Assembly: GCF_006265115.1 (NCBI RefSeq)
Contig: NZ_SMDR01000001.1
Span: 1,302,001-1,366,000, forward strand
DNA length: 64,000 nucleotides
Reading direction: 5' to 3'
Source: Arenimonas terrae
GTDB lineage: Bacteria > Pseudomonadota > Gammaproteobacteria > Xanthomonadales > Xanthomonadaceae
Of the stretch, positions 1 through 64,000 are shown one piece after another (positions within the stretch are counted from its first letter, which is position 1; each line of letters begins with the position of its first letter). A program made the translations under genes and the position numbers. The notes under the pieces were generated by a model. The model made no database searches and was not told the DNA's origin. It saw only the letters and a list, made by a program, of their open reading frames with translations.

Positions 1-369
1 CCGCGCGGTGACGGCGCCGAGCGCACGCCGCTGATCCTGTTCGGCAAGGGCAATGCGCCCTACCTGGAAGAGCTCGCCGCCACCGGCGCCGAAGGCCTGG
101 GCGTGGACTGGACCGTGTCGCTGGGCGAGGCTCGCCGCCGCACCGGCGGCCGCGTGGCGCTGCAGGGCAACCTGGACCCGGTGACGCTGTACGCCTCGCC
201 CGAAGGCATCCGCGCCGAAGCCGCGCGGGCGCTGGACGACTACGCCGCCGCCAACGGCGGTTCGCGCGACGGCCACATCTTCAACCTCGGCCACGGCATG
301 AGCCCGGACATGGATCCCGAACACGTGCGCGTGCTCGTGGATGCCGTGCACGCGCACAGCCGCCGCTAG
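1..369 (+). CDS. hemE: Uroporphyrinogen decarboxylase, C-terminal part (5' end outside window)
   Basis: The reading frame is open from base 1 and ends at the TAG at 367-369, so only the last 122 residues are present. HemE removes four carboxyl groups from uroporphyrinogen III to give coproporphyrinogen III in cytosolic haem synthesis. Family C-terminal features are visible: [20 protein letters not shown], the core motif ALQGNLDP, and the closing segment [20 protein letters not shown]. The stop overlaps the stop of the convergent histidine kinase gene by a few bases, leaving no room for a terminator between them. The family assignment is secure; nothing can be said about the start or promoter. 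Confidence 0.95.
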
Positions 370-1985
370 TCGCCCGCGGCGGCCGCCAGCGCGCCGGCGA
401 GCATGTCGCCGGTGACCGGTTTGCGCAGGAATCCGTCCATGCCGGCGGCGCGTGCGGCCGGCTCGGCATCGAGGTCGGAGCGCGCGGTCAGCGCCAGCAT
501 CGGCAGCCGGTGGCCGCGGGCCCGCACCAGGCGCGCCAGCGCGAAGCCGTCGATGCCCGGCAGGTCGAGGTCGAGCAGGGCGAGGTCGAAGCCGCCGGCC
601 TCAAGCTCGGCCAGCGCCGCCAGGCCCTGCGGCGCATGCACCACGCAATGGCCCTGGCGCTGCAGCAGCGCGGTCACCACTTCGGCCACCAGCGGTTCGT
701 CTTCGACCAACAGCACGCGTCGGGACGCGGCCGCCGGCGGCGGCGGCGTCGCGACCGGCCCCGACGATGCCGCGGCCAGCGGAAGCTCGACCTGGAAACA
801 GGCGCCGCGGCCGGCTTCGCTGTGCACGCGGATGGCGCCACCCATCGCCACCGCCAGCTCCTGGCTGATCGCCAGGCCCAGGCCGCTGCCGGCCTTCGCA
901 CCGGGCTCGAACCGCTGGAACAGCCGCGCCTGCCGATCGGGATCCAGCCCCGGCCCGGTGTCCTCGACCTCGAGCACGATGCCCCGCGGCGCCATCGGCC
1001 GCACCCTCAGCCGCACTACGCCGCTTTCGCAGAACTTGATGGCGTTGTGGCCGAGGTTGAACAGGATCTGGCGCAGGCGCGTGGCGTCGCCCTCGAGTGC
1101 GGCCGGCAGCGCGGGATCGCAGTGCAGGCTCAGCCGCAGCGGCTTGGCTTCGGCCAGCGGCTGCAGCAGGCCGGCGACATCCTGCAATAGCGGCCGCAGT
1201 TCGAACGACGCCGATTCCAGCTGCAGCCGGCCGGCTTCGATGCAGGCCAGGTCGAGCGCGTCGTTGACCAGGCGCAGCAGGTGTCGGCCGGCGCGCTGGA
1301 TCGCCTCGACCTGGGCACGCTGGCGCGGCTCCAGCGCGCTGCCCTGCAGCAGTTCGGCCATGCCGAGCACGCCGGTCATCGGCGTACGGATCTCGTGACC
1401 CAGGGTCGCGAGGAAGCGGGTCTTGGCGTCGGAATGCTGTTCGGCCAATGCCTGCCGCTCGCGGCTCAGCACCAGCGCCTGCCGCCGCGCGCGCCGCGCG
1501 CGGTGCCACGCCGCCAGCCAGGCCATGAAGGCGAGCAGGCCCAGGCCGGCCGCCAGCAGCGCCGCGGGCGTGCGCCACCACACCGGTTCGACCAGCAGTT
1601 CCAGCGCCTGCTCCGGCCGCCAGCCCCCGCCGGAGTCCGCGACCTGGATCCGCAGGCGGTGGCGACCCGGAAGCACCTGCTGGTAGAGGCGCGCCTGCCC
1701 CGGCGGCAGTTCGATCCAGCCCGCGTCGTGGCCCTCGAGCCAGTAGCGATGGCGCAGGCCCTGCCGTGGCGCGGACAGCCGGAGGTCGCGGTCACCCTGG
1801 CGCAGGCGCAGCCAGCGATCGCCGGCCGGCAGCTCGACGGCTCGCCCGTCGCGATGCACCTGCGCCACGGGCAGCGGCGGCAGCGGCGTGCCGGCGAAGG
1901 CGAGGCCGCCGGCCAGCAGGCCGCACAGCCAGAGCAGCCAGCGCCCCAGGGCCTGCGTGCACGCAACATTGGGTTTCACCGCCAT
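366..1985 (-). CDS. Hybrid sensor histidine kinase with Y_Y_Y sensor domain and receiver domain
   Basis: This 539-residue membrane-bound hybrid kinase probably autophosphorylates and passes phosphate to its own receiver. Order of parts: N-terminal hydrophobic/signal segment about 14-31; periplasmic Y_Y_Y-type beta domain about 60-135; membrane segment about 140-160; dimerisation/phosphoacceptor box GHEIRTP with His197; ATPase domain with N box near NAIKF, DTGPGL and GSGLGLAI; receiver about 423-539 with Asp429, phosphoacceptor Asp472 and Lys522. Y_Y_Y domains normally follow a seven- or fourteen-bladed propeller; here the periplasmic part is too short for one. No output DNA-binding domain is present, so a partner response regulator or phosphotransfer protein must lie elsewhere. 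The ligand is unknown. Its stop overlaps that of convergent hemE. Confidence 0.9.
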
Positions 1986-2051
1986 CCACCCCCCGTTAAC
2001 CCGGCCGGCCTAGACTAGCCACGCCGCGTTCCCTTGGCTGTAAGAAAACCC

Positions 2052-2681
2052 ATGCCCCTGATCCCTCGACTCTGGCTGTTGCTGCTGCTGGCCCTGCCCG
2101 CCGCGCCGGCCGTCGCCGGGAACGAGGCGTTCCGGCTCGACCCGGTGCATACGCGCGTGGCCTTCCGCGTCGACCATGCCGGCCTCTCGCGTGCGGTCGG
2201 CACCTTCGCCGGCGCCACCGGTGTGCTGGAGTTCGACCCGGAGGACTGGCGCGCCGCGCGCCTCGAGGTCCGGCTGCCGCTGTCGAGCCTCGACCTGGGC
2301 GACGCCGACTGGACCCGCAAAGTGCTCGCGCCGGCCTTCCTCGACGCCGGCGACCATCCGGAAGCGCACTTCGTCTCCACCGCGGTTGAACCGATCGGCC
2401 CGGACCAGGCGCGGGTCACCGGCCAGCTCAGCCTGCGCGGCCGCAGCCACCCGGTGGTGCTGGACGTCCGCCTGAACGCGCTCAAACGGCACCCGCTCAC
2501 CTTCCGCCGCACCGCCGGCTTTTCGGCAACCGCGCGCCTGGACCGCCGCAGCTTCGGCATCGACACCTGGCCCAACGTGATCGGTCACGAGGTGGAGCTG
2601 CTGATCGAGGCCGAAGCCATCCACGACCGCGGCGCCGCCGCGCCTGCCGCACCGGAGACCGACGATGCCGATCCGCAATGA
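2052..2681 (+). CDS. YceI-family periplasmic protein (first of two)
   Basis: This is a 209-residue lipocalin-like YceI protein with a signal peptide (PLIPRLWLLLLLALPAAPAVAG). YceI-like domains have an eight-stranded beta barrel that binds isoprenoid-type lipids; the physiological ligand of this copy is unknown. Diagnostic stretches are FRLDPVHTRVAFRVDHAGLS near the mature N-terminus, FLDAGDHPEAHFVST, GQLSLRGRSHPVVLDV and FSATARLDRRSFGID. I chose ATG 2052 because it starts a clean signal peptide; an upstream in-frame TTG at 2034 would add six residues. The end overlaps the cytochrome b561 gene by 17 bp, suggesting translational coupling. The Pro/Ala-rich tail after residue 195 is probably disordered. 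Confidence 0.88.
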   Translation: MPLIPRLWLLLLLALPAAPAVAGNEAFRLDPVHTRVAFRVDHAGLSRAVGTFAGATGVLEFDPEDWRAARLEVRLPLSSLDLGDADWTRKVLAPAFLDAGDHPEAHFVSTAVEPIGPDQARVTGQLSLRGRSHPVVLDVRLNALKRHPLTFRRTAGFSATARLDRRSFGIDTWPNVIGHEVELLIEAEAIHDRGAAAPAAPETDDADPQ

Positions 2682-3270
2682 CGCGCAGCGCTGGGGCTGG
2701 GTCAGCCTCGGCATCCACTGGCTGACCGTGGTGATGGTGCTGTGCCTGTGCGCAGTCGGCCTGCTGATGGACGAGCTGTCGAACTCGCCGTTCAAGGTGC
2801 AGGTGTATGCGCTGCACAAGAGCTTCGGGCTCACCGTGCTCGGCCTGACCGCGCTGCGCCTGCTGTGGCGCCTGGCCGCCGGCGCTCCGCAGCCGGTGCC
2901 GGGCACGCCGCGCTGGCAGGTGCTGGTAGCCGCCGTCACCCACGGCGCGCTGTACGTGGTGCTGCTGGCCATGCCGCTGAGCGGCTGGCTGTTCAACTCG
3001 GCCTCGGGTTTCCCGCTCAAGTGGTTCGGGCAGTTCTCATTGCCAAAACTCAGCGGTTACGACCCGGCCGTGAAGGCCTTCGCCCACGACCTGCACGAAA
3101 CCCTGTTCCTGGTGCTGGCCGCGATCGTCACCGCGCATGCACTGGCCGCGCTCAAGCATCACTATTTCGACCGCGACCGCACCCTGGTGCGCATGCTGCC
3201 GCTGCTCAAGCCGCGGGAACCCGCGCCGCCGGCGCCGGTCGAACCGATTCCCCCCGCTTCCGGATCCTGA
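2665..3270 (+). CDS. Cytochrome b561 family membrane protein
   Basis: This 201-residue four-helix membrane cytochrome of the YceJ/CybB type shuttles electrons between quinol and periplasmic acceptors. Four histidines fall in the expected helices and are the likely ligands of two b haems: His18 in GIHWL, His51 in YALHKSFG, His144 in HDLHETLF and His158 in VTAHALA. The helices span about 14-34, 50-70, 88-110 and 145-163. The C-terminal tail is proline-rich. It overlaps the upstream yceI-like gene and is followed three bases later by a second one, so the three are almost certainly one transcript. In E. coli a b561 gene (yceJ) also neighbours yceI, which supports a shared periplasmic redox or quinone-related role, though that role is not established. 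Confidence 0.9.
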   Translation: MPIRNDAQRWGWVSLGIHWLTVVMVLCLCAVGLLMDELSNSPFKVQVYALHKSFGLTVLGLTALRLLWRLAAGAPQPVPGTPRWQVLVAAVTHGALYVVLLAMPLSGWLFNSASGFPLKWFGQFSLPKLSGYDPAVKAFAHDLHETLFLVLAAIVTAHALAALKHHYFDRDRTLVRMLPLLKPREPAPPAPVEPIPPASGS

Positions 3271-3272
3271 CC

Positions 3273-3818
3273 ATGCGCACCCTGCTGTTCGCCACCCTGC
3301 TCGCCCTGGCGCCGCTGGCCTCCGCCGCCGACTACGCGGCCCAGCCCGGCTCGCGCCTAGGTTTCACCGCGACCTACCAGGGCGAGGCCTTCGAGGGCCG
3401 CTTCGGCACGTTCACGCCGCAGATCCGCTTCGATCCCCAGGCCCTGGCGACCAGCCGCTTCGACGTGCGCATCGCCCTGGCCAGTGCGAGCACCGACAAC
3501 GTCGAACGCGACGAGATGCTGGTGGGCAGCGAGTTCTTCGACGCCGGCACCCTGCCCGAGGCGCGCTACACCGCCACGCGCTTCCGCGCGCTCGGCGGCA
3601 ACCGCTTCGTCGCCGAGGGCACGCTGAGCCTGCGCGGCGTCAGCCGACCGGTGCCGCTGAGCTTCACCTGGACGCCCGGCGCGAAACCGGTGCTGCAGGG
3701 CGAGGCCAGGCTCAGCCGCCTGGCCTTCCAGGTCGGCACCGGCGACTGGACCGATACCGAGCTGCTGCCCGACGAGGTGGTGGTGAATACCCGGCTGGTG
3801 CTGGCGCCGGTCAACTAA
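3273..3818 (+). CDS. YceI-family periplasmic protein (second of two)
   Basis: This 181-residue YceI protein has a typical signal peptide ending LAPLASAA. Visible family features are YAAQPGSRLGFTATYQGEAFEGRFGTF, the FDVRIALASASTDN strand, EFFDAGTLPEARYTATRF, GTLSLRGVSRPVPLSFTW and the C-terminal LLPDEVVVNTRLVL. It is a YceI of the polyisoprenoid-binding type and differs clearly in sequence from the copy at 2052, so the two are not a recent duplication. It starts two bases after the cytochrome b561 stop and closes the three-gene unit. It converges with the small thioredoxin-fold gene at 3825. Ligand and partner are unknown. Confidence 0.88.
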   Translation: MRTLLFATLLALAPLASAADYAAQPGSRLGFTATYQGEAFEGRFGTFTPQIRFDPQALATSRFDVRIALASASTDNVERDEMLVGSEFFDAGTLPEARYTATRFRALGGNRFVAEGTLSLRGVSRPVPLSFTWTPGAKPVLQGEARLSRLAFQVGTGDWTDTELLPDEVVVNTRLVLAPVN

Positions 3819-3824
3819 GGGCGC

Positions 3825-4052
3825 TCAGCCCGACAGGAAATCCCGCACCGCCTCGGCGCCGAAGGGCCAGTCCAGTTCGGCGCCGGTGTCCTCGCGCCGC
3901 AGCACCGGGATGCGTTCGCCGTAGCGGGACTGCAGGCCCAGGTCGTCGTCGATCCACAGCGGGTCGAAGTCGGCGACGCCGGCCTCGGCCAAACGTTCCC
4001 AGGCCAGGTCGCACAGGTGGCAGTCGTCCTTCTGGATCAGGGTCAGTCGCAT
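3825..4052 (-). CDS. Glutaredoxin-like (DUF836) small thiol protein
   Basis: This 75-residue thioredoxin-fold protein carries a CxxC motif at Cys11-Cys14 (DDCHLCDLA). It begins with the beta strand LTLIQK and later has the cis-proline strand [10 protein letters not shown], as in the DUF836/YruB-like glutaredoxin group. The likely role is cytosolic dithiol-disulfide exchange or reduction of a specific partner, but the substrate is unknown. The start is ATG at 4052 (complement); longer in-frame readings upstream are only antisense to sdaA. It ends a few bases from the convergent yceI-like gene and is divergent from sdaA. Confidence 0.85.
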
Positions 4053-4102
4053 CGGGGTCCGGGCAGTTCGCCGGCGTACAGTCGGCTTTGGCGTGGGGCG
4101 CA

Positions 4103-4108
4103 TAGAAT
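4103..4108 (+). promoter_or_regulatory. Probable -10 box for sdaA
   Basis: TAGAAT lies 28 bases before the sdaA start and is followed by ACGGCC. No TTGACA-like -35 box is visible 16-18 bp upstream. The same TAnAAT-plus-GC layout recurs before several other genes in the window. Confidence 0.5.
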
Positions 4109-4136
4109 ACGGCCACTTCCAGGGAAGCCCGCAGTC

Positions 4137-5519
4137 ATGGCCGTCAGCGTCTTCGACCTCTTCAAGATCGGCATCGGACCTTCGTCCTCGCACACGGTGG
4201 GCCCGATGCGCGCCGCGGCGCGTTTCGTCAGCCACTGGCTCGAGGAGAACGGCGAACTCGAACGTACCACCCGCGTGCGTGCCGAGGTGTTCGGTTCGCT
4301 GGCCCTGACCGGCCGCGGCCACGGCACCGACAAGGCCGTGCTGATGGGCCTGGAAGGCCACTGGCCGAATCAGATCGACCCGGACCTGATCCCGGCGGCG
4401 CTCGAACGCATCCGCGGCCAGAAGAAGCTCCTGCTGCTCGGCAAGCGCGAGATCGGCTTCGACGAGAAGCACGACCTGATCATGAACAAACGGCAGAAGC
4501 TGCCCTTCCACACCAACGGCATGCGCTTCACCGCCTTCGACGCCGACGGCGGCGTCATCGCCACCCGCGACTACTATTCGGTCGGCGGCGGTTTCGTGGT
4601 GAACCAGGATGAGGCCGCGGAAGACCGCATCGTCGCCGACACCACCGACCTTCCCTATCCCTTCCATTCCGGCGACGAACTGCTGCAGCAGTGCGAGCGG
4701 CACGGCCTTAGCATCGCCGCGATGATGTTCGCCAACGAACGCGCCTGGCGCAGCGATGAACAGATCGTGGCCGGCCTGCGCGAGATCTGGCGGGCGATGC
4801 AGGACTGCACTGCCCGCGGCATCCGCGAGAAGGGTACGCTGCCCGGCGGCCTGCATGTGTCGCGGCGCGCACCCACGCTGCACGCCGAGCTCTCGTCCAA
4901 GCCCGAAGCCGGCATGCGCGACCCGCTGACGGTGCTCGACTGGGTGAACCTGTACGCGCTGGCGGTGAACGAGGAAAACGCCGCCGGCGGCCGCGTCGTC
5001 ACCGCGCCCACCAACGGCGCCGCCGGCATCATCCCGGCCGTGCTGCACTACTACGACCGCTTCATTCCCGGCGCAAACGAACAGGGCGTGTTCGACTTCA
5101 TGCTCACCGCCGCCGCGATCGGCATCCTCTACAAGGAAAACGCCTCGATCTCCGGCGCCGAAGTCGGATGCCAGGGCGAAGTCGGCGTGGCCTGCTCGAT
5201 GGCCGCGGCCGGCCTCACCGCCGCGCTCGGCGGCACGCCGGGCCAGATCGAGAATGCGGCCGAGATCGGCATGGAACACAACCTCGGCCTGACCTGCGAC
5301 CCGATCGGCGGCCTGGTGCAGATCCCCTGCATCGAACGCAACGCGATGGGCGCGGTGAAGGCGATCAACGCCTCGCGCATGGCCCTGCGCGGCGACGGCA
5401 AGCACAAGGTCAGCCTGGACAAGGTGATCAAGACCATGCGCGACACCGGCCGCGACATGCAGGACAAATACAAGGAAACCTCGCGCGGCGGCCTGGCGGT
5501 GAACGTCATCGAGTGTTAG
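4137..5519 (+). CDS. sdaA: L-serine ammonia-lyase (iron-sulfur L-serine dehydratase)
   Basis: This 460-residue single-chain [4Fe-4S] enzyme deaminates L-serine to pyruvate and ammonia. The N-terminal regulatory-type domain begins [20 protein letters not shown]; the catalytic alpha domain occupies about 190-460. Cluster ligands are Cys345 (GAEVGCQGE), Cys387 (LTCDPIGG) and Cys398 (QIPCIERN). The chain ends in Cys460 (NVIEC). In the structurally known Legionella enzyme the terminal Cys inserts into the active site as the fourth iron ligand, with spacing 343/385/396/458; here every position is shifted by exactly two, so the same tail-in-mouth arrangement is expected. The start ATG 4137 gives the canonical N-terminus. 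It stands as a single gene. Confidence 0.96.
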
Positions 5520-5633
5520 CCCGACTGCCCGGCGCCAGCGCGACGGGCATCACGAAGTGTCCGCCGGCCCCTTGCCAGCCCCGGGGCGAGGGTTGATATT
5601 CGGGGCAAGCCCGTCCTTCTCCGGACATCCGCC

Positions 5634-8600
5634 GTGCCCAGACTGCGCGCCCTGTCGCTGACCGCACTGCTCGTACCGGCGCTGGCCATGCCGGGGGCCG
5701 CTGCGGCGCTGGACCCGGAAAAGTCCTTCCACCACTACGTGCGCAACAGCTGGAGCATCGAGGAAGGGCTGCCGCAGATCAGCGCCCTGGCCATCACCCA
5801 GGACCGCCAGGGGTACCTGTGGGTCGGAACCCAGGCCGGCCTGGCGCGTTTCGACGGCATCCGCTTCACCGCCTTCAATCCGGAGAACACGCCGGGACTG
5901 CGCGGCATCTGGATCCACGACCTGCACGTGGACGAAAGGAACCGGCTCTGGATCGCCACCTACCGCGGCCTCTCGCTGCGCGACGAAACCGGTTTCCACG
6001 CGCTGCCGGTGGCGGGCGCGGATCCCACGCGCGCGCTCGACACCCACGACATCGTCGCCATGCCTTCGGGCGAACTGATGGTGGCGGCGCCGGACGGCAT
6101 CTACCGGGCCAGCGAGACCGGGCTGGAGATGGCCTATCCGCTGCCGCGCGCGGCCACGGCCCTGCTCGCCCGCGGCGACGAACTGTGGGTAGGCAGCCTC
6201 GGCCGGGTGTTCCGCATCGCCGGCGGCGTGGTCGAGCTGCTGCCGCTGCCGCCCGAGGACGCCGATACCGTCGTCACCCAGCTCAGCCAGTCGCAGGGGC
6301 GGCTCTGGGCCGGCACCAGCGCCGGCCTGTTCTACCGCGAGGGCGATGAGTGGCTGCGGCACGAGGGCGGCGAACCGCTGTCGCGCACGCCGATCGAGGC
6401 GATGGCCGAGGACCGCGACGGCAACCTCTGGGTCGGCATGGTCGAGAACCTGGCGCGGCTGCGCGCCGGGCGCGTGGTCGAGCTGATCGAGAACGACCGC
6501 ACCGGTGCGGCGGTGCGCGCCGTGTACGAGGACCGCGAGGGCAACCTGTGGCTGGGCAGCCAGTGGGAGGGCCTGACCCGGCTCTGGAACGGCTGGACCC
6601 GACGCTACGGCGCCCGCGAGGGACTGCGCGACCCGATCCTGTGGTCGGTGGCCCGCGGCCGCGACGGCCGCATCTGGGCCGGCACCAACAGCGGCCTGAG
6701 CGTGCTCAAGGACAACCGATTCGAACAGGTGGTCGAGGGCGATGCGCTGCCGCATCCCAACGCCTACACCCTGCTGCCCGAGGACGACACCGTCTGGATC
6801 GGCACCCGCCGCGGCGTCGCCGTGCTGCGCGGCGACCGGCTCGAACAGCCGCCGGAGTTCGCGCCGATGCGCAGCGCGCAGATCAACGGCATCCTGCGCG
6901 ACCATCGCGGCGCGCTCTGGTTCACCACCACCCAGGGCCTGTTCCGCTGGGCGCGCGGCGAGCTCACCGCCTTCGGCGCGGCCCAGGGCCTGCGCGATCC
7001 GCGCACCCGTGTGCTGCACGAGACCCGCGACGGCCGCCTGCTGGTCGGCAGCCAGTCGGGCCTGTACGAAGTCACCGGCGAGCGGGTCGAGCCGCTGGGC
7101 CTGGAAAACGGCCTGCGCGCCGACCTCGACGTCACCGCCATCCAGGAGCTCAAGAACGGCGAGCTGGTGATCGGCGCGCTGTCGGAAGAGATATTCCTGT
7201 TCGACGGCAAACGCTGGACCGGTTTCGGCCGCGACCAGGGCATGCCGGTGAACTCGGCCTTCTATATCGCCGAGGACGCCCACGGTTACCTCTGGGTCGC
7301 GGGCATCCGCGGCATCCTGCGCGTGCCGCTGGCGGACCTGCGCGACCTGGCCGCCGGCCGCGGCGACCGCGTGCGCGGCGAGATGCTGCTCAACGAGCGC
7401 GGCGACCGCCGCGGCGGCCAGAAGGGCTACTGCTGCAACGGCGCCGGCAACGCCAAGGGTTTCCTGCTCGACGGCGAACTGTGGCTGCCCACGCGCGACG
7501 GCCTGGTGGCGATGGCCACCGGCGGGATCGTCAAGAACGACGTCGCCCCGCGCACCGTGGTCGAGCGCGTCCGGGTGGGCGAACAGTGGCGCGACGCCGA
7601 CCCGGCCGCCGACTGGACGCTGCCGCAGGACGCACGCGACCTCAGCTTCGAGTTCTCCGTACTCAGTTTCCAGGATCCCAAGAGCGTGGATCTGCGCTAC
7701 CGCCTGCTCGGTTACGACGCCGACTGGCGCACGCTCGAGGACACCACCCGGCGCACGGTCAACTACACCAACCTGCCTCCCGGCCCCTACGTGTTCGAGG
7801 CGGTCGGCGCCAACAACGCCGAAGTGTGGAGCGACGCGCCGGCGCAGTTCGGTTTTTCGATCCAGCCGCGTTTCCACGAAACCGGGCTGTTCCGCGCGCT
7901 GCTGGCGGTGCTCCTGGCCAGTCTGGTTTACGCCGGCTTCCGGCTCCAGCGCGGGGCGCACCGGCGCCAGCGCGACGCGCTCGAGCTGCTGGTGCGCCAG
8001 CGCACCGAAGCGCTGGAGGTGGCCAACCTGCGGCTGGAGGATGCCAGCCAGACCGACCCGCTGACCGGGCTGCGCAACCGCCGCTACCTGAGCAACCAGA
8101 TCCCGGCCGACATCGCCTTCTACGACCGCGAGACCCTGCGCCGCGGCGGGCCCGGCGAGGTGATGGTGTTCGCCCTGATCGACATCGACCACTTCAAGGC
8201 GGTCAACGACACGCATGGCCACCAGGCCGGCGACCGCGTGCTGCAGCAGTTCGCCGCGATCCTGGGCCAGCTGGTGCGCACCGGCGACTACATCGCGCGC
8301 TGGGGCGGCGAGGAGTTCCTGATCGTCTTCCGGCCCATGCCCAACCGGCACCTGGCGATGCTGGGCGAACGCATCCGCGGCGCCATCTCCAACCACCGCT
8401 TCGAGATCGGCGGCGCCGAACCGCTGCGCCTGACCTGCTCGATCGGCTTCATCGAATGCCCGCTGTTCCGCGACGCCCGCGGCAGCCTGGGCTGGGAGCA
8501 GATGGTCGAACTGGCCGACCGTGCCCTGTATTACGTGAAGGGCCACGGCCGCAACGGCTGGGCGGCATTCCGGCCCAAGCCCGAGGCCGACCTGGACGGA

Positions 8601-8693
8601 CTGCTGCACGCGCTCCGGGGCGACCCGGACCGACTGCTCGAACTGGGAAAACTCGACCTGCTGGCCTCGCCCAACCTGCAGCCCAGGGGCTGA
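5634..8693 (+). CDS. Two-component-propeller / Y_Y_Y / GGDEF diguanylate cyclase
   Basis: This 1019-residue protein senses something in the periplasm and makes cyclic di-GMP. After a signal peptide (ALAMPGAAAA) come many regulator-propeller repeats of the type GYLWVGTQAGLARFDG from about 50 to 640, then a Y_Y_Y domain about 667-745, a membrane helix about 752-770, a coiled linker about 775-800 and a GGDEF domain to about 985. The active-site loop is GGEEF (891-895) and an inhibitory I-site RTGD (882-885) sits five residues before it, so it should be an active, product-inhibited cyclase. The start is GTG 5634, the codon that gives a signal peptide. Such propellers in hybrid kinases sense polysaccharide breakdown products; the ligand here is unknown. 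Confidence 0.92.
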   Translation: MPRLRALSLTALLVPALAMPGAAAALDPEKSFHHYVRNSWSIEEGLPQISALAITQDRQGYLWVGTQAGLARFDGIRFTAFNPENTPGLRGIWIHDLHVDERNRLWIATYRGLSLRDETGFHALPVAGADPTRALDTHDIVAMPSGELMVAAPDGIYRASETGLEMAYPLPRAATALLARGDELWVGSLGRVFRIAGGVVELLPLPPEDADTVVTQLSQSQGRLWAGTSAGLFYREGDEWLRHEGGEPLSRTPIEAMAEDRDGNLWVGMVENLARLRAGRVVELIENDRTGAAVRAVYEDREGNLWLGSQWEGLTRLWNGWTRRYGAREGLRDPILWSVARGRDGRIWAGTNSGLSVLKDNRFEQVVEGDALPHPNAYTLLPEDDTVWIGTRRGVAVLRGDRLEQPPEFAPMRSAQINGILRDHRGALWFTTTQGLFRWARGELTAFGAAQGLRDPRTRVLHETRDGRLLVGSQSGLYEVTGERVEPLGLENGLRADLDVTAIQELKNGELVIGALSEEIFLFDGKRWTGFGRDQGMPVNSAFYIAEDAHGYLWVAGIRGILRVPLADLRDLAAGRGDRVRGEMLLNERGDRRGGQKGYCCNGAGNAKGFLLDGELWLPTRDGLVAMATGGIVKNDVAPRTVVERVRVGEQWRDADPAADWTLPQDARDLSFEFSVLSFQDPKSVDLRYRLLGYDADWRTLEDTTRRTVNYTNLPPGPYVFEAVGANNAEVWSDAPAQFGFSIQPRFHETGLFRALLAVLLASLVYAGFRLQRGAHRRQRDALELLVRQRTEALEVANLRLEDASQTDPLTGLRNRRYLSNQIPADIAFYDRETLRRGGPGEVMVFALIDIDHFKAVNDTHGHQAGDRVLQQFAAILGQLVRTGDYIARWGGEEFLIVFRPMPNRHLAMLGERIRGAISNHRFEIGGAEPLRLTCSIGFIECPLFRDARGSLGWEQMVELADRALYYVKGHGRNGWAAFRPKPEADLDGLLHALRGDPDRLLELGKLDLLASPNLQPRG

Positions 8694-8734
8694 CGCCCCT
8701 AGTTCCGGCGGCGGCGGCGGCCTATGCTTCGGGC

Positions 8735-10939
8735 ATGCGCGAACCGACCCGCCGTGCGGCCATCTTCACCCTGCTGGTGGCCCTCTACGTTGCCTGCGGC
8801 GGTTATTCGACCCTGCTGATCGACGGGCCCGGCCAGGTCGCCCTGTTCTGGCCGGCGTCGGGCATCGCCCTGGCGGGTGTCGTGCGCTACGGCCTGCGCT
8901 GGGCGCCGTTCGTGCCGGTGGGCGGCCTGCTGGTGCACCTGCTGTTCGACCCGGTGCCGCTGACCTTCCTGCCCTGGTCGCTGACCAGCAATTTCATCGG
9001 CGTGCTGGTCGGCGCCTGGCTGGTGCTGCGGCTGCCGGCGCACGACCCGCTGACCGTGCGCTTCGGCCTGCGCGCCCTGCTCGGCGGCGCGGTGATGTCG
9101 GCGCTCAGCGCCGGCATCGGCACGATCGGCATGCAGCAGGCGGGCGTGATCCCCGCGGACGCGATGGGCGCGGCCCTGACCCGCTGGTTCCTCGGCGACC
9201 TGCTGGGCGTGACCAGCGTCGCACCGGCGATGATGCTGGCGCTGTCGCCGCGCGACCTGCGGCTGACGACGCCGGGTACCGCCGACTACGCGCCCGAACC
9301 CGAACGCCTGCTCTGGAACATCGCCCTCACCGCCAGCTACCTGCTGATGGCCTGGGGCGGAAGCCTGGGCGGCCACTACGCGCTGGGCCTGGTCGCGCTG
9401 CCGCTGGGCATCCTGGTCTGGAGCGCGATCCGTTTTCCGCCGCTGCACACCGCCGCCGCCATCGCGGTGACCATGCTGCTGATCGCGGGCCTCGCCGGTT
9501 TCGGCCTGGCCGGCTATCCGGCGCCGCAGGTGACGCGCGACGGCGTGAACCTGCTGGCCTTCCTGATCGTGGTCTCGGCCCTGCCGATGATCCTGGCCTT
9601 CGCCATGCACCAGCAGCGCGTCACCGCGGCCACGCTCACCCAGCGCGCCACCGTGGACCCGCTGACCGGGCTGGCCAACCGCAACGCCTTCGAGGAGCGG
9701 GTGCGGGTCGAGCTGGCGAAGCCGGCGCCGCCGCCGATGGCCCTGGCCTATGTCGACCTGGACCATCTCAAGCTGATCAACGACACCGCCAGCCACGTCG
9801 CCGGCGACGCGCTGATCCGCGGCGTGGCCGGCGTGATCGAGGCGCACCGCCACCGCGACGACGTGCTGGCGCGCACCGGCGGCGACGAGTTCGCGCTGCT
9901 GCTGCGCAACTGCACGCCGATGGTCGCCGAAGACCGCGTGCGCACCCTGCTGCGCGCGATCGAGGGCTACCGCTGCGGCTGGGACGGCCAGATGCTGGGC
10001 ACCACGGCCAGCGCCGGCCTGGTCGCCTTCCTGCCCGGCCAGGGCGAATACGCGCAGCTGCTGTCGCAGGCCGACGCCGCCTGTTTCACCGCCAAGGAGC
10101 AGGGCGGAAACCGGGTCTGCCTGGCCAGCGTGGACGGCGGCGATCTGCTCGACCGCACCTCGGCGATGCGCTGGGTGGTGCGGCTGCGCGAGGCGCTGGC
10201 CGAGCACGCGCTGGAGCTCTACTGCCAGAGCATCGTGCCGCTGCGCGCCGGCGAGCAGCGCGGCCGGCATTTCGAAGTGCTGCTGCGCCTGCGCGACCCG
10301 CGCACGGGCGAGGTCATGCTGCCCGGCCAGTTCATGCCGGCCGCCGAACGTTTCCACCTGGGCACGCGCATCGACCGCGAAGTGATCGGCCAGACCCTGG
10401 CCTGGCTCGAGGCCAATCCGCAGGCCGCGGCCTCGGTGTCCACCTGCTGCATCAACCTTTCCGGCGAAGCGATGATCGACGAGGCCTTCTTCGGTTTTGT
10501 CGCCGAACGCCTGCGCCGCAGCAGCTTCCCGGCCGACCGCCTGTGTTTCGAGGTGACCGAGACCAGCGCGGTCCGCGACCTCGCGCGGGCCCAGCGCTTC
10601 ATCACCGAGATGCGCAGCCTCGGCTGCCGTTTCGCGCTCGACGACTTCGGCACCGGCTTCTGCTCCTTCAACTACCTGCGGGCCCTGGACGTGGACTACT
10701 TCAAGATCGACGGCAGCTTCGTGCGCGACATGCAGAACTCGCCGCTGGCCGAGGCCGTGGTGCGCTCCATCAACGAGATCGCGCACGTGCTCGACAAGCG
10801 CAGCATCGCCGAACACACCGAAACCGAACGCGACCGCCAGGCCCTGATGGCCCTGGGCGTGGACTACGTGCAGGGTTACGCCGTGGACCAGCCGGCGCCG
10901 ATCGCCGAATATTTCGCCCGCCCGGAGCCCTCGGCATGA
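8735..10939 (+). CDS. MASE1 membrane sensor with GGDEF and EAL domains
   Basis: This 734-residue protein has about eight membrane helices (residues 8-290, MASE1-type, including LFWPASGIALAGV and GDLLGVTSVAPAM), then GGDEF (about 305-465) and EAL (about 475-730) domains. The cyclase loop is intact (GGDEF, 382-386), but I see no RxxD inhibitory site at the expected place. The phosphodiesterase signature is EVL rather than EAL (514-516), a common functional variant, with the metal-binding DDFGTG at 636-641, NLSGEA and FEVTET also present. It could therefore make or break cyclic di-GMP; net direction cannot be read from sequence. Its stop overlaps the start of the M23 peptidase (ATGA), so the two are translationally coupled. 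Confidence 0.92.
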   Translation: MREPTRRAAIFTLLVALYVACGGYSTLLIDGPGQVALFWPASGIALAGVVRYGLRWAPFVPVGGLLVHLLFDPVPLTFLPWSLTSNFIGVLVGAWLVLRLPAHDPLTVRFGLRALLGGAVMSALSAGIGTIGMQQAGVIPADAMGAALTRWFLGDLLGVTSVAPAMMLALSPRDLRLTTPGTADYAPEPERLLWNIALTASYLLMAWGGSLGGHYALGLVALPLGILVWSAIRFPPLHTAAAIAVTMLLIAGLAGFGLAGYPAPQVTRDGVNLLAFLIVVSALPMILAFAMHQQRVTAATLTQRATVDPLTGLANRNAFEERVRVELAKPAPPPMALAYVDLDHLKLINDTASHVAGDALIRGVAGVIEAHRHRDDVLARTGGDEFALLLRNCTPMVAEDRVRTLLRAIEGYRCGWDGQMLGTTASAGLVAFLPGQGEYAQLLSQADAACFTAKEQGGNRVCLASVDGGDLLDRTSAMRWVVRLREALAEHALELYCQSIVPLRAGEQRGRHFEVLLRLRDPRTGEVMLPGQFMPAAERFHLGTRIDREVIGQTLAWLEANPQAAASVSTCCINLSGEAMIDEAFFGFVAERLRRSSFPADRLCFEVTETSAVRDLARAQRFITEMRSLGCRFALDDFGTGFCSFNYLRALDVDYFKIDGSFVRDMQNSPLAEAVVRSINEIAHVLDKRSIAEHTETERDRQALMALGVDYVQGYAVDQPAPIAEYFARPEPSA

Positions 10940-11703
10940 GGCGCTGGTTTTACGGCCTGCTGCTTTCGGCCGCGGCCACCGCCGGCGCCAACGAAGGCGT
11001 GGCGGAACTGGAAACGGTGCGCCAGGGCGACGCACTGCTGGCAGTGGCGCGCAGCCGCATGGACGGCCCGGTGGAGGTGACGCTCAGCGCCGTCGGCGCC
11101 GCTCCCGCCAGCGAGCCGGCGCTGCCGGTGCAGCGGGTCCTGGCGCCGCGCGAGCGCGTGGTGCTGGCGCGCCTGGCCGCCGACGGTGGACCGCAGTCGC
11201 TGGTTCTTTCGGCCACGCCCGGGGAGCCGCATGCGGTGCCGCGCGACATGGTCTATTCGCTCCCCGTCGAGGAATCGGATTTCGAGCTGGGCCAGGGATT
11301 CCACGGTGGCTACAGCCACGCCGACGAGGCCAACCGCTACGCGGTGGACCTGATCGTGGCCGAGGGTACGCCGGTGCTCGCCGCACGCCCGGGCGTGGTG
11401 ATGCAGGCGACGTCGGGTTTCAACGAGGGCGGCACGGACCGTTCGCTGGCCGCTCGCGCCAACCTGGTCCGGGTGCTGCACGACGATGGCAGCATGGGGC
11501 TGTATGCGCATCTGCGCGAGGGCGGCGTCACGGTGCAGGCGGGACAGGCGGTGACGCTCGGGCAGGTCATCGGTTACGCCGGCAGCACCGGTTTCTCCAG
11601 TGGTCCGCATCTGCACTTCGCGGTGCAGGTCAACGGCGGCGGGCGTCTTGTCTCGGTCCCCTTCCGCATGATCGGCCCCCACGGCTTCCTGCCCCTGCGC
11701 TGA
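10936..11703 (+). CDS. M23-family metallopeptidase (peptidoglycan endopeptidase-like)
   Basis: This 255-residue exported protein has a short signal sequence (MRRWFYGLLLSAAATAGA), a beta-rich domain to about 105, and an M23/LasA-type peptidase domain about 115-250. Zinc-site candidates are His128 in the unusual stretch SHADEANRYAVD with Asp138, His192 in YAHL, and the His225-Leu-His227 pair in GPHLHFAV. This H-x9-D layout is seen in one M23 subgroup. The likely activity is cleavage of peptide cross-links in the cell wall or of glycine-rich peptides. ATG 10936 overlaps the TGA of the upstream GGDEF-EAL gene, tying its translation to a cyclic-di-GMP protein. A hairpin follows eight bases after the stop. 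Confidence 0.88.
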   Translation: MRRWFYGLLLSAAATAGANEGVAELETVRQGDALLAVARSRMDGPVEVTLSAVGAAPASEPALPVQRVLAPRERVVLARLAADGGPQSLVLSATPGEPHAVPRDMVYSLPVEESDFELGQGFHGGYSHADEANRYAVDLIVAEGTPVLAARPGVVMQATSGFNEGGTDRSLAARANLVRVLHDDGSMGLYAHLREGGVTVQAGQAVTLGQVIGYAGSTGFSSGPHLHFAVQVNGGGRLVSVPFRMIGPHGFLPLR

Positions 11704-11771
11704 TTGCTGCCCTTGCGCTTTCGCGCAAGTAGGTCAATTGCTCGTGTTCGGTTGATCCGGCGTGCGCCGCC

Positions 11772-11880
11772 GTAGACAGGAGGGGGTCCCTGCCCGCTCA
11801 GTCGGCGCGGCGTCCTGCCCACCGATTCGCGGCCGTTGCGGGCATCCTGCCCTCCACTTCAGGGACCCCCTCCTGTCTAC
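11772..11880. repeat. Perfect 21-bp inverted repeat inside repeat A
   Basis: The left arm 11772-11792 begins GTAGACAGGAGGGGG and the right arm 11860-11880 is its exact reverse complement, 67 bases apart. The interior belongs to the block identical in copy B. In copy B the corresponding arms (53061-53081 and 53149-53169) match at only 17 of 21 positions, so this pairing is less conserved than the second stem. Confidence 0.85.
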
Positions 11881-12064
11881 GTCGTCGCCGCGTAGCAGTG
11901 TCGCGAGCCGTTGGGACAAGCGCGTGCCTCCAGAAGGCACGGACGCTTGCAGGGTGGACGGAACGGGCTTCTAGGCCCATCCTGGCCAGCGAAACAGGAA
12001 GGCAAAACCAGGAGCTTCGCCAAAGCGAGTTTCTCAAACTCGACGCCCGGCCCGGCTGGTCCGC

Positions 12065-12176
12065 AGGCCGCCGTGCGAGGGTCCTTTCCCGGGGTTTCGA
12101 AAACATGGACGTTTTCGAAAAGCCTACAGGGACGTATTCACGGCGTCCCCGGGAAAGGACCCTCGTACGGCGGCCT
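12065..12176 (+). repeat. Long stem-loop of repeat A (30-bp stem)
   Basis: Arm 12065-12094 pairs with 12147-12176 over 30 bp, interrupted only by one G-T wobble (12075 with 12166). The 52-base apical part contains the nested hairpin TTTCGAAAAC / GTTTTCGAAA (12095-12104 with 12111-12120, loop ATGGAC). Copy B has the same stem with paired base changes, which indicates that the fold itself is what is maintained. On the plus strand the wobble is G-U; on the minus strand it would be an A-C mismatch, so a plus-strand RNA fits better. Confidence 0.8.
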
Positions 12177-12314
12177 ATCGCCTAGAACGACCCCGGCGCC
12201 GCGACCTCACATACGGCGGCCTGTCGCCTCGAACGACCCCGGCTCGAGCAGCCGGCACCGGAACAAGAACGCCGCGAGCCAGAAGGCCCGCAGCGTCCGG
12301 CCAAGCGCGAGGGA

Positions 12315-14645
12315 TCAGAACGAATAGCGCGCGATCAGCTGGCAGACCGGGCCGGCGGATTCGGTCTCGAGCTCGTACTCGTCGTAGTCGCGGTCGAACT
12401 GGTCGAAGGCGTTGTCGAACTTGTGGAAGGCCTCGTCCTTGTCGGCGTCGAGCAGGTTCGAGCCGGTCAGGCGCACCGACAGGTTCTCGCCGAAGCGCTT
12501 TTCGATGAAGACCTCGAGGTCGGCGCCGTAGCTGGTCCGGACTTCTTCGGCCAGCACCCGCAGCTCGGCATCGCCCTGCTTGCGGTAGCTGGCGCCGAAG
12601 GACGCGCCCCACGACGGCAGGTCCTGGATGAAACCGACGTTGTAGACGTAGCGCGCCTGGTTGTTGAAGCGGCGTTCGCCGAACTCGTCGTCCACCGAAC
12701 TGTCGAGCCAGGAGTAGTTCACGAACACGCCGGTGTTGGGCAGACCGAGCGCGGTCAGCGGCGTCGAGGCGTCGAACTCGACGCCATAGACCTTGCCGTC
12801 GCCGACGTTGGCGGCGGTGTAGACGAAGCTCTGCGGATCGAATTCCGGATAGCCCGGCGTGTTCTCGTCGGCACCCGGGTTCTCGTCCAGGAATTCCTCG
12901 ACCTCTTCCTCGTAGTCGCCGATCGCCGTCGCGCTGGGCGCGCCGGTGTTCACCACTTCGATCAGGTCGGTGACATCGCGGTAGAACAGGTTCACGCCAA
13001 CGATGCCCTGGCGGCCGAGGCGGCGCTCGAAGCCCAGGTCGATGCCCCAGGCGGTTTCCGGGTCGAGCTGCGGGTTGCCGGCGAAGTCGCTGTCGCCGTA
13101 CTCCTCCTCCAGGGTCAGCGGCAGGATGAAGTCGAAGTTCGGGCGACGCACGGTGCGGCCCAGCGACAGGTTCAGGCGGTCGTCTTCGGTGAGGTTCCAG
13201 CGCAGGCTGGCCGAGGGCAGCAGCACGGCGTAGTCGTTGGACTCGCCGTCGCCGTCGGCATCCACGTCCACGTCGGTGGACTCGTAGCGCAGGCCTGCCT
13301 GCCATTCCAGCACCTGGCCGGCGCCGGAGAGCATCAGGTAGGGATCGATGCGGCGCTCGTCGATGGTGCTGGTGTTGCGGTCGAAGTCGGCATAGGGCGG
13401 CAACGGGTCGCCTTCGACGTCGTTGTCCACTTCGCTCACCTGGCGGGCGGTGTCGCGGGCCTTGTCCAGGTAATCCAGGCCGAACTCCAGTTCGGTGGCG
13501 GTGAACTGGCGCTTGTGGGCTAGCTTGAGGCTCAGCTCCGTGTCGTCGGTGTCGGTGAGGATGCGCGCGCCCTCGGTCTCGTCGAAGCTGGGCGGCGTGT
13601 CATCGTCGTCGTAGCTGGTCTCTTCCTCGGTGTCGAAGGTCTCGTCCTCGAAGCCGGCGTAGCCGAGGTCGATCTCGCTGCGGCCGCCGGCCATGTCGAA
13701 TTCGTAGCCCAGGCCAAAGGTCAGGTTGGTCTGGTCGATGTCGACGATCTGGCGGTTGACCGACAGCAGGTTGTCGCGGCTGGTGCTGGTCGGGTCGTTG
13801 TATTCGATCGAGTCCTCGGTCTGGGTACGGTCGGTCAGCACATACAGGCCGGTGAGCTTGAGCTCGCCGGTGCCGATCGGCCGGCTGTAGGAGACGTTGG
13901 CGGAGTAGTCGTCGCCGTCGCGCACGTCGGTCTGGTCCTCGCGGTCGACGAAATCGCCGCCCGGCTCTTCGAAACGCGTGCTGAACTTGCGCTTGGGGTT
14001 GTAGCGGCCCTGGACATTGAATCCGCCCAGCAGGCGCCCCCCGCCGACTTCGCCGGCCGCCACCGCGCCGTAGGTCGGCTTCACCTCGCCATCGTCGAAC
14101 CGCAGCGCGCCGGCGCGCACGTAGGCGCCGTCGAACTCGTAGGCGTCGCGCAGGATGATGTTGAGCGCGCCGGCCACGGCGTCGCCGCTGCGGTTGGCGC
14201 TGGGCGCGCGCACGATCTCGATGCGTTCGACCAGCTCGGCCGGGATGCGGTCGACGAAGAAGCTGCGGTCGCCGCCGGCGCCGGGCACCTTCTTGCCGTT
14301 GATCAGGATCTGGGTGTAGCCCGGGTCCAGGCCGCGCAGCTGGGCGCCGTCGTATTCGAGCACGTCGGAAACGAAGGCGACCGAGGGTACGCGCTTGAGC
14401 ATGTCGCCGACGGTGAGCGGCTCGAAGCGCTGGAAATACTCCAGGTCGTAGGACAAGGTCGGCGCGATGTCATCGGCGCGGTCGCGGTAGCTGATCTCGC
14501 CCTGCACGACGATGGTGTCCAGCTCCTTGACCGCACCGTCCGGCGCGGCCGGCGCGGGGTCCTGGGCGAAGGCACCGCCGGCGGCGACCACGAGTGCACC
14601 GGCCAGCGCGCGCGACAGGCTGGAGGCGAGTAGATTCTTTTTCAT
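12315..14645 (-). CDS. TonB-dependent outer-membrane receptor
   Basis: This 776-residue outer-membrane receptor has a signal peptide (ALVVAAGGAFA), a TonB-box-like ELDTIVVQG at about 40, a plug domain about 55-165 (LTVGDMLKRVPSV, GYTQILINGKKVPG, VERIEIVRAPSANRSGDAV) and a 22-strand-type barrel ending in the aromatic residue Phe (IARYSF). Loops are strikingly acidic, including a run of Asp near 345. ATG 14645 is preceded by GGGGAAG. It is divergent from a beta-propeller phytase-like lipoprotein, a pairing described in Xanthomonas-like bacteria in which the receptor is thought to take up phytate or its products. The substrate here is inferred only from that neighbour. The acidic loops could instead suit a cationic ligand or metal complex. 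Confidence 0.92.
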   Translation of the reverse strand: MKKNLLASSLSRALAGALVVAAGGAFAQDPAPAAPDGAVKELDTIVVQGEISYRDRADDIAPTLSYDLEYFQRFEPLTVGDMLKRVPSVAFVSDVLEYDGAQLRGLDPGYTQILINGKKVPGAGGDRSFFVDRIPAELVERIEIVRAPSANRSGDAVAGALNIILRDAYEFDGAYVRAGALRFDDGEVKPTYGAVAAGEVGGGRLLGGFNVQGRYNPKRKFSTRFEEPGGDFVDREDQTDVRDGDDYSANVSYSRPIGTGELKLTGLYVLTDRTQTEDSIEYNDPTSTSRDNLLSVNRQIVDIDQTNLTFGLGYEFDMAGGRSEIDLGYAGFEDETFDTEEETSYDDDDTPPSFDETEGARILTDTDDTELSLKLAHKRQFTATELEFGLDYLDKARDTARQVSEVDNDVEGDPLPPYADFDRNTSTIDERRIDPYLMLSGAGQVLEWQAGLRYESTDVDVDADGDGESNDYAVLLPSASLRWNLTEDDRLNLSLGRTVRRPNFDFILPLTLEEEYGDSDFAGNPQLDPETAWGIDLGFERRLGRQGIVGVNLFYRDVTDLIEVVNTGAPSATAIGDYEEEVEEFLDENPGADENTPGYPEFDPQSFVYTAANVGDGKVYGVEFDASTPLTALGLPNTGVFVNYSWLDSSVDDEFGERRFNNQARYVYNVGFIQDLPSWGASFGASYRKQGDAELRVLAEEVRTSYGADLEVFIEKRFGENLSVRLTGSNLLDADKDEAFHKFDNAFDQFDRDYDEYELETESAGPVCQLIARYSF

Positions 14646-14704
14646 TGCTGGAGCTTCCCCGGGAGATAAACCGCAATTTGTACGGCCCGCCCGTGGCGGA
14701 AACA

Positions 14705-14723
14705 TGACAGCGAAACGCTGTCA
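14705..14723. promoter_or_regulatory. 19-bp palindrome in the divergent TonB receptor/phytase control region
   Basis: TGACAGCG-AAA-CGCTGTCA is a perfect inverted repeat with 8-bp arms, placed 60 bases before the receptor start and 72 bases before the lipoprotein start. It is a good candidate operator for a dimeric regulator controlling both genes. The CTGTCA half-sites resemble PhoB half-sites, but PhoB boxes are direct repeats, so PhoB is only one possibility. Confidence 0.5.
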
Positions 14724-14795
14724 CATCTCCGCCGCACGACTGCGATACAAACGTCACCCGAGCCCACTTACCGAAACCCTGCACGGAGTTCACGC

Positions 14796-15920
14796 ATGCC
14801 TTTCCGCCTGCTTTCACTCGCCGTCGCGGTCGCGCTGTCCGCCGGCTGCGCCTCCACGCCCGACCGCGAACCCGACGAGACCGCCGAGGTCGACCCGCTG
14901 ATCCGCGACGCCGGCATCGACTACGCCACGGTCGCCGAAACCTTCGTCACCGCCGAGACCCCGAAGGACAACATCGACTCGCCGGCGGCCTGGGCCTCGG
15001 GCGACGGCAAGGTCTGGCTGTTCGCCACGGCGAAGGAGGGCAAGGGTCTGGTGCTGTACGACGGCGACACCGGCGCGACGATCCGCGGCATCGGCACCGA
15101 GGGCAGCCGCCCCGGACAGTTCAAGCGGCCCAACGGCGTGTCGGTGCACGGCAACCATGTGTTCGTGGTCGAACGCGACAACCAGCGCGTGCAGGTCCTG
15201 TCCCTGCCCTCGCTGGCCACGGTCGCCACCTTCGGCGAGAAGGAGCTGCGCAAGCCCTACGGCCTGTGGGTGCGCGAGCACGCCTCCGGCGAGCTCGAGG
15301 TCCTGGTCACCGACGCCTACATGGCCGGCGAGGACGCGAACGGCGACGAGATTCCGCCCCCGCTGCCCGAACTCGCCCGGCGCGTGCAGCGTTATCTCTT
15401 GCACATCGACGGCGACGCCGTGTCGGCGGTGAACGCAGGCGCCTTCGGCGACACCACGGAGGCCGGCGCGATCCGCGTGCCCGAATCGCTCTGGGGCGAC
15501 CCGGCCCACGACCGCCTGCTGATCTCGGAGGAAGACCTCAAGACCGGCACCGCGGTTCGCGAGTACAGCCTCGCCGGCGAGTTCCGCGGCCGCACCATCG
15601 GACTGGGCCGCTTCAAGGCGCAGGCCGAGGGCCTGGCGCTGTGGGGCTGCGCCGACGGCAGCGGCTACTGGCTGGCGACCGACCAGTACAAGGACCGCAG
15701 CCTCTTCCACGTCTACGACCGCAAGACCCTGGAACCGCTGGGCGCCTTCGCCGGCCGGACCGTCGCCAACACCGACGGCGTCTGGCTGCACCAGGCGCCG
15801 ACGGCGCGTTTCCCCAAGGGCGTCTTCTACGCGGTGCACGATGACAAGGCGGTCGGCGCCTTCGACTGGCGCGAGGTCGCCACGGCGCTGGGCCTGCGCC
15901 AGGACTGCCCCGCGCCCTGA
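14796..15920 (+). CDS. Beta-propeller phytase-like lipoprotein (first of two)
   Basis: This 374-residue lipoprotein has a signal and lipobox LSAGC with Cys18 as the lipidated residue. The body is a beta-propeller of the 3-phytase (BPP) family: DNIDSPAAWA, LFATAKEGKGLVLYDGDTG, QFKRPNGVSV, FVVERDNQRVQVL, YWLATDQYKDRSLFHVYDR and GVFYAVHDDKAVGAFDW follow the family pattern of blade repeats. Known BPP enzymes remove phosphate from inositol hexakisphosphate with bound calcium. Whether this copy is active is not proven: residues cannot be matched with certainty without alignment. It is divergent from a TonB receptor across 150 bp and has a close paralogue at 21400. ATG 14796 has CGGAG upstream. A GC-rich hairpin follows the stop. 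Confidence 0.82.
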   Translation: MPFRLLSLAVAVALSAGCASTPDREPDETAEVDPLIRDAGIDYATVAETFVTAETPKDNIDSPAAWASGDGKVWLFATAKEGKGLVLYDGDTGATIRGIGTEGSRPGQFKRPNGVSVHGNHVFVVERDNQRVQVLSLPSLATVATFGEKELRKPYGLWVREHASGELEVLVTDAYMAGEDANGDEIPPPLPELARRVQRYLLHIDGDAVSAVNAGAFGDTTEAGAIRVPESLWGDPAHDRLLISEEDLKTGTAVREYSLAGEFRGRTIGLGRFKAQAEGLALWGCADGSGYWLATDQYKDRSLFHVYDRKTLEPLGAFAGRTVANTDGVWLHQAPTARFPKGVFYAVHDDKAVGAFDWREVATALGLRQDCPAP

Positions 15921-15929
15921 TGCGCCCGG

Positions 15930-15948
15930 GGCCGGGTTTGGCCCGGCC
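15930..15948 (+). terminator. Hairpin after the phytase-like gene
   Basis: GGCCGGG (15930-15936) pairs with CCCGGCC (15942-15948) around the loop TTTGG, ten bases after the stop. It is a stable GC hairpin without a clear T run, so terminator function is likely but not certain. Confidence 0.5.
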
Positions 15949-16048
15949 TCCGCGTTTGGCCGATCCCCGCACACCCGCTCGTTGGTGCGGTGACAGGCTC
16001 CGTTCCCGCCGCGCCGGGAACGGGGCCGTCCAGCCGGGGGAATCCGCC

Positions 16049-17773
16049 ATGCCCAACCGCAGCGATGTTCAGTGGTTCAAGTCCCGCTTCCAGGCCCGCA
16101 TCGAACCGGCGCTTGCCGGCACGCCGCTGACGGTCGACCTGATGACCGCCATCGCCTGCCAGGAAACCGGCGAAGTCTGGCCGCTGCTGCGGCGCAAGAA
16201 TCTTTCCGAAGCCCGCATCCTCGAGCTCTGCGTCGGCGACACGCTGGACGCCGACCGCGGCCGCCGCGCCTTCCCGCGCACGCGCGCCGCGCTCGAGGCC
16301 GAACCCCGCGGCCACGAGATGTTCGCGCTGGCGCACCAGGCGCTGGTGGACATGGCGGCGCACGTGCCGGCCTACCGTCCCGCGGCCGCCAAGGCGCACA
16401 AGTTCTGCCGCGGCTTCGGCCTGTTCCAGCGCGACCTGCAGTTCTTCCGCGACGACCCGGGCTATTTCCTGGACAAGCGCTACGCCAACTTCGAACAGTC
16501 GCTGGGCCACTGCGTCGCCCTGCTGCGCGAGGGTCTGAGGCATTTCGGCTGGACGCGCCGCGATGCGCTGGACGACCGCGAGATGTGCGCGCTGGGCATC
16601 CGCTACAACACCGGCGGATTCCGGCCCGAGCGCGGCCTGCAGCAGGGCCACCGCAACGACGACGGCAAGTACTACGGCGAGCTGCTGTTCGACTACCTGC
16701 GGCTGGCGCATACGGTTGCGCCAGGCGCGTCGCCGGCGCTGCCCGAACCGGCGCCCGGCGAAGCGATCGTGCCGCCGCCCAGCCCGGTGACCGCCACCGG
16801 CCGCGCGCTGCGCGTGGACACCCGCATCTCGACCCTTCGGCTGCGGCACGAACCGCGCATCTCCCGCCCCACCACCGCCAATGTCGTCGCCGAGCTCCCG
16901 GATGGCCATCCCGTGCGCGCGCTGGCGGCCCGCGCGGTGAACGGTTTCCTGGAAGTGGAGACCAGCCTTTCCGGCGCCCTGCTGCGCGGATTCGCCCATA
17001 CCGACTTCCTCAAGCCCGACCCGGGCGCCGCACCGATCCCTGTCGTGGTGCCGTCCCCCGAACCGCCCGCCACCGGCATCCGCGCCGTGCACCTGCCGCG
17101 CCCGGCCGGACGCATCACCCGGCGCAAGGACGCAGCCGGTGCGCACTCGCTCAACGAACCGGGCTGGCCGGGCCATCCGCTGCCGCCGGGCCGCCGCGGC
17201 ACCGATGCCGCCCAGCTGCGCGCCGAACTGGCGGCGATCATCGACTGGCTGGACGTGGAGAAAGCCTCGCACGCGCGCTACCAGCCGACCGACCGCGCGA
17301 CCTTCTGCAACATCTACGCGCACGACTACTGCCATTTCGCCGGCGTCTACCTGCCGCGCGTGTGGTGGACGCCGCGGGCGCTGCTGGCGCTGCAGGCCGG
17401 CGACGAGGTCGCACCATTGATCGGCAATACCGTCAGCGAAGTCCGCGCGAACGACCTGTTCCGCTGGCTGCGCGATTTCGGTCCGGCCTTCGGCTGGCGC
17501 CAGACCGGGACGATGGACAAGCTGCAGGACGTCGCCAACCAGGGCGGCGTGGCCCTGATCGTGGCGCGCCGCCGGGTCGAAGGCCGCTCCGGGCACATCG
17601 TGCCGGTAGTGCCGGAAACCGCCGAACACCACGCCCGCCGCGGCGCCGACGGCGTGGTGCTGTCACCGCTGCAGAGCCAGGCCGGCGCCAGCAACTTCCG
17701 CTACGGCCACGGCGGCGCCGGCTGGTGGCGGGACGCGAAGTTCGCCGAGTTCGCCTTCTGGATCCACGCCTGA
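16049..17773 (+). CDS. Two-domain peptidoglycan-hydrolase-like protein (lysozyme-like + SH3-like + papain-like), no signal peptide
   Basis: I do not recognise a named gene. The 574-residue protein has an N-terminal lysozyme/transglycosylase-like region (about 1-220) with MTAIACQETGEVW holding a candidate catalytic Glu39, GFGLFQRDLQFF, and ALGIRYNTGGFRPERG. A bacterial SH3-like segment follows at about 250-322 (LRLRHEPRISRPTTANVVAELPDG), then a Pro-rich linker and a C-terminal cysteine-peptidase/amidase-like domain with Cys420 (TFCNIYAHDY), His516 (GRSGHIVPV) and a polar Asn549. The start at ATG 16049 follows GGGGG. There is no signal peptide or membrane segment, so it either acts inside the cell, is released by lysis, or travels through a dedicated secretion machine. 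No immunity-like gene is adjacent. Enzyme activity is an inference from motifs. Confidence 0.6.
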   Translation: MPNRSDVQWFKSRFQARIEPALAGTPLTVDLMTAIACQETGEVWPLLRRKNLSEARILELCVGDTLDADRGRRAFPRTRAALEAEPRGHEMFALAHQALVDMAAHVPAYRPAAAKAHKFCRGFGLFQRDLQFFRDDPGYFLDKRYANFEQSLGHCVALLREGLRHFGWTRRDALDDREMCALGIRYNTGGFRPERGLQQGHRNDDGKYYGELLFDYLRLAHTVAPGASPALPEPAPGEAIVPPPSPVTATGRALRVDTRISTLRLRHEPRISRPTTANVVAELPDGHPVRALAARAVNGFLEVETSLSGALLRGFAHTDFLKPDPGAAPIPVVVPSPEPPATGIRAVHLPRPAGRITRRKDAAGAHSLNEPGWPGHPLPPGRRGTDAAQLRAELAAIIDWLDVEKASHARYQPTDRATFCNIYAHDYCHFAGVYLPRVWWTPRALLALQAGDEVAPLIGNTVSEVRANDLFRWLRDFGPAFGWRQTGTMDKLQDVANQGGVALIVARRRVEGRSGHIVPVVPETAEHHARRGADGVVLSPLQSQAGASNFRYGHGGAGWWRDAKFAEFAFWIHA

Positions 17774-17786
17774 GGTCCGCGCGGGC

Positions 17787-18845
17787 TCAGCTGGCGACGA
17801 TGCGCAGCAGATCGTCCAGCAGCGCCGCGGCGGTGACCTCGGCGCCGGCGCCCGGGCCCTGGATCTGCAGCGGGCGGTCGCGGTAGCGCGTGCTCCAGAT
17901 CGCGACCCGGTTGTCGCAGCCGCGGCCCACGGCCAGCGGATCGTCCGCCGGCAGCGCCTCCAGGCCGATGCGCGCACCGGCGGCGTCGAAGCGCGCCACG
18001 TAGCGCAGCACCTTGCCGTCGCGGGCGGTGCGCGCCGCGCGTTCGGCCAGCGGGCCGTCGAGTTCCGCCAGCGCGGCGTCCACGTGGTCCGGCGCCGCGG
18101 CGGCGAGCGCCGGCGTCAGCAGCGAGTCCACACGCACCTCGGCCTGCTCCAGCGGATAGCCGGCGGTGCGCGCCAGGATCAGCAGCTTGCGGCAGACGTC
18201 CTCGCCCGACAGGTCCACGCGCGGATCGGGCTCGGCGTAACCCTGCGCCACAGCGGCGCGTACCCGCGCCGAAAACGGCTCGCACCCGTCGTAACCGTCG
18301 AACAGCCAGGCCAGGGTGCCCGACAGCACGCCGACCACGGCGCCGATGCGGTCGCCGCCGGCGCGCAGTTCGCGAAGCGTGCGCAGCAGCGGCAGGCCGG
18401 CGCCGACGGTGGCGGCGTCGCCGTAGTGGCGGCCGTCGGTGGCCAGCGCGCGGATCTCGTGCTGGCGCAGCAGCGGTCCGCCGAGGCCGAGCTTGTTGGC
18501 GCTGACCACGTGCAGGCCCTGGCGCAGCCAGCGCGGATGCCAGGCCGCGAGTTCGGCGCTGGCGGTCGCGTCCACGACGATGTCGCCCGGCGCCAGCCCG
18601 GGCAGTGCGCCGGAACCGTCGTGCGGCTCGCCCTGCGCCAGCGCGTCGGGCCAGGCCCGCGGCGAGGACGCGCCGATCAGCGGCAGCCGGCGCCGCGAGT
18701 TCGCGACCAGGCCCAGCGGCAGCCGCGGGTCGTCGAGCGCGCGCAGGCGTTCGAGCAGGGCGCGGCCGACCGTTCCCACGCCGAGAAGGGCGATCCGGCG
18801 CGGCGCCGGTTTCGCGACTTCGGCCACCTGCGGCCGGCCGCTCAT
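17787..18845 (-). CDS. hom: Homoserine dehydrogenase
   Basis: This 352-residue enzyme reduces aspartate semialdehyde to homoserine with NAD(P)H, supplying the methionine and threonine branches. The Rossmann motif LLGVGTVGRALL lies near residues 19-30. The catalytic domain has SANKLGLGGPL, GAVVGVLSGTLAWLFDGY and DLSGEDVCRKLLILAR with the catalytic lysine. It lacks the N-terminal aspartokinase part of ThrA/MetL and a C-terminal ACT domain, resembling the C-terminal half of those fusions. ATG 18845 overlaps the metB stop (ATGA). As third gene of metX-metB-hom it is probably under the SAM riboswitch, which biases it to methionine supply. Confidence 0.93.
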   Translation of the reverse strand: MSGRPQVAEVAKPAPRRIALLGVGTVGRALLERLRALDDPRLPLGLVANSRRRLPLIGASSPRAWPDALAQGEPHDGSGALPGLAPGDIVVDATASAELAAWHPRWLRQGLHVVSANKLGLGGPLLRQHEIRALATDGRHYGDAATVGAGLPLLRTLRELRAGGDRIGAVVGVLSGTLAWLFDGYDGCEPFSARVRAAVAQGYAEPDPRVDLSGEDVCRKLLILARTAGYPLEQAEVRVDSLLTPALAAAAPDHVDAALAELDGPLAERAARTARDGKVLRYVARFDAAGARIGLEALPADDPLAVGRGCDNRVAIWSTRYRDRPLQIQGPGAGAEVTAAALLDDLLRIVAS

Positions 18846-20032
18846 CGCACCACCTCGCCGCTGCCGGCGGCGACGCGTGCGGCGCGCTGCAGCCCGGACC
18901 CGATGTCGGCCTCGAGGTCCTCCAGCGCTTCGATGCCGACCGACAGGCGCAGCAGGCCCTCGCCGATGCCGGCGACGCGGCGCGCCTCGGCCGACATCGC
19001 CGCATGCGTCATCGTCGCCGGATGCGCGACCAGGCTCTCCACCCCGCCTAGCGATTCGGCCAGGGTGAAGTGGCGCAGGCCTTCGAGGAAGGCGCGCACC
19101 GCCGGCACGCCGCCCGCCAGCTCGAACGAGATCATCGCGCCGAAACCGCGCTGCTGGCGCGCCGCCAGCGCATGGCCCGGGTGCGTGGCCAGGCCAGGAT
19201 AGTGCACGGCCGCGACGGCGGGGTGGCGCTGCAGGCGTTCGGCCAGGGCGACGGCGTTTTCCTGGTGCACGCGCAGGCGGGCGTCGAGCGTGCGCAGGCC
19301 GCGCAGGGTCAGGAAGCTGTCGAAGGGCGAGCCGGTAAGGCCGAGCGCGTTCGCCCACCAGACCAGCGACTCGTGCAGCGCGGGATCGCGCGCCACCACG
19401 GCGCCGCCGACCACGTCGCTGTGGCCGTTGATGTACTTGGTGGTCGAATGCAGGACCAGGTCGGCGCCGAACTCGATCGGCCGCTGCAGGGCCGGCGACA
19501 GGAAGGTGTTGTCCACCAGCGCGAGCGCGCCGGCGGCGTGGGCATTGAGGATGACCTCGCGCAGGTCGGTGATGCGCAGCAGCGGGTTGGACGGCGTTTC
19601 GATCCAGACCAGGCGGGTCGGCTTCGCCAGCGCCGCGGCCAGCGCCAGCGGGTCGGCGAGGTTCGCCAGCACCAGCTCGAAGCGGCCCTTGCGCGCCAGC
19701 GCATCGAACAGGCGCCAGCTGCCGCCGTAGCAGTCGTGGGTCACCACCAGGCGGTCGCCGGGCTGCAGCAGGGCCTCGAGCACGAGCGTGATCGCCGACA
19801 TTCCGGTATTGGTGACGACACCGCCGGCGCCGCCTTCCAGCTCGGCCAGGGCCTCACCCAGCTGATCGCGGGTCGGATTGCCGCTGCGGGTGTAGTCGTA
19901 CTTCCGTTTCTGCTCGAAGCCGGCGAAGCTGAAGTTGCTCGACAGCACGATCGGCGGCGTCACCGCGCCGTAGGCGCTGTCGCAGTCGATGCCGGCCCGA
20001 ACGGCGGCGGTGGCGGGACAGCGGGCGCTCAT
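18842..20032 (-). CDS. metB: Cystathionine gamma-synthase / O-succinylhomoserine (thiol)-lyase
   Basis: This 396-residue PLP enzyme of the Cys/Met metabolism family joins activated homoserine to cysteine (or sulfide) in methionine synthesis. Visible: YDYTRSGNPTRDQL, GVVTNTGMSAITLVL for cofactor contacts, DCYGGSWRLF, WIETPSNPLLRITD, VDNTFLSP and the cofactor lysine Lys199 in HSTTKYINGHSD. The ending SVGIEALEDLEADIGSGLQRA is typical of MetB. Overlaps of 4 bp with metX upstream and hom downstream indicate strong translational coupling. Distinguishing MetB from MetZ (direct sulfhydrylation) by sequence alone is uncertain. Confidence 0.92.
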   Translation of the reverse strand: MSARCPATAAVRAGIDCDSAYGAVTPPIVLSSNFSFAGFEQKRKYDYTRSGNPTRDQLGEALAELEGGAGGVVTNTGMSAITLVLEALLQPGDRLVVTHDCYGGSWRLFDALARKGRFELVLANLADPLALAAALAKPTRLVWIETPSNPLLRITDLREVILNAHAAGALALVDNTFLSPALQRPIEFGADLVLHSTTKYINGHSDVVGGAVVARDPALHESLVWWANALGLTGSPFDSFLTLRGLRTLDARLRVHQENAVALAERLQRHPAVAAVHYPGLATHPGHALAARQQRGFGAMISFELAGGVPAVRAFLEGLRHFTLAESLGGVESLVAHPATMTHAAMSAEARRVAGIGEGLLRLSVGIEALEDLEADIGSGLQRAARVAAGSGEVVR

Positions 20033-21075
20033 GCCGCACCTCCGGCACACGCGGCCAGGGCTTCGGTGAGCACATCGGCGATCGCCGCCTCCTCCTTCAG
20101 GAAGGCGTCGTGGCCGTAGCGGGAACGCAGCTGGCGCAGCCGCGCCGGCGCGCCCAGCGATTCGACCAGCGTCTGCAGGTCCGACAGCGGCACCAGCCGG
20201 TCCTCGTCGATCGCGACCACGGTGGTCGGCACGCGCACGGCGGCGGGATCCACGCGGTGCAGGTCGATCGATTCCGACAGGCGCAGGAAGGCGGTGCTGG
20301 TCCAGCGCGCGGCGTAGCGGCGGCCGCAGCTTTCCAGGTAGTCCTCGGCGGCGCAGCGGGCCTGTTCGCCATCGAGCACCGCCGGCGCGTCGAAACGTTC
20401 GGCGAATTCCTCCGGCGTGCGGTAGCTCAGCATCGCCCACTGCCGCGCCAGCGCCAGGCCCTGGCTGACGCCGCCTTCGCTGCGGCCCAGCGCCACGCAC
20501 TGGCGCTGCAGGGCGCGCCAGGCGCTGGAATAGGGATGGGCGCGATGCGCGCCCGAGATCGCCACGAGCCGGCCGAGCCGATGCCCATGCCGCGCCGCGA
20601 ACTGCAGCCCGACCATGGCGCCGTAGGACGCGCCGACGAAGGCCGCGACGCGGGCGACGCCGAGCCGGTCGAGAACGGCGGCCAGCGCATCGGCCTGGTC
20701 GGCGCTGTCGATCGGCGCGTCCAGGCTGCCGTCGGAGCCCAGCCAGTCGATCGCGAGCACGCGCAGGCGATCGGTGTCGATGGCGCGGCCGGGACCGACC
20801 TGCGCATCCCACCAGCCGGGTTCGCTGCCGCCCGCGCCGCTGACGTGGCGGTTGGCCGAGATGCCGCCGGCCACCAGCACCACCGGTGCGTCCGCCGGCC
20901 CGATCCACTCGCCGCGCACCACGACCGAGCGGGAACCGGCATGGCGCAGGTCCAGGCGCAGGTCGAGCACGAAGCGGCGGGCCGCGCGCGACACCGGCGC
21001 CGCGCCGGCGTCGAAAGCGCAGAACTCGGGGGCGGCGGCCACGGCGTCGTGGGCGGGGGAAGGCGTCAGGCTCAT
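20029..21075 (-). CDS. metX: Homoserine O-acyltransferase (MetX family)
   Basis: This 348-residue alpha/beta-hydrolase-fold transferase activates homoserine with acetyl- or succinyl-CoA, the first committed step to methionine. The catalytic triad is visible: Ser150 in GASYGAM, Asp292 in DEDRLVP and His322 in YGHDAFL. LVAGGISANRHV forms the oxyanion region. MetX enzymes of Xanthomonas-type bacteria are reported to use succinyl-CoA, so homoserine O-succinyltransferase is likely, but acyl specificity is not proven here. ATG 21075 sits seven bases after an AAGGAG ribosome-binding site that is itself base-paired in an upstream hairpin, directly linking translation to the SAM riboswitch. Confidence 0.92.
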   Translation of the reverse strand: MSLTPSPAHDAVAAAPEFCAFDAGAAPVSRAARRFVLDLRLDLRHAGSRSVVVRGEWIGPADAPVVLVAGGISANRHVSGAGGSEPGWWDAQVGPGRAIDTDRLRVLAIDWLGSDGSLDAPIDSADQADALAAVLDRLGVARVAAFVGASYGAMVGLQFAARHGHRLGRLVAISGAHRAHPYSSAWRALQRQCVALGRSEGGVSQGLALARQWAMLSYRTPEEFAERFDAPAVLDGEQARCAAEDYLESCGRRYAARWTSTAFLRLSESIDLHRVDPAAVRVPTTVVAIDEDRLVPLSDLQTLVESLGAPARLRQLRSRYGHDAFLKEEAAIADVLTEALAACAGGAA

Positions 21076-21082
21076 CACACAT

Positions 21083-21109
21083 CTCCTTGAAGGTTCGGGA
21101 CCCAAGGAG
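21083..21109 (-). promoter_or_regulatory. Ribosome-binding-site sequestering hairpin of metX
   Basis: On the minus strand CTCCTTG (from 21109 to 21103) pairs perfectly with CAAGGAG (from 21089 to 21083), the latter containing the metX Shine-Dalgarno AAGGAG. With the SAM-I aptamer just upstream this is a translational expression platform: the hairpin would hide the ribosome site in the SAM-bound state. Confidence 0.75.
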
Positions 21110-21163
21110 CTTCTTGCGGTGAAAGCGGCCGTCGTGCGCCCCCGCGGCGCGGGGAGCGATACG

Positions 21164-21278
21164 ACCCATCTCTCGGCGGACTGGCGTCCCCGCAGGAATT
21201 GGCACCTTCATGCGGAATTGCTTCCGCATGGGTTGCCCCGGCGTCTTCGGGCCTACCCCTCAGCCGGTCTCGATGGGT
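21164..21278 (-). ncRNA. SAM-I (S-box) riboswitch upstream of metX-metB-hom
   Basis: Reading the minus strand, helix P1 is ACCCATC (21278-21272) closing with GATGGGT (21170-21164). Between them are the S-box hallmarks in order: GGCTGAGGGG, GGCCCGAAGACGCC-type P2/P3 junction, GGGGCAACC, and the P4 region AAGGTGCCAATTCCTGCGGG, followed by the GAGAGATGGG 3' side of P1. SAM-I aptamers bind S-adenosylmethionine and repress methionine genes. This 324-base gene-free stretch (21076-21399) therefore holds the aptamer, the expression platform, and on the far side the short promoter region of the divergent lipoprotein gene. Confidence 0.9.
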
Positions 21279-21399
21279 GTTGCGGGAGGGAGCTTGAACC
21301 CGCCGGCGGGGACCTGTCAATCCCTTCATGCGGATGAAGAGATGGGATACGACCGCCCCACCCGTGGCGGGAGCCGCCCGGCCTGCGCATACTTCCGTC

Positions 21400-22503
21400 A
21401 TGAAAAACGCCCTGACCGCCGCCCTCGCCCTCGCCCTGCTGACCGCCGGCTGCACCACCCCCGGCGCCCCCGATCCCTCCTCCCGGGTCATGCCCGCGCG
21501 CGTTTTCGGCGCCGAGGCGACCTCGGTGCCGGAAAGTTTCATGACCCCGGAAACCGTGGCCGACGAGATCGATTCGGTCGCCTCCTGGCAGAGCCCCGAG
21601 GGCCGGACCTGGCTGATCGCCACCGCCAAGGAGACCCACCTGCTGGTGGTCTACGACGGCGACACCGGCCAGGAGCTGCGCCGCTTCGGCGAACGCGGCG
21701 AGAAGCCCGGGCAGTTCAACCGGCCCAACGGCATCGCGGTGCGCGGCGACCTGCTGTTCGTGGTCGAACGCGACAACCACCGCGTGCAGGTGCTGCGCCT
21801 GCCGGACTTCTCGCCGGTCGGCCTGGTCGGCGCCGAACAGCTGCGCAGCCCCTACGGCCTGTGGCTGACGGAAACCGCGCCCGGCGAGCTGGAGATGCTG
21901 GTCACCGACAGCTTCATGGCCGACTACCGCACCGAGACCGTGCCGCCGCTGTCCGAGCTCGACCAGCGCGTGAAGCGCTACCGCCTGCGCTTCGCCGGCG
22001 GCGCCCTGGCCGGCGTCGACTACACCGGGCATTTCGGCGACACCACCGAGGCCGGCGCGCTGCGCATGGTCGAATCGATCGCCGGCGATACCATGCACGA
22101 CCGACTGCTGATCGCCGAAGAGGACGTACGGGTCGGCACCACGCTGCGGGTGTACACGCTGGACGGCAAGTACACGCGCCGCAGCCTGCCGCGCGAGCGC
22201 TTCAAGGCCCAGGCCGAAGGCGTGGCGCTGTGGACCTGCCCCGACGGCAGCGGCTACTGGATCACCACCGACCAGAGCAGCGACCTGACCGTATTCCACG
22301 TCTTCGACCGCCGCGAGCTGGGCTACCTGGGCAGCTTCACGGGCGGCAAGGTCGCACTGACCGACGGCATCTGGCTGCAGCAGTCGGCGACCGCGCGTTT
22401 CCCCGCCGGCGTGCTGTATGCGGCGCACGACGACCGCGGCGTCGGCGCCTTCGACTGGCGCGACATCGCCCGGGCACTGGAGCTGCGCACGGCCTGCCGC
22501 TGA
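21400..22503 (+). CDS. Beta-propeller phytase-like lipoprotein (second of two)
   Basis: This 367-residue lipoprotein is clearly paralogous to the one at 14796. Lipobox LTAGC is followed by DEIDSVASWQ, LIATAKETHLLVVYDGDTG, QFNRPNGIAV, FVVERDNHRVQVL, FGDTTEAGALRMVES, YWITTDQSSDLTVFHVFDR and GVLYAAHDDRGVGAFDWRD, matching the first copy blade for blade. It lacks the extra acidic insert (AGEDANGDEIPPP) of copy one. ATG 21400 starts the signal peptide; CATACT just upstream may be the -10 box. It is divergent from the SAM-riboswitch operon rather than from a TonB receptor. A phosphatase role is inferred from family membership only. Confidence 0.8.
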   Translation: MKNALTAALALALLTAGCTTPGAPDPSSRVMPARVFGAEATSVPESFMTPETVADEIDSVASWQSPEGRTWLIATAKETHLLVVYDGDTGQELRRFGERGEKPGQFNRPNGIAVRGDLLFVVERDNHRVQVLRLPDFSPVGLVGAEQLRSPYGLWLTETAPGELEMLVTDSFMADYRTETVPPLSELDQRVKRYRLRFAGGALAGVDYTGHFGDTTEAGALRMVESIAGDTMHDRLLIAEEDVRVGTTLRVYTLDGKYTRRSLPRERFKAQAEGVALWTCPDGSGYWITTDQSSDLTVFHVFDRRELGYLGSFTGGKVALTDGIWLQQSATARFPAGVLYAAHDDRGVGAFDWRDIARALELRTACR

Positions 22504-22527
22504 GCCGCCGGGGCCGCTGCGGACGGG

Positions 22528-22533
22528 TATAAT
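22528..22533 (+). promoter_or_regulatory. Probable -10 box for prfC
   Basis: A perfect TATAAT lies 51 bases before the prfC start, followed by CGCCGCC. No recognisable -35 box lies 16-18 bp upstream. Confidence 0.6.
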
Positions 22534-22583
22534 CGCCGCCTTCCCGAACCGACCCCCGCCGCGGCCCGCCCGCGCCGCAGACC

Positions 22584-24188
22584 ATGTCCGAACACCTCAG
22601 CCAGACCCGGCGCCGCCGCACCTTCGCGATCATCTCGCACCCCGACGCGGGCAAGACCACGCTGACCGAAAAGCTGCTGCTGTTCGGTGGCGCGATCCAG
22701 ATGGCCGGCTCGGTGAAGGGCCGCAAGGCCGCGCGCCACGCCACCTCGGACTGGATGGCGCTGGAGAAGGAGCGCGGCATCTCGGTGACGTCGTCGGTGA
22801 TGCAGTTCCCCTACGAGGGCCGCATCGTCAACCTGCTCGACACGCCGGGCCACGCCGACTTCGGCGAGGACACCTACCGCGTGCTCACTGCCGTGGACAG
22901 CGCGCTGATGGTGATCGACGTCGCCAAGGGCGTCGAAGAGCGCACGATCAAGCTGATGGAAGTCTGCCGGCTGCGCGACACGCCGATCATGACCTTCATC
23001 AACAAGCTCGACCGCGAGGGCAAGGACCCGATCGACCTGCTGGATGAAGTGGAGACGGTGCTGGGCATCCAGTGCGCGCCGGTCACCTGGCCGATCGGCA
23101 TGGGCCAGCGCCTGAAGGGCGTGGTGCACCTGATCACCGGCGAGGTGCACCTGTACGAGCCCGGCCGCAACTTCACCCGCCAGGACTCGACCATCTTCCC
23201 GTCGCTGGACGCGCCCGGCCTGGCCGAGCGCATCGGTGCCGACATGCTGGCCGGCCTGCGCGACGAGCTCGAGCTGGTGCAGGGCGCCAGCCATTCCTTC
23301 GACAAGGACGCCTACCTCGCCGGCAAGCAGACGCCGGTGTTCTTCGGCTCGGGCGTGAACAACTTCGGGGTGCAGCCGCTGCTCGACTTCTTCGTCGAAC
23401 ACGCACCGTCGCCCAAGCCGCGCGCCACGACCTCGCGCGAGGTGTCGGCCGAGGAAGAAACCTTCTCGGGCTTCGTGTTCAAGATCCAGGCAAACATGGA
23501 CCCGCAGCACCGCGACCGCGTCGCCTTCCTGCGCGTGTGCTCGGGCAAGTACGAGGGCGGCATGAAGGCCTTCCACGTGCGCAGCGGCAAGGAGCACAAG
23601 CTCGCCAATGCGCTGACCTTCATGGCCAGCGACCGCGAGATCGTCGAGACGGCGTACCCGGGCGACGTGATCGGCCTGCACAACCACGGCACCATCTCGA
23701 TCGGCGACACCTTCACCGCGGGCGAGAACCTGTCGTTCACCGGCATCCCGAACTTCGCGCCGGAGCTGTTCCGCCGCGCCCGCCTGCGCGACCCGCTCAA
23801 GCTCAAGCAGCTGCAGAAGGGCCTGGCCCAACTGAGCGAGGAAGGCGCGACCCAGTTCTTCAAGCCGCTGATGAGCAACGACCTGATCCTGGGCGCCGTC
23901 GGCACCCTGCAGTTCGACGTGGTGGCCTACCGGCTGAAGGACGAGTACAGCGTGGACGCGAGTTTCGAGCCGGTGACCGTGGCGACGGCGCGCTGGATCA
24001 AGGGCGGCACCGCGAAGAAGCTGGAGGAGTTCCGCGAGAAGGCGGCGATGAACCTGGCGATCGACGCGGCCGGCCAGCTGGTCTACCTGGCGCCCTCGCG
24101 CGTGAACCTGCAGCTGACGATGGAGCGCTGGCCGGACCTGGAGTTCGCCGCCACCCGCGAGCACGCCCACGCCGTCGCGGTGGACTGA
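22584..24188 (+). CDS. prfC: Peptide chain release factor 3
   Basis: This 534-residue translational GTPase recycles RF1/RF2 from the ribosome after termination. G motifs are intact: G1 SHPDAGKTT near residue 19, G2 region [13 protein letters not shown]3 [12 protein letters not shown]4 NKLDRE. Domain II follows with [22 protein letters not shown], and the C-terminal RF3 domain includes [20 protein letters not shown]. Length matches the family (about 530). Its own TATAAT box and the REP-like palindrome right after its stop suggest a single-gene transcript. Confidence 0.97.
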
Positions 24189-24192
24189 AGTT

Positions 24193-24251
24193 CCGGGGTC
24201 AGAGTGCATTTATCTTCGGTGCCGCAGAAGTTAAATGCACTCTGACCCCGG
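24193..24251. repeat. REP-like palindrome (20-bp perfect inverted repeat)
   Basis: CCGGGGTCAGAGTGCATTTA (24193-24212) is exactly complemented by 24232-24251, with an inner 4-bp pairing CTTC/GAAG in the 19-base loop. GGGGTCAGAGTGCATTT-type palindromes recur in gammaproteobacterial genomes and are often associated with REP-associated tyrosine (RAYT/IS200-like) transposases; none is present in this window. It sits five bases after prfC and may also act as a transcription barrier. Lower GC than surroundings supports insertion as a unit. Confidence 0.75.
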
Positions 24252-24292
24252 ATTCGAGTCAAGACTCCAGCAATTGCCCGCACTCTGCGGCC

Positions 24293-24943
24293 ATGACGGA
24301 CTACGAGCACGACCACGAATCCCCGCGCGAGGAACTCGCCAACGCCATCACCCATGGCCTGGGCGCGGTGGCGGCGGCCATCGGCGGCATCGTGCTGGTG
24401 GCGATGTCGGCGCGTTACGGCAACGGCTGGCAGCTGGCCGGCGCCATCGTCTTCGGCGTCGCGCTGGTGCTGCTCTACGTCGCCTCGACCCTGTACCACG
24501 CCAGCACCGACCACGTGGTGCGCGGTCGCTACAAGGTCTTCGACCACTGCGCGATCTTCGTCCTGATCGCCGGCACCTACACGCCCTTCACCCTGGTTGG
24601 CCTGCGCGACGACGGCGGCTGGTGGCTGTTCGCGGCGATCTGGACCCTGGCCGTGGCGGGCGTGGTGTTCAAGCTGTTCTTCACCGGCCGCTTCAAAGGC
24701 CTGTCCACCCTGATCTACATCGCGATGGGCTGGATGGTGGTGACCGCCGTCGGGCCCTTCCTGCGCAACATCCCGCATGAAACCACGGCCTGGCTGCTGG
24801 CGGGCGGCATCGCCTACACCTTGGGCACGGTGTTCTACATGAGCCGGCGGATTCCGTTCGCACACGCCATCTGGCATGGCTTCGTGCTGGTGGGCAGCGC
24901 CTGCCACTTCGTGGCGGTGGCGCAGCAGGTGCTGCCGGCCTAG
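24293..24943 (+). CDS. Hemolysin III / YqfA-type seven-helix membrane protein
   Basis: This 216-residue integral membrane protein has seven predicted helices, from ANAITHGLGAVAAAIGGIVL to the last AIWHGFVLVGSACHFVAV. It belongs to the hemolysin III (PAQR-like) family, whose conserved zinc-site residues are represented by STLYHAS, DHCAIFVLIAGTYTPF and HAIWHGFVLVGSACHF. The name is historical; in Gram-negative bacteria relatives are linked to membrane lipid homeostasis, and haemolytic activity should not be assumed. It starts 41 bases after the REP-like palindrome, and its stop overlaps the stop of the convergent CBS gene by 3 bases. Confidence 0.88.
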   Translation: MTDYEHDHESPREELANAITHGLGAVAAAIGGIVLVAMSARYGNGWQLAGAIVFGVALVLLYVASTLYHASTDHVVRGRYKVFDHCAIFVLIAGTYTPFTLVGLRDDGGWWLFAAIWTLAVAGVVFKLFFTGRFKGLSTLIYIAMGWMVVTAVGPFLRNIPHETTAWLLAGGIAYTLGTVFYMSRRIPFAHAIWHGFVLVGSACHFVAVAQQVLPA

Positions 24944-25368
24944 CTGGCGATGTATTGCTGGAGCTGGGCGATTTCCTGCTGCTGGTCCTCGATAACCGCC
25001 TTCACCAGGTCGCCGATCGAAACCAGGCCGAGCACGCGGCCGTCCTCGACCACGGGCAGGTGGCGGATCTTGCGGGCCGTCATCAGCTGCATGCAGGTCT
25101 GGGCGGTGTCGGTCGGCAAGACGGTCACGACCGGGCTGGACATGATCTGCGCGACCGGCGTGTCGGCCGACGAACGGCCCTGCAGGATGACCTTGCGCGC
25201 GTAGTCGCGTTCGGTGGCGATGCCCACCAGGTCGTGGCCCTGCATGACCAGGACCGAGCCGATGTGGTGTTCGGCCATCAGCCGGATCACCTCGAGCACG
25301 GGCGCTTCCTGCGGCACCGCGACGAGGCGGCCGGCCTTGCCCTCGAGGATCTGGTTCACGTTGCGCAT
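24940..25368 (-). CDS. Tandem CBS-domain protein
   Basis: This 142-residue protein consists of one pair of CBS motifs: HHIGSVLVMQGHDLVGIATERDYARKV (about 34-60) and RKIRHLPVVEDGRVLGLVSIGDLVKAV (about 99-125), forming a Bateman module that normally binds adenosine nucleotides such as AMP, ATP or SAM. There is no attached catalytic or transport domain, so it probably regulates a partner by nucleotide sensing. The C-terminus EDQQQEIAQLQQYIAS may form a short coiled coil. Stand-alone proteins of this architecture are common in proteobacteria and of unassigned function. Confidence 0.88.
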   Translation of the reverse strand: MRNVNQILEGKAGRLVAVPQEAPVLEVIRLMAEHHIGSVLVMQGHDLVGIATERDYARKVILQGRSSADTPVAQIMSSPVVTVLPTDTAQTCMQLMTARKIRHLPVVEDGRVLGLVSIGDLVKAVIEDQQQEIAQLQQYIAS

Positions 25369-25444
25369 CTGACTGCCCTCCGCTGCACCTGGGCCCGATC
25401 ATAGACCCCTGCCCGGCCGGTTTCACCTGCCGCGGAGACGCGGC

Positions 25445-26383
25445 TCAGCGGCGCGGACGCCAGTCGCCGACCAGGTAGAGCGGGCGCTGCTTGACCTCGA
25501 CGTAGAGCCGGCCCAGGTACTCGCCGACGATGCCCAGGGCCACGAGCTGCAGGCCCCCGAGGAACAGCATGACGGTCATCAGCGACGGCCAGCCCTGCAC
25601 CGGGTCGCCCCACAGCACGGTGCGGGCGATGATCCACAGGCCCCAGGCGAAGGCCGCCAGCGCGGTGAACACGCCGACGTAGGTCGCCAGCCGCAGCGGC
25701 ACCGTCGAGAAGCTGGTGATGCCCTCGAGCGCCAGGTTCCAGAGCCGCCAGTAGTTGAACTTGCTGCCGCCGGCCACGCGCGCCTCGCGCTCGTAGGGGA
25801 AGGACACCTGCCGGAAGCCGACCCAGGCGAACAGCCCCTTCATGAAGCGCTGGCGTTCGCGCGTCTGCCGCAGCGCATCGAGCACCCGCCGCGAAATCAG
25901 CCGGAAGTCGCCGGTATCGCGCGGGATCCGCGTGTCCGACAGCCAGCCCATCACGCGGTAGAACGCCGAGGCGGTGGCGCGCTTGAGCCAGGTTTCGCCG
26001 TCGCGGCGCAGGCGGGTGCCGTAGACCACGTCGTACCCCTCGCGCCAGCGGGCGACGAACTGCGCGGCCAGTTCCGGCGGGTCCTGCCCATCGGCGTCGA
26101 GGATCATCGCGGCATCGGTGTCGACATGATCCAGGCCGGCGGTGAGCGCGAGCTCCTTGCCGAAGTTGCGCGCCAGGCGCAGCAGGCCCACCCGCGGATC
26201 GTCCGCCGCCAGCTGCTGCATCACCTCCCAGGTGCCGTCGCGGCTGCCGTCGTCGACGTAGAGCACCTGCGCGTCGGCGTCCAGCGCGTCCATCACCCGG
26301 GCCAGTCGCGCGTGCATCAGCGGCAGCGCGTCCTGCTCGTTGAAGGCGGCAATGACGAAGGTGATGGAGCGGCGCTCGGTCAT
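25445..26383 (-). CDS. GT2 glycosyltransferase, polyprenyl-phosphate sugar transferase type
   Basis: This 312-residue enzyme resembles ArnC/GtrB/DPM-type transferases that load a sugar onto undecaprenyl phosphate at the inner membrane. GT-A features: FVIAAFNEQDALP, the metal/nucleotide motifs VDDGSRDGT and LDADGQDPPE, RNFGKELALTAG, and DTGDFRLISRRVL. Two C-terminal membrane helices (about 235-255 and 265-290) follow. The donor sugar is unknown. It starts nine bases after the mtgA stop, so they form one unit. Related enzymes modify LPS or teichoic-like polymers, consistent with the cell-wall neighbour. Confidence 0.88.
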   Translation of the reverse strand: MTERRSITFVIAAFNEQDALPLMHARLARVMDALDADAQVLYVDDGSRDGTWEVMQQLAADDPRVGLLRLARNFGKELALTAGLDHVDTDAAMILDADGQDPPELAAQFVARWREGYDVVYGTRLRRDGETWLKRATASAFYRVMGWLSDTRIPRDTGDFRLISRRVLDALRQTRERQRFMKGLFAWVGFRQVSFPYEREARVAGGSKFNYWRLWNLALEGITSFSTVPLRLATYVGVFTALAAFAWGLWIIARTVLWGDPVQGWPSLMTVMLFLGGLQLVALGIVGEYLGRLYVEVKQRPLYLVGDWRPRR

Positions 26384-26392
26384 GCCGGCATC

Positions 26393-27154
26393 TTACCTTC
26401 TGGTTCCGCGCTTGTTGGGGTCGGGCGGCGCTTCCAGGTAGGCCGCGCCGCCGAGGTTGCGGGCGTTGCGCTGGATCCAGGCGGCGCGTCGCTGCACGTA
26501 GGGTCCGGGATTGCGCGCACTGTATTTTTTCGGATTCGGCAGCACCGCGGCCAGGCGGGCGCTTTCGGCCGGCGTCAGGCGGCTGGCGGGTTTGCCGAAG
26601 AAGGTCTGCGCCGCGGCTTCCGCACCGTACACGCCATCGCCGAACTCGGCGATGTTGGCGTAGACCTCGAGGATGCGGCGCTTGGGCCAGGTCATTTCGA
26701 TCAGCAGCGTGTACCAGGCCTCCAGCGCCTTGCGCGCGTAACCGCCGCCGCCCCACAGGTACAGGTTCTTGGCGACCTGCTGGCTGATGGTGCTGGCGCC
26801 ACGCACGCGGCCGCCGCGGGCATTGCGGTCGAGCGCCCTGTCGATGGCGTCCAGGTCGAAGCCGTGGTGCAGCGGGAACTTCTGGTCTTCGGCCGCCACC
26901 AGCGCGATCGGCAGGTGCGGCGAAAGCTGGTCGTAGTCGCGCCATTCGTGCCGCAGCGTGAAGCCCTGCTCGCCGGCGCCCTCGAGCTGCCGCCAGACCA
27001 TGAAGGCGCTGGTCGGCGCGTCCACGAAGCGCGGCACCAGTACCTGCAGGCCGGTGACGCCGACGAACAGCACTGGCAGCCACAGCAACCGGCGCAGCCA
27101 GCGGCGGCGCGGTCGCGGGGATGGAAGATCGGACAAACGGATGGCCTGGGGCAT
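26393..27154 (-). CDS. mtgA: Monofunctional peptidoglycan glycosyltransferase
   Basis: This 253-residue GT51 enzyme polymerises lipid II into glycan strands at the inner membrane. After one membrane helix (about 23-42) come the family motifs: [15 protein letters not shown] with catalytic Glu89, [46 protein letters not shown] and the second glutamate region, [16 protein letters not shown]. No transpeptidase domain is present, which separates it from PBP1. ATG 27154 starts at MPQAIRL, giving the usual short cytosolic tail; longer readings are unsupported. Co-transcribed with the GT2 gene downstream. Confidence 0.94.
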
Positions 27155-27209
27155 GCGCACAGTGTGCGGGCGCAGGGGGTCTGGACTGAAGCCCCGCGGC
27201 GGGCGGCGG

Positions 27210-27215
27210 TACAAT
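27210..27215 (+). promoter_or_regulatory. Probable -10 box for hslO
   Basis: TACAAT lies eight bases before the chosen hslO start and includes part of an upstream ATG (27214). If correct, the mRNA is nearly leaderless and ATG 27214 cannot be the start. Confidence 0.4.
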
Positions 27216-27222
27216 GCCGGGC

Positions 27223-28119
27223 ATGAGCGACGCCCACCCCGACCGCGACACCCTCACCCGCTTCCTGCTCGAACGCTCCGGCGTGCGCGGCGTCGTGGTG
27301 CATCTGGACCAGACCTGGCTCGAGATCGCCGGCCGCACCGAATACCCGCTGCCGGTGGCCGCGCGCCTGGGCGAGACCTGCGCCGCGGCCGCGCTGTTCA
27401 CCGGCCACGCCAAGATCGACGGCCGCCTGAGCGTGCAGCTGCGTGGCACCGGTGCCCTGCGCACCCTGTTCGCCGAATGCACCGCCGCCGGCACCCTGCG
27501 CGGCATCGCCCACTTCGACGAGCCCATTCCCAGTCCGCTGACCCCGCGCGCCTTCGGCCCGGGCTCGCTGCTGGCGATCACGATCGAGTCGACCCCACCC
27601 GGCGCCTCCGAAACCACCCGCTACCAGGGCCTGGTCGGGCTGGACGCCGACAGCCTGGCCGCGGCCTTCGAGGGCTACTTCGAGCAGTCCGAACAGCTGC
27701 CGACCCGGGTCCTGCTGGCCAGCCAGCGCGGCCGGGCGGCCGGCATCATGCTGCAGCAGCTGCCCGGCGGCCACGGCGACCCGGACGGCTGGGACCGCTG
27801 CAACGCCCTGTTCGAGACCCTGGGCGACGAGGAGCTTGCGGACCAGCCGGTTCAGACCCTGCTCTGGCGCCTCTTCCACGAGGAAGGCGTGCAGCTGCTC
27901 GACCGCCGCGCCCTGGCCTTCGCCTGCTCCTGCTCCCGCGAGCGGGTCGGCGACATGCTGCGCAGCCTGGGGCAGGCCGAGGCCCGCGAGACCCTGGTGG
28001 ACGGGACGGCCGTGGTGCACTGCGATTTCTGCGGGCAGGAGTACCGCTTCGAAACTGAACAGATCGAAGCCCTGTTCAGCCTGGCGCCGACGGCGCCTGG
28101 GTCGGACAGCCTGCAATAG
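27223..28119 (+). CDS. hslO: Redox-regulated chaperone Hsp33
   Basis: This 298-residue holdase is switched on by oxidative unfolding. The zinc-centre cysteines are in the family pattern CxC...CxxC: Cys235, Cys237 ([10 protein letters not shown]), Cys267 and Cys270 (HCDFCGQEY). The N-terminal substrate-binding domain has [13 protein letters not shown] and [21 protein letters not shown] prefer ATG 27223 because the alternative ATG at 27214 overlaps a likely -10 box; the difference is only three residues. It is divergent from mtgA and followed by a 150-base control region for the next gene. Confidence 0.94.
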
Positions 28120-28186
28120 CGAGAAATGCGTCACGGATTCCACGGCAGGGACTTGCCGGGGCTGGAGGGCAAGGGTTAAATTCCTG

Positions 28187-28192
28187 TAAAAT
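28187..28192 (+). promoter_or_regulatory. Probable -10 box for the outer-membrane-like protein gene
   Basis: TAAAAT followed by TCGG lies 78 bases before ATG 28271, in a locally AT-richer stretch. No clear -35 box is visible at the usual distance. A small GGGAA/TTCCC hairpin lies in the leader near 28213. Confidence 0.45.
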
Positions 28193-28270
28193 TCGGTCGC
28201 CACCCCCCACCCGGGAACTTCCCGGTCAGGCACGGCTCCAAGCGAGCCACCGAGGACAAGAACAAAGACC

Positions 28271-29251
28271 ATGCTGCCGCTTCGCGCCACCGCCCTCACC
28301 CTCCTCGCCCTCGCGGCGACGGGGGCGTTCGCGCAGGCGCCGTCGCCGCTGGTGGTCGAGAACACCGACGACGGCGCCACCACCGCGCTGCCGATCATCC
28401 GCAACAACCAGATCGAAGGTTTCCTGCTGATCGAGTCCGACGCCACCGCCGGCGCGCGCTCGTCGCTGGACCGCATCCTGGGCCGCAGCAACACCCCGTC
28501 CATCGGCGCCGGCCTGACCCTGCCGCTCGACAATGGCCGCCGCATCGGCGCCAGCCTGTCGCTCGAGAGCAACCCGACCCTGGGCCTGCTGTGCGAAGGC
28601 ACGTCGGTGTCGCGCAGCTTCGGCGCGCTCGCCCAGCACTGCATGGTGGCCAACCTCTCGCCCAACCCGGCGGCACCGCTGGCGCTGTCCCAGCCCGGCC
28701 TGCGCGCCGAGGCCAGGCTCGAGGGCGACCGCAGCGCGATCAGCGCGAACCTCGGCCTGAACCGCTTCGACCTCGACGGCCCGCTCGCCCTGCCGGGCGC
28801 CGCGTCCGTCATCGGCGCCAGCGACCTGACGCTGTCGCTCAACAGCACCGAAGTGCAGCAGGAAGACATCGGCCTGCTCGGCGAACTCAAGTTCGGCCAG
28901 AGCGGCTGGGTCAGCATCGGCGGCACGCTGGCGCGCGCGCGCATCGTCTCGGCCAACCAGCTGCCCGGTGGCCTGCCGCCGCAGTGGAACAGCGGCACGC
29001 TCAGCCTGAGCGCCGGCCACGGCAACTTCGGCGGCGAGATCGTCGGCCGCGTGATCGAGATCCCGGGCAGCACCGTGCGCTACAGCAATGTCGGCGTCGG
29101 CGTGACCTGGCGTGCGCCGTGGCGGGCCCGCCTGAGCGTGGGCGCCGAAAACCTGATGAGCAACGGCCGCAATCCCTTCGCTCCGTCCGCGGACGACGAG
29201 AAGGACGAATCGGCGCGGGTGCCCTACATCCGCTACGAGCAGGACCTCTGA
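28271..29251 (+). CDS. Exported protein of unknown function, probable outer-membrane beta structure
   Basis: I do not recognise this 326-residue protein. It has a clear signal peptide ending TGAFAQ. The mature chain is rich in alternating hydrophobic/polar beta-strand segments (SIGAGLTLPLDNGRRIGASLSLES, WVSIGGTLARARIVSA, GTLSLSAGHGNFGGEIVGRVI, RYSNVGVGVTWRAPWRARLSVGAENL) with few long helices, suggesting a small barrel or beta-sandwich; two cysteines (LLCEGT, QHCMV) may form a disulfide. The tail is acidic and the chain ends QDL rather than an aromatic residue, unlike classical barrels. It stands alone with its own promoter-like region and is convergent with the UDP-sugar dehydrogenase. Confidence 0.7.
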   Translation: MLPLRATALTLLALAATGAFAQAPSPLVVENTDDGATTALPIIRNNQIEGFLLIESDATAGARSSLDRILGRSNTPSIGAGLTLPLDNGRRIGASLSLESNPTLGLLCEGTSVSRSFGALAQHCMVANLSPNPAAPLALSQPGLRAEARLEGDRSAISANLGLNRFDLDGPLALPGAASVIGASDLTLSLNSTEVQQEDIGLLGELKFGQSGWVSIGGTLARARIVSANQLPGGLPPQWNSGTLSLSAGHGNFGGEIVGRVIEIPGSTVRYSNVGVGVTWRAPWRARLSVGAENLMSNGRNPFAPSADDEKDESARVPYIRYEQDL

Positions 29252-29257
29252 GCCTGC

Positions 29258-29276
29258 GCCGCGCCCGGAGCGCGGC
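29258..29276. terminator. Hairpin between convergent genes
   Basis: GCCGCGC (29258-29264) pairs with GCGCGGC (29270-29276) around loop CCGGA, seven bases after the preceding stop and before the convergent dehydrogenase gene ends. It could stop transcription from both sides; no T run is present. Confidence 0.4.
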
Positions 29277-29315
29277 CGATTCCGCCCTGCGGGCCCTCCT
29301 TGGCCCGGTCTCGAT

Positions 29316-30596
29316 TCAGATCCGTTCGTCGGCGACGCCCTCGGGCATCGCGTACTTGATGTCGTAGAAGACCGAGCCGCCAGGCTTGCCGAGCGCGCGC
29401 AGCGCGGCCGCGTCCATTTCCCGGAAACAGGCGTGGCCGACGGCCATCACCACTGCGTCGTATGCCCCGGCTTCCGGGGTCGCCACGGGTTCGATGCCGA
29501 GCTCCCGACGCGCCTCGTCGGCATCGGCCCAAGGGTCGTGCACGTCCACGCGGGCGTTGGCCGATTCCAGCTCGCGCACCAGGTCGGCGACGCGCGTGTT
29601 GCGCAGGTCCGGGCAGTCCTCCTTGAAGGTCAGGCCCAGAACCAGCACGCGCGCGCCGACCACGTGGATGCGCTCGCGCGCCATCAGCGCCATCACCCGG
29701 TGCGCGACGTAGATGCCCATGCGGCTGTTGATGCGGCGCGCGGCCAGCATCAGCTCGGGGTGGTACCCGAGCACACTGGCCTTGTGCGTCAGGTAGTACG
29801 GGTCCACGCCGATGCAGTGGCCGCCGACCAGGCCCGGCCGGAATGGCAGGAAGTTCCACTTGCTGCCCGCTGCCCGGAGGACCTCCAGGGTGTCGATGCC
29901 CATCTTGTTGAAGATCATCGCCAGCTCGTTGACCAGGGCGATGTTGACGTCGCGCTGGGTGTTCTCGATCACCTTGGCCGCCTCGGCCACCCGGATCGAC
30001 GAGGCCTTGTGGGTGCCGGCGGCGATGATGCCGCCGTAGAGCGCGTCCACGAAGTCGGCGGTCTCCGGCGTCGAGCCCGAGGTCACCTTGACGATGGTGG
30101 TGAGCGTGCGCGTGCGGTCGCCGGGATTGATGCGCTCGGGGCTGTAGCCGCAGGTGAAGTCGACGTTGAAACGCAGGCCCGAGGCCTTCTCCAGCACCGG
30201 CACGCAGATTTCCTCGGTGGTGCCGGGATAGACGGTGGACTCGTACACGACCACGTCACCACGCTTGAGCACGGCGCCGATGGCCGCGCTGGCGTCCTGC
30301 AGCGGCCGCAGGTCGGGGCGGTTGGCCTCGTCCACCGGTGTCGGCACGGTGACGATGTAGACGTTGCAGGCGGCGAGGTCGGCCGGGTCGTGGCTCAGGC
30401 GCAGGCGCCGCGCGGCGGCGAACTGCCCGGCGCCGGCGCCCAGGTTGGGGTCGTGGCCGGCGCGCAGGGTCTCGACCCGGCGACGGTCGATGTCGTAACC
30501 GACGGTGTCGTGATGGCGGCCGAACTCCAGCGCCAGCGGCAGGCCGACGTATCCCAGCCCGACTATGCCCAGCTTCACCTCTTCCAGCGGCCTCAT
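29316..30596 (-). CDS. Nucleotide-sugar 6-dehydrogenase (TviB/WbpO type)
   Basis: This 426-residue enzyme oxidises a UDP-N-acetylhexosamine (GlcNAc or GalNAc) to its uronic acid with two NAD+. It has the Rossmann start [49 protein letters not shown], the catalytic cysteine in [15 protein letters not shown], and a C-terminal half with [19 protein letters not shown]. These fit the Vi-antigen TviB/WbpO branch rather than UDP-glucose dehydrogenase, but the exact substrate is uncertain. ATG 30596. It ends a minus-strand pair with manC about 73 bp upstream, so both probably feed an exopolysaccharide or O-antigen. No polymer-assembly genes are in the window. Confidence 0.9.
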
Positions 30597-30669
30597 GCCA
30601 GACGTCCCTTGCTGCCCCGCGGCAGCTCGGGCGCAGGATAGCCGATGCCGCTCCAGCCCCGGCGCCGCA

Positions 30670-32085
30670 TCAGGCCCCACCCCGGCCGTAGACGTCCTCG
30701 AAGCGCACGATGTCGTCTTCGCCCAGGTAGCTGCCGGACTGCACCTCGATCAGCTCCAGCGGCACCTTGCCGGGATTCTCGAGCCGGTGCCTGCTGCCGA
30801 GCGGGATGTAGGTGCTCTGGTTCTCCGCCAGCAGGAACACCCTGTCGTCGCAGGTGACGCGGGCGCTGCCGCTGACCACGATCCAGTGCTCGGCGCGGTG
30901 GTGGTGCATCTGCAGGCTGAGGCTGGCGCCCGGGTTCACGACGATGCGCTTGACCTGGAAGCGCTCTCCGCTGTCGATGCCGTCGTAGCTGCCCCAGGGC
31001 CGGTAGACCTTGCGGTGGATGCTGGCCTGGGCGCGGCCCTCGGCCTTGAGCCGGGCGACGATGTCCTTGACCTGCTGCACCTGGTCGCGCGCGGCCACCA
31101 GCAGCGCGTCGTCGGTGTCGACCACGATGACGTCCTGCAGGCCGAGCAGGCTGACCAGGCGGCGCCCGCCCCAGGCCAGAGTGTTGCGGCAGCCCAGGGC
31201 CAGCACGTCGCCGTGGTGGGCATTGCCGTCGGCGTCCTGGTCGGCGATTTCCCACAGCGCCGACCATGAGCCGACGTCGCTCCAGCCCACGTCGATCGGC
31301 AGCACCGCCGCGGCCGCGGTCTTTTCCATCACCGCATAATCGATCGAGTCGGCCGGGCAGGCCTCGAAGGCGGTGCGGTCCAGGCGCAGGAAGTCGGCAT
31401 CGCGCTTGCCCGCGGCCAGCGCCGCTTGCACCGCGGCGACCATGGCCGGCGCGAAGCGCTCGAGCTCCTCGAGGTAGCGCGAGGCGCGGAACAGGAACAT
31501 GCCGGAGTTCCAGAAATATTCGCCGCTCGCCACGTAGGCCTGGGCGGTGGCCAGGTCGGGCTTCTCGACGAAGCGGCGGACCGGGCGCACGCCCTCGCCC
31601 GCCGCGGCCTGGATGTAGCCGTAACCGGTTTCCGCGCCGGTGGGCACGATGCCGAAGGTGACCAGCGCGCCGCCCTCGGCGGCAGCCACCGCCGCCAGCA
31701 CGGCAGCGCGGAACCCGGCTTCGTCGCGGATCACATGGTCCGAGGGCAGCACCAGCAGCAGCGGATCGCCGCCGCCCGAGCGCGCCTGCAGCGCCGCCGC
31801 GGCGATCGCCGGCGCGGTATTGCGGCCGACCGGCTCGAGCAGCAGGGCGGCGGGCGCGACCCCGGCCTGGCGCAGCTGTTCGGCGACCATGAAACGATGT
31901 TCTTCGTTGGCCACCACGATCGGGCGGCCGGCGCCGGCCAGCCCGTCCAGGCGCCGCCAGGTGGCCTGCAGCAGCGACTGCTCGCCGACCAGGGGCTGGA
32001 ACTGTTTGGGATGGGTCTCCCGCGACAGGGGCCAGAGCCGCGTACCGGAACCACCGGACAGCAGGACGGGGATCAGTTCGGTCAT
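30670..32085 (-). CDS. manC: Mannose-1-phosphate guanylyltransferase / mannose-6-phosphate isomerase
   Basis: This 471-residue bifunctional enzyme makes GDP-mannose and interconverts mannose- and fructose-6-phosphate. The nucleotidyltransferase signature [22 protein letters not shown] is at 8-30, with [18 protein letters not shown] and the GDP-mannose motif [11 protein letters not shown]. The type II isomerase cupin begins near 345, with [38 protein letters not shown] and [14 protein letters not shown] as metal-binding elements. ATG 32085 starts at [10 protein letters not shown]. It is divergent from amgK. Confidence 0.94.
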
Positions 32086-32123
32086 GGCGTGCGGAAACCG
32101 GGGCGGGACGCGGGCCGCCATGA

Positions 32124-33905
<1,782 letters not shown>

Positions 33906-33915
33906 GGCACGGCGA

Positions 33916-33939
33916 AAACCGTGTGCGAGGACACGGTTT
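33916..33939 (+). terminator. Hairpin after murU
   Basis: AAACCGTGT (33916-33924) pairs perfectly with ACACGGTTT (33931-33939) around GCGAGG. It lies just after the amgK-murU pair and before the diguanylate cyclase, and is probably a terminator although no extended T run follows the stem. Confidence 0.55.
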
Positions 33940-34126
33940 CGCTGGCCAACGGCACCGGATCAACGAAAAGATTACGCGCAGTTCTCAGCCTGACGCCGCG
34001 ATGCTTGCATCCGCGCGCCGCATGGCCGCTAATGCCGCTTCCCCCCGTGACTGTCAGCCGTGCCCGCCCCCGGTGGACGCCCTGCGGCAGCACGCGGCGG
34101 GTCCCCGTTTGCCTGGAAGCCCGACC

Positions 34127-35230
34127 GTGATCCCGCTGTTCGCCCGCCTCAAAACCGGACTCGACCACGCGCTCGAAGGCGAGCTGGCGAAACTGCCCCC
34201 GCACGAGCGGCGCGAACAGCAGCGTCGGCAGATCCAGCTGCTGCACTGGCCGCTGGCGAACCTGCTGCTGGCGCTGGCCGTGCTGGAAACGCTGCGCGTC
34301 GCGATGCTGGCCATCGAACAGCTGCGGCCGGCGCTGGCCTGGCAGGGCGCCGCCGCCCTGGGCTTGCTGGTGCTGGCGGCGGTGTACCGCAACCTGGTGT
34401 CGCTGCGCCGTCGGGTCTGGCTGGGCTCGGGTTTCATGCTGTTGATGCTGGCCAGCCTGCTGGTGCCCGTGCAGAGCTGGCAGGGCGCGCCGCTGCTGTC
34501 GCTGGCCGGCTTCCTGCTGCTGCCGGCGGCCTGCCTGCCGCTGCTGGTGCGGCCGAAGGTGGCGTGGACGGCGCTGGCGGTCGGCACGGCGGCGATGGCC
34601 GCGGTGCTCTGGGGCATGGTGGATGCGCCGCTGGCCGACAAGCGCACTTTCGCCTTTTATTTCCTGGTCAGCGTGACCGCCGGCCTCGTGCTGCGCCGCG
34701 CCCGCGCCAACCTGGCCACGCGCCTGGACCGCGAGGTCGAGACGCTGTGGCAGCGCGCGGTCACCGACCCGCTCACCGGCCTGCTCAACCGCCACGGCTG
34801 GATGAACCTGGCTGGCACCGCGATGCGCGACGCGGTGAGCGCCGGCCGGCAGCCGGCGGTGCTGTTCATCGACGTCGACCACTTCAAGCGCACCAATGAC
34901 GCGCACGGCCACCTTGCCGGCGACGAACTGCTGCGCCAGCTCGGCCAGCTGATCGAGGCCTGCATCGGTGCCGGCCAGTTCGCCGCGCGGCTCGGCGGCG
35001 AGGAGTTCGCCTGCCTGCTGCCCGACTCCTCCGAAGCGCAGGCGGAACGTTTCGCCCGGCGCATCGCCGCCGAGTACCGGCACCACGCCGCCAGCTTCGG
35101 CTCGACCCTGAGCATCGGCGTTTCCACTTACGGCGACGGCGACCTGCTCAACGACCTGCTCGCGCGAGCCGATGCCGCGCTGTATGAAGCCAAGCACCGC
35201 GGCCGCGACCAGATCGTGGTCGCGCGCTGA
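34127..35230 (+). CDS. Membrane diguanylate cyclase (GGDEF)
   Basis: This 367-residue protein has about six membrane helices (roughly 45-185) and a C-terminal GGDEF domain (about 205-365) with VTDPLTGLLNRHGW, FIDVDHFKRTNDAHGHLAGD and the loop GGEEF. There is no RxxD inhibitory motif five residues before GGEEF (the stretch is GAGQFAARL), so product inhibition through that site is not expected. GTG 34127 is preceded by TGGAAG at a good distance; an ATG at 34001 in the same frame would add a low-complexity leader without ribosome site. The membrane part has no recognised sensor family. Confidence 0.86.
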   Translation: MIPLFARLKTGLDHALEGELAKLPPHERREQQRRQIQLLHWPLANLLLALAVLETLRVAMLAIEQLRPALAWQGAAALGLLVLAAVYRNLVSLRRRVWLGSGFMLLMLASLLVPVQSWQGAPLLSLAGFLLLPAACLPLLVRPKVAWTALAVGTAAMAAVLWGMVDAPLADKRTFAFYFLVSVTAGLVLRRARANLATRLDREVETLWQRAVTDPLTGLLNRHGWMNLAGTAMRDAVSAGRQPAVLFIDVDHFKRTNDAHGHLAGDELLRQLGQLIEACIGAGQFAARLGGEEFACLLPDSSEAQAERFARRIAAEYRHHAASFGSTLSIGVSTYGDGDLLNDLLARADAALYEAKHRGRDQIVVAR

Positions 35231-35242
35231 GCGGCAGCCGGT

Positions 35243-35926
35243 TCAGAGCTGGCTGCGCAGGAACGGGATGGTGATGCGGCGCTGCGCCGCCAGGCTGGCC
35301 TTGTCGAGCCGGTCCAGCAGGGCGGTCAGGCTGGCCAGGTCGCGGTCCACGCGCCGCAGCAGGTAGTCGAGCACCGGTTCGTCGAGCTCCAGGCCGCGGC
35401 GGCCGGCGCGCTGGCGCAGCACTTCGCGGCGGCCGGCCTCGTCCAGCGGCTCCAGCACCACGCGCACGCACTGGCCGAGGCGGGTCACCAGGTCCGGCAG
35501 CCCCAGGCCCAGCGCGGCCGGGTTGCCGCGCGCCGCATACAACAGCACGGCGCCGCTGGCGCGGGCGCGGTTGTGGAAATGGAACAGGGCCTCTTCTTCG
35601 CCGCGGTCGCCGGCGATCGCCTCCAGGCCGTCCAGGCAGACCAGGTCGGCCCCCTCCTGCGCCGCCAGTGCATCGTCCAGCCGGCCGGCGAAGGCCGGCA
35701 GTGCCAGGTAGGCGGCGCGGCGGCCGAGCGCGGCGGCCTCGGCGCAGGCCGCCAGCATCAGGTGGCTCTTGCCGCTGCCGGCCGGACCGGAAAGGAACAG
35801 CCAGTCGGCGGATGCGCCGCGCGCGGCCGCATGCACCGCGTCGCGCGCGGCGGCCTGGCCGTGGAAGGCGTCGAATCGCTGGTCGGGCGGCGTGCGCAGC
35901 GCCAGCGGCAGTTGCGGCGTGCTCAC
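35243..35926 (-). CDS. hda: DnaA inactivator Hda
   Basis: This 227-residue DnaA-related AAA+ protein, with the sliding clamp, promotes hydrolysis of DnaA-ATP to prevent re-initiation. A clamp-binding motif QLPLAL is at residues 5-10. Walker A is SGPAGSGKSHL; the Walker B region reads LVCLDGLEAI, where the usual acidic pair is changed; ARGNPAALGLGLPDL and the arginine-finger region RLGQCVRVVLEPLD follow. It lacks the DnaA DNA-binding domain. The start is GTG 35926, overlapping the stop of the upstream permease gene (GTGA). Confidence 0.93.
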   Translation of the reverse strand: MSTPQLPLALRTPPDQRFDAFHGQAAARDAVHAAARGASADWLFLSGPAGSGKSHLMLAACAEAAALGRRAAYLALPAFAGRLDDALAAQEGADLVCLDGLEAIAGDRGEEEALFHFHNRARASGAVLLYAARGNPAALGLGLPDLVTRLGQCVRVVLEPLDEAGRREVLRQRAGRRGLELDEPVLDYLLRRVDRDLASLTALLDRLDKASLAAQRRITIPFLRSQL

Positions 35927-37122
35927 GGGTGCGGCGGCATCGGGTCCGTGGGCGGCAGGTCGTCGTCGACCACGGGGAAGTCCTCCGGCTCGGCGCCGAC
36001 CGGCACGGCCGCGGCGGCCGCCGCCACCGTCGCCGGCACGGCGTCATCGGCGCCGTAGAGCTTGCTGTGGGTATAACGCGCATGCGCGTAGCGCAGCACC
36101 ACCATCACCACCGCCGCCACCGGCAGCGCCAGCAGCACGCCCAGGAAACCGAACAGCTGGCCACCGGCCATGATCGCGAAGATCACCGCCACCGGATGCA
36201 GGCCGATGCGGTCGCCGACCAGCCACGGCGTCAGCACGAAACTCTCCAGCGTCTGGCCGACGCCGAACACCGCGACCACCAGCAGCAGGTGCATCCAGTC
36301 GCCGTGCTGCACCAGCGAGGCGATCACCGCCGCGCCGATGCCCACCGCCGCGCCCAGGTAGGGCACGAAGCTCACCAGGCCGGCGACCAGGCCGATCAGG
36401 ATGCCCAGATCCAGGCCGACCAGCCACAGGCCGGTGCCGTAGATCACGCCGAGCGCGATCATCACGCTGATCTGCCCGCGCAGGAAACCGCCCAGCACCT
36501 GGTCCGATTCGCCCGCCAGCTTGAGCACCAGCGGCTCGACCGGGCGCGGCAGCAGTTCGCGGATGCGCGCCATCATCACCGGCCAGTCGCGCAGGAAATA
36601 GAACGTCACCACCGGGATCAGCGCCAGATTGGCGATCCAGCCCAGGATGGCCAGGCCGGACTTGGAGACGCCGCCGAAGATGTTCGCGGCGATGCCGCCG
36701 GCCTCCTGCCAGTGTTTCTTCAGCAGCTCGATCAGCTGGCTGGGATCCACGTAGCCGGCGAGCTCGAGGTTGAAGCGCTGTTCGGCCCAGGGCACGGCGG
36801 TGCCGGTGAGCCAGGCGCCGAACCGCGGCAGCCAGTCGATCAGCTTGCCGATCTGGTTCTCGATCAGCGGGATCAGCAGCAGCACGGCCAGCACGATCAC
36901 CGAGGTCATCAGGGTGAACACCAGCAGCACGCCGGTGGTGCGCGAGCGGCCGCTGTTCTGGATCCTGCGCACCAGCGGGTCGCCCAGCCAGGCCAGCAGG
37001 GCCGAAAGCACGAACGGCGTGAGGATCGGCGCCAGCAGCCAGACCAGCACGCCGAAGGCGGCCGCCAGGGCCAGCCACTGCCAGCGGCGTCGGTCGCTGA
37101 AGGGATCGGGGATCGCGCTCAT
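35923..37122 (-). CDS. AI-2E / PerM family membrane permease
   Basis: This 399-residue polytopic protein has about eight helices, beginning WQWLALAAAFGVLVWLLAPILTPFVLSALLAWL. Family hallmarks include FVPYLGAAVGIGAAV, SFVLTPWLVGDRIGLHPVAVIFAI and GQLFGFLGVLLALPVAAVVMVVLRY. The family name comes from an autoinducer-2 exporter claim for TqsA, but most members have no proven substrate; some act in Na+/H+ exchange. Acidic C-terminal tail. It sits between pgsA and hda with 4-bp overlaps on both sides, an order conserved in gammaproteobacteria. Confidence 0.9.
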   Translation of the reverse strand: MSAIPDPFSDRRRWQWLALAAAFGVLVWLLAPILTPFVLSALLAWLGDPLVRRIQNSGRSRTTGVLLVFTLMTSVIVLAVLLLIPLIENQIGKLIDWLPRFGAWLTGTAVPWAEQRFNLELAGYVDPSQLIELLKKHWQEAGGIAANIFGGVSKSGLAILGWIANLALIPVVTFYFLRDWPVMMARIRELLPRPVEPLVLKLAGESDQVLGGFLRGQISVMIALGVIYGTGLWLVGLDLGILIGLVAGLVSFVPYLGAAVGIGAAVIASLVQHGDWMHLLLVVAVFGVGQTLESFVLTPWLVGDRIGLHPVAVIFAIMAGGQLFGFLGVLLALPVAAVVMVVLRYAHARYTHSKLYGADDAVPATVAAAAAAVPVGAEPEDFPVVDDDLPPTDPMPPHP

Positions 37123-37679
37123 GCAGGGGGAGTCCTCTTGTGCCGCCAGGCGCGCACACCATAGCGGATCACGTAATCCAGGCCACTGGCGAAGGTCAGC
37201 AGGCCGACGGCGACGACCATCTGGATGCGCGCCTGGATCGGCAGCGACAGGCCCGAGAGTTCGGCCAGGCAAAGCAGGACCAGGCCGACCTGCAGCGCGG
37301 TGGTGAGCTTGCTCAGCAGGCTGGGCCGGCCGTCGAACGGCCCCGCCAGGCGCCACCAGGCGGCGGCACCGGCAACGATGACCAGGTCGCGCGCCAGCAC
37401 CAGGCCGACCAGCCAGGCCGGCAGCATGGACACCCAGGCCAGACCGAGCATGGCCAGGCCCAGCATCAGCTTGTCGGCGATCGGGTCGAGCAGGCTGCCC
37501 AGCCGGCTCTGCCAGCCGAAGCGTTTGGCGAGCATGCCGTCGAGCGCGTCGCTGAGGCCCGCGGCCAGGGCGACAGCGAGCGCCGCGCGGTAGTGGCCGG
37601 CCACGAGCAGCCAGGGCAGCACCGGCGCCATCGCCAGGCGCAGCCCGGTGATGGCATTGGGCAGCTGGCGCAGGTTCAT
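37119..37679 (-). CDS. pgsA: CDP-diacylglycerol--glycerol-3-phosphate phosphatidyltransferase-like enzyme
   Basis: This 186-residue CDP-alcohol phosphatidyltransferase has about five helices and the family motif DALDGMLAKRF...GSLLDPIADK (about 44-68). The usual AR of the motif is AK here, a conservative change. It probably makes phosphatidylglycerophosphate for phosphatidylglycerol and cardiolipin. Because the family includes other head-group transferases and a second copy may exist elsewhere, the acceptor is inferred. It overlaps the DUF2066 gene upstream and the permease downstream by four bases each. Confidence 0.85.
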   Translation of the reverse strand: MNLRQLPNAITGLRLAMAPVLPWLLVAGHYRAALAVALAAGLSDALDGMLAKRFGWQSRLGSLLDPIADKLMLGLAMLGLAWVSMLPAWLVGLVLARDLVIVAGAAAWWRLAGPFDGRPSLLSKLTTALQVGLVLLCLAELSGLSLPIQARIQMVVAVGLLTFASGLDYVIRYGVRAWRHKRTPPA

Positions 37680-38818
37680 GGCTTGAGCTGGTAGCGCGGC
37701 GCGTCCTCGGGGGCCAGCGGGTCGGCCTGCAGGGTGTCGCCCGAGGCCACGAAGCGGGCAAAGCCCTCCGGGCCGACCGCCAGGTCGAGCCGCAGCTGCA
37801 CGCGCTCGGGCGAAGCCTCGACGATGTGCAGCGCGCGCACCACCGCCAGCGTCTGCAGATAACCCACGGCGCGGGCGTAGTCGCTGCCGTCGCGCAGGCC
37901 GACCAGTTCGACCAGCAGCTGGCCGGGTTCGCCGGCGTCGATCAGCACGGCGTCGCGCCGGGCGATGGCGTCGGCGGCGCCGTCGGCGCCCGAGGCGATC
38001 GCGCGCTGCGGGCTCGGGTCGCTGAAGGACCAGCGCGAAAGCTCCTGGTCGCCGCGGCTGAGCACCCAGTCGGCGGTCCAGCCGCCGCCGGCGCGGTAGA
38101 CGCGGCCCAGGAGCTGGACGTCGACGCCGTAGCGGGCGGTCAGCGCCCGCATCGGTTCCGGATTCTGGGCCCAGACCGTCTGTGCGGCCGCCTGTTCGAC
38201 CGCACTGCCGGCCGGCATGCCGAAACGCAGGCCGCGCTGCAGGCCGCGCTGGGCCAGCGGCTTGACGACGTTGAGCTGCTGGCTGTTGACCAGGCGCGCG
38301 CCGCGGCCGTCGTCGATGGCCAACCACAGGATCGGCCGCGGCCGCGGGCTGCCCCAGACGCGCAGGCCGGCGCCGGCGACCAGCGCATCGACGCTGCCCG
38401 GATCGAAGGCGAAGTTCATCGTGGTCTTGTAGACGGGCACGCCGCCGACGGCGGTATTGCCTTCCTGGTCGGAGGAGGTCTCGCTGGCGCGGCTGTCGGA
38501 GACGAAGGTTTCGGCGCTGGCGAGCGCGCGACGGACCACCGGATTGCCGGCGGCCAGGGGATCGCCGGTCAGCTTGACCAGGACCTGGGACAGCGCGCGG
38601 GCGGCGGCGGCACGGCGTTCGCTGGCGCCCTGCGAGATCAGCTCGACTTCGGCCTGGTAGAGCGTCAGGTCGCGTGGCGCCTCGGCGGCGTCGAAGGGTT
38701 CGGACGGGGCGGCCGCCTCGGCCTCCGCCTCGGCCGGCGCCAAGTCCTGGGCGTGGGCGAGTGGCGACAGGGCAAGGGCCAGGACCAGCGGCATGAAAAC
38801 GGAGCGGAAGCGGGGCAT
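37676..38818 (-). CDS. DUF2066 periplasmic protein
   Basis: This 380-residue secreted protein of the DUF2066 family has a signal peptide ([16 protein letters not shown]) and an acidic linker before the body. Typical stretches: [49 protein letters not shown] and [18 protein letters not shown]. The role is unknown; the domain is regularly found between purM and pgsA/hda in gammaproteobacteria, as here. I chose ATG 38818 over the upstream ATG 38857 because it starts directly at the signal peptide. It is divergent from purM. Confidence 0.85.
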
Positions 38819-38915
38819 CGGGCGCAGGGCTCGCGGGGGCGGGAACGCAGCCGCCATGGTGCCGCAAGCGGTCGGGGCCCGTCCAACCCGTCGGCCCGGG
38901 CCGGCGGCCGGCTGG

Positions 38916-38921
38916 TAGAAT
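38916..38921 (+). promoter_or_regulatory. Probable -10 box for purM
   Basis: TAGAAT followed by GCGCGCC lies 29 bases before the GTG start chosen for purM; it overlaps an ATG at 38920 that would otherwise be a candidate start. Confidence 0.5.
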
Positions 38922-38949
38922 GCGCGCCTTTCCCGTCGCCGGACCCGCC

Positions 38950-39984
38950 GTGACCACGCCCACTCCCCTCACTTACCGCGATGCGGGCGTCGACATCGAC
39001 GCCGGCAACGAAGTCGTCGAGCGCATCAAGCCCCTGGTCAAGCGCACCTTCCGGCCCGAGGTGATGGGCGGCCTGGGCGGCTTCGGCGCCCTGTTCGACC
39101 TGTCGAACAAGTACAGGGAGCCGGTGCTGGTGTCCGGCACCGACGGCGTGGGCACCAAGCTCAAGCTCGCCCAGCAGCTCAACCGCCACGACACCATCGG
39201 CATCGACCTGGTGGCGATGTGCGTGAACGACGTGCTGGTGCAGGGCGCCGAACCGCTGTTCTTCCTCGACTATTTCGCCACCGGCAAGCTGCACGTCGAC
39301 ACCACGGTGGCCGTGGTGTCCGGCATCGCCAAGGGCTGCGAGCTGTCCGGCTGCGCGCTGATCGGCGGCGAAACCGCCGAGATGCCCGACATGTACCCGC
39401 CGGGCGAATACGACCTCGCCGGCTTCTGCGTCGCCGCGGTCGAAAAGTCCAAACTGCTCGACGGCGGCAAGGTGCGCGCCGGCGACGTGCTGCTCGGCAT
39501 CGCCTCCAGCGGTCCGCATTCGAACGGTTATTCGCTGGTTCGCCGCATCTACGACCGCGCCGGCCGCCCGGCCGAACTCGAGGTCGGCGGCGTGAAACTG
39601 GTGGACGCGCTGATGGCGCCGACCACGCTGTACGTCAAGCCGATCCTCGAGCTGCTGGGCAAACACGAGGTGCACGCAATGGCGCACATCACCGGCGGCG
39701 GCCTGACCGAGAACATCATCCGCGTCATCCCCGACGGCCTGGGCCTGGACATCGAGGCCTCCGCGATCGTGCTGCCGCCGGTGTTCGACTGGCTGCAGCG
39801 CGAAGGCGCGGTGCCGCGCGAGGAAATGTGGCGCACCTTCAACTGCGGCGTCGGCTTCGTGCTGGTGCTGGCGCCGGGCGACGTCGCCGCGGTGTCGGAT
39901 GCGCTGCAGGGCATGGGCCTGGCGCATCGCCCGATCGGCCAGGTGGTCCAGGCCGGCGACGGCGAGCGCGTGCGCATCGGCTGA
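38950..39984 (+). CDS. purM: Phosphoribosylformylglycinamidine cyclo-ligase (AIR synthetase)
   Basis: This 344-residue enzyme closes the imidazole ring in purine synthesis using ATP. Hallmarks: [21 protein letters not shown] at the start, [75 protein letters not shown] and [15 protein letters not shown] 38950 is preferred because ATG 38920 lies in the likely -10 box. Followed 26 bases later by purN with a GGGAGG ribosome site, the conserved purMN pair. Confidence 0.96.
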
Positions 39985-40010
39985 GGCCAAGCGCTTCCCC
40001 GGGAGGCACG

Positions 40011-40676
40011 ATGTCCGGTTTTCGCATCGCCGTGCTGGCCTCGGGCCGCGGCAGCAACCTGCAGGCCCTGATCGACGCCATCGGCGCCGGGCGCCTGGAT
40101 GCGCGCATCGCCGGCGTGTTCTCCGACAAGCCCGACAGCGGCGCCATCGCGCTGGCGCGGCAGCACGGCCTGCCGGCGGTGGCGCGGTCGCCGCGCGACC
40201 ACGCCTCGCGGGCTGCGCACGATGAAGCGCTGTTCAGCGAAATCGAGGGTGTTCAGCCCGACCTCATCGTCTGTGCGGGATACATGCGCATCATCGGCGA
40301 GGCCGCGCTGCGGCGATTCGAGGAGCGCATGATCAACATCCACCCGTCCCTGCTGCCGAAATACCCGGGCCTGGACACCCATGCGCGCGTCCTGGCCGCC
40401 GGCGACCCCGAACACGGCGCCAGCGTGCACGCGGTGATCCCGGCGCTCGACGCCGGCCCGCTCCTGGCCCAAACGCGCCTGTCGGTTGCCGCAGGCGACG
40501 ACGCCCAGTCGCTGTCCCGCCGCCTGCTGCCGCGCGAGCATGCGCTGCTGGTGGCGTCGGTGGACCTGCTGGCCCGCGGCCGTGTGCGCCTGCGTTCCGA
40601 TCACGTGGAGCTGGACGGCCGTCGCTTGGCCGCCCCGCTGCAGCTGCGCGACGACAACCGCCTCGAGGAGGCCTGA
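40011..40676 (+). CDS. purN: Phosphoribosylglycinamide formyltransferase
   Basis: This 221-residue folate-dependent transformylase makes formyl-GAR. The start has IAVLASGRGSNLQALIDAI for the phosphate loop. Catalytic elements are visible: MINIHPSLLPKYPGLDTH with the conserved Asn-Ile-His and GASVHAVIPALDAGPLLAQ with His and Asp. It precedes a DUF3108 gene by one base, an arrangement common in this lineage. Confidence 0.95.
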   Translation: MSGFRIAVLASGRGSNLQALIDAIGAGRLDARIAGVFSDKPDSGAIALARQHGLPAVARSPRDHASRAAHDEALFSEIEGVQPDLIVCAGYMRIIGEAALRRFEERMINIHPSLLPKYPGLDTHARVLAAGDPEHGASVHAVIPALDAGPLLAQTRLSVAAGDDAQSLSRRLLPREHALLVASVDLLARGRVRLRSDHVELDGRRLAAPLQLRDDNRLEEA

Positions 40677-40677
40677 C

Positions 40678-41397
40678 ATGCGCTCGCCGATCCTGTTCGT
40701 CACGACCCTGCTGCTCGCCATCGCTCTTCCCGCGGCCAGCCGCGCCGCGCCGCCGCCGAAGGCGTTCACGGCCGAGTACGAGGTGTTCCAGAACGACAAG
40801 AAGCTCGGCACCGGCCGCATCCAGCTGCGCGCGCTGGGCAACGGCCGCTGGGAGCTGATGACGCTCAGCGAGGCGACCGAAGGCCTGTTCGCCGCCGCCG
40901 GCGTGCGCCGCGAGGAGCGCAGCCAGCTGCGCTGGGCCGGCGACGTGCCGGAAACGGTCGAATACCGCATGCAGCAGAAGGCCGCCTGGAGCAGCCGCGA
41001 ACAGCACCTGGTCGTGGACGCCGGAACGCGCCGCGCCCGCAGCACCTACAAGGGCCAGACCACCGACCTGCCCTACAGTGCCGGCCTGCTCGACAAACAC
41101 GGCGTCACCGCCGCGATCATGTCCGACCTGGCCGCGGGCAAACGCGGCGAATTCAACTACACCGTGGCCGAACGCCGCGTGGTCGAACCGCAGCGCTTCC
41201 GCACCGCCGCCAATGTGCGCCTGCGCACCGCGATCGGCACGCTGCGGGCGATCCGGGTCGAGCGCGTGCGCGAAAGCGGCGACGGCCGCGTGACCAAGAT
41301 CTGGTTCGCGCGCGAACGCGGCTGGCTGCCGCTGCGCATTACCCAGTACGAGGCCGACGGCGAATCGCTGGAGATGCGCATCACCGCCATCCGCTGA
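40678..41397 (+). CDS. DUF3108 exported protein
   Basis: This 239-residue protein has a signal peptide (FVTTLLLAIALPAASRAA) and a DUF3108 domain: AFTAEYEVFQNDKKLGTGRIQL, RSQLRWAGDVPETVEYRMQQ, DLPYSAGLLDKHGVTAAIMSDL, and the closing VTKIWFARERGWLPLRITQYEADG. It is predicted beta-rich and periplasmic; function is unknown. Starting one base after purN suggests co-transcription, though a biochemical link to purines is not implied. A hairpin separates it from convergent murA. Confidence 0.86.
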   Translation: MRSPILFVTTLLLAIALPAASRAAPPPKAFTAEYEVFQNDKKLGTGRIQLRALGNGRWELMTLSEATEGLFAAAGVRREERSQLRWAGDVPETVEYRMQQKAAWSSREQHLVVDAGTRRARSTYKGQTTDLPYSAGLLDKHGVTAAIMSDLAAGKRGEFNYTVAERRVVEPQRFRTAANVRLRTAIGTLRAIRVERVRESGDGRVTKIWFARERGWLPLRITQYEADGESLEMRITAIR

Positions 41398-41424
41398 CAC
41401 CGGCGACGGTATCGGGACGGGTCC

Positions 41425-41441
41425 GGCGCGCGGTACGCGCC
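41425..41441. terminator. Hairpin between DUF3108 gene and murA
   Basis: GGCGCG (41425-41430) pairs with CGCGCC (41436-41441) around CGGTA, between two convergent genes. It may serve both; there is no T run. Confidence 0.4.
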
Positions 41442-41459
41442 GCCAGCCCGGGAGCCTGC

Positions 41460-44050
<2,591 letters not shown>

Positions 44051-44057
44051 TCCGGCC

Positions 44058-44597
44058 ATGTCCATCGCCCCCGACGATCTCATCGCCCGCGCCGCGCGCG
44101 TGCGCCTGGCCTGCTTCGACGTCGACGGCACGCTGACCGACGGCCGCCTGCACTACGACGCCAGCGGCGCCGAATCCAAGGCTTTCCACGTGCTCGACGG
44201 CCAGGGCCTGCGCCTGCTCGAGGACAACGGCATCGCCGTGGCCCTGATCACCGCCCGCGAGAGCGCGGCCGTGCTCGCCCGTGCCCGCGACCTTCGCCTC
44301 AACCACGTGCACACCGGCGTCAAGGACAAGGCCGCCTGCCTGCGCATGCTCTGCGCCCAGCTCGGCGTCGGCGCCGGCGAAACCGCACACATGGGCGACG
44401 ACCTGCCCGACCTGCCGGCGCTGGCCCTGGCCGGACTTGCCGTCGCCCCCGCCAATGCCCACGCCTGGGTGGCGGAACGCGTGCACTGGCAGACCCGCGC
44501 CCGCGGCGGCGAAGGCGCCGTGCGCGAACTCTGCGACCTGATCCTGGAGGCGCGCGGCCTGCGCGCCGCCGTTCTGGGCCGCTTCGGCGCGGCATGA
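44058..44597 (+). CDS. kdsC: 3-deoxy-D-manno-octulosonate 8-phosphate phosphatase
   Basis: This 179-residue HAD-family phosphatase releases Kdo from Kdo-8-phosphate. The HAD nucleophile motif CFDVDGTLTDG gives Asp21 and Asp23. FHVLDGQGLRLLEDNGI, ALITARESAAV and HMGDDLPDLPAL complete the KdsC pattern. No cap domain is present, as in the tetrameric KdsC group. ATG 44058; its stop overlaps the lptC start by four bases. Confidence 0.95.
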   Translation: MSIAPDDLIARAARVRLACFDVDGTLTDGRLHYDASGAESKAFHVLDGQGLRLLEDNGIAVALITARESAAVLARARDLRLNHVHTGVKDKAACLRMLCAQLGVGAGETAHMGDDLPDLPALALAGLAVAPANAHAWVAERVHWQTRARGGEGAVRELCDLILEARGLRAAVLGRFGAA

Positions 44598-45157
44598 CCC
44601 GCCGCGGCCTCAACGTCGCGCTGGCCCTGCTGGCGGTGGTCCTGGGCAGCCTCGCCGTCTGGCAGTGGCGCCTGCGCCAGGTTCCGCCGGTCGAGCCGCC
44701 GCAGCGTTCGGACTACATCCTGCGCGATTTCGAGCTGACCACCCTGGACAAGGACGGCAAGGAGTCCTTCACCGTCGTCGGACCCTACCTGCAGCGCGAT
44801 GTCGGCGGCCGCAGCCTGAGCCTGGTGCAGCCGCGGTTTTCTTTCCCGGACCGCGATGCCGGCCGCTGGCAGGCCCGCTCCGACACGGCCTGGGTCAGCC
44901 CCGGCGCCGATGAAGTGCACCTGCTGGACCGGGTCCGCATGGTCGGGCCGCCTGGCGAAACCGGCCTGAGCACCCGCTTCGAGACCGAAAAGCTGGTGGT
45001 GCTGCCCGACGTCGACCAGGCCCGCACCGACGACCGGGTGACCGTCACCCAAGGCGACTCTATACTCGCCGGCACCGGCTTGCGCGCTGACATGAAGGCC
45101 AAGCGCTTCCAGCTGCAGAACGACGTCAAAGGACGATATGCGCCCCGCCGCCCGTGA
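44594..45157 (+). CDS. lptC: LPS export protein LptC
   Basis: This 187-residue bitopic inner-membrane protein receives LPS from LptB2FG and passes it to LptA. One N-terminal helix (LNVALALLAVVLGSLAVW) is followed by the beta-jellyroll: SDYILRDFELTTLDKDGKESFTVVGP, RWQARSDTAWVSPGADEVHLLDRVRMV and [18 protein letters not shown]. It overlaps kdsC (4 bp) and lptA (20 bp). Confidence 0.93.
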   Translation: MTRRGLNVALALLAVVLGSLAVWQWRLRQVPPVEPPQRSDYILRDFELTTLDKDGKESFTVVGPYLQRDVGGRSLSLVQPRFSFPDRDAGRWQARSDTAWVSPGADEVHLLDRVRMVGPPGETGLSTRFETEKLVVLPDVDQARTDDRVTVTQGDSILAGTGLRADMKAKRFQLQNDVKGRYAPRRP

Positions 45158-45634
45158 TCTTCTCCTCCTGCTGTCCCTGCTCGCCGCCGCGCCGGCCCTG
45201 GCAAAGTCCACCGACCGCGACCAGCCGATGGACATCAACGCCGACAGCTCCGACTCGCTGCTGCAGGACAACGGCATGTCGGTGCTCGAAGGCAACGTCA
45301 CGATCCGCCAGGGCACGCTGAAGGTGGACGCCGACCGCGCCGAGGTCCATCGCCGCAATGGCGAGATCGAACGCATCGTGCTGATCGGCGCGCCGGCGCG
45401 CCTGCGCCAGGTGTCGGACTCGGGCGAAGCGATGGACGCCCGGGCCCGCCAGGTCGTCTACACGCTGTCGGACGAAAACATGGTGCTCACCGGCGCCGTC
45501 GAGATCCGCCAGCCGCGCGGCACCCTGCGCGGCGAGACGGTGAAGTACGACATCAACACCGGCCGACTCAACGGCGGTGGCGACGGCCAGCGCGTTTCGA
45601 TGCGGATCCTGCCCAAGACGGCCGCGGCCGACTG

Positions 45635-45635
<1 letters not shown>
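45138..45635 (+). CDS. lptA: LPS transport periplasmic protein LptA
   Basis: This 165-residue protein has a signal peptide ([15 protein letters not shown]) and one OstA/jellyroll domain: [43 protein letters not shown] and [33 protein letters not shown]. It bridges LptC to the outer-membrane LptD. The 20-bp overlap with lptC and the one-base stop/start overlap with lptB point to tight coupling. Confidence 0.94.
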
Positions 45636-46354
<719 letters not shown>

Positions 46355-46385
46355 TAGCCCGGCGCCACCGCCCCCGCGGAGCGCC

Positions 46386-47822
46386 ATGAAGCCCACCCTC
46401 CAGACCCGGCTCGGCCAGCAGCTTTCCCTGACGCCCCAGCTGCGCCAGGCGATCCGGCTGCTGCAGCTGTCGGCCATCGAGCTGGAGGCCGAACTCACGA
46501 TCGCGGTCGAATCCAACCCGCTGCTCGAACGGGAAGACGAGCCCGAGCACGACTACAGTCCCGAAACCGTCGCCGGCGACAAGCCCGCCGAGCCGGAAAG
46601 CGGTGAATCCAGCGCCGACAGCCCCGACAGCGACGACTTCGGCCCCGGCGAAAGCCCGGAATGGCAGGAAACGGTCGGCGCCTACGAGCGCCGCGGCCAG
46701 GGAGAGGACGAACCGGATGAACTGACCGCCGCCGCGCCCGTGGACCTGCACGCCCACCTGGCCTGGCAGCTGGAGCTCAGCCACCTGGGCCCGCGCGACC
46801 TGGCCATCGGCTACGCCCTGATCGAGGCGATCAACGACGATGGCTATCTGGAGGGCCCGCTGGAGGACATCCAGGCGGCGCTTTCGCCACAGATAACGGC
46901 CGATGCGGCCGAGATAGAAACCGTTCTCCACATCATCCAGCACTTTGACCCGGTCGGCGCCGGCGCCCGCAGCCTGTCCGAATGCCTGTGCGTGCAGCTG
47001 AGCCTGCTCAGCCCCGACACCCCGGGCCTGGCCCTGGCCCGCGAACTGAGCCGCAAGCACCTCGATGCCCTGGCCCGGCTGGGCGCTGCCCGGTTGGCCG
47101 CGCAGCTGGGGGAATCGCCGGCCGACATGGACGTTGCGGTCAGCCTGCTGCGCTCGCTCGATCCCAAGCCCGGCGCCCAGGTCAGCAGCGGCGAGGCCGA
47201 ATACATCAGCCCCGACGCCATCGCCTACCGCCAGGGCGGCATCTGGAAGGTCAGCCTGGCCTCCGGCAGCCAGCCGCGCCTGGCCATCAACCGGCACTAT
47301 GAACGCCTGATCGGCAAGGCCAGCCGGGAGGACGACAGCTACCTGAAGGGACAGCTGCAGGAGGCCCGCTGGCTGATCAAGAGCCTCGAGACCCGGGCCG
47401 ACACCCTGGTCCGGGTCGCCCGGGCCATCGTGCGCCAGCAGAGCGGGTTCCTGGACCACGGCCACGAGGCCATGCGGCCGCTGACCCTGCGCGAGGTAGC
47501 CGAGGAGCTGGGCCTTCACGAATCGACGATTTCACGGGCCACGACCCGGAAATACCTGCGCACCCCGCGCGGCACCTTCGAATTCAAGCACTTCTTCAGC
47601 TCCGGCATCGCCACCGAGTTCGGCGGCACGGCCTCGGCCACGGCCATCCAGGCGATGCTGCGCAAGCTGATCGATGCCGAAAACCCCCGGTCGCCGCTGT
47701 CCGACCAGCGCCTGGCCGAAATCCTCAAGGCCGAGGGCATCCCCGTCGCCCGGCGAACCGTGGCAAAATACCGCGAAGCGATGAATATCTCCGCCTCCAA
47801 CGAGCGGCAGCGGCTGGGTTGA
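46386..47822 (+). CDS. rpoN: RNA polymerase sigma-54 factor
   Basis: This 478-residue alternative sigma factor recognises -24/-12 promoters and needs AAA+ activators. Region I (MKPTLQTRLGQQLSLTPQLRQAIRLLQLSAIEL) is Gln/Leu-rich; region II is the acidic stretch 50-115; the core-binding domain follows. The C-terminal DNA-binding part has GLHESTISRATTRKYLRTPRGTFEFKHFF and the RpoN box ARRTVAKYRE at about 455-464. ATG 46386 gives the standard N-terminus. Downstream hpf and ptsN show the classical rpoN-operon order. Confidence 0.97.
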   Translation: MKPTLQTRLGQQLSLTPQLRQAIRLLQLSAIELEAELTIAVESNPLLEREDEPEHDYSPETVAGDKPAEPESGESSADSPDSDDFGPGESPEWQETVGAYERRGQGEDEPDELTAAAPVDLHAHLAWQLELSHLGPRDLAIGYALIEAINDDGYLEGPLEDIQAALSPQITADAAEIETVLHIIQHFDPVGAGARSLSECLCVQLSLLSPDTPGLALARELSRKHLDALARLGAARLAAQLGESPADMDVAVSLLRSLDPKPGAQVSSGEAEYISPDAIAYRQGGIWKVSLASGSQPRLAINRHYERLIGKASREDDSYLKGQLQEARWLIKSLETRADTLVRVARAIVRQQSGFLDHGHEAMRPLTLREVAEELGLHESTISRATTRKYLRTPRGTFEFKHFFSSGIATEFGGTASATAIQAMLRKLIDAENPRSPLSDQRLAEILKAEGIPVARRTVAKYREAMNISASNERQRLG

Positions 47823-47911
47823 GGCCCGCATGCATGGCGAACGCCAGCCCCATCCCGGTTCCGGGCGGAAAGTTCCCACCCCTTTTTGACGCGGGTCACG
47901 CGCTGTTGCCG

Positions 47912-47926
47912 TGGCCCGTGTTTAGC
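47912..47926 (+). promoter_or_regulatory. Candidate sigma-54 promoter upstream of hpf, flanked by an inverted repeat
   Basis: TGGCCCGTGTTTAGC matches the -24/-12 consensus TGGCACG-N4-TTGC at 9 of 11 fixed positions, with the invariant GG and GC exactly 12 bases apart. Transcription would begin near 47938, leaving a leader of about 20 bases with AGGAGG before the hpf start. A perfect 9-bp inverted repeat GGGTCACGC / GCGTGACCC (47893-47901 and 47930-47938) brackets it. A feedback loop in which RpoN drives hpf-ptsN-hprK-rapZ is possible. Confidence 0.45.
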
Positions 47927-47957
47927 TGTGCGTGACCCAAACAGGAGGATCGTGATC

Positions 47958-48284
47958 ATGCGGATCGACATCAGCGGCCATCAGATCGACGTCACCCCGG
48001 CCCTGCGCGACTACGTGCAGGACAAGTTCGCGCGTGTGTCCCGCCACTACGACCATCACCTCGACGCCCGCGTCATCCTGTCCGTCGACAAGCTCGAGCA
48101 GAAGGCCGAAGCCACGCTGTCCACACCGGGCAAGACCCTGTTCGCCGACGCCATCGCGCCGGACATGTACGCCGCCATCGACCTGCTTTCGGACAAGCTC
48201 GACCGCCTGCTGGTGAAGCAGAAGGAAAAGATGACCGACCACCACCGCGGCCAATCCGCCGCCCGTTCGGACAGTTTCGGCTGA
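47958..48284 (+). CDS. hpf: Ribosome hibernation promoting factor (short form)
   Basis: This 108-residue protein binds the 30S decoding centre to make inactive 100S or protected ribosomes. Core motifs: MRIDISGHQIDVTPALRDYVQDKFARVSRHYDH and ILSVDKLEQKAEATLSTPGKTLFADAIAPDMYAAIDLLSDKLDRLLVKQKEK, here cited as the start and helix regions. It lacks the C-terminal dimerisation domain of long HPF. ATG 47958 has AGGAGG nine bases upstream; a nearby GTG at 47952 is less likely. Confidence 0.94.
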   Translation: MRIDISGHQIDVTPALRDYVQDKFARVSRHYDHHLDARVILSVDKLEQKAEATLSTPGKTLFADAIAPDMYAAIDLLSDKLDRLLVKQKEKMTDHHRGQSAARSDSFG

Positions 48285-48286
48285 CC

Positions 48287-48757
48287 ATGCACCTGCTCGA
48301 CCTGCTCAGCCCGGCCCGCGTGCGGGCCAATGCCGCCGTCACCGGCAAGAAGCGCCTGCTCGAGCAGCTGGCGCAGCTGCTTGCCGAAGGCGGCGGCGAG
48401 GGCGACCGCAGCGTCTACGACAGCCTGTGCAGCCGCGAACGCCTGGGCAGCACCGGCCTGGGCCACGGCGTCGCCATTCCGCATGGCCGCAGCGCCCGCG
48501 CGGCCGCCGCCACCGGCGCCTTCCTGCGCCTTAGCGAACCGGTGGACTTCGGCGCGCCCGACGGCCAGCCGGTGGACCTGGTGTTCGCGCTCGTGGTGCC
48601 CGAACACTATGCGCAGCAGCACCTGCTGCTGCTGGCGAACCTGGCCGAGATGTTCGGCGACGCGGATTTCCGCCAGCGCCTGCGCCAGGCGCCCGATTCG
48701 GCCGCGCTGTACGCGCTGCTGGCGGACTGGCAGGCCGCGCACCCGGCGGCCGCCTGA
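48287..48757 (+). CDS. ptsN: PTS IIA-Ntr regulatory protein
   Basis: This 156-residue IIA protein carries the phosphorylatable His66 in GVAIPHGRS. In the nitrogen PTS it regulates potassium transport, sigma-54 functions and envelope stress rather than sugar uptake. [13 protein letters not shown] and [26 protein letters not shown] are family stretches. Starting two bases after hpf and ending one base before hprK, it is embedded in the rpoN cluster. Confidence 0.94.
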
Positions 48758-48758
48758 G

Positions 48759-49709
48759 ATGGCCGACCGCCTGCGCGCCCGCGAGCTGTTCGAGGAGCTG
48801 GGCGAGCGGCTCGAGCTTCGCTGGCTGGCCGGGCAACGTGGCGGCGAACGCGTGCTCGAACGCGGCGAACACCTGTCGCGCCGGCCGTCGCTGGCCGGCT
48901 ACCTCAACGTCATCCACCCGAACAAGGTGCAGATCATCGGCTCGGCCGAGCTGTCGTGGCTGGACGGGCTCGACGCCCGCACGCGCTGGGAAGTGCTGCA
49001 GAAGGTGATGGAGTCGCGGCCGCTGGCCATGGTCATCACCCAGAACCAGGGCTGCCCGGCCGACCTGCGCGACGCGGTCGAAGAATCCGACACGCCGCTG
49101 TGGGTGTCGCCGCGCCGCGGCTACGAACTGCTGAACCTGCTGCAGTACCACCTGGCGCGCTCGCTGGCGCCGCGGGTGACGCTGCACGGCGTGTTCATGG
49201 AGATCTACTCGATCGGCGTGCTGATCACCGGCGACTCCGGCCTGGGCAAGAGCGAACTGGCGCTGGAGCTGATCAGCCGCGGCCACCGCCTGGTCGCCGA
49301 CGACGCGCCCGAGTTCACCCAGATCGCCCCCGACGTGCTCGACGGCACCTGCCCCGACCTGCTGCAGGACCTGCTGGAAGTGCGCGGCCTGGGCGTGATG
49401 AACATCCGCCAGATGTTCGGCGACACCGCGGTGAAGAAGAACAAGTACCTGCGCCTGGTGGTGCACCTGGTGCGGGCGCAGGAGCCGTCGCTGGAGGCGA
49501 TGGCGCGCATCACCGGCGAGTCCGGCAGCCGCAAGGTGCTCGACCTCGAAGTGCCGGTGGTCGAACTGCCCGTGGCCGCTGGCCGCAACCTCGCGGTGCT
49601 GGCCGAAGCGGCGGTACGCCTGCACCTGCTGCGCAGCAAGGGCATGGACCCGGCCGCCGCCTTCCTGGCCCGGCACAGCGAATTCCTCCAGCAGGGCGAG
49701 CCCTCGTGA
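48759..49709 (+). CDS. hprK: HPr kinase/phosphorylase
   Basis: This 316-residue bifunctional enzyme phosphorylates HPr on its regulatory serine and reverses it. The N-terminal domain has [19 protein letters not shown]; Walker A GDSGLGKS is at 158-165; the HPrK signature [17 protein letters not shown] and the capping helix region [15 protein letters not shown] follow. HPr in this window keeps Ser46, the target. Its presence in a gammaproteobacterium is limited to some groups, including Xanthomonas relatives. The stop overlaps the rapZ start. Confidence 0.94.
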
Positions 49710-50581
49710 GCGAAACCTCCCGCCCCCTGCTGATCGTCGTCAGCGGCATGTCCGGCTCGGGCAAGTCCGTGGCGCTGAACACGCTCGAGGACCTGGACTT
49801 CTTCTGCACCGACAACCTGCCGGCCGAACTGCTGCCGCGTTTCGTGCGCAGCGTCGCCAGCGAGGAATCCGGCCGCACGCGGCTGGCGGTGGGCATCGAC
49901 GTGCGCAACCGCACCCCGGACCTGGCGCGCATCCCGCAGTGGCTGTCGGAGGTCGGTGCGCTCGGCTTCGACCACAAGCTGGTTTATTTCGACACCCGCG
50001 ACGAAGTGCTGCTCAAGCGCTACTCCGATACGCGCCGCAAGCATCCGCTCAGCCACGGCGGGCTCGCCCTGGCCGACGCGATCCGGCTCGAGCGCGAGCG
50101 CATGCGGCCGCTGCAGGCCATCGCCGACCTGGTGATGGACACCTCGGAAATGAACGTGCACCAGATGCGCCGGCAGGTGATCACCGAGCTGGGCATCGGC
50201 GTACACCAGGGCCTGTCGCTGCTGTTCGAGTCCTTCGCCTACAAGCGCGGGCTGCCCGCCGACGCCGACTTCATCTTCGACGCCCGCGTCCTGCCCAACC
50301 CGCACTGGGACGCCCGCCTGCGGCCGCTGTCGGGCCGCGACGCCGCGGTGCGCGAGCATCTGGAACAGGATCCGCTGGTGCGCGCCTACGCCGAGCAGGT
50401 CACTGCCTTCCTCGACGCCTGGATCCCGCGCTTCGAAGCCGAGACCCGCAGCTACCTCACCGTCGCCTTCGGCTGCACCGGCGGCCGCCACCGCTCCGTC
50501 TACCTTGCCGAACGCCTGGCCGCCCATTACCGCGACCTGGGGCGCAACGGCGTGCTCAGCTTCCACCGCGAACTCGAATAA
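49706..50581 (+). CDS. rapZ: RNase adapter protein RapZ
   Basis: This 291-residue protein has Walker A GMSGSGKS (14-21) and the RapZ C-terminal domain with [17 protein letters not shown]. In E. coli it directs RNase E to the GlmZ small RNA to control glucosamine-6-phosphate synthase; in other lineages it has broader nucleotide- or sugar-linked roles. FYGTDNLP-like [13 protein letters not shown] and FYAYKRG-like [13 protein letters not shown] support the family. The start is GTG 49706. The ptsN-hprK-rapZ series ends 15 bases from the convergent ptsI. Confidence 0.94.
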
Positions 50582-50596
50582 GCCCCGCCCGCGGGC

Positions 50597-52309
50597 TCAA
50601 CGCGCCAGCCAGGCCTCGATGCCGGCGCGGTCGTGCGCGCGCAGCAGGCTGCGCACGCGCCGGCGCAGGCTGGCAAGGTCGCATTCGCGCACGGCGCGCC
50701 GCACCTCCAGCAGCGTCGCCGGATGCAGGCTGAAGTCGCGCAGGCCCAGGGCCAGCAGCAGCGGCACGTTCTCCGCCTCGCCGGCCATTTCGCCGCAGAC
50801 CGCCACCGGAATGCCGTTGCGGCGGCCGTACGCGAACAGTTCACTCAGCAGGCGCAGCACCGACGGATGCCGCGGCGTATACAGCGAGGCCAGGGACTCG
50901 TGGTTGCGGTCCACCGCCAGCAGGTACTGCACCAGGTCATTGGTGCCGACCGAGACGAAGTCCACCAGGTCGACGAAGTCCGGCAGCGCCAGCGCGGCGG
51001 CCGGCACTTCGATCATCGCGCCCAGCTCGACCCGGTCGCCGGCCTGCAGGCCGTCGGCCACCAGCGAGGCGCGCGCGGCCTCGAGCAGGGCGCAGACCGC
51101 CACCATCTCCTCGCGGCAGCAAATCATCGGCACCAGCGCGCGCACCGGCCCGTACGCGGCGGCGCGCAGGATCGCCCGCAGCTGGGTCAGGAACAGGCCC
51201 TCGTGCGCCAGCGACAACCGCACGCCGCGCAGGCCCAGGGCCGGATTGGATTCGCTGCGCAGGGCCAGGCCGGTGTGGTCGGCCTTGTCGGCGCCCAGGT
51301 CGAGCGTGCGGATGGTGACCACGCGCCCGGCCATGCCCAGCACCAGGTCGCGGTAGGCCAGGAACTGTTCGTCCTCGGTCGGCAGTTCGCGCCGCTGCAG
51401 GAACAGGAACTCGGTGCGGTACAGGCCGATGCCGTCGGCGCCCAGCGCGTGCGCCTCGGCCACGTCCTCGCGCGATTCGGCGTTGGCGTAGAGGCGGATG
51501 TCGACGCCGTCGGTGGTGCGGGTCGGCTGCCGCCGCAGGCGCGAGAGCTGGGCCTGTTCGCGCCCGAGCTGGGCCTGGCGACGGTGGTAGCGCTGCAGGT
51601 CGTCGGCGTCGGGTTCGAGCACGATCTCGCCGGCAGCGGCGTCGACCATCATCGCGTCGCCGTCGTTGGCGTGCACCAGTGCTTCGGCGGCACCGACCAG
51701 CAGCGGCAGGTGCAGGCTGCGCGCCAGGATGGCGCTGTGCGACAGCGGGCTGCCGGTGGCCGCCACCACCGCCACCACGCCCTGCGACTGCAGTTCGGCC
51801 AGCTCGGAGGGCGCGATGGCATCGCAGACCAGGATCTCGCCGGACAGTCCGCGCGCGCCGTCGTCGCCGCGCCGGTGCAGGGCGGCGTGCACGCGGCCGA
51901 TGACGTGGTCGAGGTCTTCGCGGCGGCTGCGGAAGTAGTCGTCGTGCATGCCCTCGAACACCGAGGCCAGGCGGTCGCGCTGCAGCTTCAGGGCGTAGTC
52001 GGCGCTGTAGCGGCCGGTGGTGATCAGGTCGTCCAGGCCGTGCAGCAGCTCGGGGTCGTCCAGGATCATCACGTGCAGGTCGAGGAACTCGCCCACTTCC
52101 TGGGCCAGGGCGCCGTGCAGGCGTTCGCGCAGGCCGTGCAGTTCGCGCCGCGCGGCATCCAGCGCCCGGTGCAGGCGCAGGATCTCGTCGGGCACGGCCT
52201 CGGCCTCGATGCGCCGCTCTTCCACCGCCAGCGCCTGCGGCAGCCGCACGCGCACGCGGCCCAGCGCGATCCCGCGCGCCGCCCCTTGGCCGCGCAGGGC
52301 GCGCCGCAT
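50597..52309 (-). CDS. ptsI: PTS enzyme I
   Basis: This 570-residue phosphotransferase takes phosphate from phosphoenolpyruvate to HPr. The phosphohistidine is His191 in TGSPLSHSAILAR. The TIM-barrel part has TRTTDGVDIRLYANAES, GIGLYRTEFLFL, RTLDLGADKADH, VSVGTNDLVQYLLAVDR and the catalytic cysteine region VAVCGEMAGEAE. No GAF domain is present, so it is the PtsI rather than PtsP type. It overlaps ptsH by one base; ptsH and a IIA-Man gene lie upstream on the same strand. Confidence 0.95.
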   Translation of the reverse strand: MRRALRGQGAARGIALGRVRVRLPQALAVEERRIEAEAVPDEILRLHRALDAARRELHGLRERLHGALAQEVGEFLDLHVMILDDPELLHGLDDLITTGRYSADYALKLQRDRLASVFEGMHDDYFRSRREDLDHVIGRVHAALHRRGDDGARGLSGEILVCDAIAPSELAELQSQGVVAVVAATGSPLSHSAILARSLHLPLLVGAAEALVHANDGDAMMVDAAAGEIVLEPDADDLQRYHRRQAQLGREQAQLSRLRRQPTRTTDGVDIRLYANAESREDVAEAHALGADGIGLYRTEFLFLQRRELPTEDEQFLAYRDLVLGMAGRVVTIRTLDLGADKADHTGLALRSESNPALGLRGVRLSLAHEGLFLTQLRAILRAAAYGPVRALVPMICCREEMVAVCALLEAARASLVADGLQAGDRVELGAMIEVPAAALALPDFVDLVDFVSVGTNDLVQYLLAVDRNHESLASLYTPRHPSVLRLLSELFAYGRRNGIPVAVCGEMAGEAENVPLLLALGLRDFSLHPATLLEVRRAVRECDLASLRRRVRSLLRAHDRAGIEAWLAR

Positions 52310-52578
52310 CAGTCGTCCTCGTCGAAGCGGCGTTCGAACAGGGCGGCGACCGCGGCGGCCGCGGCGGCCTCGTCCTCGCCGTCCACGCGCAGCAGCAGGG
52401 TGGCGCCGGGTGCGGCGGCCAGCAGCAGTACGCCCATGATCGACTTGGCATTCACTTCGCGACCGCGGCCGGTCAGGGTCGCCTGGGCCTTGAAGCCAGA
52501 CAGCAGCTGCACGAGTTTTGCCGCGGCCCGCGCGTGCAGGCCCAGGCGGTTGTTCACCTGCAGTTCGTGTTCAAGCAT
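52309..52578 (-). CDS. ptsH: Phosphocarrier protein HPr
   Basis: This 89-residue carrier has the active histidine His15 in GLHARAA and the regulatory Ser46 in AKSIMGV, the residue HprK phosphorylates. LQVNNRLG and LLLRVDGEDE complete the fold. It overlaps the IIA gene by eight bases and ptsI by one. Confidence 0.95.
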   Translation of the reverse strand: MLEHELQVNNRLGLHARAAAKLVQLLSGFKAQATLTGRGREVNAKSIMGVLLLAAAPGATLLLRVDGEDEAAAAAAVAALFERRFDEDD

Positions 52579-52963
52579 CGTCGATCACCACGCCATTGCG
52601 CGCGCCGGCGGCGGCCGTGCGCGCGAGTTCGTCCAGGGGTTGTTCGGGGTAATTCTGCACGCGCAGCAGCATCGGCAGGGACAGGCCGCTGATCCGGTGG
52701 GCCGGGGTGCCGAGCCGGGAAAGCTTCTCGGCGATGCGCGCCGGGGTGGCGCCGTACAGGTCCACCAGCATCAGGACGCCGTCGCCGCCGTCAACCTTGC
52801 GCAGGGCGGCGCTGGCGGCCGGCAGCTGGGCATCGGCGTCGGCGTCCCAGTCGGCCTCGTAGGCTTCGGTGCTCAGGGGCAGCGGTCCCAGCAGGCGCCG
52901 CGCCGCGGCAAGCAGCGGGGTACCCACGCCTTGGTGGCTCAGGATCAGGATGCCAACGGACAT
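52571..52963 (-). CDS. PTS IIA component, mannose (fructose/mannose-loop) type
   Basis: This 130-residue EIIA of the mannose superfamily has the phosphohistidine His10 in ILILSHQGVG and GVLMLVDLYGATPARIAEKL as the second hallmark. No IIB, IIC or IID partner is nearby, so it probably takes part in signalling instead of transport. ATG 52963 is chosen; an upstream TTG would add two residues. It is the first gene of the minus-strand IIA-ptsH-ptsI unit, divergent from mgtE across the repeat region. Confidence 0.92.
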   Translation of the reverse strand: MSVGILILSHQGVGTPLLAAARRLLGPLPLSTEAYEADWDADADAQLPAASAALRKVDGGDGVLMLVDLYGATPARIAEKLSRLGTPAHRISGLSLPMLLRVQNYPEQPLDELARTAAAGARNGVVIDDA

Positions 52964-52996
52964 GCCCAAACCTTACCAGACGGCCTGGATTTCCGT

Positions 52997-53540
52997 CTTG
53001 GCCCTTTTTGGGGCCAAGCAGGTCCCTTGCTCGTGGTCGGTTGATCTGGCGTGCGCCGCCGCAGACAAGAGGGGGTCCCTGCCCGCTCAGTCGGCGCGGC
53101 GTCCTGCCCACCGATTCGCGGCCGTTGCGGGCATCCTGCCCTCCACTTCAGGCACCCCCTCCGGTCTACGGCGTCGCCACGAAACGGTGTCGCGAGCCGT
53201 TGGGAAAAGCGCGTGCCCCCAGAAGGCACGAAAGCTCGCTGCTTGGATGGAAATGGCTTCGGAGCAGACCCGGACGAGCCGCAGCTCGAAGGCAGAGACG
53301 CCGAACGCTTTGCACAAGCGAGCTTCACGGATTCGATAACCCGGCCCGGCTGGTCCGCAGGCCGTCGTGCGTGAGGTCTCTTCCCGGGGCTTCGAAAACA
53401 GGGACGTTTTCGAAGAGCCTCCAGGGATGGATTCACGGCGTCCCCGGGAAGAGACCTCACGTACGGCGGACTATCGCCAGGATCGATCCCGGCACCAAGA
53501 CCCTCACGTACGGCGGACAATCGCCGAGAACGATCCCAGC
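52997..53540 (+). repeat. Structured dispersed intergenic repeat, copy B
   Basis: This is the second copy of the element at 11712-12243, in the same strand orientation, lying between the divergent IIA and mgtE genes. The opening hairpin is CTTGGCCC/GGGCCAAG (52997-53018). The identical 84-base block is 53069-53152. The long stem pairs 53359-53389 with 53442-53472 over 31 bp, with two wobbles and one mismatch, and encloses CTTCGAAAAC / GTTTTCGAAG (53390-53415). The closing units at 53454-53493 and 53500-53540 repeat with a spacing of 47 bp. The middle part (53170-53358) diverges more. Gene-like readings through it are not convincing. The rest of the 644-base gap (53541-53607) holds the mgtE promoter. 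Confidence 0.85.
53359..53472 (+). repeat. Long stem-loop of repeat B (31-bp stem)
   Basis: Relative to copy A this stem shows four base-pair swaps and one added base pair in the region next to the apical loop, each matched in the opposite arm, plus a T-A to C-G swap at the base of the nested hairpin. The G-T wobble at 53369/53462 matches the wobble of copy A. Confidence 0.8.
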
Positions 53541-53575
53541 GAGGACCGAGGTAGGCGCGGACACACAAGCCCCCG

Positions 53576-53581
53576 CATAAT
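53576..53581 (+). promoter_or_regulatory. Probable -10 box for mgtE
   Basis: CATAAT followed by GTGCCGG lies 26 bases before the mgtE start and 35 bases after the end of repeat copy B. A GGGAG ribosome site follows. Confidence 0.45.
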
Positions 53582-53607
53582 GTGCCGGCCTTCCCGGGAG
53601 CGACCTG

Positions 53608-54969
53608 ATGGCCGAAGCCGTCCGCCACGACAAGACCGCACGGCAGCTCCGGCTGCTGTCGGACGCGCTCGACACCGGCCGCCTCGGCCCGGTGCGGCGC
53701 CTGGTGAACAGCCTGTCGCCGGCCGAGATCGGCAACCTGCTCGAGTCCCTGCCGGCCGGCAAGCGCGAGATCGTCTGGGGCCTGGTGGATCCCGAGGACG
53801 ACGGCGAGGTGCTGGTGCACGTCGGCGACGACGTGCGCGAGAGCCTGCTGGCCGACATGGATCCCGACGAAATCGTCGCCGCGGTCGAGGACCTGGACAT
53901 CGACGACCTGGCCGAACTGGCCGAGGACCTTCCCGACACGGTGATCGAGGAAGTCCTGAAGTCGATGGACCGCGAGAACCGCGAACGCCTGGAGCAGGTG
54001 CTCAGCTACGGCGAGGACACCGCCGGCCGCCTGATGAATCCGGACGTGATCACGGTGCGCACCGACGTCACCGTCGACGTCGTGCTGCGCTACCTGCGCC
54101 TGCGCGGCGAGATCCCCGAACACACCGACCACCTGTTCGTGGTCAGCCGCCGGCACCAGTACCTGGGCCGCGTCGCGATCGCATCGCTGCTGACCCACGA
54201 CGCGTCCACGCCGATCAACGAACTGATCGACGACGAACAGCCGGCGATCGCGGTGGATACGCCCGACACCGAGGTCGCGACCCAGTTCTCCGACCACGAC
54301 TGGATCTCGGCGCCGGTGGTGGACGAGAACAACATCCTGCTCGGCCGCATCACCATCGACGACGTGGTCGACATCATCCGCGCCCAGGCCGAACACCAGG
54401 CGCTGAGCGCCGCCGGCGTGGACGAGGACGAGGACCTGTTCAGCCCGGTGCCGCGCGCGTTCCGGCGCCGCGTGGTGTGGCTGGCGATCAACCTGGCCAC
54501 GGCCTTCCTGGCCTCGAGCGTGGTCGGCCAGTTCCAGGGCACCATCGACCGGCTGGTCGCGCTGGCCGTGCTGATGCCGATCGTGGCGGGCATGGGCGGC
54601 AATGCCGGCACCCAGGTGCTGGCGCTGATGGTGCGCGGCCTGGCACTGGGCCAGGTCGGCGCCGCGAACGCCAACGCGCTGCTGTGGAAGGAGCTGCGTG
54701 TGTCCATGCTCAACGGCCTGCTGATCGGCGGCATCGTCGCCATCGCCACCTGGGCCTGGTTCCGCGACGGCGAGCTGGCGCTGGTGATCTTCGCGGCGAT
54801 GATCATCAATCTGATGTCGGCGGCATCCGCCGGCGTGCTGGTGCCGCTGACGCTCAAGCGCATGCGCCTGGATCCGGCGCTGGCCGGCGGCGTGATCCTG
54901 ACCACGGTGACGGACGTGATGGGCTTCTTCTCTTTCCTCGGCCTGGCCACCCTCGTGCTGCTGCGCTGA
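53608..54969 (+). CDS. mgtE: Magnesium transporter MgtE
   Basis: This 453-residue Mg2+ channel has an N-terminal MgtE superhelical domain (1-130, DIDDLAELAEDLPDTVIEEVLKSMD), two CBS domains (GRLMNPDVITV..., PINELIDDEQPAIAV...), a plug helix and five membrane helices from about 290. Pore signatures: VVGQFQGTIDRLVALAVLMPIVAGMGGNAGTQ region and SAASAGVLVPLTLKRM. Cytosolic acidic residues gate the channel by sensing Mg2+. It opens a likely operon with the ion channel (one base gap) and NUDIX-cupin gene. Confidence 0.94.
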   Translation: MAEAVRHDKTARQLRLLSDALDTGRLGPVRRLVNSLSPAEIGNLLESLPAGKREIVWGLVDPEDDGEVLVHVGDDVRESLLADMDPDEIVAAVEDLDIDDLAELAEDLPDTVIEEVLKSMDRENRERLEQVLSYGEDTAGRLMNPDVITVRTDVTVDVVLRYLRLRGEIPEHTDHLFVVSRRHQYLGRVAIASLLTHDASTPINELIDDEQPAIAVDTPDTEVATQFSDHDWISAPVVDENNILLGRITIDDVVDIIRAQAEHQALSAAGVDEDEDLFSPVPRAFRRRVVWLAINLATAFLASSVVGQFQGTIDRLVALAVLMPIVAGMGGNAGTQVLALMVRGLALGQVGAANANALLWKELRVSMLNGLLIGGIVAIATWAWFRDGELALVIFAAMIINLMSAASAGVLVPLTLKRMRLDPALAGGVILTTVTDVMGFFSFLGLATLVLLR

Positions 54970-54970
54970 C

Positions 54971-55654
54971 ATGCGCTCGGTATTCCTGCAGCGGGTGTCG
55001 AAACTTCCCAACGCCTGGCTGCTGCTGTCGCTGATCGCGCTGGTGGTGGTCTATCCCTTCCTGGAACCCTTCCCGGGCGGGCACGCGGCGATCGCGGTGT
55101 TCGACCTGGTGATCCTGGTGCTGGCCCTGCGCGCCGCCCGGGCAAGCGGCCCCGAAGCGCGCATCGGCTACGTGCTGGTGTGGCCGGCGATGGTGCTGCA
55201 CATCGTCGCGGCGTTCGCGCCCACGCACGGCCTGCTGTTGGCCAACCTGGCCACGCAGGCGCTGTTCCATGCCTTCGTGGTGGTCTGCCTGCTTCGCTAC
55301 ATGCTGCGCGACGAGGTGATGACCCTGGACGAACTGTTCGCGGCCGCCGGCCTCTACGTGCTGATGGCCTTCGTGTTCGCCTACCTGTACGCGCTGGTCG
55401 AGCGCTTCGCGCCGGGCTCGTTCTACATCAACGTGGCGAACAATCCCGACGGCCTCACCGGCTGGTGGGAGCTGCTGTACTTCAGCTTCACCTGCCTGAC
55501 CAGCGTCGGCTTCGGCGACATCACGCCGGTCAGCAACCACGCGCGCTCGCTGGTGATGATCGAGCAGATGATGGGCGTGCTGTACCTGGCCCTGGTGATC
55601 TCGCGGTTGGTGGCGATGCAGGCGCGGCGCCGCAACGGCACGCCCGGCCAATGA
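54971..55654 (+). CDS. Two-pore-helix ion channel family protein (K+ channel filter)
   Basis: This 227-residue membrane protein has about six helices and ends with a pore module: a helix (AGLYVLMAFVFAYLYALVERF), a pore loop with filter TSVGFGDITP, and a final helix (MMGVLYLALVISRLVAM). The filter matches potassium channels. There is no RCK/TrkA domain and no voltage-sensor arginine ladder that I can see. The start is one base after mgtE; its stop overlaps the next start (ATGA). Co-expression suggests cation homeostasis, but selectivity is inferred. Confidence 0.86.
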   Translation: MRSVFLQRVSKLPNAWLLLSLIALVVVYPFLEPFPGGHAAIAVFDLVILVLALRAARASGPEARIGYVLVWPAMVLHIVAAFAPTHGLLLANLATQALFHAFVVVCLLRYMLRDEVMTLDELFAAAGLYVLMAFVFAYLYALVERFAPGSFYINVANNPDGLTGWWELLYFSFTCLTSVGFGDITPVSNHARSLVMIEQMMGVLYLALVISRLVAMQARRRNGTPGQ

Positions 55655-56406
55655 CCGGCGGCACGCACGACCTGATCCGCACGGTCGCCGCGGTGATCCG
55701 CGACCCGCAGGGCCGCGTGCTGCTGGTGCGCAAGCGCGGCACGGCGACCTTCATCCAGCCGGGCGGCAAGACCGAAGCGGACGAGGACGCGCTGGCGACG
55801 CTGGCGCGCGAGCTGGACGAGGAACTCGGCGTGTCCCTGCGCGCGGGCTCGGCGCTGCCGCTGGGCGAGTTCGAGGACGTGGCGGTCAACGAAACCGGGC
55901 GGCGGGTGCGCGCGCAGGCCTTCCTGGTCGAGGTGGAAGGCCAGCCGGCCGCGGGCGCCGAGATCGAGGAGCTGGCCTGGGTGGATCCGGCCGATCCCGG
56001 CCCGCGCGCGATCGCGCCCCTGTCGCGCCATCAGCTGTTGCCGGTGGTCGCGCGACTCTGGTCGCCGGTGCAGCGCGATGCCGACCGGCATTACCTCTGG
56101 GGCGGCAACAGCGAAGGCTGGCACCTGCTGCAACGCCAGGACCTGTCGGTGATCGCCGAACGCGTGCCGCCGGGCGGTGCGGAGCGGCGGCATCGCCACG
56201 CGCAATCGCGGCAGTTCTTTTACCTGTTGTCGGGCCGTGCGCTGATCGAGATGGCGGGGCGCGAAGTCGCGATCGCCGCCGGCCAGGGGCTGGAAGTGCC
56301 GCCGGGGCTGCCGCACCGATTCATGAATCCGTACGACGAGGACGTGCACTTCCTCGTCGTCTCGATGCCGACCACGCGCGGCGACCGGATCGACGACGCG
56401 ATCTAG
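55651..56406 (+). CDS. NUDIX hydrolase fused to a cupin domain
   Basis: This 251-residue protein joins an N-terminal NUDIX domain (about 5-130) to a C-terminal cupin_2 domain (about 140-245). The NUDIX box fits GX5EX7REUXEEXGU perfectly from Gly39 to Val61, so pyrophosphohydrolase activity is expected. The cupin part has VPPGGAERRHRHAQSRQFFYLLSGRALIEM with metal-ligand histidines, and GLPHRFMNPYDEDVHFLVVS. Stand-alone cupins of this type can be isomerases or sensors. It is translationally coupled to the channel gene. I do not know the substrate; the fusion suggests one small molecule handled or sensed by both halves. Confidence 0.85.
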   Translation: MTGGTHDLIRTVAAVIRDPQGRVLLVRKRGTATFIQPGGKTEADEDALATLARELDEELGVSLRAGSALPLGEFEDVAVNETGRRVRAQAFLVEVEGQPAAGAEIEELAWVDPADPGPRAIAPLSRHQLLPVVARLWSPVQRDADRHYLWGGNSEGWHLLQRQDLSVIAERVPPGGAERRHRHAQSRQFFYLLSGRALIEMAGREVAIAAGQGLEVPPGLPHRFMNPYDEDVHFLVVSMPTTRGDRIDDAI

Positions 56407-57092
56407 CGTGGCGTCGGTTTTCCCTGCTCGGCCAGGGTCAGCGCGACCTTGTCGCGCAGGTAGGCCGGTTCGAGCCGGTCGGCGGCGATGGCGCGGCCGA
56501 GCCTGAAGTCGCGCACCGCCAGGCGCGCCAGGTCGGCGGCGTGCGGCAGGGCCTCGACGTCGAAGCCGGTCAGCAGGCCGCCGAGGCGCTGCACCAGCGC
56601 GCCGTTTTCCGCGCCGAAACCGGTGCCCACGCCGTGTCGGGGTCCGGAAGGCAGCGGCGCCACGGCCGGCGACACGATCAGCTCGTCCGCCGCGGCCGAC
56701 ACCAGGCCATCGGCATCGCGCACGAACTCGCCCAGGTAGACCTCGCCCATGCGCGCATCGATCGCGGCCAGGCGATTTCCGCCCTGCCCCTGCATGGCCA
56801 GCGTCGCCAGGGTCGAAACCGGCAGCACCGGCCGGTCCAGCGCCAGCGCCAGGCCCTGCACGACGGCGATCGCCAGGCGCACACCGGTGAAGGCGCCGGG
56901 CCCTCGGCCGACGGCGATGGCATCGAGCTGCGACTTGCGCAGGCCCGCTTCGGCCAGCAGCTCTTCGGCCCAGGGCAGCACCAGCTGGGTATGGCGGCGC
57001 GGCGCGAGCTCGTGCCGCTCGCGGACCTCGCCGTCCACGTGCAGCGCGACCGAGCAGACCTCGGTGCTGGTCTCGATCGCCAGCAGCTTCAT
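56403..57092 (-). CDS. tsaB: tRNA threonylcarbamoyladenosine biosynthesis protein TsaB
   Basis: This 229-residue ASKHA-fold protein partners TsaD and TsaE in making t6A at tRNA position 37. The start KLLAIETSTEVCSVALHVDG and AVGRGPGAFTGVRLAIAVVQGLAL are diagnostic; DARMGEVYLGEF follows. It lacks the metal-binding residues of TsaD, as expected. ATG 57092 overlaps the VOC gene stop by four bases. Confidence 0.94.
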   Translation of the reverse strand: MKLLAIETSTEVCSVALHVDGEVRERHELAPRRHTQLVLPWAEELLAEAGLRKSQLDAIAVGRGPGAFTGVRLAIAVVQGLALALDRPVLPVSTLATLAMQGQGGNRLAAIDARMGEVYLGEFVRDADGLVSAAADELIVSPAVAPLPSGPRHGVGTGFGAENGALVQRLGGLLTGFDVEALPHAADLARLAVRDFRLGRAIAADRLEPAYLRDKVALTLAEQGKPTPR

Positions 57093-57508
57093 GCACCCGC
57101 CTGCTGCGAGGGATCGTCGGGGTTGGGCTGCCAAAGTTCGATCAGGCCGCCCTCGGGGTCGAGCACGTAACCGAACTTACCCTGCTCGCTGTCCTCGCGC
57201 CGGTCGAGCACGCGGCAGCCTTCCTCGCGCAGCGCGGCCAGCACGGCGTCGAGGTCGTCCACGCGCAGGTTGATCATGTAGGGCTTGTCGCTGGGCAGGA
57301 AGTATTCAGTGCTTTCCTTGAACGCCGAGAACACCGTGCAGGCGTCGCCGCCGGTGTCGGCGCGTTTCCAGTGGAAGAGCGTGCCGCCCCAGGCTTCCAT
57401 GTCCATGCCCAGGTGCCGCGTGTACCAGGCGCCGAGCGCGCCGGGATCGCGGGCCTTGAAGAAGATGCCGCCGATGCCGTGCACGCGGGGCTTGGCGGGA
57501 GCGCTCAT
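57089..57508 (-). CDS. VOC-family (glyoxalase/bleomycin-resistance fold) protein
   Basis: This 139-residue protein has one vicinal-oxygen-chelate fold: HGIGGIFFKARDPGALGAWYTRHLGMDMEAWGG, then KPYMINLRVDDLDAVLAALREEG and FGYVLDPEGGLIELWQPN. Two beta-alpha-beta-beta-beta units and a terminal Glu fit metal-dependent members. The substrate is unknown; the ending DPEGGLIELWQP is common among stress-linked VOC proteins. It overlaps the yoaA-like gene upstream and tsaB downstream by four bases. Confidence 0.88.
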   Translation of the reverse strand: MSAPAKPRVHGIGGIFFKARDPGALGAWYTRHLGMDMEAWGGTLFHWKRADTGGDACTVFSAFKESTEYFLPSDKPYMINLRVDDLDAVLAALREEGCRVLDRREDSEQGKFGYVLDPEGGLIELWQPNPDDPSQQAGA

Positions 57509-59541
57509 GTCCAATCCTCTTCGACCGCCTGCGGCGGCGTCGCGGTGGATTCTGGCGCAAAAAACGCCTGCACGTCGGCCAGCACGCGGGTGCGCGGCAT
57601 CGGCGGCAGGCTGTCGAGGAACAGGCGGCCGTAGGCCTTGCCGACCAGGCGCGGGTCGCACAGCACCAGCACGCCGCGGTCGGAATGGCTGCGGATCAGG
57701 CGGCCGACGCCCTGCTTGAGTGCGATCACCGCCTGCGGCAGCTGTTCGTCGCGGAAGGGATTGCCGCCGTTGCGGCGCACCGCCTCCAGCCGCGCCTCGA
57801 GCACCGGATCGTCCGGCGCCGCGAACGGCAGGCGGTCGATCACCACGACGCTCAGCGCCTCGCCGGCGACGTCCACGCCTTCCCAGAAGCTGGCGGCGCC
57901 CAGCAGCACGCCGTTGCCCGACGCGCGGAACTGTTCGAGCAGGGTATTGCGCGGCGCGGTGCCCTGCACGAACAGCGGCCAGGGCGCGTCGCGCATCATC
58001 TCGGCGGCCTCGCGCAGGGCGCGGTGCGAGGTGAAGAGCAGGAAGGCGCGGCCTTGCGACGCCTCCAGCACCGGCCAGACGACGTCGAGCATGGCGCCGA
58101 CGTAGTCGCGGCTGTTGGGCTCGGGCAGGTTGCGCGGCAGGTAGCACAGGGCCTGCTCGGGCCAGTCGAAGGGGCTGGGCTGCAGCAGTTCGCGCGGATC
58201 GTCCAGGCCCAGGCGCTTGCCGATGTGCTCGAAGTCGCCGGCGACGGCCAGCGTCGCCGAGGTGAAGATCCAGGCCGCGCGGCTCTGCTCGCGGTACTTG
58301 CGCAGCGGGCCGGAGACGTCGAGCGGCGTGCGCTGCAGGGTGAAGCCGCGCTGGGTCAGCTCGTACCAACGCACGGAGCAGGACGGCTCCGGGCCGGCTG
58401 ACTCGACATCGAAAGCCGACGCTCCCTCCGGCCCCGCACTTTCGCCGCCTCCTTCCCCACCGTCGCCATCCCCGCGCCAGCCCCGCAGGCGCCGAAGCAG
58501 CTCGACCGCACGGTCGCAACAGCCCGCGAAACCCGGCGAAGCGTCCGACAGCGGTCCCAGCACGCGCTGCAGTTCCGACAGGGCGTGCTCGAGCGCGTCG
58601 AGCGCCGGCGGCACCGGCGCATGCGCCATCAGACGCGCCATCGGCCCGCGCTGCGGCAGCTTGTCCATCGCCAGGCGCAGGTCGCGCATCGCCTGTTCGA
58701 GCCCGCGCGCAGGGCCCAGCACGGTGGCCAGGGAGGCGGTGACGTTCTTGCATTCGGCCAAAGAGTCGCGTGACAGGTCCAGCAGCTGCCGCGCTCCCAG
58801 CCCCTCACCAAAAAACTGCGCCGCGAGCTCCGGCAGTTGATGCGCCTCGTCCAGCACGAAGGCCGCCGCCCCCGGCAGGATCTCGCCAAAGCCTTCCTGC
58901 TTGATCGCCAGGTCGGCCAGCAGCAAATGATGGTTGACCACCACCACGTCGGCGGCCTGCGCCTGCTGCCGCGCCTTGGCGACGAAACACTCGCTCCAGA
59001 ACGGGCACTCTCCGCCGAGGCAGTTGTCGGCGGTGGAGGTGACCTGCGGCCAAAGCGGCGAGTCCTCGGCGATGTCGGCCAGCTCCGAGAGGTCGCCGCG
59101 CATCGTGCGCCCGGCCCAGGCGACCACGCGCTGGAACTGCGCCGCCACTTCGCGCGACTGGAATTTTTCACCCTTGGCCTGCTCCAGGCGGTACTGGCAG
59201 AGATAGTTCGCGCGGCCCTTGAGCAGCGCCGTCTTCACCCCCGCGCCCAGCGCGGCGCGAACGCGCGGCAGGTCGCGGTGGTAGAGCTGGTCCTGCAGTG
59301 CGCGGGTGCCGGTGGAGATGATCGTGCGCTGGCCCGACAGCAGGGCCGGCACGAGGTAGGCATAGGTCTTGCCGGTGCCGGTGCCGGCTTCGGCGATCAG
59401 GGTCGCATGCTGGTCCATGGCCGAAGCGACGGCCTCGGCCAGCTGCCGCTGCGCTTCGCGCGGCCGGTACCCTTCCAGCCCTTCGGCCAGCGGCCCGCCG
59501 GCGGCAAGCGCCGCGCGGGTGCGTTCGGCCAGGTCGTCCAC
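57505..59541 (-). CDS. ATP-dependent DNA helicase of the DinG/YoaA iron-sulfur family
   Basis: This 678-residue XPD-like 5'-3' helicase has Walker A AEAGTGTGKT (50-59), DEAH at 231-234, and four cysteines for an iron-sulfur cluster: Cys115, Cys174, Cys179 and Cys185. Motifs V/VI include WEGVDVAGEALSVVVIDRLPF and QGVGRLIRSHSDRGVL. Length and Fe-S spacing match YoaA rather than the larger exonuclease-fused DinG. A Gly/Glu-rich low-complexity insert lies near 375-400. The start is GTG 59541, directly adjoining the TPR lipoprotein stop. It likely acts in replication repair or R-loop removal. Confidence 0.9.
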   Translation of the reverse strand: MDDLAERTRAALAAGGPLAEGLEGYRPREAQRQLAEAVASAMDQHATLIAEAGTGTGKTYAYLVPALLSGQRTIISTGTRALQDQLYHRDLPRVRAALGAGVKTALLKGRANYLCQYRLEQAKGEKFQSREVAAQFQRVVAWAGRTMRGDLSELADIAEDSPLWPQVTSTADNCLGGECPFWSECFVAKARQQAQAADVVVVNHHLLLADLAIKQEGFGEILPGAAAFVLDEAHQLPELAAQFFGEGLGARQLLDLSRDSLAECKNVTASLATVLGPARGLEQAMRDLRLAMDKLPQRGPMARLMAHAPVPPALDALEHALSELQRVLGPLSDASPGFAGCCDRAVELLRRLRGWRGDGDGGEGGGESAGPEGASAFDVESAGPEPSCSVRWYELTQRGFTLQRTPLDVSGPLRKYREQSRAAWIFTSATLAVAGDFEHIGKRLGLDDPRELLQPSPFDWPEQALCYLPRNLPEPNSRDYVGAMLDVVWPVLEASQGRAFLLFTSHRALREAAEMMRDAPWPLFVQGTAPRNTLLEQFRASGNGVLLGAASFWEGVDVAGEALSVVVIDRLPFAAPDDPVLEARLEAVRRNGGNPFRDEQLPQAVIALKQGVGRLIRSHSDRGVLVLCDPRLVGKAYGRLFLDSLPPMPRTRVLADVQAFFAPESTATPPQAVEEDWT

Positions 59542-60054
59542 CTACATGCGGACCGGCAGCGGCACCGCGCAGGCTTCGGCCTGACGGCGCGCGACCTCGG
59601 CGCCGGCGCTGTCGCCGCGCGCCTGGCGGGCGTGGGCGATGGTGCTCCAGCTGCGCCGGCACAGGCCGCCGAGCTTGGTGCCCTGTTCGTAGGCGAGGTT
59701 GGCCTGGCGCTCGGCCTCGACCCACTTGCGGCGCAGCAGGCTCAGCTCGGCGCGCCACTGCAGCAGTTCGTTGTCGGTCGGCGTGATCGCCAGCGCCTCG
59801 GCGATCGCGGCACCGGCGCCCTTGTAGTCGCCGTGCGCTTCCAGCGCCTCGGCCCGGGCGCGCAGCTCGTCCACGCGGGGATCGCGCACCGGCTGCACGA
59901 ACAGGTCGTCGTCGCCGACGCTGGCCGCGCGGATCGCCGCCACCATCGCCACCGGATCGGCCTTGGGGGCCGGCGTGCCGCGCGCCGGCGGCGGCGCGCT
60001 GCTGCCGCAGGCGGCCAGCAGCAGCACCACCAGGGCGATCGGCGCCCTATTCAT
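59542..60054 (-). CDS. Small TPR-like lipoprotein
   Basis: This 170-residue protein has a signal and lipobox LLAACGSS. The mature part after an Ala/Pro linker holds helical-pair repeats (ELRARAEALEAHGDYKGAGAAIAEALAI and LQWRAELSLLRRKWVEAERQANLAYEQG) like TPR units. It probably acts as a periplasmic adaptor. ATG 60054 overlaps the end of mrcB by eight bases, so it may serve the PBP1b machinery, in the manner of lipoprotein PBP regulators, but it shows no LpoB sequence. Function unknown. Confidence 0.78.
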   Translation of the reverse strand: MNRAPIALVVLLLAACGSSAPPPARGTPAPKADPVAMVAAIRAASVGDDDLFVQPVRDPRVDELRARAEALEAHGDYKGAGAAIAEALAITPTDNELLQWRAELSLLRRKWVEAERQANLAYEQGTKLGGLCRRSWSTIAHARQARGDSAGAEVARRQAEACAVPLPVRM

Positions 60055-62422
60055 CGTCGCGGCGGCGATCGCGGTCGCGGTCGCGTCGGTCGTCTTCTTC
60101 ATCGTCGTCACCACCAAAACGGAACCAGTCCAGCCAGCTGCGTTCGACGCAGCTCACGTGCTCGGGCGGCAGATAGCCGGCCACGAAGGCATAGCGGCGC
60201 GCGCCTTCGCAATTCTCCTCGGTGGTCGCGAACTGCTGCGCGTCCACCCAGCCCCATTCGATGCCGGCGCCGCCGACGTCCAGCGGCGCACTCGGCAGCT
60301 TCTGGAACAGCGCCGACCACACCCGCATTGCGCCCGTGGCGCCGTACAGGCCGGTGGGCTCGTTCTTGTCGTTGCCGACCCAGACCACCGCGAGGTGGTC
60401 GCCGGTGTAACCCGCGAACCAGCTGTCGCGGCTGTCGTTGCTGGTGCCGGTCTTGCCGGCGGCATTCAACCGGCCGAGGCCATCGGCCAGCAGCGGTCGG
60501 CCGGTGCCGCGGGTCACCGCGTCCTGCAGCGCCAGGGTGACCAGGCGGGCGGCGACCGCATCGCCTTCCTTCGCTGGTTCGGCTCTGAAGTCGTAGCGGT
60601 TGATCGCCTTGCCCTTGGTGTCGACCACGCCGCGCACCGCGCGCAACGGCTGGATCTGCCCGCCCGAGGCGAGGAACTGGTAGACCTGCGCCATCGCGAA
60701 CGGACTGAGGTCGACCGAGCCCAGGATGAGCGAGGGGTTGGCGGGCGCGCGCAGTCCAGCCAGGACCTTCAACAGTTCGGCCAGCCGCTCGGGGCCGACG
60801 TCCATGCCCACGCGCACCGTCGCCTGGTTGTAGGAATGCGCCAGCGCATCCACCAGGCTGACACGACCGTGGCTGCGGCCGTCGGAATTCTCCGGGTTCC
60901 AGGTCCGGCCGTTGGGCAGGGTCAGGTTCACCGGCGCGTCGTCCACCGGCGTCGCCAGCGACCAGTTGCCCGGCTGCGCCAGCGCCAGCAGGTAGACCAT
61001 CGGCTTGAGCAGGGAACCTACCGGCCGCTGCGCCTCGAGCGCGCGGTTGAAGCCCGGCGTGTCGGTGTTGCGGTTGCCGACCATGGCCAGCACTTCGCCG
61101 CTGCGGGTGTCGGTGACCACCATGCCGGCCTGCAGCGGCGGGCCGTCCTTGCGCTGGACCCGGTCCAGGGTGCCGCTGACGGCCTGTTCGGACAGCAGCT
61201 GGGCCGAGGGCGAGAGCGTGGTCATCACGCTCAGGCCGGCGCCGCGCAGCGCGTCGGCCGGGTAGTCGCGCGCGAGCTGGCGGCGCACCAGGTCCATGAA
61301 GGCGGGATTGCGGTTGCGGGTGACGCCCGGGCGCGCGCTGACCGCCAGCGGCGCCGCGCGCGCACGCTTGAATTCGGCGTCGTCGATCAGCTCGAGCTGG
61401 TTCCAGACCTGCAGTACCAGGTCGCGGCGGCCCTTGGCCGCCTCGGGCTTGCGCCGCGGGTCGAACAGCGACGGGCCCTGGATCATGCCCACCAGGAGCG
61501 CCATGTCTTCGGTGCGCAGGCTGCCCAGCTCGCGCCCGAACCAGAACTCCGAAGCCGCGGCGACGCCGTGGATGGACTGGTTGCCCTGCTGGCCCATGTA
61601 GACCTGGTTGAGATAGGCCTCGAGGATGCGCTGCTTGTCGTAGCGGAACTCGATGATCAGCGAGTAGGCGATTTCCTTGAGCTTGCGGCTCAGGCGCTTC
61701 TCGCGCGTCAGGAACAGGCTGCGCACCAGCTGCTGGGTCAGCGTGCTGGCGCCCTGCTCGAGCTCGCCTTCGCGCACGTTCACCCACATGGCGCGCATCA
61801 TTCCCCAGGGGTCGATGCCGTGGTGGTGCTTGAAGTCGCGGTCCTCGACCGCCTGCAGGCCCATCACCAGCAGCGAGGGCACTTCCTTGAGCTGCACCAG
61901 ACGCCGCTCCTCCTGGACGTTGCCGTAGAGCGTGGCGATGCGGGCGGGATCGACACGGGCGAGGTCGAGCTTGCGGTCGGCACGGCGGTCGCGCACGGCG
62001 GCCACGCGGCCGCCGGCGAGCTGCACTTCCAGCCGCTGCCCCGGCACCGGACCGTCGAGGTCGGTGAAGGCGCGGGTGGCGATGTGGAAACGGCCGCCGT
62101 CGCGCGACCAGGTGCCGGGAAGGTCGCCGCTGCCGTCCTTGCGGTACGCCGCGGCGGCGAGCTCGAGCTCCAGGGTGGCCGGATCGAGGCGCAGGCCCGG
62201 CTCCAGCCGCAGCGGCCGGGCGTAAACGCGGGTCGGCACCTGCCAGGCAAGCTGCTCGAACTCGGCGCGCACCTGCTTGTCGAGCACCCAGAAAACAGGA
62301 ACACCGATGCCCACAGCCAGGCCCAGGGCAAGCAGGGCGCCACGGACAAGCCACTTCCTCCAGCGGGGCCGGACGGGAGATGAACCGGAATTTGGGGGGG
62401 AAGCGCTACGAGGCACGGACAT
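60047..62422 (-). CDS. mrcB: Penicillin-binding protein 1B (bifunctional)
   Basis: This 791-residue class A PBP polymerises and crosslinks peptidoglycan. After a cytosolic tail and one helix (WLVRGALLALGLAVGIGVPVFWVL), a UvrB-like UB2H segment (about 60-150) leads to GT51 with catalytic Glu193 (QAVEDRDF) and RGEL-like EGELEQGASTLTQQLVRSLFL. The transpeptidase has SxxK Ser470-Lys473, SYN at 530-532 and KTGT at 657-660. The tail is highly charged, rich in Asp and Arg. UB2H and order match PBP1b rather than PBP1a. Confidence 0.95.
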   Translation of the reverse strand: MSVPRSASPPNSGSSPVRPRWRKWLVRGALLALGLAVGIGVPVFWVLDKQVRAEFEQLAWQVPTRVYARPLRLEPGLRLDPATLELELAAAAYRKDGSGDLPGTWSRDGGRFHIATRAFTDLDGPVPGQRLEVQLAGGRVAAVRDRRADRKLDLARVDPARIATLYGNVQEERRLVQLKEVPSLLVMGLQAVEDRDFKHHHGIDPWGMMRAMWVNVREGELEQGASTLTQQLVRSLFLTREKRLSRKLKEIAYSLIIEFRYDKQRILEAYLNQVYMGQQGNQSIHGVAAASEFWFGRELGSLRTEDMALLVGMIQGPSLFDPRRKPEAAKGRRDLVLQVWNQLELIDDAEFKRARAAPLAVSARPGVTRNRNPAFMDLVRRQLARDYPADALRGAGLSVMTTLSPSAQLLSEQAVSGTLDRVQRKDGPPLQAGMVVTDTRSGEVLAMVGNRNTDTPGFNRALEAQRPVGSLLKPMVYLLALAQPGNWSLATPVDDAPVNLTLPNGRTWNPENSDGRSHGRVSLVDALAHSYNQATVRVGMDVGPERLAELLKVLAGLRAPANPSLILGSVDLSPFAMAQVYQFLASGGQIQPLRAVRGVVDTKGKAINRYDFRAEPAKEGDAVAARLVTLALQDAVTRGTGRPLLADGLGRLNAAGKTGTSNDSRDSWFAGYTGDHLAVVWVGNDKNEPTGLYGATGAMRVWSALFQKLPSAPLDVGGAGIEWGWVDAQQFATTEENCEGARRYAFVAGYLPPEHVSCVERSWLDWFRFGGDDDEEDDRRDRDRDRRRDDE

Positions 62423-62485
62423 GGATAATCCGGAGGTGCGGCGAGTCTAGCAGGCCACCGCTCCCGCGCCCCAACCCGAGACTGA

Positions 62486-64000
62486 ATGCCCCGCATGGAT
62501 GCCCCCCTTCTCCCGGTCCTGAGCGTCTGGACCGTCGACGGCCGGTCCCCGTCGCCCGTGCCCACCGCGCTGGAGCGCGTGCCGGGAAACGCCGCCACGG
62601 CGCAGGACGCGCTGGCGCGGGCGCGCCAGCAGTTCCCCGGACGTGACGTGTTGCTGCTGCGCGGTGATGCGGTCCTGCCCCCGGATGCGGTCGATCGGCT
62701 GCTCGCCGCCTGGGCTGATCCGGCCTGGGACGTGCTGTCTCCGCTCGATGGCCGCTGGACGCTGGTCGCGGAACCGCTGGACGACGCCGCGCGCGACGCG
62801 CTTGCCTGGGTCCATGGCGAACATGCCGCCTTCGCATGGGCGGACTGGTCGCCGGTGTGTTCGCTGTGGCGCGGCGCCGCGCTGGGCGCATCGACTTCGC
62901 CGGGCGCCGGCCGCTCGGCCCTGCTGCCCTGCCTGTGGGTCGGCCCGGCCGATCCCGGCGGGGCCGCGGCACCGATGCCGCTGCCCCTGGTCCGCCTGGC
63001 CGAACGCATCGGCCAAGCCGAGCACCGGCCCGCCGTCTCGGCGGAAAAGCCGACGGTGCTGCACGTCCTGCACGGCTGGGGCGGCGGCGCCGCGCGCTTC
63101 GTGCGCGACCTCGCGGCCGGCGACCGCGAACGCAACCACCTCGTGCTGGTCGCGCACAGCGGCGACGACCGGCCGCCGTTCGGCAAGCGGCTGGCGCTGC
63201 ACCTCGACATCGACGCACCGCCGCTGCGGCAGTGGCCGCTGTCCGAGCCGATCGCCGACACTGCGATCCATTCCGCCGAAGTGCAGGCGGTGCTGGCCGA
63301 GGTGTTGCCGCAGTGGCGCATCGGCGCGGTGTTGGTGTCCTCGCTGATCGGCCACAGCCTGGACGTGCTGCGCACGGGCCTGCCGACCGCGATCTGCACG
63401 CACGACGCCTACCCCCTGTGGCCGCTGCTGCACGACGCCCGCGATCCCGGGGAGCACGCCTTCGACGTCACGACGCTGGCGGCGGAACTGGAGCGCATCC
63501 CGCAAGGCCACAGCTTCGTGTTCTCGCGGCGGGACGCGGGGCAGTGGTGGGAGCTCCGTGAGGCCTTCGTGGCCGCGGTGGCCGACGGCGGCATCACCTT
63601 CGTGGCACCGAGTGAGTTCGCGCGCCGCCGCCTGTGCGCGATCGCGCCCGCGCTGTCGGCGCGCGCCTGGCAGGTCATCCCGCACGGGCTGGCGCCGTTC
63701 GCCGCACCGGCGCCGGCCCGTCCGCCCCGCCCGGCCGATGCGCCGCTGCGGGTGCTGGTGCCCGGGCGCCTGGACGGCGGTAAGGGCGAACACCTCATCG
63801 CCGCCATGCTGGACTCGCTGCCGCCCGGCATCGAACTGATCCTGCTCGGCTGCGGCCACGCCGCCGACCGTTTCGCTGGCCGCCCCGGCCTGCAGGTGCA
63901 GCGCGACTACCGCCGCGACGAGCTGCCGTCCTGGATCGAACGCCTGGCGCCCGACCTCGCGCTGTTGCCCTCGACGGTGCCGGAAACCTTCAGCTACACG
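62486..64000 (+). CDS. Glycosyltransferase, GT-B (group 1) type with extra N-terminal domain; runs off the window
   Basis: A plus-strand reading frame is open from ATG 62486 to the end (505 codons, no stop); ATG 62495 is an alternative. Residues about 1-160 resemble part of a GT-A glycosyltransferase domain (DVLLLRGDAVLPPDAVDRLLAAWADP). The rest reads as a GT-B enzyme: VLHVLHGWGGGAARFVRDL, a donor domain starting PLRVLVPGRLDGGKGEHLIAAML with ELILLGCGHAADRF, and PDLALLPSTVPETFSYT at the edge. The missing part should hold the E-x7-E motif. Three shorter frames over it on both strands are not supported. It suggests the start of a surface polysaccharide cluster beyond the window. The predicted acceptor is unknown. 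Confidence 0.8.
   Translation, partial: MPRMDAPLLPVLSVWTVDGRSPSPVPTALERVPGNAATAQDALARARQQFPGRDVLLLRGDAVLPPDAVDRLLAAWADPAWDVLSPLDGRWTLVAEPLDDAARDALAWVHGEHAAFAWADWSPVCSLWRGAALGASTSPGAGRSALLPCLWVGPADPGGAAAPMPLPLVRLAERIGQAEHRPAVSAEKPTVLHVLHGWGGGAARFVRDLAAGDRERNHLVLVAHSGDDRPPFGKRLALHLDIDAPPLRQWPLSEPIADTAIHSAEVQAVLAEVLPQWRIGAVLVSSLIGHSLDVLRTGLPTAICTHDAYPLWPLLHDARDPGEHAFDVTTLAAELERIPQGHSFVFSRRDAGQWWELREAFVAAVADGGITFVAPSEFARRRLCAIAPALSARAWQVIPHGLAPFAAPAPARPPRPADAPLRVLVPGRLDGGKGEHLIAAMLDSLPPGIELILLGCGHAADRFAGRPGLQVQRDYRRDELPSWIERLAPDLALLPSTVPETFSYT

Follow-up and report, generated by a model that had tools for sequence, protein, structure and literature searches.

Dispersed palindromes of Gammaproteobacteria with two conserved GGA hairpin loops: a maintained plus-strand fold and a candidate CsrA-binding module

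The two long palindromes of the window (the whole 64,000-nucleotide stretch of Arenimonas terrae DNA that was analysed) belong to H2, a large family of short dispersed DNA palindromes in many Gammaproteobacteria. The plus-strand fold of these elements is almost certainly maintained, and the explanation towards which we lean overall is that H2 elements are mobile palindromes that carry a double CsrA-binding module.

Architecture and covariation of the H2 palindromes

Both palindromes are located where the earlier note had placed them, and each of them has a long stem with two apical hairpins, referred to as B and C:

12065-12176, plus strand: H2 palindrome copy 1, with a 30-bp stem (12065-12094/12147-12176) that is 97% complementary and is topped by two apical hairpins
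12095-12120, plus strand: apical hairpin B of copy 1, with a 10-bp stem and the hexaloop AUGGAC (12105-12110) closed by a C-G pair
12122-12144, plus strand: apical hairpin C of copy 1, with the hexaloop AGGGAC (12128-12133) closed by a C-G pair
12166-12243, plus strand: direct-repeat tail, with a 32-bp repeat present twice (12166-12197 and 12212-12243)
53359-53472, plus strand: H2 palindrome copy 2, with a 31-bp stem (53359-53389/53442-53472) that is 90% complementary
53390-53415, plus strand: apical hairpin B of copy 2, with the hexaloop AGGGAC (53400-53405)
53417-53439, plus strand: apical hairpin C of copy 2, with the hexaloop AGGGAU (53423-53428)

Hairpin C of copy 1 is built up of GCC/GGC, a UUCAC bulge and UAC/GUA, followed by the hexaloop, and the first 32-bp tail repeat overlaps with the 3' foot of the copy 1 stem. 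When compared with 200 dinucleotide shuffles, the folds have z values of -12.1 (copy 1) and -10.8 (copy 2), and in neither case is any shuffle as good. The fold of copy 2 agrees with hairpin C. In the minimum-energy fold of copy 1 alone this region is paired otherwise, and the hairpin C pairs of copy 1 are backed by the family-wide pairing in an alignment of 44 copies.

The pair-by-pair comparison of the two copies shows three matched swaps in the long stem (T-A to C-G, C-G to T-A and A-T to T-A) and, in the best register, one A-T pair inserted in copy 2. The earlier note had counted four stem swaps and one extra base pair; the extra pair is confirmed, and the fourth swap (G-C to A-T) is this inserted pair. 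The T-A to C-G swap at the base of apical hairpin B and the G·T wobble common to both copies are as described there, and a further matched swap, A-T (12126/12135) to C-G (53421/53430), absent from that note, is found in the second apical hairpin. The statement that every change is matched and lies in the top half of the stem does not hold, as two changes in the lower part of the stem lack a counterpart in the other arm: C-G is replaced by T·G at 53365/53466, and G-C is replaced by G·A at 53361/53470. The stem of copy 2 contains a T·G, a G·T and a G·A, each once. The compensation pattern of the window copies is strong, not perfect.

The proposal that this pattern goes beyond independent drift is borne out by the many-copy covariation, which is far above shuffled and slid controls. 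In alignment A1, a plain MAFFT alignment of 44 H2 copies with the structure written by hand, 96.3% of the 1950 cells pair, and changes on both sides are seen in 40 of the 45 pairs. The number of doubly changed cells is 473; shuffling gives 132 (SD 10), slid structures give 54-118, and none of 500 shuffles reaches 473. A covariance model was built from these 44 copies, and the alignments A2, A3 and A4 are all fitted to it. In A3, which consists of 43 rows found and aligned by the model in other genomes (one of them being a wrong-strand echo), 94.8% of the 1916 cells pair, again 40 of the 45 pairs change on both sides, and the number of doubly changed cells is 640 (178 when shuffled, 114-157 when slid). 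Collecting the genomic copies and building a covariance model, the check suggested earlier, thus leaves the reading standing. The pairs adjoining the second loop also covary, being TC/GA in 49, CC/GG in 28, TA/TA in 18 and CC/GA in one of 96 copies.

Orthologous loci were also compared. Between L003 and L113 (two Arenimonas species, with 88% identity over 3.1 kb) there are four double and no one-sided changes, and between L010 and L141 there are two double and no single changes. The L024/L094 pair has four double and three one-sided changes, the L008/L099 pair has two of each kind, and L012 is out of register with L127 and L124.

Concerning the strand, the G·U pairs of A1 read on the plus strand number 85, compared with nine A·C pairs; two columns that Arenimonas copies have in common by descent account for 34 of the 85, and the remainder is 51 versus nine. 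In A2 and A3 together the numbers are 86 and 28, a count that is helped by the model's own preference. The excess of G·U over A·C indicates that the plus strand is the folded strand. For 24 copies in the arrangement -H-, where the plus strand lies antisense to the genes on either side, the numbers are 42 and 11, and this bias indicates that the fold belongs to the element and not to the transcript of a neighbour. The maintained plus-strand fold proposed earlier is therefore in agreement with both observations, the double changes above controls and the excess of G·U. Such covariation and wobble statistics are alike for RNA and for single-stranded DNA.

It had also been suggested that the arms are copied onto each other by template switching in a quasi-palindrome, in which case the fold would have no function. 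In the upper stem and in hairpin B of A1, double changes far exceed one-sided ones, transversions included, as such templating would give; moreover, the copies of G237, like those of G245, all have different stem sequences with complementarity kept, so that stems vary among copies and are yet almost perfect. Templating is, however, a strand-blind process that predicts equal numbers of G·U and A·C pairs, which does not match the ratios of 85:9 and 86:28, and it leaves unexplained why the GGA loops and the bulge are fixed on a free stem. We therefore regard it as a very improbable sole explanation, and it may add to the speed at which the stem changes. Within G142 and within Arenimonas the stems of the copies are more alike. 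Taken over the family, the long stem is almost free, and the tips are fixed. A pseudoknot between loop and junction was considered and dropped, both sites varying independently (by eye).

Hairpin tips, the H1 palindrome and host csrA

An A(N)GGA(X) loop is found in the first tip of 147 and in the second tip of 156 of the 157 distinct copies (including the 44 training rows, with identical rows counted once and three wrong-strand echoes dropped); such counts are partly selected for, as the tip pattern and the model used in calling favour GGA loops, and also G·U over A·C. Among the 296 six-base loops (139 first and 157 second tips), positions 3-5 are always GGA and position 1 is A in 293, whereas positions 2 and 6 take all four bases. 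In A1, the loop-closing pair is C-G in 43 of 44 first tips and in all 44 second tips. Two central motifs are present in 150 copies, and in 119 of these the spacing from GGA to GGA is 20 nt. The exact 11-mer UACARGGAUGU occurs in 25 of the 157 copies, and the full RUACARGGAUGU in nine.

These properties can be compared with the known target of CsrA/RsmE. The high-affinity target is described in the available text of PMC4005645 as an ANGGAX hexaloop placed directly on a stem, with variable N and X. The consensus obtained by SELEX, according to the available part of PMC7652899, is RUACARGGAUGU, mostly in six-base loops and with pairing of AC and GU; the hairpins mostly have four pairs or fewer, which in that text suggests a disadvantage of very stable hairpins. 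Hairpin B of H2, in comparison, has 10 pairs. The tolerance of the H2 loops, with GGA fixed and positions 2 and 6 free, equals the RsmE tolerance published in these parts of both papers (PMC4005645 and PMC7652899). H2 thus has the feature by which Csr/Rsm RNAs are defined, two or more stem-borne hairpin loops with an A(N)GGA(X) motif.

A second type of palindrome, H1, is located upstream of both window copies, and near copy 1 the end motif of the composite is also visible:

11712-11744, no strand assigned: left end motif of the composite, a CTTGCGC...GCGCAAG hairpin followed by AGGTCA..TGCTCG
11764-11888, minus strand: H1 palindrome upstream of copy 1, with a 29-bp stem that is 93% complementary and minus-strand hairpins AGGAU and AGGAC
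53053-53178, minus strand: H1 palindrome upstream of copy 2

H1 ends about 180 bp upstream of copy 1, and it is built unlike H2, having its own varying stem. It was looked at in 21 of the 30 own-genome loci, being those in which edge motifs were found. On the minus strand of H1, all 21 have a predicted hairpin loop with GGA, and this strand is more stable than the plus strand in 20 of 21. The hairpin sequences are GGGC-AGGAU-GCCC and GGGC-AGGAC-GCC, with GGUC-AUGGAU-GAC in a single copy; in many of the predicted folds the A and U of the loop pair as well, so that a triloop of GGA is left. Seen from the centre of the composite, both H1 and H2 face outward, and on the right side of some own-genome copies the inverted end motif is visible. 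In other loci the partner is an inverted H2, and all 15 of the 15 pairs in G000 and G003 (two Arenimonas genomes) are divergent; in G347 the H2 pairs are convergent. At the same site of orthologous loci there can be H2 alone, H2 with H1 or H2 with an inverted H2. At one orthologous site of two Arenimonas genomes (L010 and L141), H2 is present in opposite orientations.

The genome from which the window is taken encodes a CsrA of 71 residues, and csrA is found in 63 of the 68 H2-bearing genomes. Among the genomes of good quality, csrA is present in 57 of the 58 that bear H2 and in 280 of 314 overall (bearing versus non-bearing, Fisher p = 0.009, a value that ignores phylogeny). The exception is G255 (98% complete), with eight H2 matches and no csrA hit. 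The loop sequence, its pattern of tolerance, the spacing, the second hairpin type and the host csrA together make a CsrA-type protein a fairly likely partner of the H2 tips.

Distribution, mobility and genomic context

A BLAST search with copy 1 against its own genome gives 34 matches, a few of them partial and one being its own opposite strand. The covariance model finds 53 rows in this genome, namely 34 full copies (at least 94 bits), one apex-only piece and 18 wrong-strand echoes. Within the genus, 14 of 27 genomes have matches, with one to 34 copies each, and within the class H2 is found in 68 of 369 genomes and in 61 of 272 genera (E of 1e-4 or better, the E-values of this model being rough). 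In a sample of the phylum, 27 of 398 genomes are positive, all of them of the same class, the share of the 398 from outside the class not being given. Genome G308 has 146 matches (150 candidates scored). A search with the exact tip pattern gives 54 stretches, from Arenimonas, a Microbulbifer MAG, Marinobacter and one Rhizobium MAG contig. The latter contig (L129, 3.2 kb) carries an H2 of the Arenimonas type and is possibly a binning error. In three Marinobacter loci (L102, L121 and L126) there are extra hairpin-like stretches before the second apical hairpin, around CATGGATG/CAGGGACG and GCAGGAGC. No H2 match is found in plasmid, phage, E. coli genome and IMG/VR records with the queries used, and a phage, plasmid or E. 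coli origin was ruled out on this absence.

Mobility is most clearly visible in G308, where H2 is inside units, most often of 165 bp, with the ends CAGCAATTCCCA.TTTG; 318 of these end motifs are found with up to two mismatches. The flanking 9-mers agree in at least eight positions in 23 of 33 units, compared with four of 1056 mismatched pairs; these are 9-bp target-site duplications. A second unit type in this genome, with the ends TATACCC...GGGTATA, carries the same tips. Twenty further G308 stretches (L277-L296) were chosen away from the H2 matches, and 16 of them are units with both ends. In 14 of these 16 larger MITEs, one strand or both have GGA in a predicted hairpin loop; the other two (L278 and L282) have such a loop on neither strand. 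The MITEs of this one family differ from each other by extra hairpins with the loops AAGGAU, AUGGAU and AGGA, nested or in tandem, on either strand. An autonomous parent of the G308 MITE was also looked for: in eight longer stretches there is no transposase between the ends, as judged by eye from gene calls, and this candidate was set aside.

The combination of inverted ends, target duplication, many copies and lack of a transposase gene, by which MITEs are recognized, is found for G308 only; in the genome of the window, where end motifs are visible, H2 is a candidate MITE. Mobility of H2 is thus shown in one lineage and is likely elsewhere, and it is probable that H2 is carried by MITEs in general. 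The two Y1_Tnp loci of the window's own genome have neither the end motif nor H1, and they contain two loose tip matches without GGA; one of the loci has another inverted repeat. A Y1 transposase gene flanked by the same repeat, as in REP/RAYT systems, is not found for H2, and mobilisation by RAYT/REP was rejected, as no shared repeat is found at the two Y1 loci. In L145 (1111-1990) there is a Y1 transposase gene with a different inverted repeat on its flanks, which contains CTCTGACCCCGGATTT.

The neighbouring genes were called with a simple in-house scorer, and 134 copies remain after omission of 15 copies with a missing neighbour (two wrong-strand echo rows were dropped from the analysis of the class copies). 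Of 30 copies in the own genome none overlaps with a predicted gene; three of 19 in A. daejeonensis (L094, L127 and L128) do, and none in the other groups; the A. daejeonensis overlaps are probably due to over-long gene predictions, and a protein-coding reading was rejected on these grounds. The arrangements of the 134 copies are +H+ in 45, -H- in 51, +H- in 32 and -H+ in six. H2 avoids promoters, sits after genes and is indifferent to gene orientation. In the 51 -H- copies there is no plus-sense reading from a neighbour.

It is conceivable that the palindromes are REP-like hairpins at the 3' ends of genes, whichever way these point, and that they block exonucleases or terminate transcription; the tips would then be an ancestral leftover. 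The low number of copies between divergent genes (six of 134) is in agreement with this, as is the distance of at most 60 nt from the neighbour's predicted stop codon in nine of 17 +H+ and 16 of 24 -H- copies of the class sample. In the -H- copies, however, the minus strand is the transcribed one, and in plus-strand terms A·C would then be expected over G·U, contrary to the 42:11 counted in favour of G·U. Fixed ANGGAX loops are not required for such a hairpin either, and neither window stem is followed by a T-run. This explanation is given little credence. A 3'UTR element acting in cis on its neighbour is weakened as a candidate by the unbiased orientation and by the G·U bias in the antisense copies.

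The indifference to orientation is the greatest obstacle to a simple RNA acting in cis, and it is also what most favours a different explanation, in which it is single-stranded DNA that folds, with tips recognised by a transposase, a recombinase or some other protein involved in moving or maintaining the element. Hairpin ends are recognised in this way in IS200/IS605 and REP systems. This explanation is also favoured by the persistence of the G·U bias in copies antisense to both neighbours, by the mobility in G308 and by the inverted pairs, 15 of 15 being divergent in the two Arenimonas genomes. On contig C1 of the own genome, furthermore, the single copies lean to one strand, 12 of 14 being plus between 0.82 and 1.76 Mb and both copies near 0.15 Mb being minus, where the sampled GC skew is weak; inspection by eye of G003 and G308 shows no clear strand rule. 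An orientation set by the replication strand was considered in view of this lean, and it is at most a possibility. The presence of the same tips in G308 MITEs with unrelated ends is left unexplained by an end-binding transposase. The loop tolerance is that of CsrA targets, the GGA loops of H1 are in a different frame and on the other strand, and the two Y1 transposase loci offer no matching repeat. We consider the single-stranded DNA explanation unlikely, and continue with the reading of the tips as a CsrA-binding module.

Proposed role and comparison with known systems

In the preferred explanation, the plus strand would be the working form, a long stem topped by two hairpins with A-N-G-G-A-X loops that are closed by C-G and are about 20 nt apart. 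Tips of this sequence and geometry are what one would expect if a CsrA/RsmE dimer has a double binding site here, and the long stem would present and protect the tips. Wherever it is transcribed, plus-strand H2 RNA would most likely capture CsrA, either by serving as one of many scattered decoys or through an effect on the transcript in which it is contained. In at least one lineage the elements spread in the form of MITE-like units. The RNA nature of the folded strand, CsrA as the partner and capture as the function are suggested by the sequences. In the scan of 11690-12320 for the sigma-70 consensus no promoter-like site is found, and by eye there is no upstream sequence common to different genera. 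The role as a decoy is put forward as a tentative one. The wider proposal is that CsrA-binding hairpins (H2, H1 and the nested and tandem G308 modules) were gained and retained time and again by MITE families throughout Gammaproteobacteria, which so form a mobile genome-wide decoy; it is more doubtful still.

If these proposals are correct, transposable elements, beside dedicated sRNA genes, would partly set the level of free CsrA or would put their own transcripts under CsrA control. In many bacteria CsrA would then face tens to hundreds of mobile decoys besides a few dedicated sponge RNAs, and the transposon load would be linked to the control of carbon metabolism, motility and biofilm formation. 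The strongly covarying stem would also be a test case for distinguishing selection on a fold from templated repair of palindromes.

Sponge RNA genes typically have their own promoter and are present at one to a few loci. The sponge RNAs CsrB, CsrC, RsmX, RsmY and RsmZ resemble H2 in having A(N)GGA(X) hairpin loops on stems, suited to CsrA/RsmE dimers. H2 is, in contrast, dispersed in tens of copies (34 in the own genome) with no promoter found at the locus, and it has two tips on a long varying stem; the Rfam models of the sponge RNAs have no match in the stretches searched. The TwoAYGGAY RNA (RF01731), like the reverse complement of Bacillaceae-1, has two conserved loops of the AYGGAY type. 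They are proposed to bind CsrA in the available text of PMC4333381 and are in the list of PMC2864571, as far as that text is available. H2 differs from them in being dispersed and MITE-borne and in having U or G at loop position 2 in 280 of the 296 six-base loops, and RF01731 has no match to H2 in small stretches at E of 5 and 10.

ERIC, REP, BIME and REPIN elements are dispersed intergenic palindromes that occur in inverted pairs. H2 is likewise dispersed, intergenic and present in inverted pairs, and it differs by its two ANGGAX loops and by having no matching RAYT locus in its own genome. QMITE2 of Coxiella, an sRNA-yielding MITE, is short and strongly folded, has variable direct repeats of 7-11 nt and is mainly located after genes (PMC5896051, available text). 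According to the same text, the relatives of QMITE2 keep the stem and vary the tip, with a GTAG REP inside, whereas in H2 the tip is constant and the stem is variable; CsrA is not mentioned in that paper. No report of the H2 family was found in searches of the open-licence literature for H2 sequences and for CsrA-binding repeats or MITEs. The CsrA-related sRNAs described for Alcanivorax are two dedicated sRNAs and not repeats (PMC9788540, available part), and RsmU is an RsmA-sequestering RNA of Xanthomonas (PMC7694677, available part).

At the gathering score, none of the 4227 models of Rfam 15 has a match over the element in the window or in the sets of 20 and 12 loci, and no Csr-type family matches at permissive cut-offs in two small stretches. 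Assignment to a known RNA family was rejected on this basis, the sub-threshold matches to microRNA precursors reflecting the long hairpin. Two other matches were observed. The 5' ureB sRNA (RF02514, 95.1 bits) is present on the minus strand of the Marinobacter contig L109 (7242-7528), and the window has a SAM riboswitch (RF00162, 77.3 bits) on the minus strand at 21163-21279.
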